A stretch of DNA of 64,000 bases, taken from positions 310,001 to 374,000 of the forward strand of contig NC_014150.1 of NCBI RefSeq assembly GCF_000092845.1, written 5' to 3'. Within the stretch, counting starts at the first letter, position 1, and the number at the start of each line of letters is the position of its first letter. This DNA comes from Brachyspira murdochii DSM 12563 (GTDB taxonomy: Bacteria; Spirochaetota; Brachyspiria; Brachyspirales; Brachyspiraceae). Below, piece by piece: positions 1 to 64,000 of this stretch. Below the pieces are notes generated by a model. It was not told the origin of the DNA, did not search any database, and saw nothing but the letters and a program-made list of their open reading frames with translations. The position numbers were made by a program, and so were the translations under genes.

Positions 1-1428
1 GCTTTAATGATTGCTATTGCTAATGATAATTTTGATATTTCAAAATTACTTATACAACAAGGTGCCAATATAAACACAAAAGATGAATATGGTTATACAG
101 CATTAATGAGAGCTGCTATGATAGGAAGCTATGAAATGGTTAAATTTTTATTAGAAAATGGTGCCAATATAAATACTAAAGATAATGATGGAAACACTGT
201 ATTATATTATAATATTCGCTATGATCATTATGGAAAAGAAGAAATGCTAGAAAATGCTAAAAAAATATTTAATTTATTAATAAAATATGGTGCTGATGTA
301 AATACTAAAGACAATTATGGAGCATCACTTCTTAATGCAGCTTATAGTTTAGAAGGATTGACACCAAATAGAGAAATGTTTAAAGTATTAGTAGAAAATG
401 GTTTTGACTTAGAATCAAGAATAAAGGCTGGGGAGGATTATCCTGCTGGTTATGATTATACTCCTTTAATGATAGCAGCTTTAAGAAATGACTATGATAT
501 GGTTAAATTTTTAGTTGAAAAAGGTGCCGATGTAAATGCCAAAACACATTCTGAATATAGATCAGTAGTAACTCCCCTATTACTCTCATTAGATTATGAA
601 CATATTGAATCTAGATATGATGAAAATTCATCTGTTGCAGAATATTTAATAAATAATGGTGCTGATATAAATGTAACAAATGAGGATGGAGAGACACCTT
701 TAATGTATGCTTCCAAAGTTCATAATATAAAAGTGATAGAACTTCTAATACAAAAAGGTGCTGATATAAATGCTTTCGATAATTATGGAAATACAGCCTT
801 AATATATGGTGTAAATAATTTAGAAACAGTAAAATTATTAGTTGAAAACGGTGCAGATGTAAACTTTTATAAAGGAGGAAGTACTGCTTTAATATCAGCA
901 TGTGAGTATAGTCATGAAAGAAATATAGATGTAATAAAATATTTAGTTTCAAAAAAAGCCAATATAAATGCACAAGATAATGAAGGAGACACAGCTTTAA
1001 ATAAAACTCTTGATACTTCAGATGAAGGAAGTATTGATATACTAGACTTTGAAATAGCTCATTTTTTAATAGAGCAAGGTGCTGATGTAAGCATAAAGAA
1101 TAAACGAGAATATACTCCTTTGATATATCTTGGTATGGGTGAAGGTAATTTTAATAATAAAAGTTTTCAGGAATATCGTATAAAATTAGCTGAAGTTTTA
1201 TTAGAAAAAGGTGCAGATATTAATGCTCAAGATTATGATGGATACACTTCTTTAATTTGGGCTTGTTCAAGAAAATTTGATGAACCATATGTTAAATTTC
1301 TAGTAGAAAAAGGAGCCGATGTAAATATAGAAAATGACCATGGAGATACTGCTTTAGATATGGCAGAGTATTTTAAACTTAGAAAAATTGCAGGTATTCT
1401 AAAAAAAGCTCAAAGAAATAGAAACTAA
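1..1428 (+). CDS. Ankyrin-repeat protein, 5' end outside window
   Basis: The reading frame is open from the first base of the window and already reads ALMIAIAN, the middle of an ankyrin repeat, so the ATG at 7 is internal and the true start lies upstream. About twelve ankyrin repeats follow, with the usual pattern of a TALM/TPLM helix start, a KFLVEKGADVN-type second helix and loop, and several irregular inserts between repeats. Ankyrin repeats bind other proteins; no catalytic domain is visible in this part. A signal peptide cannot be judged without the N-terminus. The gene ends in a basic tail (KKAQRNRN). The next gene, on the same strand, has its own promoter. Confidence 0.9.
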   Translation, partial: ALMIAIANDNFDISKLLIQQGANINTKDEYGYTALMRAAMIGSYEMVKFLLENGANINTKDNDGNTVLYYNIRYDHYGKEEMLENAKKIFNLLIKYGADVNTKDNYGASLLNAAYSLEGLTPNREMFKVLVENGFDLESRIKAGEDYPAGYDYTPLMIAALRNDYDMVKFLVEKGADVNAKTHSEYRSVVTPLLLSLDYEHIESRYDENSSVAEYLINNGADINVTNEDGETPLMYASKVHNIKVIELLIQKGADINAFDNYGNTALIYGVNNLETVKLLVENGADVNFYKGGSTALISACEYSHERNIDVIKYLVSKKANINAQDNEGDTALNKTLDTSDEGSIDILDFEIAHFLIEQGADVSIKNKREYTPLIYLGMGEGNFNNKSFQEYRIKLAEVLLEKGADINAQDYDGYTSLIWACSRKFDEPYVKFLVEKGADVNIENDHGDTALDMAEYFKLRKIAGILKKAQRNRN

Positions 1429-1444
1429 ATTTTGATGATTAAAC

Positions 1445-1473
1445 TTGTAACTTTATAGTTAATTTAGTATAAT
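1445..1473 (+). promoter_or_regulatory. Sigma-70 promoter of the Rpn-type nuclease gene
   Basis: TTGTAA at 1445-1450 and TATAAT at 1468-1473 are 17 bases apart. The expected transcription start, about seven bases past the -10 box, falls on the ATG at 1480, so the mRNA may have no leader. No Shine-Dalgarno sequence precedes that ATG. Confidence 0.6.
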
Positions 1474-1479
1474 AAAGTT

Positions 1480-2352
1480 ATGAGAAGTATTAATGTTTTG
1501 AATGACTATTTTATGCGTTATATGTTTGCCAAAGAGGGGCATGAGCATATTTTACTTAATTTAATTAATGCGATAAGAACTGATTACAATCAAGAGCCTT
1601 TTGAGGAAGTTAAAGTTCTTAATACTTTTAATCTAAAAGAAACAATTAATGATAAGCAGTCTATAGTTGATGTACGAGCTATTACAAAAAGCGGTGAAAC
1701 TGTTTTAGTGGAAATACAAAGAGTAGGAAATCAATCATTTGTTTATAGAAGTTTATATTATTGGGCTAAAGGTTATATATCTAATTTAAGAAATAATGAA
1801 AAATATAATGATTTGAAACAGGTAATAGTCATTAATATATTAGACTTTAATTTGTTAAAAGATATAAACAAAGAACATAGCTGTTATGTAATAAAAGAAC
1901 TTGAAACTAATCATATACTAACTAATCATCTGGAAATGCATTTTCTAGAACTTCCTAAATATTTATTTTCAAGTTCTAGATTGACAGATGAATTATATGC
2001 TTGGTTTTATTTTTTAACAATTAAAGAAAAAAGAGAAAAAATGGAGGAAATTATGGAAATGTTAGTAAAAAAAAATCCTATAATGAAAGAAGTTTATGAT
2101 GAATATAATAAATTTGTAAATACAAAAGATTTATTTGACAATTATACTGAATATGAAAAGAATTATTTTGATATGTTAGCTTTAAATGAAGAAAGAATAA
2201 AAGGCAGAGAAGAAGGTCTTAAAGAAGGTATTGAAAAAGGTGAGAAAAATAAAGCAATATCTATGGCTAAAAATATGAAAAAAGATAAAGTAGATTTTAA
2301 TACAATCTCTAAATATACAGGATTGAGTATAGAAGAAATAGAAAACCTATAA
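1480..2352 (+). CDS. Rpn family PD-(D/E)XK nuclease / putative transposase
   Basis: This 290-residue protein matches the Rpn (recombination-promoting nuclease, PDDEXK_2) family, often annotated as putative transposase. The nuclease core is visible as D64 in SIVDVRA, then E78 and Q80 in VLVEIQR, the D-x13-ExQ arrangement typical of the fold. The N-terminal segment (VLNDYFMRYMFA) also fits the family. The C-terminal part is charged (GREEGLKEGIEKGEKNKA) and ends in a short helix-turn-helix-like stretch (ISKYTGLSIEEIENL). There are no terminal inverted repeats beside it, so it is not a complete insertion sequence. The start is the ATG just after a -10 box. Members occur in many copies in host-associated bacteria; the cellular role is unclear. 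Confidence 0.8.
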   Translation: MRSINVLNDYFMRYMFAKEGHEHILLNLINAIRTDYNQEPFEEVKVLNTFNLKETINDKQSIVDVRAITKSGETVLVEIQRVGNQSFVYRSLYYWAKGYISNLRNNEKYNDLKQVIVINILDFNLLKDINKEHSCYVIKELETNHILTNHLEMHFLELPKYLFSSSRLTDELYAWFYFLTIKEKREKMEEIMEMLVKKNPIMKEVYDEYNKFVNTKDLFDNYTEYEKNYFDMLALNEERIKGREEGLKEGIEKGEKNKAISMAKNMKKDKVDFNTISKYTGLSIEEIENL

Positions 2353-2571
2353 TAAAATATATAAAAAGTTTTTATCCTATCCATACAGAAATAATATAAC
2401 TAAATATGAAATATAATGTATAAATATGCTATTATTAAAAATAAAAAATCTTTAGTGCATATCTACATAATCAGTTTATAAGTTAATTAATAAATAAAAA
2501 ATTTTTAATAAATTCCATTTTATTATATAATATAATCAATGTTTTAAAAATTATATTTAGGATTTATTAAT

Positions 2572-3330
2572 ATGAACAAAATAGAAAACTATTTTTTACA
2601 GCATAATAAAATAAAATTCTCAAATGTTGTATTCAGCCAGCATAATAAAAAAATAATATTAAGAAATCCAAAAAAAGCACAGCAAGCAGTAAAAAAAGAA
2701 GAAAAAAATATTACAAATAAAGGTATAGAATTGATGAAAGAAATAAAAAATGAAGATTTAAAAAAGATATACAACGAAGTAGAGAAATGTATGAAATGTG
2801 AGGCATTATGTAATAGCAGATTAAATGTAGTATTCGGACGCGGTGATGAGGAGCCTGATATAGTATTTGTGGGAGAGGCACCGGGAGCAGACGAGGATAA
2901 ACAAGGACTTCCATTTGTAGGAAGAGGAGGAAAACTTCTTGACAAATGGATTGAAAAAATGAATATCAATAAAGAAAAATACTATATAATGAACGCTCTA
3001 AAATGCCGTCCGCCTGAAAACCGAGATCCTTTGCCTGAAGAAAAAGCTAATTGCAGAGACTTCTTTGTTCGTCAATTACAGATACTTAATCCTAAAATAA
3101 TATGTGCATTAGGACGTCATGGATTTGGTAATTTAATAGATTTTGACTTAAAAACACCATTTGGAAAAGCTAGAAATAAAGTACATTACTACAGTAATAA
3201 TGGAAAAGACGTACCTGTAATAGCAACTTATCACCCTGCTTATATATTAAGAAATCAAAAAGAAGAGGATAAAGTAATATCTGATTTAGAGTTTATGTTA
3301 AGCGAACTTGAAAAAATTAGAAATAAATAA
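2572..3330 (+). CDS. Type 4 (family 4) uracil-DNA glycosylase
   Basis: The protein removes uracil from DNA at the start of base excision repair. Motif 1 is GEAPGADEDKQGLPFVGRGG, and the late motif is HPAYILRN. Four cysteines that fit the 4Fe-4S cluster of this family are C73 and C76 (CMKC), the one in LKCRPPENRD and the one in NCRDFF. The first 70 or so residues are a lysine-rich extension without family counterpart; the core would start near MKEIKNEDLKK, so the extension may be a real N-terminal arm or the start may be further in. An AGGA-like site lies ten bases before the chosen ATG. It stands alone between an AT-rich spacer and an ankyrin gene. Confidence 0.9.
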   Translation: MNKIENYFLQHNKIKFSNVVFSQHNKKIILRNPKKAQQAVKKEEKNITNKGIELMKEIKNEDLKKIYNEVEKCMKCEALCNSRLNVVFGRGDEEPDIVFVGEAPGADEDKQGLPFVGRGGKLLDKWIEKMNINKEKYYIMNALKCRPPENRDPLPEEKANCRDFFVRQLQILNPKIICALGRHGFGNLIDFDLKTPFGKARNKVHYYSNNGKDVPVIATYHPAYILRNQKEEDKVISDLEFMLSELEKIRNK

Positions 3331-3361
3331 TAATATAATTAAAATAATTTAGGAGATTTAT

Positions 3362-4165
3362 TTGAAAAAGTATTTAATTTTAATGCTTATAATATGCAAA
3401 TGTCTTATGGCTAATTCATTTGACAATATAGAAGATGCTTCAAGTTATGAAACTTATGAAAATATAGAATATTCCAATATTCCAAAAAAACCTACTATAT
3501 TTGATTGTATAACACATGATAATAAATTACCATACATTATATCAAGCATAGACAGATATTTAGAAAATGATAATGATATAAACAGTACAAATAAAAACGG
3601 CAATACATTATTAATGGAAGCTGTATCTATAGGATATTATGATTTAGCAGATTACCTGATAGATAAAAATGCTGACATAACTATTACAAATAATAAAGGT
3701 GAAAATGCTTTGATATTATCTGCCAATTATCCGTATATATTAAATCTTCTTATAAATAATAACGCAAATGTGAATATTGCTGACAATAACGGTAAAACTG
3801 CACTTCATTATGCATGCGAATACGGAGATTTATATTCTGTAAAACTACTAATAAAAAGCGGTGCTGACATTAGTAAAAGAGATATTTTAGGAAAAACAAT
3901 ACTTATGTATGCCGTTGAAAATGAGCATTTAGATTTAATAAAATATTTAGTAGAAGAATTAAAAGTTGATATCAATGAAAAAGATGACTGGGGACAAAAT
4001 GCTGTATTTTATGCTACGAAAATAGATATAGCAAGGTATTTAATATATAATAACATAAACTATACAGAGCCAAATTCAATAGGGCTGCGTGCTTATGAAG
4101 TTATGAAATATAACGGATATATTAATGTATCTACATATGTGCAGAAGCTAGAAAAAAGAAGATAA
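3362..4165 (+). CDS. Exported ankyrin-repeat protein
   Basis: The start codon is TTG, preceded at good distance by GGAG. The product opens with a signal peptide (MKKYLILMLIICKCLMANS), so it is probably periplasmic or surface-located. Mature residues from about 50 onward carry six or so ankyrin repeats (NGNTLLMEAVSIGYYDLADYL, NGKTALHYACEYGDLYSVKLL and similar). It lies 31 bases downstream of the uracil-DNA glycosylase and could be co-transcribed with it. The binding partner is unknown. The last repeat ends with a basic tail (QKLEKRR). Confidence 0.85.
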   Translation: MKKYLILMLIICKCLMANSFDNIEDASSYETYENIEYSNIPKKPTIFDCITHDNKLPYIISSIDRYLENDNDINSTNKNGNTLLMEAVSIGYYDLADYLIDKNADITITNNKGENALILSANYPYILNLLINNNANVNIADNNGKTALHYACEYGDLYSVKLLIKSGADISKRDILGKTILMYAVENEHLDLIKYLVEELKVDINEKDDWGQNAVFYATKIDIARYLIYNNINYTEPNSIGLRAYEVMKYNGYINVSTYVQKLEKRR

Positions 4166-4232
4166 ACTCATAAAAATATCTTTAAGTATTTTTTTTATAA
4201 ACCGAGAATATTTACAGTATATTGGAGTTGAT

Positions 4233-5069
4233 ATGAATATTAAAGTTATTTTATTGTTTGTAAGCATAAATATGCTGCTTTTTGCACAGTATACCTCAGT
4301 AACTAATAATAACATATTAGTGAATACAGGCGAAGGAAGAGTTGATTATACCACATATACAATATATGCCGATGCTACAGCAGACTTTTTAACAGATACT
4401 CGTCTTCACCCAGAAGCACTTCTTATATTACAGCAGCAGGCAGAAGAAGAAACTATAAAAACACTATATGATACACTAGGAAATATACCTATAAATAGTG
4501 AGGATACTATCTATAGTATGATAGAAGAAAATAGAATACTAAAAGAAAAAGTTGTAAGCTCTATCAATAATGCAAGACTTGTAGGAATATCCTACCCTAC
4601 TAGAACAAGTGTTAAAGTGCTTATGGCTTTGGATATCACTACAAATAATTTAATGTATGATTTGGTGAATAATATAAATGAATACAAAACGGAGCCTATA
4701 ATAACATATTTTGACACAGGTACAGACTATGACAGCCTTGTAATAGATGCCAGAAATATAGGATTTACCCCATCATTATTCCCTACAGTATACGATGAAA
4801 ATGGAAATGAAATATACAGTATAGCATACATTAATAAAAATGTTGCCGCTACTAATGGATATATCACATATTCTACAAATTCTTTCCTAACAAATGCTAA
4901 TATTACAAATATAATAGGTCAAAAACCATATAATGTGGTTGCTTGGAGAGCCAGAGGAAGACTTGCAAGCGATTTGGTTATAGGAAATGAAGATGCAAGT
5001 ATCATTATGAGCAGTACAAATTTAAAAAATGCTATAAAAAATTGTAAAGTAGTATTCATAATTGATTAA
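4233..5069 (+). CDS. Exported protein of unknown function
   Basis: I do not recognise this 278-residue protein with certainty. It has a signal peptide (MNIKVILLFVSINMLLFAQ) and a GGAG ribosome site. The early mature part (GEGRVDYTTYTIYADATADFL, followed by a helical stretch LLILQQQAEEETIKTLYDTLGNIPI) resembles the layout of LPP20/FlgP-like exported proteins, where a G-x-G-x-A motif is followed by an amphipathic helix. The middle contains VKVLMALDI, as expected for a beta strand of that fold. The C-terminal half carries several predicted beta strands. The resemblance is by eye only. It follows the exported ankyrin gene in the same direction, 67 bases away. Confidence 0.6.
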   Translation: MNIKVILLFVSINMLLFAQYTSVTNNNILVNTGEGRVDYTTYTIYADATADFLTDTRLHPEALLILQQQAEEETIKTLYDTLGNIPINSEDTIYSMIEENRILKEKVVSSINNARLVGISYPTRTSVKVLMALDITTNNLMYDLVNNINEYKTEPIITYFDTGTDYDSLVIDARNIGFTPSLFPTVYDENGNEIYSIAYINKNVAATNGYITYSTNSFLTNANITNIIGQKPYNVVAWRARGRLASDLVIGNEDASIIMSSTNLKNAIKNCKVVFIID

Positions 5070-5136
5070 TTTTTTGTTCATTTTTTTGTAAAAATATGGT
5101 ATAGTATCATAGTATATATATTTTAAGGCTGCACAT

Positions 5137-8100
5137 ATGAGCATTGATAAAACTTATATAGATGATATTTTTAAAAAACACCCATATATAGACAATATAA
5201 AAAAATATGTTTATAATGAAACTGAAAATATAGATTTCAATCCTAAAGAAATAGAATATTCAATATCAAATAATCATATCATATATTCAAAGCTGCTAGA
5301 TTTATATACTGTGAACAAAGAAGATAACAGCTTAATCAGACTATTTAAAGTTATATCTATGCATGACATAGAAAATATATATATATTTGAAATACTTATA
5401 ATAAATATAGTATCTGGATTAAGTATAAAAGAAGCTCTCTTAAAATGCATATCTTTAAAAAAAATTAATAATTGGAATAGAGAATATAAAAGGCATTCAT
5501 ATCATATTAACCCTATTTCTAATGAAGTAATGAATGCAAAAATGAACACATTTATATATTTATATTATGCCAAAAAGTATTTCCCAAAAGAAACTGAACA
5601 TTACATAGATGATATATTAAGTTCAAATACAGAGAATATTATTTCAGAATACAAAGAAGATATATTAATACCTTTAATGGCTTCTGCTCAAAAAATATAT
5701 TACGGAGATTACAGTAATATAGATAAACTCCTTGAATACTCTGATAAGGCAGAATACTTAGATGCTATACTTTCTTTAATATTGGTTATAGATAGAGACG
5801 AAAAAATTCAAAATAAATTTTTATTTTTATTTGAAAACAAATTATTAAATGAAAATAAAGATTTACTTATAAACTTAGCCTATTTAGTAAGATTGTTCTT
5901 TCTTACAAGAAAAAATTTAATAACTAAATTTCAGGATAAAAATTTTAATGAGTTTTTAGATTATTTGGACAGCTTTAAAATACCTAAATATTTTATATTT
6001 TTGGTAAAATATTTAGATTATAATGTATTAATAAACTCCAACAAAATCTTTTACGGAATAAAATTATTATATCAAAAAGATAAAGAAGCATTTTATAAAC
6101 TTTCTGATATCTTAAAGCAAGTTGAAATACCGTATATCATAGAAATAAAATCAGTATTAACATGCATACTTTTAAATGCAAAAGATGACAAAGCAGATAT
6201 AAATGTACTAGAAAAAAGTATAGATTATTTTATAGCAAATCTAAAAAGTGAAATAGAAAAAATATATGGTAAGAAATCAGATAATATATTTGAGCTTTTA
6301 GAAAGTATAGATAAATATAACATAAATATTACACTTAGTAATGAAATAATATTTGCAGCAAAAATTATTTCATTAATGTACGACTATAATGAAAAGGCTA
6401 GAAAAATAGTAAGAGCTTTATTAAAATCTATGCCTTATAATCTTGCTATACCATTAATGATTAAAGATAGAAAAGAGTTTTATAATATAAAATTAAAAGA
6501 AATATTAGAATATCTTGAGGGATATGATTTAGATTTAAAAGATTTAATAATAACATATATTTACAGCTACCCTATATATATATTTAAACAACAGTATATT
6601 CTTAAACTTATAAACAAACATACTGATTATGTAATAGATTTATTTCATGATAAAAAGTTTTTGAAAGCAGTTTCACATAAAAGTTATGCTTTAATAGATT
6701 TTTTAGAAATGTTATACAAAAAAGATAAGGCTGCTTTAACAAATTATTCGGCACTATGCTATGTACTGCATTTAAAAGATAAAGAAGTATTAAAATGTGC
6801 TTTGGAATTGATAGAAAAAGATGAGTACAATTCCAGACCTTATGTAGAAAGCTCTATACATGCCTATAGGGAAGATGTACAGTTTCATCTAAAGAATATC
6901 ATAAAAAGATGGAACTATAACAGAAAAAGTTTTAAATTCCAAACAATAAATGATGTAATACAATATATAGATGATTATTATGATTATAATTATGAACATA
7001 TGATTGATTTTATAGATAAGGCATTGATATCTGATGTAGTTTTGAGAAAGGATAAAAACACAAAAGTACCTGTAAGAGTAATGAAATATATACTTCTTGA
7101 ATACATGCTTCTTGAAGAGCCGTATAGAATAAGAGATATAGATAAAATTGCTGATTTATTTGACATGCCTTCTTTTAGAGCTGCTCTTGAGAATGTATAC
7201 AGATACTGGATAGATAATGGTGCTGATGAAAATAAAAAGAATATTATTATACCATACTGTATTTATGCTGACTACAATCAAATAGTAAATTTATACGACA
7301 GAATAGAATACTGGCATGATAATTTCAAATCATCTCTAGCAGCATATATAATACCTGCAATAGCTATGAATGGTGAAAAATTTGCTCTTATGATAATAAA
7401 TAATATTATATATATGTCAAAGAACAAAAAATTAAAAAATGCTGCTATAGAATCATTCAAAAAAGCATCAGAATGTTTAAATATACCTATAGACAATTTA
7501 TTTGATAAAGTTCTTCCAAATTTAGGATTTAATACTGAAAGAAACAAAATTATCAATTATGGCAAACAAAGTTTTACACTTCAGCTTTTAAGCGATTCAT
7601 ATTTGGAAATAATAGATAACTCTAACCACAAAATAATAAAAGAACTTCCAGATGCTATAGACGGAGATGATGAAGAGAAAGTAAAAAATGCCAAAATGGA
7701 TTTAGTTAATATACGTAATTCATTAGAGGCTATAATTACATATCAGAAAGAAAAATTAAAAAAAGTTATGTTTAACGGAAGAAAATGGGATTATGAAACT
7801 TTTTTTGAAGTATTTGTAGAAAATCCAGTTATGCAGTATTTCACTCTTGCATTTGTTTGGGGCGTATATGATGAAGATAATAATTTAATAGAATGCTTCA
7901 GGTATATGGAGGACGGATCTTTAATTTCAATAGATGAAGATTTATATGAACTGCCTAAAAACATAAAATATTATATAACATTATATCACCCTATTGATAA
8001 AGATGAAGACTATCAAAAAATTTGGGTTTATCAATTAGAGCTGTATGAAATAAATCAGCCTGTAGAACAGATAAAATTAAAAAGATATTTTCTAAAAGAA

Positions 8101-8421
8101 AGCGATATAGAAAATGATGCTATAGTTTGCTTAAAAAATAAGCAGTTGTCTTTTGAATATATGGAAAAATTATCTAAAGAATTAGATATGAAAGTTGAAT
8201 ATTTTGAAGAGCATGTATCATATTATTTATTAGATGATGTGCTAAAAATAGCAGCAGAAATAAACTGCAGTCTTTATGATGAAGATATAGAAATTGATAA
8301 TATAAAGTTTTATAGGTTAGAAGATCATAACAGATTTGGAGTTAATATACACCCTCAAGAAATATCTCATAGATTTATAAGCACATTGATATATTATTTA
8401 TCACTTGGTTTTTATGGTTAA
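5137..8421 (+). CDS. Large DUF4132-like cytoplasmic protein
   Basis: A 1094-residue protein with no signal peptide or membrane segment. Most of it (to about residue 780) is alpha-helical and resembles HEAT-like repeats. Residues about 800-1000 resemble the DUF4132 domain found next to WGR domains in MolR-type proteins: LRNSLEAIITYQKEKLKK-like helix, then NGRKWDYETFFEVFVENPV, LAFVWGVYDEDNNLIECFRYMEDGS and YITLYHP. The function of this domain is not known. An AAGG ribosome site precedes the ATG. Its last eight bases overlap rpoN, which suggests translational coupling to the rpoN-hpf-ptsN-hprK genes. The family assignment is by motif recognition and is moderately sure. Confidence 0.6.
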   Translation: MSIDKTYIDDIFKKHPYIDNIKKYVYNETENIDFNPKEIEYSISNNHIIYSKLLDLYTVNKEDNSLIRLFKVISMHDIENIYIFEILIINIVSGLSIKEALLKCISLKKINNWNREYKRHSYHINPISNEVMNAKMNTFIYLYYAKKYFPKETEHYIDDILSSNTENIISEYKEDILIPLMASAQKIYYGDYSNIDKLLEYSDKAEYLDAILSLILVIDRDEKIQNKFLFLFENKLLNENKDLLINLAYLVRLFFLTRKNLITKFQDKNFNEFLDYLDSFKIPKYFIFLVKYLDYNVLINSNKIFYGIKLLYQKDKEAFYKLSDILKQVEIPYIIEIKSVLTCILLNAKDDKADINVLEKSIDYFIANLKSEIEKIYGKKSDNIFELLESIDKYNINITLSNEIIFAAKIISLMYDYNEKARKIVRALLKSMPYNLAIPLMIKDRKEFYNIKLKEILEYLEGYDLDLKDLIITYIYSYPIYIFKQQYILKLINKHTDYVIDLFHDKKFLKAVSHKSYALIDFLEMLYKKDKAALTNYSALCYVLHLKDKEVLKCALELIEKDEYNSRPYVESSIHAYREDVQFHLKNIIKRWNYNRKSFKFQTINDVIQYIDDYYDYNYEHMIDFIDKALISDVVLRKDKNTKVPVRVMKYILLEYMLLEEPYRIRDIDKIADLFDMPSFRAALENVYRYWIDNGADENKKNIIIPYCIYADYNQIVNLYDRIEYWHDNFKSSLAAYIIPAIAMNGEKFALMIINNIIYMSKNKKLKNAAIESFKKASECLNIPIDNLFDKVLPNLGFNTERNKIINYGKQSFTLQLLSDSYLEIIDNSNHKIIKELPDAIDGDDEEKVKNAKMDLVNIRNSLEAIITYQKEKLKKVMFNGRKWDYETFFEVFVENPVMQYFTLAFVWGVYDEDNNLIECFRYMEDGSLISIDEDLYELPKNIKYYITLYHPIDKDEDYQKIWVYQLELYEINQPVEQIKLKRYFLKESDIENDAIVCLKNKQLSFEYMEKLSKELDMKVEYFEEHVSYYLLDDVLKIAAEINCSLYDEDIEIDNIKFYRLEDHNRFGVNIHPQEISHRFISTLIYYLSLGFYG

Positions 8422-9724
8422 CAATACATCTTTATCAGCAAATACATCTATAAGAACAGCTATCAAAAATGATTTAAGGCTTAACTATCAAACTAGACTA
8501 TGGCTTGATACTATATCTTCAAGTGCTGTAGAATTAAAAGAAAAGATAGAAAAAGCAATGGAAGATAATCCGTTTTTGGAGTATGATATAAAAGATAAAT
8601 ACACTTCAAAATCATCATCATCAGATATTGACTCCATAATAGAAAATACTGCCGCAAACGGAAAAGAAAGTTTATTCTCGCATTTGAAAAGTCAGATAGA
8701 AATAAGTTTTAAAAGTAAAAAAGAAATGGAGCTTGCAGAGCAAATATGCAGTTTTATAAATCATGACGGATATCTAAAAATTACAAGCGGAGAGATGTCT
8801 AATATACTTAATGCTTCAGTTTCAGAAATAGAAAAAATAGTATCTGTAATAAAAACTTTTGATCCATACGGAGTAGCTGCCAAAGATATTAATGAATGTC
8901 TTTCTATACAATTAAAAATGAAAAAAAAGGAAGATTTAAAAGAAAACGGATTTCTATATGATACAGCTATTGACATAGTAGAAAATTATTTAGATAAACT
9001 CTCTAAAAAAGACTATGATTATATAGCCTCAAGTATAGGTGTAGAAAAAGATACAGTTATAAAAGCATTAAAACTCATACAAACATTAGAACCCTACCCC
9101 GCAAGGGAATACGATACTTCTGCTGTAAAATATATAGTTCCAGAACTTTTTATACTAAAAGAAAATGGAATTTGGATTGTAAAAACAGATGAAACTTTTA
9201 TACCCCCCTTGAAAATTAGCAAAAAATATATTAAACTATTAGATAGAGAGAAAAGTAAAGATAGTATAAACTTTTTGAAAGAAAAAAAGAAAGAAGCGGA
9301 AAGCCTCATAAATGCAGCAAATGAAAGAAAAAAATCTTTATTAAAAATAGGCGAAGCTCTGCTTAAATTTCAGCTCGATTTCTTTGAATACGGCAAAGAG
9401 TTTATTAAGCCATTAACTTTAAAAGATATGTCTTTAGAAGTTAATTTAAGCGAATCTACTGTAAGCAGAATAGCTAATGGTAAATATCTCAATACTGTCT
9501 GGGGTACTTTTTCTATAAAATATTTTTTCTCTAGGGCTATAAATGGCGGGCTAGGCTCAAGAGGTGTAAAAGAAATTATTAAAAGAATTATAGAAAACTC
9601 TCAGGCTAAACTAAGCGATGAAAAAATTAGATTAATACTTAAAAGCGAAGGCATTGATATATCAAGAAGAACAATAGCCAAGTACCGAAAAAGTATGAAT
9701 ATTTTTTCATCAAGAAATAGATAA
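8414..9724 (+). CDS. rpoN: RNA polymerase sigma-54 factor
   Basis: Sigma-54 directs RNA polymerase to -24/-12 promoters that need an ATPase activator. The N-terminal region (LNYQTRLWLDTISSS..ELKEKIEKAMEDNPFLEYD) is the activator-interacting domain, the core-binding domain follows, and the C-terminus carries the helix-turn-helix (DMSLEVNLSESTVSRIANGKYL) and the RpoN box SRRTIAKYRK. Length (436 residues) is usual. I chose the ATG at 8414, inside the end of the preceding gene, over a TTG nine bases earlier; no clear Shine-Dalgarno site is seen, which fits coupling to the upstream gene. The region between core-binding and helix-turn-helix domains is lysine-rich. No sigma-54 activator is encoded in this window. 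Confidence 0.95.
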   Translation: MVNNTSLSANTSIRTAIKNDLRLNYQTRLWLDTISSSAVELKEKIEKAMEDNPFLEYDIKDKYTSKSSSSDIDSIIENTAANGKESLFSHLKSQIEISFKSKKEMELAEQICSFINHDGYLKITSGEMSNILNASVSEIEKIVSVIKTFDPYGVAAKDINECLSIQLKMKKKEDLKENGFLYDTAIDIVENYLDKLSKKDYDYIASSIGVEKDTVIKALKLIQTLEPYPAREYDTSAVKYIVPELFILKENGIWIVKTDETFIPPLKISKKYIKLLDREKSKDSINFLKEKKKEAESLINAANERKKSLLKIGEALLKFQLDFFEYGKEFIKPLTLKDMSLEVNLSESTVSRIANGKYLNTVWGTFSIKYFFSRAINGGLGSRGVKEIIKRIIENSQAKLSDEKIRLILKSEGIDISRRTIAKYRKSMNIFSSRNR

Positions 9725-9739
9725 TACAAAGGAGACTTT

Positions 9740-10510
9740 ATGCATCAAAATATTATTGGAAAGAACGTAAGAATTACTAAAAATGTTAGAGAACATATAG
9801 CAAATAAGATGCAAAATATAAAAATACATGCTGATAGAATAATAGACGCCAATATTATCTGTGATTATATGCATGGAGAATATACTGTACAGGGAACTAT
9901 TGCTTTCGGTAAAAAAGTATTTCATGATAAAGAAAAAGAAAAAGACTTATATGTAGCTATAGATGCTATGTTTCAAAAAATAGAAAGAGAAATAAGAAAA
10001 TCAAAAGAAAGAAACATAGATAAAAGCCAAAGAGCTGTTGTAGATAAAAGTATGCAAAATGATGAAGAAGATAATGCTTATTCTATAACTTCTGCAGGAA
10101 TATATGAAAAACCATTAGATGAATTGGATGCTGTGCTTCATTTCAAAAGTGATAAAAAACCATATATGGCTTATCTTCCTATTAAACAAGGCGATGACCT
10201 ATACAGTATAAAAATAGGAAAATTTCCGGTATTCCTATTTAAAAATAATGACAAAGTATTAGAAGTATATTATAATGATGAATACTGGAACATAGATGAA
10301 GTAAGTGTTACTCCAGACAACAATATAGATGCAAGCAAAAGTGAAAATTATCTTATTAAAGAATACAATGTCAGCGAAGCAGTTACATATTTAACTGAAA
10401 ATACTGATAAAAAATTTGTTGTTTATATAAGCAGCATTACAGAACAAGCAGAAGCATTATACAAAGAATCTGATAATTCATTTGTATTAATAAGAATGTT
10501 TGATATTTAA
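9740..10510 (+). CDS. hpf: Long ribosome hibernation promoting factor
   Basis: The first 100 residues are the S30AE/RaiA domain that binds the 30S decoding centre, with a canonical opening (IIGKNVRITKNVREHIANKM). The last 50 residues (KEYNVSEAVTYLTENTDKKFVVYISS...SFVLIRMF) fit the C-terminal dimerisation domain that pairs two ribosomes into 100S particles. At 256 residues it is about 70 longer than usual long HPF. The extra middle piece (about 125-190) also reads like that C-terminal domain (GKFPVFLFKNNDKVLEVYYNDEYWNI), so the domain may be duplicated. GGAG precedes the ATG. It sits directly after rpoN, the normal neighbour of this gene in many bacteria. Confidence 0.88.
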   Translation: MHQNIIGKNVRITKNVREHIANKMQNIKIHADRIIDANIICDYMHGEYTVQGTIAFGKKVFHDKEKEKDLYVAIDAMFQKIEREIRKSKERNIDKSQRAVVDKSMQNDEEDNAYSITSAGIYEKPLDELDAVLHFKSDKKPYMAYLPIKQGDDLYSIKIGKFPVFLFKNNDKVLEVYYNDEYWNIDEVSVTPDNNIDASKSENYLIKEYNVSEAVTYLTENTDKKFVVYISSITEQAEALYKESDNSFVLIRMFDI

Positions 10511-10551
10511 TTTATTTTAATTAATAAAAACCATTTTGGAGGGAATAATAT

Positions 10552-11016
10552 ATGAGTTTGATAGATTATATAAATAAAGAATCTATAATGATAGATGTGC
10601 AAGAGACCGAGAAAGAGCGTCTTCTCTCTAAAATGGTTGAAAGATTAGACAGCTCTGGTTTGCTTGTAAGTAAAGATGATGCTGAACATGCTATTATAGC
10701 AAGAGAGCAGCTAATGAGTACAGGAGTCGGAAACGGTATTGCTATACCGCATGCTAAAACTGATGCTGTAAAGAATATAGTACTTAGTGTGGCAACAATA
10801 AAAAACGGGATAAATTACAAATCTGTAGATAAAAAAAAGGTATTTGCTGTATTTATGCTGCTTGCCCCTAAAAATTCGGCAAGTGAAAATTTAAAAGTAT
10901 TAACTGCAATAGCTAAAATATTAAGAGATAATCCGCATTTCTTAGAAAAACTTATCAATGCTGAAAAGCCTGATGAGATTATGGAACTTATTGCAAAAGA
11001 GGAAATGAAAATATAA
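10552..11016 (+). CDS. ptsN: PTS IIA-like nitrogen regulatory protein
   Basis: A 154-residue EIIA of the fructose/mannitol type (PtsN, EIIA-Ntr). The phosphorylated histidine is H67 in GNGIAIPHAKTDAVKN, with the usual arginine-rich helix before it (AIIAREQLMSTGVG). These proteins report phosphotransferase and nitrogen state rather than carry sugar; the position after rpoN and hpf supports the regulatory type. A strong GGAGG ribosome site precedes the ATG. The stop codon TAA shares its last base with the ATG of hprK. Confidence 0.93.
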   Translation: MSLIDYINKESIMIDVQETEKERLLSKMVERLDSSGLLVSKDDAEHAIIAREQLMSTGVGNGIAIPHAKTDAVKNIVLSVATIKNGINYKSVDKKKVFAVFMLLAPKNSASENLKVLTAIAKILRDNPHFLEKLINAEKPDEIMELIAKEEMKI

Positions 11017-11978
11017 TGCCTAAAGTATCAATATCAAAATTCCTAGAACTTAATGAAAAAAGAAACAACTTCTTAAAAATAAGGCGTTTAACAGGTTTTG
11101 TAGGCATGGAAAATGAAATATCCAGCTGCGATATAAACAGACCCGGTATGGCATTATTCAAATACTTCAAAGACTTTGCATATGACAGAATACAAATATT
11201 TGGAAAGGGGGAGGCTAATTATGTGCTTACCCTTAATGAAGAAAATAAAAAAGATGTATTTGAAGAAATGCTTAGCTATAAAATACCTATATGTATATTT
11301 ACCTATAACATAACACCGCCTGAAATATTTTTAGAAATTGCCAAAAATAACAATATATGTGTTATTATAAGCGAATTACAAACAGCTGATATGATAAGAG
11401 GGATAGATACATTAATAGAAGAAGAATTTGTGGAATCATTTACTATTCATGGCGGACTTGTAGAAGTTTTCGGAGTTGGAGTTTTAATACTTGGTAAAAG
11501 CGGTGTTGGTAAAAGTGAAGCTACTTTAGAATTAATATCTAAAGGGCATAGACTTATTTCTGATGATACTGTAGAGTTCAGAAAATTGAGAGACGGCAGA
11601 ATAATAGGCAAAACTAATGAGTTTATAAAGCATAATATGGAAGTGAGAGGAATCGGAGTTGTTGATATAAGCCGATTATCTGGTATGAGTGCCATTAGAG
11701 ATAAAAAGAGACTTGATTTAATAGTAGAACTTGAACATTGGAAAGATGATGAACAGTATGACAGAATGGGGCTTTTTGAGAAAACATACAATATGTTAAA
11801 CACTGAAATACCATACATAAAACTCCCTGTACGTTCTGGAAGGAACATATGTATATTAATAGAAACTGCAGCAAAAAATTTCCGTCTCAAACAAATGGGT
11901 TATAATAGTGCTAAAGAATTAGACAAGGCATTAATCGCTCAAATAGAGAAAAAAAAGGCTAATAATTCAAATAAATGA
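11016..11978 (+). CDS. hprK: HPr kinase/phosphorylase
   Basis: Phosphorylates HPr on its regulatory serine at high energy state and removes the phosphate when phosphate rises. The P-loop is GKSGVGKS at residues 160-167, the catalytic histidine region is SFTIHGGLVEVFG (H145), and the HprK signature GHRLISDDTVEF and MEVRGIGVVDISRL follow. The N-terminal domain (about 1-130) is the usual Hpr_kinase_N fold. Its ATG overlaps the ptsN stop by one base. In spirochaetes the kinase usually occurs beside ptsN and rpoN. It ends only seven bases from the convergent ftsL-like gene, with no clear hairpin between them. Confidence 0.95.
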   Translation: MPKVSISKFLELNEKRNNFLKIRRLTGFVGMENEISSCDINRPGMALFKYFKDFAYDRIQIFGKGEANYVLTLNEENKKDVFEEMLSYKIPICIFTYNITPPEIFLEIAKNNNICVIISELQTADMIRGIDTLIEEEFVESFTIHGGLVEVFGVGVLILGKSGVGKSEATLELISKGHRLISDDTVEFRKLRDGRIIGKTNEFIKHNMEVRGIGVVDISRLSGMSAIRDKKRLDLIVELEHWKDDEQYDRMGLFEKTYNMLNTEIPYIKLPVRSGRNICILIETAAKNFRLKQMGYNSAKELDKALIAQIEKKKANNSNK

Positions 11979-11985
11979 TTTTTAA

Positions 11986-12318
11986 TTAATTGTTTTGATT
12001 TTTATTTTCTGATTCTATTTTCAAATACAAAATATCATTATTATCTCCTGTAACAGAGGTAAATCCATTAATTATAGCCATTTCTATAAATCTGTTTGGA
12101 GATGAATATTCAGCCTCTTCAGCACTAAGTACTTTTACTTCTTTCTCTAAATGCTCTATTTCTTTATCCAAAGCCGAAATTTCTTTTAATATATCATTAG
12201 CCTTAACATTCCTAGCAAATGTAAATATACTTATAATTATCACAAATATAACTATAACAATAAATACAGATCCTATAGAATAGGTTTTATTTTCTTGTGT
12301 ATTCTGCTGTTTATTCAT
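11986..12318 (-). CDS. ftsL: FtsL-like cell division protein
   Basis: A 110-residue bitopic membrane protein: a short cytoplasmic head, one membrane segment at about 17-37 (VFIVIVIFVIIISIFTFA), then a coiled coil (DILKEISALDKEIEHLEKEVKVL) and a short C-terminal tail. This layout and its place immediately downstream of rsmH on the same strand are typical of FtsL, which joins FtsB and FtsQ in the divisome. FtsL sequences diverge strongly, so the call rests on topology and synteny. A GGAG site precedes the ATG. Confidence 0.7.
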   Translation of the reverse strand: MNKQQNTQENKTYSIGSVFIVIVIFVIIISIFTFARNVKANDILKEISALDKEIEHLEKEVKVLSAEEAEYSSPNRFIEMAIINGFTSVTGDNNDILYLKIESENKNQNN

Positions 12319-12354
12319 TTACATATCTCCAATAAGATTATATTTTTTATTATT

Positions 12355-13263
12355 TTACATTTTTATTAATTGTACAGCTCTCATCTTAGCACTTCTGCTT
12401 GCAGGATTTGATTTTATCTCATCATTTGTCGGAAGTTTAACCTTATTATTTAATAATTTAAATATACCATCTTTATTTTTTGTTTTTTCATTTTCCTTAA
12501 AAAATCTCTTTACTATTCTGTCTTCCAAAGAATGATAGCTTATTATAACCGCTACCCCATTATTTTTTAATATATTAGGTATATTTAATATAGACTTTTC
12601 CAATATATTAAGCTCATCATTAACCTCTATTCTAATAGCTTGAAAAACTAATGTTGCCGGGTGAATTTTACCGTATCTCTGAGATTTATCAGTATTATGA
12701 AATATAATGCTTTCAAGTTCTTTTGATGTTTCTATTTTTCTTTTATCTCTCTCTTTTACTATTATTCTAGCCATTTTCCTAGCGTTACTAAGCTCTCCGT
12801 AATCTCTGAACACTCTTTCTAGCTCTTCTTCGCTGTATCCGTTTATAACATCATAGGCACTTTTTTCATTAATACCAAGCCTCATATCAAGCATTGTATT
12901 ATCTTTAAAAGAAAAACCTCTCTCTGCTTTTTTAAAATGAAATAAAGATACTCCCAAATCATAAAGCATAAAATCAGCATTTCCTATTACTTTTTCATCA
13001 AGACATTCCATCATCTTATCATATGTATTATTATAATAATGAAAATTAGGATAATCTTTCAAACGTCTTTTAGCTATATCAAGTATTGTACTATCCCTTT
13101 CAAAACTATGCACTTCAAGATTTAAATCCAGCATAGCTTTAGTATGCCCTCCCTCACCTAATGTGGCGTCTATAACTATTTTAGCATTTTCTGGGATATA
13201 ACTTAATACTTCTTTAAGCATAACAGGCGTATGCACTATATTTAATTCAATATCGTTATCCAT
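12355..13263 (-). CDS. rsmH: 16S rRNA (cytosine(1402)-N(4))-methyltransferase
   Basis: Methylates the exocyclic N4 of C1402 in 16S rRNA. Visible motifs: HTPVMLKEVLSYIP at the N-terminus, the SAM-binding DATLGEGGHT, the YDLGVSLFHF segment (family DLGVSS), the RGFSF-NTMLDMRL segment and a final VAVIISYHSLEDRIVKRFF. I chose the start giving MDNDIELNIVHTPVML because the family starts about ten residues before this motif; an ATG 27 bases upstream is also possible and neither has a good ribosome site. Together with the ftsL-like gene it forms the head of a small division/cell-wall operon that is not continued here by mur genes. Confidence 0.95.
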   Translation of the reverse strand: MDNDIELNIVHTPVMLKEVLSYIPENAKIVIDATLGEGGHTKAMLDLNLEVHSFERDSTILDIAKRRLKDYPNFHYYNNTYDKMMECLDEKVIGNADFMLYDLGVSLFHFKKAERGFSFKDNTMLDMRLGINEKSAYDVINGYSEEELERVFRDYGELSNARKMARIIVKERDKRKIETSKELESIIFHNTDKSQRYGKIHPATLVFQAIRIEVNDELNILEKSILNIPNILKNNGVAVIISYHSLEDRIVKRFFKENEKTKNKDGIFKLLNNKVKLPTNDEIKSNPASRSAKMRAVQLIKM

Positions 13264-13608
13264 TACTAATATTATCGGAACAAATATCATTAAAATAATT
13301 TAGTTTTATAAAATATAAAAACAAACTAATTTTATATAAATAATCATAATTTACAATATTAAACTCACTTCAAAATTAAATCCATTAATATTTATAGTAT
13401 TTTTTACTGTAGTATTATAACTTATTTAATACCGCATTAAATTACAAAAGCTTACTATTTATTTTATGAAAAAAAAACTATGCTTTTATAATATAATATA
13501 AAGAAGTTTTAGATACAATATTTTCATCTACTTTTAAAACAAATCTATTGACTTTTTTATATATTAAATTATCATTTAAGTAAAATATTTAATAAAAGGA
13601 TTTATATT
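13264..13608. other. AT-rich divergent spacer between rsmH and the HdeD-like gene
   Basis: No gene is visible. A possible promoter for the HdeD-like gene is TTGACT at 13548-13553 with TATCAT at 13570-13575 (16 bases apart). On the other strand a weak TTGTAA/TAAAAT pair could serve rsmH. No strong hairpin was found. Confidence 0.4.
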
Positions 13609-14139
13609 ATGGGAAAACTAGGAAGAGTTCTATGGTTAATATTCGGTATTTTATTAATAATATCAGGTATAGCTACAATGTTTAATCCAATAGAAACAGT
13701 ATTAATGCTTGCATATGTTATAGGTTTTTTGACAATATTCTCTGGAATAAGTTCAATATTTTATTTCTTTGGCTTGAAACATAAATCAGGTTCTACATTG
13801 ATTTTACTTGATGGTATAATATCTGCTTTATGCGGTATTATAATAATTTCTAATCTGCAAATAAGCGGTGCTTTTGTACCTTATATAGCTGCTTTTTTTG
13901 TAATAGTAAGAGGAGTTGTTGCAATATCATCTTCAATTGAATTAAAAAAAGAAGGATACAATCAATGGGGACTTCCAATGATAAGCGGAATACTTACATT
14001 ACTAGCCGGAATCATATTAGCTTTTAATCCGCTGCTTGGTGCTGTATATGTAAGCGTTGTTCTTGGATTATCTTTAGTGCTTTATGGTATAATAACATTA
14101 CAGTTATGGTTTGCTTATGGTAAGTTCTTTAAAATATAA
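13609..14139 (+). CDS. HdeD-family (DUF308) membrane protein
   Basis: A 176-residue integral membrane protein with six predicted helices arranged as repeated pairs, each with the DUF308 pattern (FGILLIISGIATMFNPIETVLML, LDGIISALCGIIIISN, ISGILTLLAGIILAFNPLLG). HdeD of Escherichia coli is linked to acid resistance; the biochemical role is unknown. An AAGG site lies before the ATG. It stands alone, 67 bases ahead of the small iron-sulfur genes. Confidence 0.8.
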   Translation: MGKLGRVLWLIFGILLIISGIATMFNPIETVLMLAYVIGFLTIFSGISSIFYFFGLKHKSGSTLILLDGIISALCGIIIISNLQISGAFVPYIAAFFVIVRGVVAISSSIELKKEGYNQWGLPMISGILTLLAGIILAFNPLLGAVYVSVVLGLSLVLYGIITLQLWFAYGKFFKI

Positions 14140-14206
14140 AAATATATTGATTTTATTATTCATTCTGTTAAAATAGACGTTAATTTAATTGTTGGGAGCA
14201 ATATCT

Positions 14207-14419
14207 ATGTTTCAAAGGAATATAAACAGCACGTTATGTTTTTGTAAAAATATAAAATATAAAGAAGTAATAGAAGCAATCAAAGAAAAAGAACTTAAAA
14301 CTCTTGAAGAAGTTATGCATTGCACAAAGGCTGGAATTACCTGCTGGAGTTGCCGAGGAGACATAAAAGACTTACTAGCAGAATATAAAGAAACAGGTGA
14401 TATAAAAATTGATGAATGA
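14207..14419 (+). CDS. BFD-like [2Fe-2S] protein, first of a pair
   Basis: A 70-residue protein whose four cysteines (C11, C13, C46, C49; C-x-C-x32-C-x2-C) match the bacterioferritin-associated ferredoxin (BFD-like [2Fe-2S]) domain, with a helix ending EVMHCTKAGITCWSC as in NifU and NirB middle domains. I place the start at the ATG at 14207, eight bases after GGGAG; an in-frame TTG at 14189 would include that ribosome site in the coding region. Such free-standing domains may carry electrons or release iron from bacterioferritin, but no bacterioferritin gene is nearby. Its last eight bases overlap a second gene of the same type. Confidence 0.8.
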   Translation: MFQRNINSTLCFCKNIKYKEVIEAIKEKELKTLEEVMHCTKAGITCWSCRGDIKDLLAEYKETGDIKIDE

Positions 14420-14588
14420 TAATAAGTTTATATGTCAATGCAAGGAATTATCATTAGAAGAGATAGAAGTACTAAAAAAAGAATATGGCATTGACACTTT
14501 AAAAGAAGTAGTAAAAAAAAAGGCTGGAACTGCCTGCGGAGGATGTCGAAATAAATTAAAAGATCTTTTTAAAGACAGACTTAAATAA
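14412..14588 (+). CDS. BFD-like [2Fe-2S] protein, second of a pair (58 residues)
   Basis: This gene starts at an ATG inside the end of the preceding gene (eight-base overlap) and encodes 58 residues: FICQCKELSLEEIEVLKKEY, then DTLKEVVKKKAGTACGGC and a basic tail. Cysteines C8, C10, C42 and C45 give C-x-C-x31-C-x2-C, the same [2Fe-2S] pattern as its neighbour. The two proteins are clearly related in layout but little alike in sequence outside the cysteines. The overlap suggests coupled translation and similar amounts of both proteins. It is short enough to be missed by automatic annotation. Confidence 0.8.
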   Translation: MNDNKFICQCKELSLEEIEVLKKEYGIDTLKEVVKKKAGTACGGCRNKLKDLFKDRLK

Positions 14589-14603
14589 ATTTTATTATAC
14601 AAA

Positions 14604-14640
14604 AAAGGAATAGAAAATTAATTATTATCTATTCCTTTTA
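14604..14640. terminator. Bidirectional terminator
   Basis: A ten-base-pair stem (AAAGGAATAG / CTATTCCTTT) at 14604-14613 and 14629-14638 with A and T runs on both sides. It lies between the small iron-sulfur genes and the convergent transketolase genes. Confidence 0.8.
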
Positions 14641-14662
14641 TATTATTATTTTTTATACTTTA

Positions 14663-15580
14663 TTATTTTAAAGCTTCATATATAGCCTTAGCATTAAGTC
14701 CGTATTTATTCATAAGCTCATCAACAGTTCCAGATTCCCCAAATGTATCTTTAATACCAAGTCTTATTAATTTGCAAGGGTATTCATCAGTTAAAACTTC
14801 AGATATAGCAGAACCAAGCCCGCCTATTATAGAATGCTCTTCAACACTAATTAATTTACTGTGCTTTTTAGCCATATCAACAACAACTTCTCTGTCTATA
14901 GGTTTTATAGTATGTACATTAACAACAGTTACAGATATTCCGTCTTTTTCAGCCATTTGAGCAGCTTCTAAAGCCTCAGGAACCACAATACCAGAAGCAA
15001 ATATACATATATCTTTACCTTCTCTTAATACATTAGCTTTACCAATTTTGAAAGGAGTATTTTCATTTGTAATTATATTTGTAGCAGGTCTTGCCATTCT
15101 TAAATAACAAGGTCCGTCAAACTCTGCAGCAGCAAATACAGCTTTTTCAGCCTCTAAAGCATCGCAAGGCACTATTACAGTCATATTTGGTATAGAACGC
15201 ATAATTGATACATCTTCTACAGCCTGATGGCTAGCTCCGTCTTCGCCTACAGATATACCAGCATGAGTAACTGCTACTTTAACATTAAGTTTAGGATAAC
15301 AAATAGAGTTTCTAATAATTTCAAAAGCACGTCCTGCACCAAACATAGCAAATGTAGAAGCAAAAGGTATTTTACCATCTATAGCAAGTCCGGCAGCTGC
15401 TCCCATAATATTTTGTTCTGCTATTCCCATATTAAAAAATCTCTCTGGAAAAGCAGATTTAAAAATCTTTGTCATAGTAGAGCCTGATAAATCTCCGTCT
15501 AAAACTACAACATTTTTATTTATTTCTCCAAGGCGTTTTAAAGCCTCACCATAAGCATTTCTTATTGCCTTTTTTTCCAT
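14663..15580 (-). CDS. Transketolase, C-terminal (pyrimidine-binding) subunit
   Basis: The 305-residue protein carries the central pyrimidine-binding domain and C-terminal domain of transketolase: DGDLSGSTMTKIF, RFFNMGIAEQNIMGAAAGLA with the catalytic glutamate of the TPP site, ISVGEDGASHQAVEDVSIMR, and a C-terminal VEEHSIIGGLGSAISE. It acts with the next gene upstream as one enzyme that moves two-carbon units between sugar phosphates in the non-oxidative pentose phosphate pathway. Split transketolases are common in archaea, Firmicutes and spirochaetes. An AAGGA site precedes the ATG, and the gap to its partner is 31 bases. Confidence 0.92.
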   Translation of the reverse strand: MEKKAIRNAYGEALKRLGEINKNVVVLDGDLSGSTMTKIFKSAFPERFFNMGIAEQNIMGAAAGLAIDGKIPFASTFAMFGAGRAFEIIRNSICYPKLNVKVAVTHAGISVGEDGASHQAVEDVSIMRSIPNMTVIVPCDALEAEKAVFAAAEFDGPCYLRMARPATNIITNENTPFKIGKANVLREGKDICIFASGIVVPEALEAAQMAEKDGISVTVVNVHTIKPIDREVVVDMAKKHSKLISVEEHSIIGGLGSAISEVLTDEYPCKLIRLGIKDTFGESGTVDELMNKYGLNAKAIYEALK

Positions 15581-15611
15581 AATATTAATTCCTTAAATAT
15601 TTATTATTTAA

Positions 15612-16409
15612 TTAATCAAGTTTATTTAATTCTTCCATAGCTCTTTCATATTCTTCTTTATTAGGAGCTTTACCATGCCAGCCTGCAGCATTTTCCATAA
15701 ATGAAACTCCCTTCCCTTTAACAGTTTTAGCTATTACACATTTAGGCTTACCTGATACTTTTTTGTTAAATATTTCTTCAAGTTCTGCCTCATTATGTCC
15801 GTCAGCTATAAATGTTTCAAAACCAAATGCTTTCATTTTGGCTTCTAAATCACCCAAACTCATAACATCATCATTTTTACCATCTATCTGAAGACCATTA
15901 TTATCTATTATTAATGTATAGTTATCAAGTTTATAATTAGAAGCAGCCATTGCTGATTCCCAAAAACTGCCTTCCTGTGCCTCTCCGTCGCCTGCTATAG
16001 CAAATATTTTACCATTTTTTTTGTCTAATTTATATCCTAAAGCAGTACCAACTGCAATACAAACGCCCTGACCTAAAGAACCTGTAGAAGCTTCAACACC
16101 CGGCAAATGTTTTTTATCTGGGTGCCCCTGAAGTCTTGAACCTAATTTTCTGTAAGTTAAAAGTTCATCTGTTGGAAAATATCCTCTATGTGCTAATGTA
16201 GAATAGAGTACAGCTGAAGCATGACCTTTGGACATTATAAGTATATCTCTTCCGTCCATATTAGGATTTTTAGGGTCTATGTTCATAATCTTAAAATATA
16301 GTGTATGCATTATCTCTACCAATGATAATGAGCCGCCTATATGACCAGAATTGGCATTATAAACCATACTTACTATATCTTTTCTTATCTGAGTATTTAA
16401 TGAAGACAT
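15612..16409 (-). CDS. Transketolase, N-terminal (TPP-binding) subunit
   Basis: This 265-residue protein is the N-terminal half of transketolase. The thiamine-pyrophosphate motif is GDGEAQEGSFWESAMAAS...DNNGLQIDG, and substrate/cofactor residues occur in ANSGHIGGSLS and KGHASAVLYS and in LQGHPDKKHLPGVEASTGSLG. It is the first gene of the two-gene transketolase operon, with AAGGA before its ATG. The upstream 200 bases contain the terminator of the chemoreceptor gene. Confidence 0.92.
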   Translation of the reverse strand: MSSLNTQIRKDIVSMVYNANSGHIGGSLSLVEIMHTLYFKIMNIDPKNPNMDGRDILIMSKGHASAVLYSTLAHRGYFPTDELLTYRKLGSRLQGHPDKKHLPGVEASTGSLGQGVCIAVGTALGYKLDKKNGKIFAIAGDGEAQEGSFWESAMAASNYKLDNYTLIIDNNGLQIDGKNDDVMSLGDLEAKMKAFGFETFIADGHNEAELEEIFNKKVSGKPKCVIAKTVKGKGVSFMENAAGWHGKAPNKEEYERAMEELNKLD

Positions 16410-16560
16410 AATAATTCCTTATAAAATAAAATTATATTAGATGATATAATAAAATTTTATTATTGTCAAATAAAGTATTTTGATAATGATTTATTAATAA
16501 CATTGATATTTATTTTTTATTACGTAACTTTCTTAACGCAACAAATATCTGCCTGCAGCA

Positions 16561-16606
16561 TAAAAATAACTTGGGATTATCATATTAAAAGTAAACCCCA
16601 AGTTAT
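16561..16606 (-). terminator. Terminator of the chemoreceptor gene
   Basis: A ten-base-pair stem (ATAACTTGGG / CCCAAGTTAT) at 16566-16575 and 16597-16606; on the minus strand it is followed by a TTTTTA run. It lies just after the stop of the chemoreceptor gene. Confidence 0.8.
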
Positions 16607-16624
16607 ATATAAAAAATAATTTAT

Positions 16625-18559
16625 TTAGTTTCTTAATTTAAAATATTCTATTGCTTTAATAAGCTCATTAGCTTCATTTAATAATGACTCAGATGCTGAA
16701 GCAGCTTCAGTAACTAAAGAAGCATTTTTCTGCAATGCTGAATCCATATTATTAATAGCTATATTTATTTGTTCTATTCCTTTTTCCTGTTCCTGAGCTG
16801 CTGTATTTATTCTGTCCATTAAAGAGGAAGCATTGTCCATCTTTTCAGATATTTCCATAAATATATCTTTAGATTCTTTAACACTTTTTGCTGCTAAATT
16901 AATTTTTTCATTACTGTCAGTTATTAATGAAGTAATATTTTTTACTGATTCCTGAGTATTTTGTGCTAGGTTTCTTACTTCGCTTGCAACTACAGCAAAA
17001 CCTTTTCCCTGATCACCGGCACGTGCCGCCTCAACTGAAGCATTTAAAGCAAGTATATTTGTCTGAAAATCAATATTTTCTATAAGTTTGGTAATATCCA
17101 TAATCTTATTGCTTGACTCATAAACATCATTCATTTTGCTTACACTGTCTTCTACTATTTCTCCTGCCTTGTTTAAATGCTCCTTCGCCTCTGATACCAT
17201 AGAGGTACTAGTTGCAACATTTTCTGCTGATTCTTTAATAGCACTAGCCATTTGATTCATTGATGCTGCTGTCTCTTCCAAACTAGAAGCCTGAGATTCT
17301 GTTCTTTCAGATAAATCATTATTTCCTATTAAAACTTCATTAGCAGCAGTAGATACTTGCTCAGCTGAGTTTTTTACAGTATTAATAACTTTGTTAAAAT
17401 TATTCATAGCTTTATCCCAGCCTCTGGCTATATCACCCCATTCATCTTTTCTTTTATCAAAATGCTTAGGAATACCTCTAGTTAAATCACCATCAGACAT
17501 AGCCAAAATATCTTTTGATAATGCTGATATTATATTTGAAACTTTTCTTCCTATTATGAATGGTACAATCAATACTAATGCTGCAATAATAGCAATTAAT
17601 ACTATAATAAGTACATTTCTCATGATATAGCTGTCTTTCAATATTACCTCTCTTGCAGAAGCCAATTCTAAACACCAATAAACTCCTTTAGATATCTCTA
17701 TTGGTGCAAATGCATAAACAAGATTTTCACCAGAAACACTGCTATGTGCCTCTATTAATAATAATTCACCTTTTTTAATACTATCAAATACTCCATAATT
17801 TTTATAATCAGGATATACTTCATAAACATTTTTAGAAACATTATTCATATTATAATTATCATACACTACAAGACCATTTTGATCATATAATGCTGCTGTT
17901 GTATCTTCAAATGGAATAATATTTTCTAATATAGAAGTAATAGAATCTATAAATATATCTACATAAATAACACCTATAAATTTATTATCCGGCATTATAG
18001 GTATGCATAAAGTAAATAACACAGTATCAGCATTAACTGTAGAATTATAAACTCCAGATACATATGTTTGACCAGTTCTTTTTGGTTCTGTATAGTAGTC
18101 AACATTAAAAGTATCTATTGATAAATATGCTTCGCCGTTTCTTGATATATAATAATTAAATCTGCCATTAGCAGCTCTGTACTCTGAATTTGTATAATCT
18201 GAATCATTATCAAGAGCATTAGGTTCAAAAGCTATTGAGAGACCATTTATATCATCAGGAAGACTATTGAAAAATACAGATGTTAATTGTTTATAAGTTT
18301 CTCTATCTCTGATTCCTCTTCTATATAGATTTTCTAAATTTATCTTTAATCCTAATGAACTATATAGATCTTTTTCTATACCAAACTTTATATTTGAAGC
18401 CTCTTTAAGAGAAGTTTCTTCTAAAACTTTATATGAGAGTTCTTTGCTTATTTTACCTGCATACATTTGTATAAACAAATTTGAAGCTATGATAATAAGT
18501 ATAATCGGAACTAAGATTATAAATGTAATTTGAAACTGAAGTCCCATTTTTTTAAACAT
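16625..18559 (-). CDS. Methyl-accepting chemotaxis protein with double-Cache sensor
   Basis: A 644-residue transmembrane chemoreceptor. The first helix is at about 9-30, followed by a large periplasmic sensor (about 40-300) of dCache type, a second helix ([20 protein letters not shown]), a HAMP linker (about 335-390) and the cytoplasmic signalling domain. The signalling hairpin tip [20 protein letters not shown] with [15 protein letters not shown] is near residue 500 and contacts CheA and CheW. The sensor ligand cannot be told; dCache domains often bind amino acids. There is no C-terminal NWETF-type tether for CheR; the protein ends [13 protein letters not shown] site precedes the ATG. It is transcribed alone, as shown by its own terminator. 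Confidence 0.92.
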
Positions 18560-18749
18560 ACATACACTCCATTATATAAACTTATATATAACAATAATAT
18601 AAAAAAATATTTTACCATATTATAGATAAAATATTTTATATATTAATTAGATTGCAGTGTGTTTATAATACAATTAATCACAAAATAATACTCCCATTTG
18701 TCATAATAACATAAAATTTAATAATGTCAATAATATTATAAGAAATATA

Positions 18750-19133
18750 TTATTTATTTGACATAGCATTAATAATATCTAATTTTTTTTTATTTACACT
18801 TCTAATGCTTATACTTCTATAATCTTTTTTTCCTTTAGTTTTTATATCATTAATATAATACTGTTTAAGAAGCCTGTTATTTTCTGCAAATAAAACTTTA
18901 ATTTTTTTATTTACACTTTTTATATAATGTTCAATGCTTAAAGCTATATTTACACTATCAACTTCCCAAGCCGATAAAAATTTTAATGGCTTATGACTTC
19001 TTGTATAATTAGCACCTTTACCATTTTTATGTTTTGTAAATCTGTTAATAAGATCATTTGTAATTCCTGTATAATAACAGTTATCCTCGCAAAGTATTAT
19101 ATAAACATACCAATAATTATTATTTTCTTTCAT
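18750..19133 (-). CDS. GIY-YIG nuclease-fold protein
   Basis: A 127-residue single-domain GIY-YIG protein of the UPF0213/YhbQ type. The motif is WYVYIILCEDNCYYTGITNDLINRFTKH, followed by the conserved RSHKPLKFLSAWE and ALSIEHYIKS segments, where the glutamate before HYIK is the family metal ligand. The C-terminal 30 residues are lysine-rich. Some members cleave or bind nucleic acid; the role is unknown. Its ATG overlaps the stop of the cytidylyltransferase gene by four bases (ATGA), so the two are translationally coupled. Confidence 0.85.
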   Translation of the reverse strand: MKENNNYWYVYIILCEDNCYYTGITNDLINRFTKHKNGKGANYTRSHKPLKFLSAWEVDSVNIALSIEHYIKSVNKKIKVLFAENNRLLKQYYINDIKTKGKKDYRSISIRSVNKKKLDIINAMSNK

Positions 19134-19804
19134 TTTATTATATCGCTTATAATAGTATCAACATCTATATATATATCATTATTATATTTATTAAAAATAT
19201 TGCATACATTATTATAATCTTCTATTGTATCAACTGTAGTTCTTAAATCCGGCATGGCAAAACTTTCAGTAACTTTCGGATTTTCTATTTTAAACTTATC
19301 GGCATGTCTATAATGGTACTGTGTAATATGTTCATGCTCGAAAGGGTCTTTAGAATTATCATCAGCATATTTTAATGCTTCATAATTAATAACTTCAACT
19401 CCGCTACCGTAAGGAAGTAAATCATAATGGCTTAAATCTGCATTTTTATCAATATGATAATCAACAATCATATCCAATGCCTTTATGCTCACTAAAGGAT
19501 TATCGCCTGTAGCACGCACAACTATATCGGCATTAAACTTTTCTGCAGCTTTAGTATATCTATTTAAAACATCTTCTTCGCTTCCTACAAAATAACTGCA
19601 TTTAAGTTTATCAAATATATTTTTAAAACTATCATAAGATTTTTCTTCTGTAGCTACAACTACATCATTAGCTTTTTTTGAACTTCTCAATCTCTTTATA
19701 ATAAGCTCAAGCATACTATCGCAGCCAGCCATGGGTTTCAATGCTTTTTTTGGAAGTCTTGTAGAACCAAGCCTCGAAGCAAGAATAATAACTATCTTTT
19801 TCAT
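19130..19804 (-). CDS. SpsF-like cytidylyltransferase
   Basis: A 224-residue nucleotide-sugar enzyme of the CMP-sugar synthetase/SpsF family. The nucleotide-binding start is ILASRLGSTRLPKKALKPMAG, followed by VVATEEKSYD, the GSEEDVLNRYTKAAE segment and VRATGDNPLV, all characteristic. It would activate a sugar for surface glycan synthesis; the particular sugar is not evident. The open frame extends 48 codons further upstream, but that extension is read from a repeat element (19854-20076), and the family motif begins right after MKK, so I start at 19804. kdsA, also an envelope sugar gene, lies upstream beyond the repeat. Confidence 0.85.
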   Translation of the reverse strand: MKKIVIILASRLGSTRLPKKALKPMAGCDSMLELIIKRLRSSKKANDVVVATEEKSYDSFKNIFDKLKCSYFVGSEEDVLNRYTKAAEKFNADIVVRATGDNPLVSIKALDMIVDYHIDKNADLSHYDLLPYGSGVEVINYEALKYADDNSKDPFEHEHITQYHYRHADKFKIENPKVTESFAMPDLRTTVDTIEDYNNVCNIFNKYNNDIYIDVDTIISDIIK

Positions 19805-19853
19805 TTTATTTTTACTCCTAATTAATACAGAATAATAAAAATAGAAATATATT

Positions 19854-20076
19854 AGGCTTGTTTCAAAACTAAATTTATTTATGATTGTGGGGACTAGCCC
19901 CCACACCCCCACTTCTTTTGGACGCTGTCCGCCCGTGGCGTGACACAAAGAAGCAAAAAGACTGCATATTTACATATTAAAATGATAAAATATACAACAT
20001 GTAAAACATTATGTTTATAATTTTAAAATTAAATAATTTTATACTTAATCTTGTAAAGTAGTTTTGAAATAAGTCT
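19854..20076. repeat. MITE-like repeat A with G+C-rich core
   Basis: The ends are imperfect inverted repeats: AGGCTTGTTTCAAAAC (19854-19869) and GTTTTGAAATAAGTCT (20061-20076), 14 of 16 pairs. The left half is strikingly G+C-rich and contains the hairpin GTGGGG-ACTAG-CCCCAC and a C-rich run, and the right half is AT-rich. Similar ends occur at 39774-39952, 44598 and 58004-58018. It separates kdsA from the cytidylyltransferase gene. Confidence 0.65.
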
Positions 20077-20077
20077 A

Positions 20078-20893
20078 TTATATATTTTTAACTAAAGCAT
20101 TAATTTTTATTACGCTAGCCCATAACTCTTCAACTTTACTCAAATCAAATATAGTTCCAGAATCAGAAGGGCTTTTATCAGGATTAGGATGCACTTCCAT
20201 AAACACAGCATCCACTCCTAAAGCAGCAGCAGCTTTTAAAAGTGCAGGTATAAACTCTCTAGCCCCTCCAGACTGTCCGTTATTGGCAGAAGGCATTTGC
20301 AAAGAATGTGTGGCATCATACATAACAGGTGCATAATTTTTCATTATCTCTAAGTTTTTCATATCTACTATAAGGTTACCATATCCGAACATAGTACCTC
20401 TTTCACATAAAAAAAACCTTTTTTCATCAATGGCATCAGAGCATTTATCCGCTATATATTTGCAGTCATAACCGCTTATAAACTGTCCTTTTTTTACATT
20501 AACCGCCTTTTTAGTTTCGCATGCCGCTCTAAGCATATCTGTTTGTCGGCACAAAAACGCTGGAATCTGCAGAAAATCTACATACTTAGCAGCTTCTTCA
20601 GCATCAGTAGGTACATGTATATCTGTTATAGTTGGAAGGTTAAATTCCTTTCCGGCATCTTGAAGTATTTGAAGCCCTTCTTTCATTCCAAGTCCTCTGA
20701 AAGATGATAAAGAAGTTCTATTTGCCTTATCAAAACTCCCCTTTAATACTAATTGTATATTTAATTTATCTTTTATCTCTTTTAACTTTTTTGCTATAGT
20801 CATAGTCATCTCTTCGCTTTCTATAACGCATGGACCTGCTACAAATATTAAATCTTTATTTTTATTGGTTATACCTTTATAGTCGAAAATCAT
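20078..20893 (-). CDS. kdsA: 3-deoxy-8-phosphooctulonate (KDO-8-P) synthase
   Basis: Condenses arabinose 5-phosphate with phosphoenolpyruvate to KDO 8-phosphate, the first committed step of KDO synthesis for lipopolysaccharide or lipooligosaccharide cores. The sequence shows FVAGPCVIESEEMT, KGSFDKANRTSLSSFRG, TDIHVPTDAEEAA, IPAFLCRQTDML and MEVHPNPDKSPSDSGT, all family motifs. The length of 271 residues is usual. An AAGGA site precedes the ATG. It ends one base after repeat element A. The presence of KdsA argues for an envelope with a KDO-containing glycolipid. Confidence 0.95.
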   Translation of the reverse strand: MIFDYKGITNKNKDLIFVAGPCVIESEEMTMTIAKKLKEIKDKLNIQLVLKGSFDKANRTSLSSFRGLGMKEGLQILQDAGKEFNLPTITDIHVPTDAEEAAKYVDFLQIPAFLCRQTDMLRAACETKKAVNVKKGQFISGYDCKYIADKCSDAIDEKRFFLCERGTMFGYGNLIVDMKNLEIMKNYAPVMYDATHSLQMPSANNGQSGGAREFIPALLKAAAALGVDAVFMEVHPNPDKSPSDSGTIFDLSKVEELWASVIKINALVKNI

Positions 20894-21053
20894 TATTATA
20901 TCCTTAAAAAATATTATGCATATAATACAATATTCATTATTAAAGTCAATTAAATATATAAGCCGATTATTAAATAATTTTTTATGAAAACAATATTTAC
21001 TTAATTATAAAAATAGTATATAATCGGACTAAATATTATATTGGGAGATTATT

Positions 21054-21617
21054 ATGATTAAATTAATAGAAATGAAATATAATTTAGAAAATATAGATTT
21101 TTATAAAAAGTTATATAATGATGCTTTTCCTAAAGAAGAAAGATGGTCTTTCGATATGATTTTAGAAAATAAAGGTAATAATAATTATAGACTATATGCT
21201 GTATTAGATGATAATACACCTATTGGACTTACTATGATTTGGTATTTAGATAATTTTAATTTCGGAGAATATTTAGCTATAGATAAAAAAGTAAGAGGAA
21301 AAAAATACGGCTCTGAAGTTTTAACAAAAATACTTGACATGCTTAAAGATAAATTAATAGTTATAGAAGTAGAACCTTATGAATTGAATGAAACAGCCCA
21401 AAAACGTATAGAATGGTATAAAAGATTCGGATTTATATTAGCAGACTATGAATATGATATGCCTTCTTTAGATGAAAATAATAAAATATCATCTATAAAA
21501 ATGAAAATAATGACAAGCAGAAAATTAAAAAACAAAGAAGAACATGATAATATCACAAAAACATTATACAATACTATTTACAAACCCAGACTAGATGAAG
21601 TTGATAAATGGAAATAG
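21054..21617 (+). CDS. GNAT family N-acetyltransferase
   Basis: A 187-residue protein with the GNAT fold. The acetyl-CoA loop is in LAIDKKVRGKKYGSEVLTKIL (Q/RxxGxG/A version RGKKYGS), and the later strand and helix are LIVIEVEPYELNE and RIEWYKRFGFILADYEY. The substrate cannot be told. GGGAG precedes the ATG. The C-terminal 30 residues (KLKNKEEHDNITKTLYNTIY) extend beyond the core fold. It is transcribed alone. Confidence 0.8.
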   Translation: MIKLIEMKYNLENIDFYKKLYNDAFPKEERWSFDMILENKGNNNYRLYAVLDDNTPIGLTMIWYLDNFNFGEYLAIDKKVRGKKYGSEVLTKILDMLKDKLIVIEVEPYELNETAQKRIEWYKRFGFILADYEYDMPSLDENNKISSIKMKIMTSRKLKNKEEHDNITKTLYNTIYKPRLDEVDKWK

Positions 21618-21790
21618 TTTTAATCAAAATAATGATGATATAAAGCTATTGATTTACAGCAATATTTATACTATCATATTAATGTATAGAAGTTATATTT
21701 TGTCAATTATTATTAGCACTATATGTATTAAAAATATTAATTGATAAAATTAAAATATTTTAATATACAATAACATTTTAAGGTCTTATT

Positions 21791-24163
21791 ATGTATAATA
21801 AATACAGCAAAAAAATCAAAGAAATAATAAATGAAATGACATTAGAAGAAAAAGTTTCGCTTTTAAGCGGCAAAGATTTTTGGTCAACAAAACCTATACA
21901 CAGACTGCATATAGATTCAATATATCTTACAGACGGTCCTCATGGAGTAAGAAGGCAAAGTACAGAAGCTGATAAACTAACTCTGCAGAAATCTGAAGCC
22001 TCAACCTGTTTTCCCACTGCCTGCTGCAGTGCATGTTCTTTTGACTCTAATATAATGTATGAAATGGGCGAAGCTATATCAAGAGAGGCTAAAGCTAATA
22101 ATGTATCTGTAGTATTAGGTCCGGGTATAAATATAAAACGCTCGCCTCTTTGCGGACGTAATTTTGAATATTTTTCTGAAGACCCATATCTAGCTGGAAA
22201 AATGGCATCAGGTTGGATAAGCGGTTTAGAAGATAACGGAATACAGTCAAGTTTAAAACATTTTGCGGCGAACAATCAGGAAACTTTAAGACTGGTAATA
22301 GACAGTGTAGTTGATGAGCGTGCTTTGAGAGAAATATATTTATATGCTTTTGAAATAGCCGTGAAAGAATCAAAACCTTCTACTGTTATGTGTTCATATA
22401 ATAGTGTTAATGGAACATTTGCTTCTGAAAATAAATATTTATTAACTAATATATTAAGAGATGAATGGGGATTTGACGGCATTGTTGTTTCAGATTGGGG
22501 GGCAGTTAATGACAGAGTTGAAGCTTTAAAGGCAGGACTTGATTTGCAAATGCCTTCTACAAACGGATATGATGATAAAAAAGTTTATGAAGCTATTAAA
22601 GAAAATAAATTAGATGAAAAAATATTAAATAAAGCCGTAGAAAGACTTTTATATTTCGCTCTTTATTCTATGGATAATATATATAATAATTTCACATACG
22701 ATAAAGAAGAAAATCATAATACAGCAAGAAAAATCGCAGAAAACTCAATAGTATTATTAAAAAATGAAGATAAAATACTTCCTGCAAAAAAAGAAAGCAA
22801 AATAGCAGTTATTGGAGAGTTTGCTCAGAAACCTAGATATCAAGGAAATGGAAGCTCACTTATAAATGCATACAAAATAGATACTGCAGAAGAATATTTT
22901 AAAGAAAATAATTTAGAGTTTAATTATGCTAAAGGTTATAATTCTGACTCTTCAGAAATAGATAATTCATTGATACAAGAAGCTGTCAATATATCAAAAG
23001 ATAAAGATTTGGTAATAATATTTGCAGGACTTATAAACTCATATGAATCCGAAGGATTTGACAGAAAGCATCTTAATCTTCCTGAAAATCATAATCACTT
23101 AATAGAAGAAATTTCAAAAGTAAATAAAAATATAGTTGTAGTTCTTTCAATAGGTGCTCCAGTTTTAATGCCTTGGGTTGATAAAGTAAAAGGAATAGTT
23201 AATTTATATTTGGCTGGAGAAGCTGCTGTAAGTGCCGCTTTTAATATTATATTTGGAATAGTTAATCCAAGCGGAAAATTAGCAGAAACTTTTCCATTGA
23301 GTTTGGAAGATAATCCAAGCTATAAATATTTTCCCGGAGGAAATAAAGCTGTTGAATATAGAGAATCAATTTTTGTAGGGTATAGATATTATGATAAAGC
23401 AGAGAAGGAAGTTTTATTCCCATTTGGGTATGGACTTTCATATACTACGTTTAAATTTTCAAATTTAATAGTTTCAGATGCAAATACGGTTGCAGGCTTG
23501 GATAATATACATGTTGTATTTGACGTTCAAAATACTGGAGATGTATTCGGCTGCGAAGCGGCTCAGTTATATGTATCTGCACCAGAAAATAATATATTTA
23601 AAGCAAAAAGAGAATTAAAAGGTTTTATAAAAGTATTTTTAGAGCCTAATGAAACAAAAACTGTAATATTAAAACTAAACAAAAGAAGCTTTTCATTCTA
23701 TAATACTGAAACAAAAAAATATGAAATAGAAAGCGGCATTTATACAATATCTGTAGGTAACTCTTCAAGAAATTTGCCATTAAGCAAAAATATAGAAATT
23801 AATGCCGAAAGCTATTATCAAAAAAGAATACCAAGCTATTTTAATTTTAAAGATATTAATATACCAGATGAAGACTTTGAAGAATTAATGGAAAGAAAAT
23901 TAAAGCCAATTAATATAAAAGCAGTAAAACCTTATAATCTTAATAATAATTTGTCAGACTTGATGCATGAAAAAATTGCTGAAGATTTCTATAATAAACT
24001 GCTATCTGGACTTAATGATATGTTTAAAGATGATAAAACAGACACAAAAAAGATGTTTGAAAGTATGATATTAGAAACACCTCTTCGTTCATTGGCAACT
24101 ATGAGCTGCGGGCTTATTACTAGAAACGATATAGAGAAACTTCTAAATACTTTAAATAGTTAA
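21791..24163 (+). CDS. Glycoside hydrolase family 3 beta-glucosidase
   Basis: A 790-residue GH3 enzyme without signal peptide, so cytoplasmic. The N-terminal barrel shows LTDGPHGVRR, GPGINIKRSPLCGRNFEYFSE and SLKHFAANNQE, and the nucleophile is the aspartate near residue 235 in GIVVSDWGAV. The second alpha/beta domain (KESKIAVIGEFAQ, LVIIFAGL) and a fibronectin-III-like domain (VVFDVQNTGDVFGCEAAQLYV) follow. About 110 extra residues at the C-terminus contain the segments LMERKLKPINIKA and LRSLATMSCGLITRNDIEKLL, seen in clostridial and spirochaetal members. An AAGG site precedes the ATG. It converges on the LacI regulator of the sucrose genes and probably hydrolyses beta-glucosides taken from the host gut. 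Confidence 0.92.
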   Translation: MYNKYSKKIKEIINEMTLEEKVSLLSGKDFWSTKPIHRLHIDSIYLTDGPHGVRRQSTEADKLTLQKSEASTCFPTACCSACSFDSNIMYEMGEAISREAKANNVSVVLGPGINIKRSPLCGRNFEYFSEDPYLAGKMASGWISGLEDNGIQSSLKHFAANNQETLRLVIDSVVDERALREIYLYAFEIAVKESKPSTVMCSYNSVNGTFASENKYLLTNILRDEWGFDGIVVSDWGAVNDRVEALKAGLDLQMPSTNGYDDKKVYEAIKENKLDEKILNKAVERLLYFALYSMDNIYNNFTYDKEENHNTARKIAENSIVLLKNEDKILPAKKESKIAVIGEFAQKPRYQGNGSSLINAYKIDTAEEYFKENNLEFNYAKGYNSDSSEIDNSLIQEAVNISKDKDLVIIFAGLINSYESEGFDRKHLNLPENHNHLIEEISKVNKNIVVVLSIGAPVLMPWVDKVKGIVNLYLAGEAAVSAAFNIIFGIVNPSGKLAETFPLSLEDNPSYKYFPGGNKAVEYRESIFVGYRYYDKAEKEVLFPFGYGLSYTTFKFSNLIVSDANTVAGLDNIHVVFDVQNTGDVFGCEAAQLYVSAPENNIFKAKRELKGFIKVFLEPNETKTVILKLNKRSFSFYNTETKKYEIESGIYTISVGNSSRNLPLSKNIEINAESYYQKRIPSYFNFKDINIPDEDFEELMERKLKPINIKAVKPYNLNNNLSDLMHEKIAEDFYNKLLSGLNDMFKDDKTDTKKMFESMILETPLRSLATMSCGLITRNDIEKLLNTLNS

Positions 24164-24173
24164 TTTTATTGAT

Positions 24174-24224
24174 ATAAATACAATTCAATTACTAGTTAAT
24201 TATTAGTAATTGCATTGTATTTAT
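24174..24224. terminator. Bidirectional terminator between the GH3 and LacI genes
   Basis: A long AT-rich hairpin: ATAAATACAAT and AATTACTA on the left arm pair with TAGTAATT and ATTGTATTTAT on the right, interrupted only by a two-base internal mismatch. It lies between two convergent genes and can serve both. Confidence 0.75.
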
Positions 24225-24270
24225 ATTATATCTATAAATTATTTTTTTTAATATTTATATTCACTAACAT

Positions 24271-25269
24271 TTATCTCACGCTCTCGCCTTCTATAAACTC
24301 ATAATTAATATACAAAACTTTTCTCACTTGCACTTTATTAATCAAATCTATCAATGTATTTGCGGCACATATACCAGCATTAAGAGAATCAAATTTTATT
24401 GTAGAAAGTCTAGGCTCTATAATCTCATCAATTTCATAACCGCCGAATGATATTACAGAAACATCTTCAGGCATTTTTAATCCTCTCTCCTTTATCACTT
24501 TATATACACCATGTGCCTGCCTGTCTGTAGAGCATATTATGGCATCTAATTTTTTATATTTTAAAAGCTCTTGAGCTGCCCTCATAGCACTCTCATATGA
24601 AAAATCAGCCATTGCTATACTTACATCCATTATATTGTAATTTTTTAAACCGTCCAAAACCCCGTTTCTTCTTGTAACTCCAATAGCAACATCTTTTTCA
24701 TCTACTGCGATAAATCCTACATTCTTATGTTTTTTTCTTCCTATGTACTCCCCTATTTGCACTCCTGCATTATAATCATCATTAACTATGCTAATACCAT
24801 CGCTATACTCCTGACCGTAAATAACTATTGGTATATCAAGCTTTTTTAATAACTTTCTATGTTCTTCTGTTATTTCTGTGGCACTTAAAACGATACCATC
24901 AACATTAAGCCTCTTTAATTTTTCTATGTATTTTAGTTCCAAAAAAGCTTCATGATTAGTATTCATTATTATAGGCATATAATGTTTTTCTCTGAAAGTT
25001 TTCTCAAGACCAGTTAATACCCTAGAACCTACTATAGAATCTAATGCCGGAACTATAATGCCTATCATACGGCTTTGTTTTGCATTCAGTCTTGCAAAAG
25101 TATTAGGCTCATAATTATATTTCTTTATTATCTTAGCTATCTTTTCTTTTGTTTCTTTTTTTATATAGCCTCCGTTAAAATATCGTGATACAGTAGTTTT
25201 TGTAACCCCTGCTAACTCAGCAATATCTTTCATTGTAATTTTCTTATTTGACCCCTTACCGCTTTTCAT
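24271..25269 (-). CDS. LacI-family transcriptional regulator
   Basis: A 332-residue repressor. The helix-turn-helix and hinge helix are at the N-terminus (ITMKDIAELAGVTKTTVSRYFNG...KIAKIIKKYNYEPN), and a periplasmic-binding-protein-like effector domain follows (IGIIVPALDSIVGSRVL, DGIVLSATEI, AIICSTDRQAHGVYKV, VSVISFGGYEIDEI). It is divergent from the sucrose-type PTS and hydrolase genes, which are the likely targets, by analogy with ScrR. The start is the ATG at 25269 with GAGGTG six bases before it; an in-frame GTG nine bases upstream is part of the ribosome site. Confidence 0.92.
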   Translation of the reverse strand: MKSGKGSNKKITMKDIAELAGVTKTTVSRYFNGGYIKKETKEKIAKIIKKYNYEPNTFARLNAKQSRMIGIIVPALDSIVGSRVLTGLEKTFREKHYMPIIMNTNHEAFLELKYIEKLKRLNVDGIVLSATEITEEHRKLLKKLDIPIVIYGQEYSDGISIVNDDYNAGVQIGEYIGRKKHKNVGFIAVDEKDVAIGVTRRNGVLDGLKNYNIMDVSIAMADFSYESAMRAAQELLKYKKLDAIICSTDRQAHGVYKVIKERGLKMPEDVSVISFGGYEIDEIIEPRLSTIKFDSLNAGICAANTLIDLINKVQVRKVLYINYEFIEGESVR

Positions 25270-25298
25270 TATTATCACCTCTAATACTAATAAATACT

Positions 25299-25329
25299 AT
25301 TATATACCAAAAATTTTGAAATTTATCAA
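25299..25329 (-). promoter_or_regulatory. Promoter of the LacI-type regulator gene with embedded palindrome
   Basis: On the minus strand TTGATA (25324-25329) and TATATA (25301-25306) are 17 bases apart, with TATAAT overlapping at 25299-25304. Between the boxes lies AAATTT-TG-AAATTT (25311-25324), part of a 16-base sequence repeated exactly at 25552-25567 on the other side of the divergent region. Confidence 0.5.
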
Positions 25330-25340
25330 TTTTTACACGC

Positions 25341-25369
25341 ATTTGCCAAAAATTATAAAGCTGGCAAAT
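25341..25369. promoter_or_regulatory. Inverted repeat in the LacI/PTS divergent region
   Basis: ATTTGCCA (25341-25348) and TGGCAAAT (25362-25369) form a perfect eight-base inverted repeat with a 13-base spacer, upstream of the regulator's -35 box. It could bind a dimeric protein. The two arms are among the few G+C-containing sequences in the spacer. Confidence 0.4.
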
Positions 25370-25579
25370 AATAAATAACCTTAAATCATACAAAATATGT
25401 TTTAATGTAAGATAAATTATTACGTCTAAGCTAATATGCTTACCGATTGCGTACATCATATACTGCTTTACAGAAATAATTCTGCAAATTATCAGATATA
25501 AAAATTAATTTTTACTATACAATATATTATATACATTTTATACTAAAATACAAATTTTGAAATTTATACACTATTATAC

Positions 25580-25630
25580 TTGACAAATAGTAAAATAATG
25601 TTAAAATCGAAATCAATGTAACCGATAACA
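25580..25630 (+). promoter_or_regulatory. Promoter and candidate LacI operator of the sucrose PTS gene
   Basis: TTGACA (25580-25585) and TAAAAT (25602-25607) are 16 bases apart. TGTAACCGATAACA at 25617-25630 lies across the expected transcription start and has the central CG and dyad shape of LacI-family operators (five of seven half-site positions match). The same core ACCGAT occurs at 25445-25450. Confidence 0.6.
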
Positions 25631-25660
25631 TATATAAATCATAATAACGGGGTTTTTATT

Positions 25661-27085
25661 ATGGCTATAGATTATAAAAAAACTGCTGAAGAAATAATAA
25701 AAGTGGTAAAAAGAGAAAATATTATTTCGGCAGAATGCTGTGCTACAAGATTAAGACTTATAGTAAAAGACAGAGAAAGCATAAAAGATTCTGATGTACA
25801 AAAAATAGACGGTGTTAAGGGTGTATTTTTTAATTCAGGTCAATATCAGATAATACTCGGTACTGGTGTAGTTAATAAAGTTTATGATGAAGTTGTAAAA
25901 TTAGGTATTACAGCTAGCTCTCAGAAAAATGATGATAAAGATGTAAAAAAATCTGATGATAAAAATAAATTCAGAAAATTCATACGTATATTTGCTGATG
26001 TATTTGTACCTATAATGCCTGCTATGATAGCAACAGGTTTGTTTTTGGGTCTTAAAGGTGCATTGATTAATGACAGTTTCCTAGGATTATTTAATCTGCA
26101 AGTTTCTAATATACCTGTTTCTGTTATGACTTTTATGAGTGTGTTAACAGAGACCACTTTTGCTTTTTTGCCTGCTTTAGTGTGCTGGTCTGCATTTAGG
26201 GTATTCGGAGGTTCTCCTATTTTGGGTATATTACTAGGATTAATGCTTGTCTCCCCTGCTTTGCCTAATGCTTATTTAGTTGCAAATCCAGACAGCGGTG
26301 TTAAACCTATAATGTTATTCGGATTTATACCTATAGTCGGATATCAAGGAAGTATACTGCCGGCACTTATTGCAGGTATCATAGGTTCAAAACTAGAATT
26401 AAAATTAAGAAAAATAATACCAAACATCATTGATATATTGGCTACTCCTTTTTTAACATTGCTTATAATGTTATTATTATCTTTAGCTGTAATAGGACCT
26501 ATATTTCATATGGTAGAACAATGGATATTAATAGCCATAAACTTCTCATTATCTCTTCCTTTTGGTTTGGGAGGATTGATAATAGGATTTGGAATAATAT
26601 TTATAGTAGTTACTGGAGTTCACCATATAATGAACTTAATAGAAATATCACTTCTTGCTGCTACAGCATTAAACCCTATTAATCCTCTTTTAAGTGTTGC
26701 CAATTTGGCTGCTGGTGCTGCTTGTCTTGCTGTTACATTAAAAACAAGAAGAAAAAGTGTAAAAGCTATGGGTTATGGTGCTGCTTTATCAGCTTGGCTT
26801 GGTATTACAGAGCCTGCAATATTTGGTATTAATATACGATATGGTATAAAACCTATGGTATGCGGTGCTATTGCTTCTGGTATTACTGGTTTGATTGTTA
26901 GATTACTAAATTTACAAGGTACTGCTAATGGAGTTACTGGTATACCGGGTATATTACTTTACATATATGATACTAAACAATTAATAGGATATATTTCTGT
27001 AGCAATACTAACAATAGTTTTATCTTTTGCTATTACTTGGTTCTTTGGAGTACCTAAAGAGTATATGCAGGAAGATGATGAATAA
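25661..27085 (+). CDS. PTS sugar transporter subunit IIBC, sucrose type
   Basis: A 474-residue permease of the glucose-sucrose PTS class. The EIIB domain (about 1-85) has its phosphorylated cysteine at C27 in AECCATRLRLIVKD, and EIIC (from about 105) has ten or so membrane helices, with the substrate-site motif GITEPAIFGIN. There is no EIIA domain, as in ScrA/SacP, which borrow a IIA from another protein. Adjacent GH32 hydrolase and LacI genes point to sucrose. No IIA of the glucose type is encoded in this window. It would import and 6-phosphorylate the sugar. GGGG precedes the ATG. Confidence 0.9.
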   Translation: MAIDYKKTAEEIIKVVKRENIISAECCATRLRLIVKDRESIKDSDVQKIDGVKGVFFNSGQYQIILGTGVVNKVYDEVVKLGITASSQKNDDKDVKKSDDKNKFRKFIRIFADVFVPIMPAMIATGLFLGLKGALINDSFLGLFNLQVSNIPVSVMTFMSVLTETTFAFLPALVCWSAFRVFGGSPILGILLGLMLVSPALPNAYLVANPDSGVKPIMLFGFIPIVGYQGSILPALIAGIIGSKLELKLRKIIPNIIDILATPFLTLLIMLLLSLAVIGPIFHMVEQWILIAINFSLSLPFGLGGLIIGFGIIFIVVTGVHHIMNLIEISLLAATALNPINPLLSVANLAAGAACLAVTLKTRRKSVKAMGYGAALSAWLGITEPAIFGINIRYGIKPMVCGAIASGITGLIVRLLNLQGTANGVTGIPGILLYIYDTKQLIGYISVAILTIVLSFAITWFFGVPKEYMQEDDE

Positions 27086-27138
27086 ACTTTGATATATAGA
27101 TAATTTATACATAAATCCAATAAAAATTATTTGTTCTG

Positions 27139-27178
27139 CTTAATATCATGCATATAAAAGGATATGCATGATATTAAG
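27139..27178. promoter_or_regulatory. Perfect 17-bp intercistronic hairpin
   Basis: A perfect inverted repeat between the PTS permease and hydrolase genes: arms at 27139-27155 and 27162-27178, loop AAAAGG. The right arm is followed by TATTTATA, not a solid T run, so it could be a weak terminator, an mRNA-stabilising structure or a processing site that sets the ratio of the two products. Confidence 0.65.
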
Positions 27179-27228
27179 TATTTATAAAAAATGATAAAAA
27201 ATAAAAAACATAAAAGAGGAATTCTGTA

Positions 27229-28719
27229 ATGAATCTAGTCAGTAAGATTTTTAAAGAAGCTATAATAAAAAAAGAAAATGAATACTTAGCAAAAAACAAC
27301 AAGGATAAATGGAGATTAAATTTTCATATAATGCCTCCAGTAGGCTGGCTTAATGATCCTAACGGATTATCATATTTCAAAGGAATATACAATATATTCT
27401 TTCAATATTCCCCATTCGAAACAGAAGGCGGATTAAAATTTTGGGGACATTATCAAACTAAAGATTTAATCAATTATAAATATGTGGGAGTTTCTATATA
27501 TCCAGATGAAAAATATGATTGTCATGGAGTGTATTCAGGTTCTGCATTCATAGAAGATGATAAACTATATATTTATTATACTGGAAATGTAAAACTTTTA
27601 GGCATTCATGACTATATAGAAAGCGGAAGAGAAGCTAATACCATGCTTACAGTTACTGAAGATGGTATTAACTTCTCAGAAAAAGAATGCCTTATGGAAA
27701 TGAAAGACTATCCTAAAGATATAACTAATCATATAAGAGACCCAAAAGTATGGAAAGAAAATGACTCTTATTATATGGTTCAAGGTGCTAGAAAATACGG
27801 CATTGACAGAAATAATGATATAGGAGAAGTACTCCTATTTTCTTCCAAAGATAAAAGAAAATGGACACATACAAGTACTATACATACAAAAGATATTTTC
27901 GGGTATATGTGGGAATGTCCAGACTTGTTTAATTTAGACGGTCAGGATATTTTAATAACATGTCCTCAGGGTGTAAAACAAGTTGAAAGCATATACGAAA
28001 ACTTATACCTTTCTGGATATTTTTTGATTAATGATGATTATAAAAATAAAGAATCTATTGAAGTTAATAATTTTACTATATTAGACAGAGGTTTTGATTT
28101 TTATGCTCCTCAGACATTTTTAGATGAAAATGGCAATAGAGTTATTATAGGCTGGATGGGCGTTCCAGATACAGAAGATATTCATAAAAATTTAACAGTT
28201 GACTACGGTTGGCAACATTGTCTTACAATACCAAGAGAACTAAGTTTCAAAAATGGAAAACTATATCAAAAACCACATAGAAATTTAGAAAAATTAAGAG
28301 AGAAAAAAATATTTGAAAATAAATACTCTAATAATACATTATCAGATAATCTAATTTATAACGATATTAGTTCTTATGAAGTTATAATCGACAATATAAA
28401 AATTGATAATAATATAAATAGCTTTGAAATTATTATCTCAGAAGGACTTTGTGCAAAATATAAAGATAATAAGTTTATATTAGAGTTTATAGGAGATACT
28501 GGCAAAACAATAGGCGGAGGCAGAAATAAAAGAAGTTCCTATTTAGAAAATCTTAAAAACATTAGGATAATGGCAGATACTTCATCTTTAGAATTATTTA
28601 TTAATGACGGAGAATTAGCATTCACTACAAGGTATTATCCTTTAGAATATTCTTTTAAAATTCTAGGTGAAATGAATATAACTATATATAAACTTTCTGG
28701 TTTTAATTTTAATCCTTAA
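27229..28719 (+). CDS. Sucrose-6-phosphate hydrolase (GH32)
   Basis: A 496-residue GH32 beta-fructofuranosidase without signal peptide, so cytoplasmic. The nucleophile is D43 in WLNDPNG, the transition-state stabiliser is in HIRDPKVW, and the acid/base glutamate is in WECPDLF. A C-terminal beta-sandwich follows (from about 360, with SLELFINDGELAFTTRYYP typical). It would cut sucrose 6-phosphate to glucose 6-phosphate and fructose. A GAGG site lies before the ATG. It follows the PTS gene 143 bases downstream, past the 17-bp hairpin, and probably shares its promoter. Raffinose-like sugars cannot be ruled out as substrate. Confidence 0.93.
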   Translation: MNLVSKIFKEAIIKKENEYLAKNNKDKWRLNFHIMPPVGWLNDPNGLSYFKGIYNIFFQYSPFETEGGLKFWGHYQTKDLINYKYVGVSIYPDEKYDCHGVYSGSAFIEDDKLYIYYTGNVKLLGIHDYIESGREANTMLTVTEDGINFSEKECLMEMKDYPKDITNHIRDPKVWKENDSYYMVQGARKYGIDRNNDIGEVLLFSSKDKRKWTHTSTIHTKDIFGYMWECPDLFNLDGQDILITCPQGVKQVESIYENLYLSGYFLINDDYKNKESIEVNNFTILDRGFDFYAPQTFLDENGNRVIIGWMGVPDTEDIHKNLTVDYGWQHCLTIPRELSFKNGKLYQKPHRNLEKLREKKIFENKYSNNTLSDNLIYNDISSYEVIIDNIKIDNNINSFEIIISEGLCAKYKDNKFILEFIGDTGKTIGGGRNKRSSYLENLKNIRIMADTSSLELFINDGELAFTTRYYPLEYSFKILGEMNITIYKLSGFNFNP

Positions 28720-28728
28720 TCTTTTTAT

Positions 28729-28756
28729 TTGTAAATATTTAAAAATAGTTTATAAT
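28729..28756 (+). promoter_or_regulatory. Promoter of greA
   Basis: TTGTAA (28729-28734) and TATAAT (28751-28756) are 16 bases apart, 35 bases before the greA ATG. Confidence 0.6.
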
Positions 28757-28791
28757 ATAAAGATTATTATAATATTTAAGGATATTAAATT

Positions 28792-29256
28792 ATGGCAAAA
28801 CCAATAACAAAAGAAGGATATGACAAAGTAAAGGCAAAACTAGCTGAACTTAAAGCAGAGTTTGAAACTTTACCGGCTATTATTGCAGAAGCAAGAGAAA
28901 AAGGCGATTTAAAAGAAAATGCTGAATATCATGCTGCAAAAGAAAAACAAGGATTATTAAATGCTCAGATATCAAAGCTCGAAGGGGATTTAGCAGGCTG
29001 TGAAATAATAGACCCTTCTTCTTTAGATAAAAATACTGTAACTTTCGGAAAAAGAGTAAAGGTAAAAGATAAAAACAGAAATGCTGTTTTTGAATACAGA
29101 ATAGTAGGCGAATTAGAAGCTGATATGAGCAAAAATGAAATAACTATAGTAACTCCTATTGCTAAAGGTTTATTAGCAAAAAAAGTCGGAGATGTAGTTA
29201 CTATAAAAGTACCTGCTGGTGATAAAGTTTTAGAGATATTAGAAATTAATATATAA
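28792..29256 (+). CDS. greA: Transcription elongation factor GreA
   Basis: A 154-residue GreA. It enters the RNA polymerase secondary channel and stimulates cleavage of backtracked transcripts. The N-terminal coiled coil has the catalytic acidic tip in AREKGDLKENAEYHAAKEKQ, and the C-terminal FKBP-like domain ends in LEILEINI. An AAGGA site precedes the ATG. It has its own promoter and terminator. Confidence 0.97.
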   Translation: MAKPITKEGYDKVKAKLAELKAEFETLPAIIAEAREKGDLKENAEYHAAKEKQGLLNAQISKLEGDLAGCEIIDPSSLDKNTVTFGKRVKVKDKNRNAVFEYRIVGELEADMSKNEITIVTPIAKGLLAKKVGDVVTIKVPAGDKVLEILEINI

Positions 29257-29282
29257 TTTTATTATAAACATTCATTTTTTAT

Positions 29283-29340
29283 AAAGAATTCTATTGATTT
29301 TTAATAAATTGATAGAATTCTTTTATTTTTGTCAAACTTT
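29283..29340 (+). terminator. Terminator of greA
   Basis: A 12-base-pair stem (AAAGAATTCTAT / ATAGAATTCTTT) at 29283-29294 and 29322-29333, followed by a TTTTATTTTT run. Confidence 0.85.
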
Positions 29341-29375
29341 TAATGTAATAATATTCTAACAATAATTAATTTTAC

Positions 29376-29403
29376 TTGAAGTTTTTAAATAAAGTTATAT
29401 ATT
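29376..29403 (+). promoter_or_regulatory. Possible promoter of glgA
   Basis: TTGAAG (29376-29381) and TATATT (29398-29403) are 16 bases apart, about 30 bases before the glgA start. Confidence 0.4.
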
Positions 29404-29434
29404 TAAAATATATTCCAAAGTTTAGGAGTTTATT

Positions 29435-30928
29435 ATGTCAAAAATGAAAGTTATGATAGCATCTTCAGAAGCTGCCCCATTTATAAAAACAGGAGGACTT
29501 GCCGATGTTGTTGGTTCTTTACCTATATATTTAAAAAAATTAGGTGTAGAAGCATGCGTAGTACTTCCGAAATACAGAGATATTAATTTTCAGGACTGCT
29601 ACCTAGAAAATGTTCTACCTACTATGGGAGTATGGATGGGTAACGGCGAAGAATGGTGTTCTGTATTTAAGACAGTAAAAGACGGAATAGATTTTTATTT
29701 TATAGAGCATCATAGTTTCTTCAGCAGGGACGGACTTTATCATGATGCTTCTTTTAATGATTATCAGGATAATGCTTGGAGATTCGGATTTTTCTCAAGA
29801 GCAGCTTTACAGTTATGCAAAGATTTGCAGCTTAATGTTGATGTTGTACATGCTAATGATTGGCAGACTGCAGCAATTCCAGCTTATATAAAAACTTGGC
29901 ACTGGAATGACCCAGTGGGACATGCAGCAAGTCTTCTTACAATACATAATGCCAATTATCAAGGCATATACAGTGCAAATACAACTTATGACTATTTAGG
30001 TTTAGGCTGGAATAATTTTAGTTCAGACACTTTTGAAGATCATGGAAACATCAATTTCCTTAAAGGCGGTATATTCTTTGCAGATGTAGTCACAACAGTA
30101 AGCCCTACTTATGCCAAAGAAATTTCTTCTCCTTACGGCGGTCATGGTATGGCTCCTTATTTACAAAATAAAACTACAAGTTTCTTTGGAATACTTAACG
30201 GTATTGATGAAGATGTTTGGTCGCCTGAAAAAGATAAATTTATACCTGCTAATTATTCTGCTAATAGTATGGAAGGTAAAAAAATATGCAAAAAAGAACT
30301 TCAAAAAAGATTCCTTCTTGAAGAAGATGATGATGTTGTATTAATAGGTGCTATTGGTAGATTTGTTGATCAAAAAGGATATCATTTTATAGCTTCTATA
30401 ATAGATCCTTTAATCAATAATATGAAAGTTCAATTCTGCATACTAGGTACTGGAGATAAGGGATTAGAAGGTTTCTTCGGTGATTTGCCTAAAAGATATC
30501 CGGGCAGAGTTGGCTCTTATATAGGATACAGCAATGAATTATCTCACTTAATAGAAGCAGGATGCGATTTGTTTGTAATGCCTTCTTTATTTGAACCTTG
30601 CGGACTTAATCAGATGTATTCTTTAAGATATGGTACTTTACCTATTGTACATGCTACTGGAGGACTTGAAGATACAGTAGAAAATTATAATGAACAGACT
30701 GGAGAAGGTACTGGTTTTAAATTCTATGATTCTAATCCATCAGCATTGTATAATACTATAGGATGGGCTGTAAGTGTTTATTATGATCATAGGGACAGAT
30801 TTAATGAAATGCAGCAAAGAGGAATGAAAATAGATAACTCTTGGGAAAAAAGTGCTAAAGAATATGTTAAAGCATATGAACTTGCTATTTTAAATAAAAA
30901 TAACTACGATAAAAATTGCGGATTATAA
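29435..30928 (+). CDS. glgA: Glycogen synthase (ADP-glucose, GT5)
   Basis: A 497-residue GT5 enzyme that adds glucose from ADP-glucose to glycogen. The N-terminal KTGGLADV motif (K18) binds ADP-glucose, HANDWQTAAIPAYIKT is the usual acceptor-side segment, and the C-terminal Rossmann domain contains GAIGRFVDQKGY and the glutamate-containing MPSLFEPCGLNQMYSLRYG. Length is typical. AGGAG precedes the ATG. glgC lies 2.4 kb downstream on the same strand, with a DJ-1-like gene and two HAD genes between. Confidence 0.96.
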   Translation: MSKMKVMIASSEAAPFIKTGGLADVVGSLPIYLKKLGVEACVVLPKYRDINFQDCYLENVLPTMGVWMGNGEEWCSVFKTVKDGIDFYFIEHHSFFSRDGLYHDASFNDYQDNAWRFGFFSRAALQLCKDLQLNVDVVHANDWQTAAIPAYIKTWHWNDPVGHAASLLTIHNANYQGIYSANTTYDYLGLGWNNFSSDTFEDHGNINFLKGGIFFADVVTTVSPTYAKEISSPYGGHGMAPYLQNKTTSFFGILNGIDEDVWSPEKDKFIPANYSANSMEGKKICKKELQKRFLLEEDDDVVLIGAIGRFVDQKGYHFIASIIDPLINNMKVQFCILGTGDKGLEGFFGDLPKRYPGRVGSYIGYSNELSHLIEAGCDLFVMPSLFEPCGLNQMYSLRYGTLPIVHATGGLEDTVENYNEQTGEGTGFKFYDSNPSALYNTIGWAVSVYYDHRDRFNEMQQRGMKIDNSWEKSAKEYVKAYELAILNKNNYDKNCGL

Positions 30929-30960
30929 ATAATTATATTAATAACTGGAGAAATTAATTA

Positions 30961-31485
30961 ATGGGAAAAACTAATAATATTTTATATGTAATGTCTGGTC
31001 AGAATTTTCAAGACGAAGAATATTTTGAAAGCAAGAAAATTTTTGAAAGTGCAGGATATAAAACAAAAGTATCATCTACATTCATAGGTACTGCTCAGGG
31101 TAAATTAGGCGGTATGACTAATATAGATTTACTATTTAGTGAGGTTGATGCTGTAGAATTTGATGCTGTTGTATTTGTAGGAGGTATAGGCTGTATTACT
31201 TTATGGGACGACTGGCGTACTCAGGGACTTGCTAAATTATTTTTAGATAATCAAAAGATAGTGGCTGGTATAGGAAGCGGTGTTGTTATTATGGCTAATG
31301 CTAAAATACTTGAAGAAATTAATGTTACTTGTCTATCTGCTGATGAATCGCATGTAAGACATGGTAATGCTAATATAATGTCTGAAAATGTTGTAGTATC
31401 TGGAAATATAGTTACGGCAAATGGTCCTACATCTTCTAAAGATTTTGCTAATGCTGTTGTTGGAGTATTAAACAGTTTATCTTAA
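30961..31485 (+). CDS. DJ-1/PfpI superfamily protein lacking the usual cysteine
   Basis: A 174-residue single-domain protein of the DJ-1/PfpI (class I glutamine amidotransferase-like) fold: LYVMSGQNFQDEEYFESKKIF at the N-terminus, FDAVVFVGGIGCITLWDD in the middle, and the nucleophile-elbow segment KIVAGIGSGVVIMANAKIL. In DJ-1 and PfpI the elbow reads AICxGP with a reactive cysteine; here the aligned position is G105, followed by S106. The acidic residue near the N-terminus (E19/E20) remains. So it may be a catalytically altered member. GGAG precedes the ATG, 32 bases after glgA, and the terminator follows it, so it shares the glgA transcript. Confidence 0.8.
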   Translation: MGKTNNILYVMSGQNFQDEEYFESKKIFESAGYKTKVSSTFIGTAQGKLGGMTNIDLLFSEVDAVEFDAVVFVGGIGCITLWDDWRTQGLAKLFLDNQKIVAGIGSGVVIMANAKILEEINVTCLSADESHVRHGNANIMSENVVVSGNIVTANGPTSSKDFANAVVGVLNSLS

Positions 31486-31506
31486 ATAATATTCTGTTGC
31501 TTTTAT

Positions 31507-31540
31507 AAAAGACCTAAATAATTTTAGGTCTTTTATTTTA
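31507..31540 (+). terminator. Terminator of the glgA transcript
   Basis: A 12-base-pair stem AAAAGACCTAAA / TTTAGGTCTTTT at 31507-31518 and 31523-31534 with a four-base loop, followed by a T-rich run. Confidence 0.88.
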
Positions 31541-31614
31541 TAATAAATTTTATTTTTAATAATCAAAAAAATAATTGTTAAATAAATTTAATATATTTTA
31601 TCCATAAAAAATAT

Positions 31615-31643
31615 TTGAAAAACTTTTTCTCTTGTATTATAAT
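31615..31643 (+). promoter_or_regulatory. Promoter of the tandem HAD genes
   Basis: TTGAAA (31615-31620) and TATAAT (31638-31643) are 17 bases apart, 38 bases before the first HAD start. Confidence 0.65.
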
Positions 31644-31681
31644 ATTTCTCGAAAAAATAAATAATATAATGGGTTATTACA

Positions 31682-32479
31682 ATGATAAAAGCAGTATTTT
31701 TTGATATAGACGGTACTTTAGTTAGTTTTAATACACACAAAATATCTGAATTATCTAAAAAAGCTATCAGAGAACTTAGAGAAAAAGGTATAAAAGTTTT
31801 TATAGCAAGCGGCAGAGCTTTATTTCAAATAGATAATTTGGAAGATTTAGAGTTTGACGGATTTATATTACTTAACGGATGCAGTTGTATAGTTAAAGAA
31901 AATAACAGCATGAAAGAAATATATAAAGTTTCAATAAATAAAGATGATTTATTTTCTTTAATGAACTATCTTAATAATGACAGATTTCCCTGCACTGTTA
32001 TAACAACCGATAACATATTTCTCAATTATGCTGATGATGTTATAAATATGCTTTATGGTATGGCTAATGTAAAAATTCCAAAAACTATAGATTTTAACGA
32101 ATATATAAAAAATAATTATGAAGAAATTGTTCAGCTTAATATATTTGCAGATGAGAATAAAGAAAAATATTTAATGGAAAACATACTAAAAAATAGTATA
32201 TCAAGCAGATGGCATTTTTCATTTGCTGATGTTAATCCTAAAGGCGGCGGAAAAGATATAGGGATAGATAAGATTATAGAGCATTATAAAATAGACTTAT
32301 CTGAAACAATGGCTTTCGGAGACGGTGGAAATGATTTAGGAATGATTAAGCATGCCGCTGTAGGAGTTGCTATGGGAAATGCTAATGAAAATGTGAAAGA
32401 AGCGGCTGACTATATTACTGACAGTGTTGATGATGAAGGAGTTTATAAAGCACTTAAGCATTTTAATTTGATAGATTAG
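31682..32479 (+). CDS. Cof-type HAD hydrolase, copy 1
   Basis: A 265-residue haloacid-dehalogenase phosphatase of the Cof/YbjI subfamily. Motif I is FFDIDGTLV with the nucleophile and acid-base aspartates, motif II is FIASGR, motif III lysine is in PKGGGKDIGI, and motif IV is FGDGGNDLGMI. The C2B cap lies between. Such enzymes act on sugar phosphates or nucleotides; the substrate is unknown. The next gene is a close paralogue with the same first 22 residues. A GGG-type ribosome site precedes the ATG. Confidence 0.9.
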   Translation: MIKAVFFDIDGTLVSFNTHKISELSKKAIRELREKGIKVFIASGRALFQIDNLEDLEFDGFILLNGCSCIVKENNSMKEIYKVSINKDDLFSLMNYLNNDRFPCTVITTDNIFLNYADDVINMLYGMANVKIPKTIDFNEYIKNNYEEIVQLNIFADENKEKYLMENILKNSISSRWHFSFADVNPKGGGKDIGIDKIIEHYKIDLSETMAFGDGGNDLGMIKHAAVGVAMGNANENVKEAADYITDSVDDEGVYKALKHFNLID

Positions 32480-32497
32480 TTTTAAGGATTTTTTATT

Positions 32498-33283
32498 ATG
32501 ATAAAAGCAGTATTTTTTGACATAGACGGTACTTTAGTTAGTTTTAATACGCATAAAATTTCATATTCTTCAAAAGAGGCTATTAAACAATTAAAAGATA
32601 AAGGAATAAAAGTATTTATAGCAACTGGAAGAATAAAAAAGCATATAAATAATTTGGACAATTTAGAGTTTGACGGATATATAACAGCAAATGGTTTTGA
32701 CTGCTATATAGGAGAAAAGTCTATTTACAGACACTCTATAGCAAGAGAAGAAATTTATTCTTTAATGGACTATCTTAAAAATAAGGAAAACTTCCCCTGC
32801 TCTATTATGATGAACAGCGGAATATTTATTAATTATATTACTAAAGAAGTAGAAGAAGTTTCAAAATCAATAAACCTACCAATACCTGCTGTAGATAATT
32901 ATTATGAGTTTTTAGAACAAAATATAGATGATATTCTGCAGATAAATCTGTTTGTAGATGAAAAAAAAGAAAAAGAACTTATGAAAAATATATTTAAAAA
33001 CTGCGAATCCAGCAGATGGCACCCAGCTTTTACTGATGTAAATACTAAAGGCGGCGGAAAGCATATAGGAATAGATAAGATTATAGAACATTATAAAATA
33101 GATATATCTGAAACAATGTCTTTTGGAGACGGAGGAAATGATATCACTATGATAGAGCATTCTGCCATAGGTGTAGCTATGGGTAATGCCAATAAAGAAG
33201 TAAAACTAGCAGCAGACTATATTACTGATGATGTTGATAATGACGGTATTTATAATGCCTTAAAACATTTTAATATATTATAA
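32498..33283 (+). CDS. Cof-type HAD hydrolase, copy 2
   Basis: A 261-residue paralogue of the preceding gene, 18 bases downstream and in the same operon. Motifs: FFDIDGTLV, FIATGR, TKGGGKHIGI and FGDGGNDITMI. By eye more than half of all positions match copy 1; the first 22 residues are identical and the first 66 bases of the two genes differ at only a handful of sites, while the cap domain has diverged (for example NSGIFINYITKEVEEVSKS). This suggests different substrates for a conserved catalytic core. An AAGGA site precedes the ATG. Confidence 0.9.
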   Translation: MIKAVFFDIDGTLVSFNTHKISYSSKEAIKQLKDKGIKVFIATGRIKKHINNLDNLEFDGYITANGFDCYIGEKSIYRHSIAREEIYSLMDYLKNKENFPCSIMMNSGIFINYITKEVEEVSKSINLPIPAVDNYYEFLEQNIDDILQINLFVDEKKEKELMKNIFKNCESSRWHPAFTDVNTKGGGKHIGIDKIIEHYKIDISETMSFGDGGNDITMIEHSAIGVAMGNANKEVKLAADYITDDVDNDGIYNALKHFNIL

Positions 33284-33287
33284 ATTC

Positions 33288-33316
33288 TTGAAAAGTTATA
33301 TTTTTTTTACTATACT
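33288..33316 (+). promoter_or_regulatory. Promoter of glgC
   Basis: TTGAAA (33288-33293) and TATACT (33311-33316) are 17 bases apart, 46 bases before the glgC ATG, right after the stop of the second HAD gene. Confidence 0.6.
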
Positions 33317-33361
33317 TATAATATATGAATTTTTAGTATAAAATAAATATTGGAGTTTTTT

Positions 33362-34648
33362 ATGAGAGCATTTAATACTGTTGCCTTGATACTTGGCGGA
33401 GGAAGGGGAACAAGACTTTATCCATTAGTAAAAGCACGTTCAAAACCTGCTGTATCTTTGGGCGGTCAATACAGAATGATAGACATACCAGTATCCAACT
33501 GTATTAACAGCGGATTTAGAAATATTTATGTAATTACACAATTTAATAGTGCTTCTTTAAACAATCACATATACAATGCTTATAGATTTGATAACTTCTC
33601 TGGCGGGCATGTAAGTATACTTGCTGCAGAGCAAACCGATACTAATATAGACTGGTATCAAGGTACTGCCGATGCAGTTAGAAAAAATCTTTCTCACTTT
33701 GATAAAGAATATGTTAATAATGTTGTAATACTTTCAGGAGACCAAGTTTACCGTATGAATTATAATGTTATGCTTCAGCATATGTTGGAAACTGGTGCCG
33801 ATATAGTAGTAGGTACTGTTCCAGTAGTAAGAGAAGATGCTAAAGGTTTTGGTGTTATGCTTGTTAATAAAAGAGGTCAAATCACCAATTTCCATGAAAA
33901 ACCTAAAGAAGATGATACTCTTAATGCTTTAAAATTAAGCGAAGAACAGAAAAAAATGTTTAATATAGAAGATCCTAATAAAGAATATTTAGCTTCTATG
34001 GGTATTTATGTATTCAGACATAGCGTACTTAAAGAACTTTTAGCCGATGTATCTATGATAGATTTCGGTAAAGATATAATACCTGAAGCTATAAAAAGAT
34101 ATAAAGTATACAGCTATGCATTCCAAGGATATTGGGAAGATGTAGGAACTATCAAAGCATATTTTGAGGCTAATATATCTTTCGGAAGTAAAAATCCTCC
34201 GTTCGATTTCTATGATGAAAATGCACCTATATATACTCATGTGCGATACTTATCACCTTCAAAAGTTGAGAAAGCAAGCATAACTTCAAGTATAATAGCC
34301 GACGGATGCCGAATAGAAAATGCAACTATTAAAGAATCTGTAATAGGTGTGCGTTCTGTTGTTCAAAGCGGCTCTACTTTGGAAAGAGTTGTTATGATGG
34401 GAAGTGACTATTATGAAGATAATGATGATATTGAAAGACTTAATGTAAAACATATTCCTAAAATAGGTATAGGTAAAAAATGCACTCTTAAAAATGTTAT
34501 AATAGATAAAAATGTCAGAATAGGAAATGATGTTGTTATTACAAATAAAAAGAAAATACAGCATCAGGACAGTGAGTTTTACTGTATAAGAGATGGTATA
34601 GTAATACTTCCAAAAAATACAATAGTGAAAAGCGGTACAATAATATAA
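33362..34648 (+). CDS. glgC: Glucose-1-phosphate adenylyltransferase
   Basis: A 428-residue ADP-glucose pyrophosphorylase, the first committed step of bacterial glycogen synthesis. The N-terminal nucleotidyltransferase domain shows LILGGGRGTRLYPLVKARSK, YQGTADAVRKNLSH and SGDQVYRMNY; the substrate loop is HEKPKEDD. The C-terminal left-handed helix domain (VEKASITSSIIADGCRIENA onward) follows. I start at the ATG at 33362, six bases after GGAG; a TTG 12 bases earlier includes that site. It pairs functionally with glgA. Confidence 0.95.
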   Translation: MRAFNTVALILGGGRGTRLYPLVKARSKPAVSLGGQYRMIDIPVSNCINSGFRNIYVITQFNSASLNNHIYNAYRFDNFSGGHVSILAAEQTDTNIDWYQGTADAVRKNLSHFDKEYVNNVVILSGDQVYRMNYNVMLQHMLETGADIVVGTVPVVREDAKGFGVMLVNKRGQITNFHEKPKEDDTLNALKLSEEQKKMFNIEDPNKEYLASMGIYVFRHSVLKELLADVSMIDFGKDIIPEAIKRYKVYSYAFQGYWEDVGTIKAYFEANISFGSKNPPFDFYDENAPIYTHVRYLSPSKVEKASITSSIIADGCRIENATIKESVIGVRSVVQSGSTLERVVMMGSDYYEDNDDIERLNVKHIPKIGIGKKCTLKNVIIDKNVRIGNDVVITNKKKIQHQDSEFYCIRDGIVILPKNTIVKSGTII

Positions 34649-34670
34649 AAGTTTGTTTAAAGTTTGTTTG

Positions 34671-34708
34671 TTGCGGGCGGGGCTTAATTATAGCTTCTGC
34701 CCATTTTT
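34671..34708 (+). terminator. Terminator of glgC
   Basis: A G+C-rich stem, GGGCGGGGCT pairing with AGCTTCTGCCC through three G-U pairs and one bulge, followed by ATTTTTATA. It lies just past glgC and ahead of the next promoter. Confidence 0.6.
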
Positions 34709-34716
34709 ATAATGTT

Positions 34717-34745
34717 TTGACAGAATATTATTTTTTAAGTATAAT
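34717..34745 (+). promoter_or_regulatory. Consensus sigma-70 promoter of the RluA-family gene
   Basis: TTGACA at 34717-34722 and TATAAT at 34740-34745, exactly 17 bases apart: both boxes match consensus fully. The expected transcription start is at about 34752-34753, the ATG of the gene, so the transcript may be leaderless. A TTG inside the -35 box is in frame with the gene, which makes a longer gene model possible but improbable. Confidence 0.8.
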
Positions 34746-34752
34746 AAATAAT

Positions 34753-35763
34753 ATGAAAAAAGCTAAAAATAAATTGCATTTAAATACAGAAGAAATATAC
34801 CAAAAATCTGTTATAAGAAAATGCCGTATAGAAGAAAATATTGATGATAGTATAAGATTAGATAAATATATGGGAGATAGATTTTCTTATTATTCAAGAA
34901 ATAAATGGCAGGATTTAATAGGACAAGGTTTGGTACTCTTAAACGGAAAAAAAGTAAAATATACTAGAACTATAAATAAAGGCGATGAAATAGAGTATCA
35001 TATTATAGGAATGAAAGAACCTGAAGTTGATAAAAATGTTACTATTATATATGATGACGGAGATTTAATAATAGCAAATAAGCCTGCTAATCTTCCTGTT
35101 ATACCTTCTGGTAAATATTATCATAATACACTTCATACCATTGTCAAACAAATGCTTAATTGCAATATAAACATGTTAAACAGAATAGACAGAGAAACAA
35201 GCGGATGTGTTGTTATGTCAAGAGGACATGAAACTGCATCTAAATTCTGTGCTATGATTGCAAGGAGAAAAAATACTAAAAAGAAAATAAAGAAAACTTA
35301 TATTGCTGTAGTGGAAAATGCTAAGAATATTGAAGATAATTTTATAGTAGAAGGTTATATGCTTGAAAGCGGACATGAATATTACAGACGTTTTCAAACT
35401 TTGCATAAAGAAAATATAGAAGGTTCAAAATATTCTAAAACAGCATTTAAAACTATAAAACGTTTAGGTGATTATGCTATTGTTATGGCAAGATTATATA
35501 CTGGAAGAATGCATCAGATAAGGGTTCATCTTTACTCAAAAAATCTTTATATGGTTGGAGATAAAATATATGGTAAATACGGACCTAAAGTTTTTGATGA
35601 TTTTATAGAAAAAAATATTATACCTGAAGGATTTTTTCACAGACAGGCTTTGCATGCTTATAGTTTGGAGTTTAATCACCCTATTAATGATAAATTAATA
35701 AAGATTAAAGCTCCTTTGGCAAAAGATTTAAAAGAGTTTATAAAAAAGATAAAAAATATATAA
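34753..35763 (+). CDS. RluA-family pseudouridine synthase
   Basis: A 336-residue enzyme that isomerises uridine in rRNA or tRNA. An S4 RNA-binding domain (RLDKYMGDRFSYYSRNKWQDLIGQGLVLLNGK) precedes the catalytic domain. The catalytic aspartate is in MLNRIDRETSGCVVMSR, and later motifs are AVVENAKN and YTGRMHQIRVHL. The RNA site modified (RluD- or RluC-like) cannot be decided. The in-frame TTG at 34717 lies in a promoter, so I start at the first ATG, although no Shine-Dalgarno sequence precedes it. Confidence 0.9.
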   Translation: MKKAKNKLHLNTEEIYQKSVIRKCRIEENIDDSIRLDKYMGDRFSYYSRNKWQDLIGQGLVLLNGKKVKYTRTINKGDEIEYHIIGMKEPEVDKNVTIIYDDGDLIIANKPANLPVIPSGKYYHNTLHTIVKQMLNCNINMLNRIDRETSGCVVMSRGHETASKFCAMIARRKNTKKKIKKTYIAVVENAKNIEDNFIVEGYMLESGHEYYRRFQTLHKENIEGSKYSKTAFKTIKRLGDYAIVMARLYTGRMHQIRVHLYSKNLYMVGDKIYGKYGPKVFDDFIEKNIIPEGFFHRQALHAYSLEFNHPINDKLIKIKAPLAKDLKEFIKKIKNI

Positions 35764-35812
35764 CAAAAATAAAATTTTATGTAAAAAAATAGTAAAATAA
35801 TTGTAAATAAAC

Positions 35813-35840
35813 TTGACAATTATTAAAAAAATGCTATACT
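35813..35840 (+). promoter_or_regulatory. Promoter of the PepSY-like gene
   Basis: TTGACA (35813-35818) and TATACT (35835-35840) are 16 bases apart, with a strong AAGGAG ribosome site before the ATG 56 bases downstream. Confidence 0.65.
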
Positions 35841-35895
35841 TATAATTGTAAAGATAATTTACAAACAATAAATAACAAATTAAGGAGAGTAACTC

Positions 35896-36327
35896 ATGAA
35901 AAAATTATCTATTTTATTTTTATCACTAATGGTATTATCAGCTTCAAGCCTTTTTGCTGATGACTGGGTAGTTCCGCCTTCTGCTTTACCTGCAAATGCT
36001 GCATCATTTATACAAAGAGTATTTCCGGGTGTTCAGATATGGAAAGTGGAAAGAGACGGAAGGAAATTTGATGTTAAATTATCAAACGGAGTATCTATAG
36101 ACTTTTTAGGAAATGGTGATTGGGAAAATATAGACAGTGAATATGCTCCTATACCAGATGCTGCTTTTCCTCCTGCTGTTGTACAGGCTGTAAAAAATGC
36201 TTATCCTCAGGCTGCTATAATAGATGCTGAAAAAGAATGGGGAAACTACAAAATAAAATTAAATAATATGATGGAAGTTATGGTAACAGGTAATGGTCAG
36301 ATTATGGGACAAAAATTTGATGACTAA
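35896..36327 (+). CDS. Exported PepSY-like (DUF2874) protein
   Basis: A 143-residue exported protein: signal peptide MKKLSILFLSLMVLSASSLFA, then two copies of a roughly 55-residue PepSY-like beta-lactamase-inhibitor fold. Each copy opens with a helix of the form LPANAASFIQRVFPG or FPPAVVQAVKNAYPQ and continues with strands WKVERDGRKFDVKLSNG or DAEKEWGNYKIKLNN. It should be periplasmic. Similar proteins are common in Brachyspira and Bacteroidetes; the function is unknown, and the PepSY relation suggests peptide or protease contact. It has its own promoter and terminator. Confidence 0.75.
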   Translation: MKKLSILFLSLMVLSASSLFADDWVVPPSALPANAASFIQRVFPGVQIWKVERDGRKFDVKLSNGVSIDFLGNGDWENIDSEYAPIPDAAFPPAVVQAVKNAYPQAAIIDAEKEWGNYKIKLNNMMEVMVTGNGQIMGQKFDD

Positions 36328-36349
36328 TTTTAATCTATTATAAATTAAT

Positions 36350-36388
36350 AAGCGGCCAAGATATTAATTAATCTTAAGCCGCTTTTTT
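36350..36388. terminator. Bidirectional terminator
   Basis: Stem AAGCGGC (36350-36356) with GCCGCTT (36378-36384), extended inside by AAGAT/ATCTT, followed by TTTTTT on the plus strand. It separates the PepSY-like gene from the convergent symporter gene. Confidence 0.85.
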
Positions 36389-36455
36389 AATAACTTTTTA
36401 TAGGATATATTATAAAAGTAAACACATAAAAATAATAGCAATAAATATTTATTTC

Positions 36456-37691
36456 TTAATTAGAGCTATTAATAGCATGTTTAAACCAATCTTTTCCTTC
36501 AACTATTCTTGAAACTAACATACCAGCCACATTATCACCAACAGAATTAACCATAGTAGCAGGAGGGTCAACTAGTATACCAATAGTAGCTATTAGAGGG
36601 AAAGCCTCTGGAGGAAAACCGTATATAGAAACTATTAACATTTCACTGATAAGTCCTCCGCCCGGTATTGCACCATTGGCCATACCAGCAAGTACAACAA
36701 ATACTATAGAACCAATCCAAACTTCAATACCTGTAAAATTCATTCCAAATACGCCGTAAAGAAAAGCTATTTTTAAGATTCCGCTCAAACAAGTTCCGTC
36801 CATATGAGCAGTCGCCCCTATAGGCAAAACTATATTTCTAACATCTTCACTTATTCCTATTTTTTCAGATGCTTCCAAGTTTATAGGAAGTGTAGCAATA
36901 GAACTTTGTGTTGATAATGATGTTATCATAGGAGTTATCAAATGCTTCATAGATTTTACACCATATTTTCCAGCGGCAATATAACCGTATATAGGGAAGA
37001 AAATAATAAAGTATAAAAATGCAGCAGGATAATAAACAGCACATGCTCTGGCATAAGTACCTATTAATTCTGGTCCGAACTTACCTACTAAATTGGCAAA
37101 ATAAGCACCCAAACCTATAGGAGCATAATACATTATAATACTTACCAATTTCATCAATGCTAATGTAGCACCGTCAATAACAGCAACAAGCGGTTTAGCT
37201 TTTTCTCCTACCAGCTTTATAGAAAAACCAAAAAATAGAGAAAATACTATAAGAGGAAGCATATTACTTATAGAAAGCAAATCTTTAAAATCTGTAACTG
37301 TTATCATTTTTACCAACTGTTCTGATACTTTAGGAGGATTAGGCTCTTCTACCTGAGTTATAGGTATTTGAAAGCCTTCAGCTGGATTAAATACTCTTAC
37401 TGTAATTATCATTATAGTTGCAGCAATAAGTCCAGTAATAATAAACACTACGAACATTGAAGCTACTATTTTTCCCAATCTTTTCATATCGTCCATCTGA
37501 ATGATAGAGTTTGTAATAGATAAAAATATTAAAGGAACAACTACTGTAAAAAGTATATTAATAAAAACATCTCCAAAAGGTTTTAATACAGCAGCTTTTT
37601 CCTTTAGTATTATACCCAATATACTTCCAATCACTACTCCAGAAACTAAAAGTATAGGGAATTTATAATTTTTCCAGAAAGAACTTTTCAT
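36456..37691 (-). CDS. Dicarboxylate/amino acid:cation symporter (DAACS)
   Basis: A 411-residue secondary transporter of the GltP/DctA/TcyP family with about eight membrane helices plus two re-entrant loops. Family marks include the serine-rich loop (ITSLSTQSSIATLPINLEASEKIG), PIGATAHMDGTCLSG and the C-terminal GILVDPPATMVNSVGDNVAGML (sodium/substrate site). Substrates may be glutamate, dicarboxylates or cystine; the adjoining cystathionine-lyase-like gene makes a sulfur amino acid plausible. AGGAGG precedes the ATG. It follows the lyase gene by 17 bases and is co-transcribed. Confidence 0.9.
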   Translation of the reverse strand: MKSSFWKNYKFPILLVSGVVIGSILGIILKEKAAVLKPFGDVFINILFTVVVPLIFLSITNSIIQMDDMKRLGKIVASMFVVFIITGLIAATIMIITVRVFNPAEGFQIPITQVEEPNPPKVSEQLVKMITVTDFKDLLSISNMLPLIVFSLFFGFSIKLVGEKAKPLVAVIDGATLALMKLVSIIMYYAPIGLGAYFANLVGKFGPELIGTYARACAVYYPAAFLYFIIFFPIYGYIAAGKYGVKSMKHLITPMITSLSTQSSIATLPINLEASEKIGISEDVRNIVLPIGATAHMDGTCLSGILKIAFLYGVFGMNFTGIEVWIGSIVFVVLAGMANGAIPGGGLISEMLIVSIYGFPPEAFPLIATIGILVDPPATMVNSVGDNVAGMLVSRIVEGKDWFKHAINSSN

Positions 37692-37708
37692 ATTATGCCT
37701 CCTATTTT

Positions 37709-38908
37709 TTATTTATAATTTTTATTTTTTAATTGTGAAGATACTTTATTTACAAACTCCTCTATATATTTAAAATCAGTTGCAACATTCACTCTTATAA
37801 ATCCCTTACAATTATCAGAAAACCATTCACCAAAATCTATAGCTATTTTACAGTCATCTTGTATAAACTCTTTTACTCTATCTGAACTAACAACTTTTCT
37901 TAAATCTATAAAAGGTAAATAAGTACCTTCCAAAGGGCTTGTTATTATTTCTGGAACTTTTGCTTTTAATTCATCTCTTATATATTCATAATTGCGTCTT
38001 ATTGTTTTTAAAAGTCCATCAACCCAATCTTCTCCGTATCTGTACGCTGCTTCTGCCGCTACCATACCAAGCAAACTTAATTCTGTTCTATTAACCGTAT
38101 TTACAAATTTATTATATTTTTCTCTCATTTTCTCATCTGGTATAACTATATGAGAGTTTAAAAGACATGCCAAATTAAATGTTTTTGAAGGTGAAGTTAA
38201 AACAACTAATCTGTCCAAATATTTATCTTTATTTTTTATAGAAAGTGCTGAAATAAAAGGACGATAACCCAAATTTATATCTTGGTGAATTTCATCAGAA
38301 ACAATATACACATTATGTCTTTTACATATATCAAAAGTTTTATCTATTTCTTCATCAGTCCATACTCTTCCAGCTGGATTATGAGGATTGCAGAATATCA
38401 TTAATTTTACATTATTTTTTACTATATCATCTTCTAACTTTTCAAAATCTATAGAAAATACTCCGTTATCATTTTTTAGCTCGCATTTAATTAAATTTCT
38501 TTCATTATCTTTAACTGCATTATGAAAAGGATAATAAACAGGTGTAAGTATTACAACACTGTCACCCTTATTTGTATATGCATTAACAAGCCAATATAAT
38601 GCTGTTACTAATCCAGTTGAAAAATTTATCCATTCTTCTTTTAAGTCTATATTATATCTTTTCTTCTGCCAATTAAAAAATGCTTCAAAATAACTGTCCC
38701 ACAAAACAGTATATCCAAAAACCCCATGATTTACTCTTTTGTTTAAAGCCTCTAATACTTCATCAGGAGCTCTGAATTCCATATCTGCCACCCACATAGG
38801 TATAAGTCCGCCTACTTTAAATCTCCTGTCCTTTATTGTGTCCCATTTTTGAGAGTTTGTACCTTCTCTGTTTACTAAATATTTGCTGTTAAATTCTTCT
38901 ATTGTCAT
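37709..38908 (-). CDS. MalY/PatB-type PLP aminotransferase (putative C-S lyase)
   Basis: A 399-residue fold-type I PLP enzyme of the MalY/PatB group, many of which are cystathionine beta-lyases. Visible marks: PMWVADMEFRAPDEVLEAL, HGVFGYTV, FCNPHNPAGRVWT, YIVSDEIHQD and the PLP lysine in SPSKTFNLACL. The final arginine motif is GFIRVNVAT. It probably splits cystathionine or cystine-type thioethers to pyruvate, ammonia and a thiol. An AAGGA site precedes the ATG. It leads the operon with the DAACS symporter and is divergent from the YheO-like regulator. Confidence 0.9.
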   Translation of the reverse strand: MTIEEFNSKYLVNREGTNSQKWDTIKDRRFKVGGLIPMWVADMEFRAPDEVLEALNKRVNHGVFGYTVLWDSYFEAFFNWQKKRYNIDLKEEWINFSTGLVTALYWLVNAYTNKGDSVVILTPVYYPFHNAVKDNERNLIKCELKNDNGVFSIDFEKLEDDIVKNNVKLMIFCNPHNPAGRVWTDEEIDKTFDICKRHNVYIVSDEIHQDINLGYRPFISALSIKNKDKYLDRLVVLTSPSKTFNLACLLNSHIVIPDEKMREKYNKFVNTVNRTELSLLGMVAAEAAYRYGEDWVDGLLKTIRRNYEYIRDELKAKVPEIITSPLEGTYLPFIDLRKVVSSDRVKEFIQDDCKIAIDFGEWFSDNCKGFIRVNVATDFKYIEEFVNKVSSQLKNKNYK

Positions 38909-38947
38909 AAAATATTCCTTAATTTAATATATAAAGATATATAATAT

Positions 38948-38994
38948 AGTATATACAAATAGTTTATACTGTCAATAAAATTTGATAGTTTATA
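38948..38994 (-). promoter_or_regulatory. Promoter of the lyase-symporter operon with direct repeats
   Basis: On the minus strand TTGACA (38970-38975) and TATACT (38948-38953) are 16 bases apart. ATAGTTTATA occurs twice, at 38959-38968 and 38985-38994, 26 bases apart, either side of the -35 box; these are candidate sites for the divergent regulator. Confidence 0.55.
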
Positions 38995-39033
38995 TATTAT
39001 TTTTATATTTTATCATAAAAATATATAACATAT

Positions 39034-39062
39034 TTGTTTTTTATAAAATTATAAGATATAAT
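39034..39062 (+). promoter_or_regulatory. Promoter of the YheO-like regulator gene
   Basis: TTGTTT (39034-39039) and TATAAT (39057-39062) are 17 bases apart, 31 bases before the ATG. Confidence 0.55.
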
Positions 39063-39092
39063 ACATTTAATAATAATTAATGGGGTAATTTT

Positions 39093-39761
39093 ATGGATAA
39101 TTATACTAAGTCTGGTTCTGTAGTATTAGATGATACGGATAGAGCTATAATACAATCATATGAAAATGCTGTAAAAGGAATAGCAAATATATTCGGAACA
39201 TATTGCGAGGTATTAGTTCATTCATTAGATAATTATGAACATGCTGTTTTATTTATAGAAAACGGGCATAATTCTTCAAGAGATGTAGGGGCTCCAATAA
39301 CCGATTTAGCTTTAGAGCTTATAAACTCGGTACATAAAGATAAAAAATTTTTAGAATCTTATGAATCAAAATTTCCAAATGGAGACAGATGCAAATCCGT
39401 TACAATACCTATAAAAAATAAAGACAAATTAATCGGCTTATTATGCATCAATATAAATATGGAGGTAAGCCTTATAGATTTTATGAGAGAATTTTCTATA
39501 AATAAAAATGATAGTGTAGAACATACTCATTCTGAAAATTACAGTTCTAATATTGACGACATGATAAAATCTATACTTAATAAAAATATTAATGATATAA
39601 TACTGGATATGTCGATACCAAATCAGGAAAAAAATAAACAGATTATATTAAAACTTCATAAAATAGGTTTTTTTCAATTAAAAGGTTCTGTTGAAGCATT
39701 AGCTGAAAAACTTCATATTTCAGTTCATACAGTTTATTCAAATATAAGAAAATATACATAA
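39093..39761 (+). CDS. YheO-like PAS/HTH transcriptional regulator
   Basis: A 222-residue regulator. The N-terminal half is a YheO-like PAS domain (VKGIANIFGTYCEVLVHSLDNYEHAVLFIENGHNSSRDVGAPI...), and the C-terminal 60 residues are the HTH_22 DNA-binding domain (QIILKLHKIGFFQLKGSVEALAEKLHISVHTVYSNIRKY). DauR of Pseudomonas, a member, controls D-arginine catabolism. Here it is divergent from a lyase and an amino-acid-type symporter, so it is likely to control their expression in response to a small amino acid-like ligand. GGGG precedes the ATG. Confidence 0.85.
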   Translation: MDNYTKSGSVVLDDTDRAIIQSYENAVKGIANIFGTYCEVLVHSLDNYEHAVLFIENGHNSSRDVGAPITDLALELINSVHKDKKFLESYESKFPNGDRCKSVTIPIKNKDKLIGLLCININMEVSLIDFMREFSINKNDSVEHTHSENYSSNIDDMIKSILNKNINDIILDMSIPNQEKNKQIILKLHKIGFFQLKGSVEALAEKLHISVHTVYSNIRKYT

Positions 39762-39773
39762 AAATATATCCGT

Positions 39774-39952
39774 ACTTGTTTTAAAACTTATTCATAATAT
39801 TTTAATTTAGTGAATTATATATTATGTGTTTTAATATTTGAAGAATACAAAACATATTCATACGAATATAACTACAATCATGAATTTTAAAAGCTTGAAT
39901 ATATAATTTAAAAAATTACAAAATATATATGTCAATATGTTTTAAAACAAGT
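39774..39952. repeat. MITE-like repeat B with perfect terminal inverted repeats
   Basis: The ends are perfect 14-base inverted repeats (ACTTGTTTTAAAAC at 39774-39787; complement at 39939-39952), extendable to 15 with the flanking T and A. The interior is AT-rich and carries no open frame of note. The ends match those of elements at 19854-20076, 44598 and 58018. Confidence 0.7.
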
Positions 39953-39962
39953 ATATTAAATA

Positions 39963-40724
39963 TTAATCCCACCAAAAATACCAAACATTAGATTTTAATA
40001 ATGTACCTGCTAATTTTCCATGATCATAATTTTCGCCGTATTGATCAACCCTATCCAAACAAAAATAATAATGTTCTATAGCAAGCTCTCTAGCCTCTTC
40101 TTCTGTATTAGGAAGTTTTTCTATAAAAAGCTCCCAAGTATCATATCCAACTACTGCTGGATAAGCATTATATTTTTCATACCAATATTTAAAAATAGCT
40201 GTCTGTGTTTCAGGATTAGGACAGTCATTAAATCCTCCCATAGGGATATAGCATGCCAATTCATAAGGATTAAGAGTAGGAATTTTTGCTAATATTAAAT
40301 CAACAGTACTTTTGGTTTCATAATCATAATATGAACCAAAACTATCAAATACTTCAAATCCTCCTTCTACAGGAGCATTAAATGATTTTCTTATCTCTTC
40401 AATATATTCTTTATCCTCATAAATATCTTCTATATTCTGATTTAAATATTTTTTATAGTCTATATCTTTTGACTTTTCTATATACTCATTTATTAATTTT
40501 CTTGAATCTTTTATATCACAGTCATTATCTTCCAAAAAACACTCTATTGCCTCAGTAAGCATATCACTTGGTATTATAATTAAAGGTATATATCCTTCTT
40601 TTTTTCCTTTTTCAAGATTTTCTTTATACCAATTCATTATATCAGTGTCATCTTCAAGTCCGCCCTCAAGTATATCATAATCGCATTTTAGAAAATCGGT
40701 TATAAACTTAATATCTTCATTCAT
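39963..40724 (-). CDS. DUF4253 domain protein
   Basis: A 253-residue cytoplasmic protein. The C-terminal 110 residues fit DUF4253: ILAKIPTLNPYELACYIPMGGFNDCP, the WYEKYNAYPAVVGYDTWELFI segment and the closing YYFCLDRVDQYG...LAGTLLKSNVWYFWWD. The N-terminal half is acidic and helical. The family often occurs in toxin-immunity or SMI1-type settings, but no toxin is seen here. GGAG precedes the ATG. Confidence 0.75.
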   Translation of the reverse strand: MNEDIKFITDFLKCDYDILEGGLEDDTDIMNWYKENLEKGKKEGYIPLIIIPSDMLTEAIECFLEDNDCDIKDSRKLINEYIEKSKDIDYKKYLNQNIEDIYEDKEYIEEIRKSFNAPVEGGFEVFDSFGSYYDYETKSTVDLILAKIPTLNPYELACYIPMGGFNDCPNPETQTAIFKYWYEKYNAYPAVVGYDTWELFIEKLPNTEEEARELAIEHYYFCLDRVDQYGENYDHGKLAGTLLKSNVWYFWWD

Positions 40725-40795
40725 ATGTATTCTCCATTATCATTTTTGTATAAAAACACTATGTAATTATAATTGTAAAAAAATCATAATATAAT

Positions 40796-42412
40796 TTACT
40801 CTGACATATATGCCCTACTAAAATTATATATTCCAAATATATCATAAATCACATCATTAAGATTTTTACTTTGCATAACTGTACCAGAATAATAGAATAT
40901 AGGTATAATAGCCATATCGTCCATAGCTATGCTTTCTGCTTTATGGAGATATTCGCTTCGCTCTAAATCACTTTGAGAGAATGCTGCATCATACAAAGCT
41001 TTATCAAATTCAGGATTACTGTATCTTCCCTCATTAAGAACATAACCTGTTTTTACCAAAGATAAAAATGCCTGAGGACTATTATATCCTCCTATCCAGC
41101 CTTGTCTAGCCATATCAAAATTCCCGTCTCTTCTAGTCTGAAGCAGTACAGCCCATTCTTCCTGACTTATTACCATATCTATATTAAGTGCCTCTTTAAG
41201 CATAGACTGTATACTTTCAGCAATAGTTACATGAAATCCGGGATTAGTTAAAAATTCAAATACTGGAAAGCCTTCCCCATTAGGATATCCAGCCTCTGCA
41301 AGCAAAGACCTAGCCTCTTCAACATTTTTCTGATAGTCTTCGCTATTAACAGAAAAATATCCGTCTTTTTGATATCTAAAATCATTAGTACCGTAAACAT
41401 CTTTTATATTATAAGGTACTATAGCAGCTGCAGGTTTCTCTCCAGCCTTCATTATATTATTTACTATATAGTCTCTGTCTATAGCTAAAGAAATAGCTCT
41501 TCTTACTCTCTCATCATTAAAAGGGGCTTTTTTATGATTAACCTCATAAAAATAAAGTGATACATTAGTAACTACCCTAGCAATTCCCTCTTCAATAAGT
41601 TTTGCTCTATCATTAATAGGGGCATTATGATAAAAAGATATCTCTCCGTTTAAAATTGCAGACATTGCTGTATTATCATTATCTATAAATTCAAAATTTA
41701 TTATATCAGGCTTAATTTCTTTATAATTCCAATAATCAGTATTTTTTCGTACTACTAATCTTGAATTATGATCCCATCGTACAATCTGAAAAGCTCCGTT
41801 TCCAACCATAGTATCAGTTTTTAAAGTCCAGCCGTCTTCATCTTGACTGACAATATCCTCACGCAAAGGTGTATATGCAGTATGAGCCACCATCTCTGGA
41901 AAATAAGGTACAGGATATTCCAATTCTACGTATAAAGTTTTATCATCTAATGCCTTAACTGCCAATGTATCTTTATCTTTATTACCCATCATAATATCAC
42001 TAGCATTTTTTATAACATCCAAAAGTATGGAATATGATGCTCCGTTTTTAGGATCAACTATTCTCTTCCAAGCATAAATAAAATCATCAGCCGTTACATC
42101 CATTCCATCGCACCATTTAGCATTACTTCTAATATTAAAAATATATATTGTGTTATTATTCGATGATACCCAACTTTCAGCAGCACCGGGTATTATATTT
42201 CCGTTTTCATCTTTAATAGTAAGATTTTCAAATAAATGAGTAGTATATATCATAGCATCTACTGCTGAGTTTATAGTAGGATCTATTGTCTGGGGTTCTG
42301 GACCTACAGAAACTGTTATCTCATTTAAAATGTTTTTAGGTTTTTTATTACAAGATGCCAAAAAACAAATTATTATAAATAATAAAAATGTAATTAATAT
42401 ATTCTTTTTCAT
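40796..42412 (-). CDS. Oligopeptide-binding lipoprotein (OppA-type)
   Basis: A 538-residue ABC-transporter substrate-binding lipoprotein. The signal peptide ends in FLASC, so C21 is lipidated. The SBP_bac_5 family is clear from VGPEPQTIDPTINSAVDAM, ENLTIKDENGNIIPGAAESW, KWCDGMDVTADDFIYAWKRI, YWNYKEIKPDIINFEFI and RRAISLAIDRDYIV. It should deliver peptides to an Opp permease, but no permease or ATPase gene is adjacent, so it is an orphan binding protein here. An AGGA site lies upstream of the ATG. Confidence 0.92.
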   Translation of the reverse strand: MKKNILITFLLFIIICFLASCNKKPKNILNEITVSVGPEPQTIDPTINSAVDAMIYTTHLFENLTIKDENGNIIPGAAESWVSSNNNTIYIFNIRSNAKWCDGMDVTADDFIYAWKRIVDPKNGASYSILLDVIKNASDIMMGNKDKDTLAVKALDDKTLYVELEYPVPYFPEMVAHTAYTPLREDIVSQDEDGWTLKTDTMVGNGAFQIVRWDHNSRLVVRKNTDYWNYKEIKPDIINFEFIDNDNTAMSAILNGEISFYHNAPINDRAKLIEEGIARVVTNVSLYFYEVNHKKAPFNDERVRRAISLAIDRDYIVNNIMKAGEKPAAAIVPYNIKDVYGTNDFRYQKDGYFSVNSEDYQKNVEEARSLLAEAGYPNGEGFPVFEFLTNPGFHVTIAESIQSMLKEALNIDMVISQEEWAVLLQTRRDGNFDMARQGWIGGYNSPQAFLSLVKTGYVLNEGRYSNPEFDKALYDAAFSQSDLERSEYLHKAESIAMDDMAIIPIFYYSGTVMQSKNLNDVIYDIFGIYNFSRAYMSE

Positions 42413-42490
42413 AAAATCATATTCCTAATTAGAATTATTATTTTTTAATATCGAAAAAAAATATGATTAACTAATTAAAATATTTTAATT

Positions 42491-42793
42491 TTAGATAGTT
42501 TCATATATTAATACCTTTTCATTATCTATAATGCTCTTAAAACTATTATCTACAGCATTATAATCAATGATATCAGCAATATAAATTAAATCACTTTCAT
42601 CAAAATCATCTTTTATTCTTGACATCTCATTTAATGATAATTTGGCATTAATATCTATAACTATATCAATATCTGAAAATTTTTTATTTGTACCTTTTAC
42701 TCTTGAACCAAATAAATATACTTTTCCGTATTTTATATGTTTTTTTAGAATATCTTTTATAATTTGAATTTCATTTTCAGTTAGGCTAATCAT
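42491..42793 (-). CDS. MNT-type nucleotidyltransferase of a HEPN/MNT pair
   Basis: A 100-residue minimal nucleotidyltransferase (HI0073 type). The catalytic motif is LFGSRVKGTNKKFSDIDIVID with G29-S30 and aspartates D41 and D43; the third acidic strand is YIADIIDYN. In HEPN/MNT toxin-antitoxin pairs the MNT protein AMPylates and silences the HEPN RNase. It overlaps the HEPN gene upstream by four bases (ATGA), so translation is coupled. Confidence 0.85.
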   Translation of the reverse strand: MISLTENEIQIIKDILKKHIKYGKVYLFGSRVKGTNKKFSDIDIVIDINAKLSLNEMSRIKDDFDESDLIYIADIIDYNAVDNSFKSIIDNEKVLIYETI

Positions 42794-43203
42794 TCATTAT
42801 TTTCCTCTAAACGTTTCAAAAGATATTTGGCATAAGGTAAAAATGCTGATGCTTCATTAATCACTTCCAAAGAAACTTCATTTGAATAAATATGAGAAGT
42901 ATAATTTCTAGCATCTTTAAATCTTATCCATTTTTCAACATCATCTATAAGTAAATGTTTAGCTGCCAATCTAAATAATTCTTTTTTGGTTATACCGCTA
43001 GTTATGTCTGGATTTATATTCTCATTGAGCCATCTTTGTATAAATTTCCAACTTTGTTCAAAAGCTACTTCAAAGTTTTGTATTACTCCAGATCTTATTG
43101 TAAGTATTAAATCTTCATCATCTGTTTTAATTCTATCATATACATTGATTGATTTTTCTAATGCAGTTATAGATTTTTTCAGACTATCCAAATTTAATAT
43201 CAT
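42790..43203 (-). CDS. HEPN-domain partner (HI0074 family)
   Basis: A 137-residue all-helical protein of the HI0074 nucleotidyltransferase-substrate-binding family. The helix with R99-x4-H104 (FKDARNYTSHIYS) is the HEPN RNase-type motif. I start at the ATG at 43203 with AAGG before it; the longer frame to 43251 would run through the ackA terminator and is unlikely. With the MNT gene it forms a type VII-like toxin-antitoxin candidate, or, as in some HI0073/HI0074 pairs, a housekeeping enzyme of unknown substrate. Confidence 0.82.
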   Translation of the reverse strand: MILNLDSLKKSITALEKSINVYDRIKTDDEDLILTIRSGVIQNFEVAFEQSWKFIQRWLNENINPDITSGITKKELFRLAAKHLLIDDVEKWIRFKDARNYTSHIYSNEVSLEVINEASAFLPYAKYLLKRLEENNE

Positions 43204-43213
43204 AAAAAACCTT

Positions 43214-43248
43214 AAAAATAGGGCATCTTTCAAGAAAAGATACCCTAT
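43214..43248 (-). terminator. Terminator of ackA
   Basis: Stem ATAGGG-C-ATCTT with AAGAT-A-CCCTAT between 43218 and 43248, followed on the minus strand by TTTTTAAGG. It lies between ackA and the HEPN gene, whose ribosome site begins directly after. Confidence 0.8.
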
Positions 43249-43279
43249 CAATTTTAATATTTATTATTTATATATAAAA

Positions 43280-44470
43280 TTATTTCAATGCTATATTGTA
43301 AGTATCCATAGCTATAGCTTTTTCTTCATCAGTAGCTATAACATAAAGTTTAATAGCAGCACCATCTTTTTCAAAACTAGCACATCCTCTAGCTTTAGAG
43401 TTTTTATCAGCATCACATTTAATACCAAGCTCATCTAAACCTTCAAGTATTCTTCCTCTAATAGAAGAACTATTTTCACCTATACCGCCAGTAAATACAA
43501 TGCCATCAACATGACCAAGAGCAGCCATATAAGCACCTATATATTTTTTTACTCTGTAGCAGAACATTTGTATAGCAAGCTCAGCTCTATGATTAGTTTT
43601 AGAAGCCTCTTCCAAGTTTCTCATATCATTGCTTACTCCAGAAACACCTAAAAGTCCGCTTTTTTTATTTAAAATATTATCCATTTCTTTCGGAGATAAA
43701 TTTTCTTTAGCCATAACAAAAGTAGCAGCAGCAGGATCCATATCTCCAGATCTAGTACCCATTACTAAACCTTCTAATGGAGTTAAACCCATACTTGTAT
43801 CTACAGATTCTCCGTTTTTTACAGCAGTTACACTTGCACCATTACCTAAATGGCAAACTATAACATTAGCATTAGGTTTGTTTTCAGCTTTGCAGAACTC
43901 TCCGTAAACATATCTATGTGAAGTACCATGGAAGCCATAACGGCGTATTTTATATTTGTCATACCATTCATGAGGAACAGCATACATATAGGCATATTCT
44001 GGTATTGTTTGATGGAAACTAGTATCAAAAACAGCAACCATTTTTACATCTTTTAATATTTCTTTACAAGCAGCTATACCCTGCAAACCAGCTGGGTTAT
44101 GTAAAGGAGCTATATCACAGCATGCTTCTATAGCTTTTATAGCTTCATCTGTAACTAAGGTGCTTTTACTGAATGCTTCTCCTCCGTGCACAACTCTATG
44201 ACCTACACCTGATATTTCGCTCATATCAGATATAACTCCAACTTCTTTATCTGTTAGAAGAGAGAAAATCAAAGACATACCTGCTTTATGGTCAGCAACT
44301 TTTTGCTCTAATTTTTTTTCTTTGCCTTTTTCTACTGCTGTGTGTTTTAAGGCACTTGTTTCTTCGCCTATCTTTTCTAAAAGACCTTTAGCTAAAACTT
44401 TTGCTTCTGGCATAGCAAATAACTGATATTTAATACTAGAACTGCCAGAATTAATTACCAATACGTTCAT
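43280..44470 (-). CDS. ackA: Acetate kinase
   Basis: A 396-residue kinase that makes ATP and acetate from acetyl phosphate. Family motifs: VINSGSSSIKYQLF at the N-terminus, GHRVVHGGE, VFDTSFHQTIPEYAYMYAVP, RRYGFHGTSHRYV, HLGNGASVTAVKNG, MGLTPLEGLVMGTRSGD and a C-terminal FTGGIGENSS. GGAG precedes the ATG. No phosphotransacetylase gene is adjacent in this window, which differs from the common pta-ackA arrangement. Confidence 0.97.
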   Translation of the reverse strand: MNVLVINSGSSSIKYQLFAMPEAKVLAKGLLEKIGEETSALKHTAVEKGKEKKLEQKVADHKAGMSLIFSLLTDKEVGVISDMSEISGVGHRVVHGGEAFSKSTLVTDEAIKAIEACCDIAPLHNPAGLQGIAACKEILKDVKMVAVFDTSFHQTIPEYAYMYAVPHEWYDKYKIRRYGFHGTSHRYVYGEFCKAENKPNANVIVCHLGNGASVTAVKNGESVDTSMGLTPLEGLVMGTRSGDMDPAAATFVMAKENLSPKEMDNILNKKSGLLGVSGVSNDMRNLEEASKTNHRAELAIQMFCYRVKKYIGAYMAALGHVDGIVFTGGIGENSSSIRGRILEGLDELGIKCDADKNSKARGCASFEKDGAAIKLYVIATDEEKAIAMDTYNIALK

Positions 44471-44597
44471 ATAATGACTCCATAGTTTTTAATAATTATA
44501 ATTTAGTTTATTATAACATAATGTATATATTTATCAATGAATTTTTATTTTATTGTAATGATTAAATATTAATATTATAAAAAATGATTTAAAAATA

Positions 44598-44736
44598 TAC
44601 CTGTTTAAAACTTATTAGTACTTATAAATTTTTAATTTGGTATTTTGTGATTATAATTTAGAGTTTTGATAAAAGACATCATAAGAGTATAAAACCTAAA
44701 AATAAATTTAAAAAATTATAAATATTTATATATATT
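44598..44736. repeat. MITE-like repeat D, degraded
   Basis: TACCTGTTTAAAAC at 44598-44611 resembles the left end of element B, followed by the same TTATT start and by AATTTAAAAAATTA near 44715 in common with B. The right terminal repeat is missing. The remainder of the 371-base spacer around it is AT-rich without gene. Confidence 0.4.
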
Positions 44737-44750
44737 ATAGCTATAAATAA

Positions 44751-44790
44751 AAAGACTTTAAATATTATAAATATCTAAAGTCTTATTTTA
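44751..44790 (-). terminator. Terminator of the metallopeptidase gene
   Basis: Stem AAGACTTTA (44752-44760) with TAAAGTCTT (44776-44784); on the minus strand it is followed by a TTTTTATTTAT run. Confidence 0.75.
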
Positions 44791-44841
44791 ATAAATTATT
44801 TTTCAATAATATTAATTAATTATTTTTATAACGATATATTA

Positions 44842-53938: not shown

Positions 53939-56362
53939 TTAAGAACGCAAACTAATATTAAATCTTGTTTTAAGCATTTCAAGCAAAGATTTTTCAGCAT
54001 TGTTAATATCTTCTTCTCTTAATGTTTTATTAGGATCATAATATGTAATAGATATAGCTATAGACTGCTTACCTTCTCCTACCTGTTCTCCTACATATCT
54101 ATCAACAACATCAACATTTTGTATAATATTATTAAATCTGCTTATTGATTTTATAACTTTATTAAACTCTATATTATTGTCGCATACCAAAGCCAAATCT
54201 CTAAATACTGCAGGATATTTACCAATGTCTTTTAATTTTTGCTTTTTAACTCTTTCTTTAACAAGTTTTAAAGTTTTTCTAATATCAATATCCAAGAAAT
54301 ATACTTCTGTGTTTATATCGAAAAGAGATAATAATTTTGGGTGAAGTCTTCCTATTATACCGATTCTTTCACCAAATATCATTATCTCAGCAGACATTGT
54401 AGGTATAAACCATTTATGCTCTTTAGGTATCAAATTATAATCAGTGCATTTTAGATCTTTAATCAAAAGCTCTTCAACAATACCGCTCATATCAAAGAAA
54501 TCATAAGGTCTTGAATCTTTATTCCATAACTTCTCCTGATAAAGTCCAAACATAACAGCTGAAAGATGCTTTTCCTCTACAAAATTATCATTTTCTTTAT
54601 AGAAGATATTTCCAACCTCAAATAAAGCTCCGTTTTTATGTCTATGATTTTGATTATAAAGAACACTATTTAAAAGAGATACCAATGTAGTAGGTCTTAA
54701 AACGTCCATCTCAGTTGTAAGAGGATTAACAACTTTGATTAATTTTTCTTCTTCTATTCCTATTGATTTAAATATATTACTGTCGCCCATAGAATACTGT
54801 TTAGTTTCATAAAGTCCGTAAGAAGCCATTCTATGTTTAACAAAACTTACTTCTTTATAATCAGTTTTTATAGGATTACATTTTATATGCGGTACATTTG
54901 ATTCTATATTATTATATCCATAAACTCTGGCTATTTCTTCTATCAAGTCTTCAGCAATAGACAAATCATGTCTGTAGCTAGGTATTTCAACTTTTAAATT
55001 ATTTTCACCAAGTGCAACAGCCTTAAAACCATATCTTTTAAATATAGAAGATATCTCCATTTTACTCATATTAAGACCTAAATATCTTTTTACAAGTCCG
55101 CAGTCAAAGACTATAATAGTGGAGTCAAATTGTCTTACATTAAGTTCTTTTGACCTTGAAGCTATTTTACAGCTGTTATCCAAAGTAACTATTAAATCAA
55201 CTACCCTATTTAAAGCTGCCAGAGTTAATGTATGATCTATCTCTCTTTCAAATCTGTATGAAGCATCTGTTTTTGTATTGGTAACTATAGTAGATTTTTT
55301 TACTGCTATATGATCAAAACAAGCACTTTCTATTAAAATAGTTTTGGTTTCAGGCTCTATTTTTGTAGCATCGCCTCCCATAACTCCTGCAACACCTATA
55401 GGCTTTTCACTGTCTGCTATAACCAAAACTTCATCAGTAAGTTCAACATCTCTTCCGTCAAGTAATTTTATTTTCTCTCCATTTACAGCATTTCTTACTA
55501 TAATTTTACCATCTTTAACCTTATCAAAATCATAAGCATGCAAAGGCTGACCATATTCCAACATAACATAATTGGTAACATCTACTATATTATTAATAGG
55601 GTTAATACCGCACATTATAAGTCTTTTCTGCATCCAGTCCGGAGAAGGACCAACAGTTATATCTTTTATGAGCCTTCCTACATATTTGTAGCAGCTTTCC
55701 TGATTTTCTACAGTTATATCAATATTTCCGCCGGCAGCATCATAAGTATTAACAGAAGGAATGCTTACTCTTCTTTCTAATACCAAAGAACATTCACGGG
55801 CAAACCCTATAATACTTACTAAATCTCCTCTATTTGCCGTAATTTCTACATTAAATATATGATCCGTAGTTCCTACTATTGTAGAAAGAGAATTTCCTAA
55901 AATACTGTCTTTATCAGCATTAACTTTTTCTATATCATCATCAAGTATCCAAATACCATAAACGCCTTCTATTTCTTCGTATCCTAATTCTGTTCTTGAA
56001 CATATCATACCATTACTTTCAAAACCGCGTATAGAGGCTTTTTTTATAGTAAGTCCGTTAGGTAGTTTGGCACCTATCATAGCAATAGGAACATATATAC
56101 CTTCTCTTACATTAGGAGCTCCGCATACTATTGAGAGTGTATCACCATCACCTACATCAACTTTACAAACACTTAACTTATCCGCATCAGGGTGCTTATG
56201 AACAGATATTATTTTACCAATAATAACACTTGGTATATCTCCCCCTGTAGTTTCTATTGAAGAAATTTCACTTCCTGCAAGCGTTATTTTTTTGGCGATT
56301 TCTTCTACAGTAAAACCGTCTAAATTAACAAATTCTTTAAGCCAACTTAATGGAACTCTCAT
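53939..56362 (-). CDS. pheT: Phenylalanine-tRNA ligase beta subunit
   Basis: An 807-residue PheT. From the N-terminus: the first catalytic-module segment (MRVPLSWLKEFVNL), an EMAP/tRNA-binding domain (VIIGKIISVHKHPDADKLSVCKVDVG), the B3/B4 editing domain (VFNVEITANRGDLVSIIGFARE), B5 and a C-terminal ferredoxin-like anticodon-binding domain (FPAVFRDLALVCDNN-like stretch). It forms the heterotetramer with PheS and clears tyrosyl-tRNA mischarging. AGGA precedes the ATG, 67 bases after pheS. Confidence 0.96.
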   Translation of the reverse strand: MRVPLSWLKEFVNLDGFTVEEIAKKITLAGSEISSIETTGGDIPSVIIGKIISVHKHPDADKLSVCKVDVGDGDTLSIVCGAPNVREGIYVPIAMIGAKLPNGLTIKKASIRGFESNGMICSRTELGYEEIEGVYGIWILDDDIEKVNADKDSILGNSLSTIVGTTDHIFNVEITANRGDLVSIIGFARECSLVLERRVSIPSVNTYDAAGGNIDITVENQESCYKYVGRLIKDITVGPSPDWMQKRLIMCGINPINNIVDVTNYVMLEYGQPLHAYDFDKVKDGKIIVRNAVNGEKIKLLDGRDVELTDEVLVIADSEKPIGVAGVMGGDATKIEPETKTILIESACFDHIAVKKSTIVTNTKTDASYRFEREIDHTLTLAALNRVVDLIVTLDNSCKIASRSKELNVRQFDSTIIVFDCGLVKRYLGLNMSKMEISSIFKRYGFKAVALGENNLKVEIPSYRHDLSIAEDLIEEIARVYGYNNIESNVPHIKCNPIKTDYKEVSFVKHRMASYGLYETKQYSMGDSNIFKSIGIEEEKLIKVVNPLTTEMDVLRPTTLVSLLNSVLYNQNHRHKNGALFEVGNIFYKENDNFVEEKHLSAVMFGLYQEKLWNKDSRPYDFFDMSGIVEELLIKDLKCTDYNLIPKEHKWFIPTMSAEIMIFGERIGIIGRLHPKLLSLFDINTEVYFLDIDIRKTLKLVKERVKKQKLKDIGKYPAVFRDLALVCDNNIEFNKVIKSISRFNNIIQNVDVVDRYVGEQVGEGKQSIAISITYYDPNKTLREEDINNAEKSLLEMLKTRFNISLRS

Positions 56363-56429
56363 TATTATATCCTCTATATTAATTCACTTATAAATCTATA
56401 TTAAAAATACTTGAAACATTAAATATTAA

Positions 56430-57449
56430 TTACCATTGTTTTAAGAAATCTATATCATTTTCATAGAACATTCTTATATCGGTTATACCATACTTAATCA
56501 TAGCCACACGTTCTATGCCCATTCCGAAAGCAAAACCTGTATATTTAGTTATGTCATAGCCTACATGTTTAAATACATTAGGGTGTATCATACCTGCTCC
56601 CATAAGTTCAAGCCAGCCTTCACCTCCGCAAGTTTTACATCCGCTGCCGCCGCATATTACACAGGTAGCACTCAAGTCCGCACCGGGTTCAACAAATGGA
56701 AAATAATCTGGTCTTAATCTTATCTGTGTTTTATCTCCAAACATTCTTTTACAGAATAATTCAAGGATTCCTTTCAAATCATTAAAACTTATACCGCTAT
56801 CAACCATAATACCTTCTACTTGATGAAATACTGGAGAATGCTTTGAGTCTATGGCATCTCTTCTAGCACATTTACCGGGAGAAACAACAGCTATAGGAGG
56901 AGGAGTTTCAAGCATTGTCCTTATCTGCATGCCTGATGTATGAGTTCTTAGTACATTTTCTTTAGAAATAAAGAAAGAATCATGGCTGTCTCTTGAAGGG
57001 TGATAATAAGGTATATTTAAAGCTTCAAAATTATGAAAATCATCTTCTATTTCATTACCTTCAACTACTCTGAAACCTATTTCAGTTAAAATAGATACTA
57101 TTTCTTCTTCTACGCTTGTAAGAAGATTGACGCTTGCTGCTTTAGGTCTTCTGCCCGGCATAGTAATATCTATTTTATTTTTCTCTAGAGATAAAAGGAA
57201 TTCTCTATCTGAAATTTCATTTTTCTTTTCAGACAAAGCATTTTCACAATAGTTTTTTATTTCATTAATCTTTTTTCCAAACTCTTTTTTTTCTTCGATA
57301 TTTTCTATAGATGATAAGCTTTTTAAAAGTTCTGTAATTTTTCCTTTACGTCCAAGATAATGAATTCTTATGTCATCTATTTCTGACTGAGTATTAGCAT
57401 TTTCTATACTGTTTTTTAAAAAGCTGTAAAGCTCCTCTAAATTATCCAT
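56430..57449 (-). CDS. pheS: Phenylalanine-tRNA ligase alpha subunit
   Basis: A 339-residue PheS. The N-terminal coiled coil (about 1-80) contacts tRNA, and the class II core contains motif 2 LRTHTSGMQIRTM, FHQVEGIMVDSG, the C-x2-C-type zinc-like CVICGGSGCKTCGG, and motif 3 GFAFGMGIERVAMIKYGI. A GGGA site precedes the ATG. A consensus-like promoter lies 25-60 bases upstream, leaving no room for a T-box or leader peptide before the gene. Confidence 0.96.
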   Translation of the reverse strand: MDNLEELYSFLKNSIENANTQSEIDDIRIHYLGRKGKITELLKSLSSIENIEEKKEFGKKINEIKNYCENALSEKKNEISDREFLLSLEKNKIDITMPGRRPKAASVNLLTSVEEEIVSILTEIGFRVVEGNEIEDDFHNFEALNIPYYHPSRDSHDSFFISKENVLRTHTSGMQIRTMLETPPPIAVVSPGKCARRDAIDSKHSPVFHQVEGIMVDSGISFNDLKGILELFCKRMFGDKTQIRLRPDYFPFVEPGADLSATCVICGGSGCKTCGGEGWLELMGAGMIHPNVFKHVGYDITKYTGFAFGMGIERVAMIKYGITDIRMFYENDIDFLKQW

Positions 57450-57475
57450 TGTTTTTCCCTAAACTAAAATTAACT

Positions 57476-57509
57476 GTTATATTATAATATAACATAAAAT
57501 TATTTTCAA
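57476..57509 (-). promoter_or_regulatory. Promoter of pheS overlapped by an 18-base palindrome
   Basis: On the minus strand TTGAAA (57504-57509) and TATAAT (57481-57486) are 17 bases apart. The -10 box sits inside a perfect 18-base palindrome GTTATATTATAATATAAC (57476-57493), which may be chance in this AT-rich region or a binding site. Confidence 0.55.
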
Positions 57510-57720
57510 TACAATAAAAATACTATAATAAATTAGTGAAATTTATAGAGAATAATTTACACAATTTTTTTAATATTTTCAATAAAAATTCTTGATTTTT
57601 CCAAAATATTTTCATTAATATCGTTAAAAATATAAATAGATATAACATTTTTTACGTCTTTTTAAAAATTTAATAGTATTTTAGTATATGTTGTATAATA
57701 AAACTATTTTAATAATTATT
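57510..57720. other. AT-rich spacer upstream of the structured island
   Basis: No gene is visible. TATAAT at 57694-57699 could be the -10 box of a promoter for the island that begins at 57721, but no matching -35 sequence is seen. Confidence 0.3.
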
Positions 57721-57890
57721 TACAGTGATCTAAAACATAGCCAGCATGGCTTTACTCCTAAGCAGACAGTCAATGCTTCGACACACGCAGTTCTTTTGCG
57801 TGACCTTACTAGGCAGACAGAAGGAAATACCGTTAAATATAGCATACTAACTTAAGAGATAACCATATACAATAAAGAACGGGATTTTTT
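57721..57890. ncRNA. Structured G+C-richer island, candidate non-coding RNA or repeat core
   Basis: About 110 bases at 57735-57850 are much richer in G+C than the surroundings. Hairpins: AGCCA-GCA-TGGCT (57739-57751), AAGCA with TGCTT (57760-57764 and 57774-57778), and CACGCA with TGCGTG (57784-57789 and 57797-57802). The sequence CTAAGCAGACAG (57758-57769) recurs as CTAGGCAGACAG (57809-57820). It has no real open frame. It does not look like tmRNA, RNase P RNA or SRP RNA. The strand is unknown. Repeat element C borders it on the right. Confidence 0.4.
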
Positions 57891-58018
57891 AAGCTTAAAT
57901 ATGTAATTTATATAACACATATAAAACACTTGCTTAGCAATAATAAATATTATGCATTTTAATAATAAAATTATGAACTTACAAAAAAATATTACTTTAA
58001 TATGTTTTGAAACAAGTA
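57890..58018. repeat. MITE-like repeat C, right half
   Basis: AATATGTTTTGAAACAAGTAT ends at 58018, matching the right end of element B except one base, and the upstream AAGCTTAAATATGTAATTTA resembles the corresponding part of B. No left terminal repeat is found before 57890; the structured island may be the interior of this element. From 58019 to 58218 the sequence is AT-rich without gene. Confidence 0.45.
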
Positions 58019-58218
58019 TAATTTTTTTACTAGTAGTTTAGAATACTCTATATTAGTATCTAAATTTTACCGCTTTTATACAAAATAAAATCAGCATATA
58101 ATAATAAAATAATATAATTAAAAAATCGTAATTTATATTTTTTATAAACAAAAAACTATTTGCAAATATAATAAAAAATATATATATTAATAGATAGTAA
58201 AAATATATTGGAGAACAT

Positions 58219-59241
58219 ATGAAAATATTAGGTATAGATACTTCCTGTGATGATACTTCTGCTGCTATAGTTGAAGATGGAAATAAAGTTTTATCATCAG
58301 TATTAAGCTCATCAATAGACGCTCACAAAGATTTTCAAGGCGTAGTTCCAGAAATTGCAGCAAGAAAACATTTGGAAGCTATACTTTATGTAATAGACAA
58401 AGCTGTAAAAGATGCTGATACATCATTAGATAAAATAGATTTATTTGCAGTTACAAACAGACCGGGACTTTTAGGTTCTCTTCTTGTGGGAGTAGGAAGT
58501 GCAAAATCTTTGGCTTTTTCACTAAATAAACCATTACTAGCATTAGACCATATAGCAGCACATATTTATTCACCTCATCTTACAAATAATATAGAGTTTC
58601 CATATATAGCATTGGTTGTATCTGGGGGGCATACTATAATAACAGAAGTTCATGACTACGGAGAATATAAGGTTGTAGGCACAACATTAGATGATGCTGT
58701 AGGCGAAGCTTTTGATAAAGTAGCCAAGTTTTTAAATCTAGGATATCCGGGGGGACCTATAATAGACAAACTTGCAAAAGAAGGAAATAAAGAAGCCATA
58801 AAATACCCTGTTATTTTACTTAATGGTATAGATGAATATAATTTCTCATACAGCGGGCTTAAAACAGCATGTGTATACTCCACAAAAAAATATTTAAAAG
58901 AAGGATGCGAAGCTACAAATGAAAATATAGCTGCCGCCTTTCAAATAAGTGCCATAGAGCCTTTATATATAAAAACTCTCAAATATGTTCAAAAAAGCGG
59001 TATAAAAAGAGTTACATTATCTGGAGGTGTTGCCTGCAATAGTTATCTTCGTGAGAGATTTGGAAACTCAAAAGATTTTGAATGCTATCTTCCAGCTTTA
59101 AAATATACTACCGACAATGCCGCTATGGTAGCAGGACTTGCATACTATATGAAAGATAAAGAAAGTTTTGCCGACTATAATTTGGACTGCTCTTCTAGGG
59201 TGCTTAATAAAAAGTATAATAAGAACAAGAGTATTAAATAG
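58219..59241 (+). CDS. tsaD: tRNA N6-adenosine threonylcarbamoyltransferase
   Basis: A 340-residue TsaD (Gcp, Kae1) that transfers the threonylcarbamoyl group to A37 of ANN-decoding tRNAs with TsaB and TsaE. It shows GIDTSCDDTSAAIV, GVVPEIAARKHLEAI, the iron-binding HIAAHIYS, VVSGGHT, DDAVGEAFDKVAK, GYPGGPIID, LSGGVACNSYLRE and the final TDNAAMVA. GGAG precedes the ATG. It stands alone and shares a terminator with the convergent lipoprotein gene. Confidence 0.96.
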   Translation: MKILGIDTSCDDTSAAIVEDGNKVLSSVLSSSIDAHKDFQGVVPEIAARKHLEAILYVIDKAVKDADTSLDKIDLFAVTNRPGLLGSLLVGVGSAKSLAFSLNKPLLALDHIAAHIYSPHLTNNIEFPYIALVVSGGHTIITEVHDYGEYKVVGTTLDDAVGEAFDKVAKFLNLGYPGGPIIDKLAKEGNKEAIKYPVILLNGIDEYNFSYSGLKTACVYSTKKYLKEGCEATNENIAAAFQISAIEPLYIKTLKYVQKSGIKRVTLSGGVACNSYLRERFGNSKDFECYLPALKYTTDNAAMVAGLAYYMKDKESFADYNLDCSSRVLNKKYNKNKSIK

Positions 59242-59261
59242 TATTTTTTGAATTTATAATT

Positions 59262-59312
59262 AAGGCTTTACCATTACAAATTAAGTAATTAAGTAAAGCC
59301 TTATTTTTTTAT
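59262..59312. terminator. Bidirectional terminator after tsaD
   Basis: Stem AAGGCTTTAC (59262-59271) with GTAAAGCCTT (59293-59302), then a TATTTTTTTATT run. The same stem core (AAGGCTTTA) recurs in the terminator at 60928. Confidence 0.88.
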
Positions 59313-59338
59313 TAAAAAATTTATATTATTTGTTTTAT

Positions 59339-60823
59339 TTATTTTTCAATAAGCCATTCATCACCATATTTTTTAACCTCTAAAATTACAGACTCTCCAG
59401 CCTCATTACTTATGCATAGAGAATCTCCATCATAATTTACTATATCTTTAAGCGTCATTTCATTAGTTATAATATTAAGATAATAATCAATTTCCTGAGC
59501 AGCTAAAAACCAGTCTGCTTCCATACCCTCAACAGCTCCGTCATTTTGTTTATTTTCTTCCAAATAATTTTTTATTTCTTCAAAACGATTTTCTAAATTT
59601 TTAATATAATTGTCAGAAAAATATCCTGAATTTTCAAATTTAGCTATATAGAGATATACATTCTCCATGTTAATCTCATAATATCCGCCGCCCTCAAAAT
59701 CAAAATCTACAATTTTATTAAAAATATCATTTAATTCACTGTAATTTTCAGCATACCATCTGCAAGCATTATAATACGCTTTTTCTTTAGTGCTTTTATC
59801 ATCATCATTTATTATTTCAGGAGCTTTTTTATATATACCAGTAAATCCATAGCTTCCGTTAGGTTCTGTTACCATAATAGTATCAGCACTTATAGGCTGA
59901 ATAGATATAATATAACCTCCATCAGCACCTACAACCTCTTCATAATCTAAAGTCTGAGAACCTATACCGCAATAAGGTTCAACATACTGATTTTCTGATA
60001 ATACCATTTTATCTGTATCTGTACTTTGAATATTAGTTACTGTCTGTCCGTTTTCATCTGTAGTTATGTTAATAGCATAGAAATAAAATGTTCCGTCATC
60101 ATTTTTCTTTAATTCTATAGAAGAATTATTATTTGAATATACACCATCAAAATTATAATTATTAATATCTCCTACTTCTTCTGGTTTGTAGTCTGATTCT
60201 GATATTAATATACCTCTTGATATTCTATTGTATTCATCAAAAGTTACATCGGCTTTATTATCATAAGGAAAATTATCAAAGTTGGGATTTTCTTTTACTT
60301 CTCTATAATAGTAATTAGAATAATAATTTTCTTTTTCCCATTTACTCATTATAGTTTCATTAGGGTCGCTTTCATATCCTTGATAATTATCTTCATAAAG
60401 AATTCCGTTTTTTACTGAAAAGCCTTTATAATTTGCAGCAATATTACTTGGTCCTTTTTCGTACTTATCCTGTATATTATAAAGTTCATAATAATAAGCA
60501 TTAGTTCCATCTTTTGAAGATTCAAATATATAATTTTTATCTTCTCTATATTTTCCATGCTCAAATACATATTCTATATCGCCGTTATCTTTGAAAGTGT
60601 ATTTAGCACTGCCGCTTATAATTATTTTATTTTTTACCTTTTCTAAAAATGCTTCATCTGCCTGTGATAATATTTCTACTGTTACTCCTAGTATAGTTTC
60701 ATTTGACTGCACTGTTTCATTTGTATTGACATTGTTATTAGAAGTAGTTTGATTATCACTTTTATTACCGCATTGAATTATAATTAAAGACATTATTGTA
60801 ATGAGTAAAAATATTTTCTTCAT
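59339..60823 (-). CDS. Lipoprotein of unknown function, long paralogue
   Basis: A 494-residue lipoprotein (lipobox ending in IIIQC, C18). Residues about 45-325 are nearly the same as the neighbouring lipoprotein at 60986, with segments such as YTFKDNGDIEYVFEHGKYRED and YGFTGIYKK at the end of the shared part. The added C-terminal 160 residues (STKEKAYYNACRWYAENYSELNDIFNKIV onward, ending GDEWLIEK) are acidic and of a type often seen in exported lipoproteins with unknown role. I do not recognise a function. AAGGA precedes the ATG. Confidence 0.75.
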   Translation of the reverse strand: MKKIFLLITIMSLIIIQCGNKSDNQTTSNNNVNTNETVQSNETILGVTVEILSQADEAFLEKVKNKIIISGSAKYTFKDNGDIEYVFEHGKYREDKNYIFESSKDGTNAYYYELYNIQDKYEKGPSNIAANYKGFSVKNGILYEDNYQGYESDPNETIMSKWEKENYYSNYYYREVKENPNFDNFPYDNKADVTFDEYNRISRGILISESDYKPEEVGDINNYNFDGVYSNNNSSIELKKNDDGTFYFYAINITTDENGQTVTNIQSTDTDKMVLSENQYVEPYCGIGSQTLDYEEVVGADGGYIISIQPISADTIMVTEPNGSYGFTGIYKKAPEIINDDDKSTKEKAYYNACRWYAENYSELNDIFNKIVDFDFEGGGYYEINMENVYLYIAKFENSGYFSDNYIKNLENRFEEIKNYLEENKQNDGAVEGMEADWFLAAQEIDYYLNIITNEMTLKDIVNYDGDSLCISNEAGESVILEVKKYGDEWLIEK

Positions 60824-60927
60824 AGTTTTTCCTTAAATCATATTATAAAAATAAGTATACTATGTAGATGTATTTATTTCAATATAAGTATTATTAATTA
60901 TGTATACACTAAAAAACTTTATAAAAT

Positions 60928-60966
60928 AAAAAGGCTTTACCAACAAATAATTGATAAAGCCTTTAA
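60928..60966 (-). terminator. Terminator of the short lipoprotein gene
   Basis: Stem AAAGGCTTTA (60930-60939) with TAAAGCCTTT (60955-60964), then T-rich sequence on the minus strand. It shares the stem core with the terminator at 59262, as expected if the duplication carried it along. Confidence 0.8.
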
Positions 60967-60985
60967 ATTTCAAAATAAATAAAAA

Positions 60986-61972
60986 TTAATTAGACTGCTT
61001 TTTAAATACTCCGCTAAATCCATAGCTTCCATTATTCTCAACTAAAACTAAAGCATCAGAACTTATAGGAGTTATATCTAACATATATGTACCATCAGCA
61101 CCATAAACTTCACCATACTCCATAGAATTGTCAAATATCTCACAATAAGGCTCAACATACTGATTTTCTGATAATAACATTTTACTAACATCTGTACTTT
61201 GAATATTGGTTACTGTTTGTCCATTTTCATCTGTAGTTATGTTAATAGCATAGAAATAAAATGTTCCGTCATCATTTTTCTTTAATTCGATAGAAGCATT
61301 ATAACCATTTGTATATACATTATCAAAATTATAATTATTAATATCTCCTACTTCTTTTGGTCTGTAATCTGATTTTGATATTAATATGCCTCTTGATATT
61401 CTATTATACTCATCGAAAGTTACATCTGCTTTATTCTCATAAGGAAAATTATCAAAATTAGGATTTTCTTTTACTTCTCTGTAGTAGTAATTAGAATAAT
61501 AATTTTCTTTTTCCCATTTAGTCATTATTGTTTCAATAGGATCGCCCTCATAACCTTGATAATTATCTTCATAAAGAATTCCATTTATTACTGAAAAGCC
61601 TTTATAATTTGTAGCTATATTACTTGGTCCTTCTTTGTATCTATCTTGTATATTATAAGTTTCATAATAGTAGGCATTAATTCCATCTTTTGAAGATTCA
61701 AAGATATAATTTTTATCTTCTCTATAACTTCCATGCTCAAATACATACTCTATATCACCGTTATCTTTGAAAGTATATTGAGCATTTCCGCCTATTAATA
61801 TTTTATTTTTTACTTTTTCTAAAAATGATGCATCTTCTTTTGATAATATTTCTGCTGCTGGTATGGTTTCATTTGACTGTACTGACTCATTTGTATTAAC
61901 AGTATTAGTTTTATTACCGCACTGAATTATAAATAAAGACATAATTGTAATTAATAAAAGTATTTTTTTCAT
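60986..61972 (-). CDS. Lipoprotein of unknown function, short paralogue
   Basis: A 328-residue lipoprotein (lipobox FIIQC, C18), closely similar over nearly its full length to the first 325 residues of the adjacent gene at 59339 but lacking the extra C-terminal domain; it ends GFSGVFKKQSN. Both carry many tyrosine- and asparagine-rich strands (YEGDPIETIMTKWEKENYYSNY). The function is unknown. GGAG precedes the ATG. Confidence 0.75.
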   Translation of the reverse strand: MKKILLLITIMSLFIIQCGNKTNTVNTNESVQSNETIPAAEILSKEDASFLEKVKNKILIGGNAQYTFKDNGDIEYVFEHGSYREDKNYIFESSKDGINAYYYETYNIQDRYKEGPSNIATNYKGFSVINGILYEDNYQGYEGDPIETIMTKWEKENYYSNYYYREVKENPNFDNFPYENKADVTFDEYNRISRGILISKSDYRPKEVGDINNYNFDNVYTNGYNASIELKKNDDGTFYFYAINITTDENGQTVTNIQSTDVSKMLLSENQYVEPYCEIFDNSMEYGEVYGADGTYMLDITPISSDALVLVENNGSYGFSGVFKKQSN

Positions 61973-62021
61973 ATAATCTCCATAACAAATATAATATAAT
62001 TAAAAATATATCAACAAAATA

Positions 62022-63794
62022 TTACAATAATCTTGCAACTAAAAGAGTGATATCATCAAATTGAGGAGTTTTTCCTCTGAAAGAAATAGTTTCATTAACT
62101 ATATCATCAACTAATTCTTTAGCATCATCATAATCATTTTTAAGAATATTTTTAAGTCTTTCTTCGCCATATTCTTCTTCATCTTTATTGAAAGTTTCAG
62201 TAATACCATCGGTATATAAAATAATAGTATCTCCATTAGAATAAGAAATCTGCTTATTTTGATATTTAGCATCTTCAATAAATCCTAAAGGCTTACCATG
62301 AGTATGCATTTCAAGTATAGAATCTAAAGAACTAATTTGATATTTTTTTAATAAATACTGAGTTAAATGCCCTGCATTAGAGTATGTAAGAGTTTTATTT
62401 TCAGTATCAATAACAACTAAGAAACAAGTAACAAACATACCATTATTAGAATCTTTATATATATGCTTATTTGCAGATTCTAATATTTTAGCAGGATCGT
62501 CCATCTCAGAAAAATACACTCTTAATATAGAGCGTGTCATAGTCATAAAAAATCCAGCCCCCAAACCTTTACCAGATACATCAGCTATAACAAGAGCATA
62601 TTTAGCATCACTTATTTTTATATAATCGTAGAAATCACCGCCTACATTTTTACTTGGTATGCTTACCGCTGCTATATCAAATAAACCGTCATTAGGAAAC
62701 TCTTTAGGAAGTACGCTTTTCTGAAGCTGTTCTGTAAAGTTAATCTCTTCTGTTAGAGATTCTTTTATTTTTGACTCTTCAGATAATAACACATGCATAT
62801 AATTCTCGCCTATCTGCTGAGCAAGCATTTCTAAAAGCGATAAATTACTTAAATTAAATGCCTTATCAATATTTCTCTCTGTAGCAGAAAGAAAACCTAT
62901 TATCTCATCTTTCGCTGCGATTGGAGCTACCATAAAACTATTTCTTTTATATCTAAGACTTTTATTAGGTCTGAATCTGCTGTCTCTGTCTACATCATAG
63001 GAATAAACAGGCTTTCCAGTACGAAGAACTTCTGAAAGTACATTGTCATCAACAGTTACAATACCGTATTTAAGAACATCTTCATCAATACCAATACCAG
63101 CCTTAAACTTGAAAACTCCATTATCTTTTAATATAACAGATACTCTATGAGCTTCAAATGCCTCACATACTATACTGATATTATCATTAAGTATCTCTTC
63201 AATAGTTTCGCATTTATTGATAGAAATAGACATCTGATACAAAGCACCTACCTCATAAGCCCTTGACTGTGCTCTGTCGTATACCATTTTATTAACTAAA
63301 GCTAAAGATACAATATTAGCAAATAATGACATTACAACTGTATCCTGCTCTATAAACTTTCCATTTTTTTTATTTATTAAAAATAATGAACCTATATTTT
63401 TTTTTCTTACTTTTAGAGGTACAAATAATATATTTTTAAGCTCTTCTCCTAATACTTCTTTCATAGGAATAAAAGCAGAATCTTCCTGCGGATCATTAGA
63501 ATATAATGAACATGATGTGGTATAAGCTCTTACAGCCAGAGGTCTTTCGCTGTCAATAATATTTCCAAAGAATTTACTTCCCAAAGGACCTATAGACATT
63601 TCATAGTGAAGATTATATAATTCCTGATCCACCAAATATAAAAGAATAGAATCTGTGTACATAATAGTTTTTATTTCTGATATGATTGTAACTAGGGTTT
63701 CATCATGATCGCCGCTGGCATTCATTCTTTTGATAATACCAGAAAATACTTCAAGCTGCTTTTCGGGATTATCCACTATATCATATATATCCAC
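62022..63794 (-). CDS. GAF-domain SpoIIE-type protein phosphatase
   Basis: A 590-residue cytoplasmic protein: two GAF domains (about 25-165 and 185-325) and a C-terminal SpoIIE/RsbU PP2C phosphatase (about 375-590). Catalytic metal-binding motifs are VGGDFYDY, LVIADVSGKGLGAGFFM and, near the C-terminus, FDDITLLVARL. Such proteins usually dephosphorylate anti-anti-sigma factors. No partner (anti-sigma kinase or STAS protein) is present here. The start is a GTG, five bases after GAGGT. Confidence 0.9.
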   Translation of the reverse strand: MDIYDIVDNPEKQLEVFSGIIKRMNASGDHDETLVTIISEIKTIMYTDSILLYLVDQELYNLHYEMSIGPLGSKFFGNIIDSERPLAVRAYTTSCSLYSNDPQEDSAFIPMKEVLGEELKNILFVPLKVRKKNIGSLFLINKKNGKFIEQDTVVMSLFANIVSLALVNKMVYDRAQSRAYEVGALYQMSISINKCETIEEILNDNISIVCEAFEAHRVSVILKDNGVFKFKAGIGIDEDVLKYGIVTVDDNVLSEVLRTGKPVYSYDVDRDSRFRPNKSLRYKRNSFMVAPIAAKDEIIGFLSATERNIDKAFNLSNLSLLEMLAQQIGENYMHVLLSEESKIKESLTEEINFTEQLQKSVLPKEFPNDGLFDIAAVSIPSKNVGGDFYDYIKISDAKYALVIADVSGKGLGAGFFMTMTRSILRVYFSEMDDPAKILESANKHIYKDSNNGMFVTCFLVVIDTENKTLTYSNAGHLTQYLLKKYQISSLDSILEMHTHGKPLGFIEDAKYQNKQISYSNGDTIILYTDGITETFNKDEEEYGEERLKNILKNDYDDAKELVDDIVNETISFRGKTPQFDDITLLVARLL

Positions 63795-64000
63795 ACAATA
63801 CCTCTAAATGTTATTAGTATATACTATTTTATTATATCATAGTGTATTTTATAGTCAACATATATTTTTTCTTTTTAAGCATTCTACTCGTTTTAATAGT
63901 CATTGATAAAATCAGCTGCAATTTTATTTAATAATATGATATTGAAGTTTTTTTATTAATTGTTATATTATATCAAAAAATTTAATTATTTTTAAGGAAG

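What the first reader, a model, noticed from the sequence alone, without database searches (positions are those of the whole stretch)
57721..57890. Structured, G+C-richer island that could be an undescribed non-coding RNA
Seen in sequence: three short hairpins, a direct repeat (CTAAGCAGACAG / CTAGGCAGACAG) and base composition unlike the surrounding AT-rich spacer, with no credible open frame, in a 769-base gap between pheS and tsaD. It matches no RNA class that I can recognise. Inference: either an independent small RNA or the core of a dispersed repeat, since repeat C adjoins it.
Basis: partly seen in the sequence, partly recalled or inferred. Interest (0 to 1): 0.6.

Follow-up and report, generated by a model that had tools for sequence, protein, structure and literature searches.

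The report
Decayed copy of a mobile repeat
The G+C-richer island between pheS and tsaD is not a new RNA gene but the worn-out middle of one copy of a short mobile DNA repeat that is scattered in dozens of copies through Brachyspira genomes and that no paper I could search describes.

Summary
The island is real: 38% G+C against 13-15% in the rest of the gap. Its RNA folds no better than shuffled sequence, and the near-repeat is close to chance (9 of 150 random sequences do as well). The island is the centre of a degraded, roughly 336-bp MITE-like element at about 57684-58019. Relatives are 210-457 bp long, with inverted ends AGACTTGTTTCAAAACTA...TAGTTTTGAAACAAGTCT, A+T-rich arms, a variable G+C-rich core, and usually a 3-bp target duplication (AAT or ATT). 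A profile built without the window finds this copy at E=8e-19, and a better copy in the same window at 19852-20078. This genome has at least 38 matches; 23 of 26 Brachyspira genomes have some. Two other copies in this genome have empty sites in sister species. At the finding's locus the right end is intact and the left end unrecognisable. The pheS-tsaD arrangement is not conserved, Rfam has no match, and the family shows no covariation support. No autonomous partner was found; only one transposase family was searched. Verdict: a new family of a known kind (MITE), and this copy an ordinary fossil.

The parts
57684..58019 (+). Decayed MITE-like element, approximate extent (orientation as in the family profile); the left boundary is uncertain within about 57683-57705
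   Evidence: Profile built from 35 other copies matches 57748-58021 at E=8.1e-19; the left arm aligns with L010; orthology to sister species on the pheS side ends at 57682-57683 in seven species and at 57700-57701 in five more
57684..57705 (+). Where the left inverted end should be: not recognisable (degraded or deleted)
   Evidence: No left end within 3 mismatches of ACTTGTTTCAAAA; alignment
57706..57738 (+). Left A+T-rich arm
   Evidence: Alignment with L010
57739..57869 (+). G+C-richer core of the element (the reported island)
   Evidence: Aligned with cores of other copies: GGCTTT..CC, AAGCA.ACA, TGCTT, CAGTTCTTTT, AACCATA
57758..57769 (+). First copy of the reported direct repeat; aligns to the family's CGAAGYACACAG segment
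57809..57820 (+). Second copy of the reported direct repeat; aligns to a different segment of the element (near CCGCCTGCGACC)
57870..58004 (+). Right A+T-rich arm
   Evidence: Profile alignment; alignment
58005..58017 (+). Right inverted end TTTTGAAACAAGT, perfect
57560..57682 (-). Neighbour, not part of the element: degraded C-terminal fragment of a DUF4037/nucleotidyltransferase-type gene that is intact beside pheS in another species
   Evidence: tblastn E=8e-11 with the gene from L086, matched segment read off the alignment; Pfam DUF4037 E=8e-7 for the intact gene
19852..20078 (+). Second, well-preserved copy of the same element family in the window, flanked by ATT on both sides
   Evidence: Profile E=5.4e-35; sequence; fold z -5.86

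Best explanation
[quoted passage not shown] Better-preserved members are 210-457 bp and begin and end with AGACTTGTTTCAAAACTA...TAGTTTTGAAACAAGTCT. They carry A+T-rich arms around a variable G+C-rich core, and most sit between 3-bp direct repeats (AAT or ATT). They moved as DNA: a transposase acting in trans on the ends would insert them and duplicate 3 bp of target. Shown: dispersal, ends, target duplications, empty sites. Inferred: the transposase and its family, since no autonomous partner was found. The copy at the finding has lost its left end and its foldback structure, so it is most likely immobile and without function. Its base composition stands out because the element's core is richer in G+C than the A+T-rich spacer around it.
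For: A profile from 35 elements without the window matches 57748-58021 at E=8.1e-19 (5e-19 without L010 and L171); the reversed window gives nothing better than E=3.1. The perfect right end is at 58005-58017. Paired inverted ends were found in 40 of 42 fetched loci outside this copy. The 16-base end occurs 53, 210 and 97 times in three genomes, with 0 for the reversed control pattern. 3-bp target duplications in 28 of 40 copies; permuted flanks give a mean of 15.2 and a maximum of 25 in 10000 trials. At least 38 matches in this genome and matches in 23 of 26 genomes. Empty sites for the L205 and L204 copies in sister species, with the target present once. Better-preserved copies fold back strongly (z -7.4, -5.9), this one does not (z -0.88).
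Against: The left end of this copy is not recognisable and no target duplication can be read at this locus, so insertion here is inferred from similarity. There is no clean empty site for this copy, because pheS and tsaD are not adjacent in the sister species. No autonomous element with these ends was found. The 40 copies were chosen by similarity to one element and include at least one orthologous pair (L203 and L216).
Confidence: 0.93

Rival explanations
1. An independent small RNA gene, or a cis-regulatory leader of pheS or tsaD, of an undescribed class.
For: Higher G+C than the flanks; one terminator-like stem on the minus strand at 57751-57739, against a mean of 0.0 in shuffles.
Against: No Rfam match; fold no better than shuffles; no full-length relative in the genus by BLAST, and the regions upstream of pheS and tsaD that I read in sister species lack it; homology instead to a dispersed repeat.
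Confidence: 0.03
2. The element was once mobile, but this copy has been taken over as a regulatory or RNA part between the divergent genes pheS and tsaD.
For: It lies between two divergent essential-type genes; better-preserved copies have strong foldback potential.
Against: The foldback is lost in this copy; both ends are well away from the start codons; the sister species manage without it; no sign of constraint could be measured because the locus has no orthologue.
Confidence: 0.03
3. A remnant of a protein-coding gene.
For: A 55-aa frame spans most of the island (57688-57855), and the neighbouring stretch 57560-57682 is a real gene remnant.
Against: The peptide has no relative in 25 other Brachyspira genomes; the similarity to other copies is at DNA level and broken by many insertions and deletions.
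Confidence: 0.01

Closest known systems
[quoted passage not shown] reviewed in PMC10969869)
   Same: Short, multi-copy, inverted ends, target-site duplications, no transposase gene in the copies read, strong foldback in better-preserved copies.
   Different: The parental transposon is not identified. The family's ends and the variable G+C-rich core, which also occurs in repeats with other ends, are not described in the Brachyspira papers I could search.
IS5-family insertion sequences, ISL2 group (from memory only)
   Same: 3-bp target duplication of the form ANT, as recalled; AAT and ATT fit it.
   Different: No DDE_Tnp_1 (PF01609) match in this genome, and none of the fetched loci with such a gene is bounded by these ends; the end sequence was not compared with an IS library.
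REP/BIME palindromic repeats
   Same: Dispersed intergenic repeats with hairpin potential.
   Different: These elements are longer, with defined inverted ends and target duplications, and are not short alternating palindromes (REP/BIME features as described in the abstract of PMC2817692).

Membership tests
MITE | Short element bounded by terminal inverted repeats | tested here: met
   For the family: 40 of 42 loci, 210-457 bp. For the finding's copy: right end perfect, left end not recognisable.
MITE | Target-site duplication | tested here: met
   For the family: 28 of 40 against at most 25 of 40 in 10000 permutations. Not readable at the finding's copy.
MITE | Multiple dispersed copies | tested here: met
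MITE | Insertion shown by empty sites | tested here: met
   Two other copies of this genome. Not possible at the finding's locus.
MITE | No transposase of its own | tested here: met
   Copies are 210-457 bp, too short for a transposase gene
MITE | Related autonomous element with the same ends | tested here: inconclusive
   None among fetched loci or PF01609 loci; other transposase families were not searched
Known structured RNA (Rfam) | Score above a family's curated cut-off | tested here: not met
   other copies of the element also none
Small RNA gene of a new class | Structure above chance or covariation | tested here: not met
Small RNA gene of a new class | Discrete transcript in small-RNA reads | not testable with these tools
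   No expression data are available here

The most novel reading that the evidence does not exclude
The G+C-rich cores are exchangeable modules shared by several MITE-like families with different ends in Brachyspira, so these genomes host a modular repeat system, apparently without a resident partner, in which cores are shuffled between carriers and may be kept for an RNA or DNA-structure role.
Probability: 0.12. Interest if true: 0.45.

Novelty: new member of a known kind. Interest (0 to 1): 0.25.

Why it matters
It removes a candidate RNA gene and replaces it with a concrete, searchable repeat family that is abundant in Brachyspira (about 200 end sequences in the B. hampsonii genome) and is not mentioned in the Brachyspira genome papers I could read. 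Such repeats can seed rearrangements, confuse assembly and small-RNA calls, and serve as markers. The presence/absence differences shown between close species suggest use in typing.

Tried and rejected
Small RNA: Rfam gathering and permissive searches, tRNA/tmRNA scan, folding of both strands, promoter/terminator scan gave nothing beyond one short terminator-like stem. Locus conservation: the regions upstream of pheS and tsaD that I read in sister species show no island. Coding remnant: peptide search negative. The first BLAST searches with the island gave only short matches; several, such as the 21-mers, lie in apparent coding sequence, and I discarded them. A first profile seeded through a shared 16-mer was partly circular, so I rebuilt it from copies found with another species' element and without the window. 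Parental transposon: PF01609 in 26 genomes and long end-bounded elements in fetched loci, none found. No similar plasmid record and no exact match of the end in viral contigs. Literature: nothing found on this repeat in PMC2897892, PMC3163572 or PMC3532143, searched by keyword, nor in the library searches.

Full report
WHAT IS THERE. The gap between pheS and tsaD is 769 bp. The reported island, 57721-57890, is 38% G+C in surroundings of 13-15%, and the two near-identical 12-mers are at 57758 and 57809. The hairpins are not more than chance: the fold is no better than dinucleotide shuffles on either strand. The 11-of-12 direct repeat is matched by 9 of 150 first-order random sequences. Rfam 15 has nothing.

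FINDING THE FAMILY. BLAST of the island against Brachyspira genomes gives no full-length relative. The short motif GAARGAARTACCRTTA, however, recurs in apparently intergenic DNA of this genome and of B. innocens, B. hampsonii and Brachyspira sp. G79 (names by matching contigs and lengths), often preceded by CAGTTCTTTTATGACGTCTGTCCGCCTGCGACC or similar. Two of those copies, L010 and L171, proved to be complete elements whose A+T-rich flanks also match the window's flanks. L171 used as a query gave 38 matches at E<=1e-5 in this genome, from a search that scored only part of its candidates, and matches in 23 of 26 genomes.

ANATOMY OF THE FAMILY. Of 42 fetched loci other than the finding's, 40 have a pair of inverted ends, AGACTTGTTTCAAAACTA and TAGTTTTGAAACAAGTCT or close to it, 210-457 bp apart. 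A 16-base piece of the end occurs 53, 210 and 97 times in three genomes, against none for the reversed control pattern. Just outside the ends, 28 of 40 copies have the same three bases on both sides, mostly AAT or ATT; permuted flanks give 15.2 on average and never more than 25 in 10000 trials. These loci were chosen by similarity and include at least one orthologous pair (L203 and L216), so the 40 are not fully independent.

MOBILITY. Two copies of this genome were tested for empty sites. The L205 copy is absent from the orthologous site in the 17 other species examined, and the L204 copy from B. innocens and Brachyspira sp. G79; in the two closest species the flanks meet with the 3-bp target present once for the L205 copy. 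Better-preserved copies fold into long foldback structures (z -7.4 and -5.9). Across copies the pairing of the ends is almost invariant and the covariation term is unfavourable, which fits ends kept for DNA transposition better than a selected RNA.

THE COPY AT THE FINDING. A profile made from 35 elements without the window matches 57748-58021 at E=8.1e-19. Leaving out L010 and L171 as well gives 5e-19, and the reversed window gives nothing better than E=3.1. The right end TTTTGAAACAAGT is perfect at 58005-58017, while the left end is not recognisable, although the left arm still aligns with L010. This copy has lost its foldback (z -0.88). The same profile finds a second, well-preserved copy in the window at 19852-20078 (E=5e-35), with ATT on both sides. 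In the alignments the reported direct repeat joins two different parts of the element.

NEIGHBOURHOOD. The pheS-tsaD arrangement is not seen in the sister species. On the pheS side, similarity stops at 57682-57683 in seven sister species and at 57700-57701 in five more. That is at, or just past, the end of a degraded C-terminal fragment (about 57560-57682, minus strand) of a DUF4037/nucleotidyltransferase-type gene that is intact beside pheS in the species of L086. On the tsaD side, similarity to the two closest species begins at 58101. The element therefore lies at a junction not seen in the other genomes. Whether it caused the rearrangement is not shown.

INTERPRETATION. By its size, ends, target duplications, empty sites and lack of room for a gene, the family behaves as a MITE. 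The mobilising transposase is inferred. No DDE_Tnp_1 match exists in this genome, and none of the fetched transposase loci is bounded by these ends, but other transposase families were not searched. The 3-bp target of the form ANT recalls the ISL2 group of IS5 elements, from memory only. No description of this repeat was found in three Brachyspira genome papers or in keyword searches, which cover open-access papers only. The finding is an old copy and ordinary in itself; the family is a new member of a known kind.

Noticed in passing
19852-20078: A well-preserved copy of the same element family, with both inverted ends and ATT on both sides.
   Followed up: partly
44595-44658 and 13360-13414: Weak profile matches to the left arm only (E=6e-4 and 0.03); possibly fragments, possibly chance in A+T-rich DNA.
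   Followed up: no
57560-57682: Degraded C-terminal fragment of a DUF4037/nucleotidyltransferase-type gene on the minus strand; the gene is intact beside pheS in the species of L086.
   Followed up: partly
L133, L147, L148, L154-L158, L160, L161, L163-L165, L168: The same G+C-rich core occurs in repeats that lack a pair of these inverted ends; several instead carry AACTATAATTTGTCAA or TTGACAAACTTAAAAATTTT nearby. This suggests cores shared between several repeat families.
   Followed up: partly
L244:2835-3321 (B. hampsonii): Two copies of the element lie almost end to end (2835-3073 and 3094-3321), which may reflect insertion beside an existing copy.
   Followed up: no
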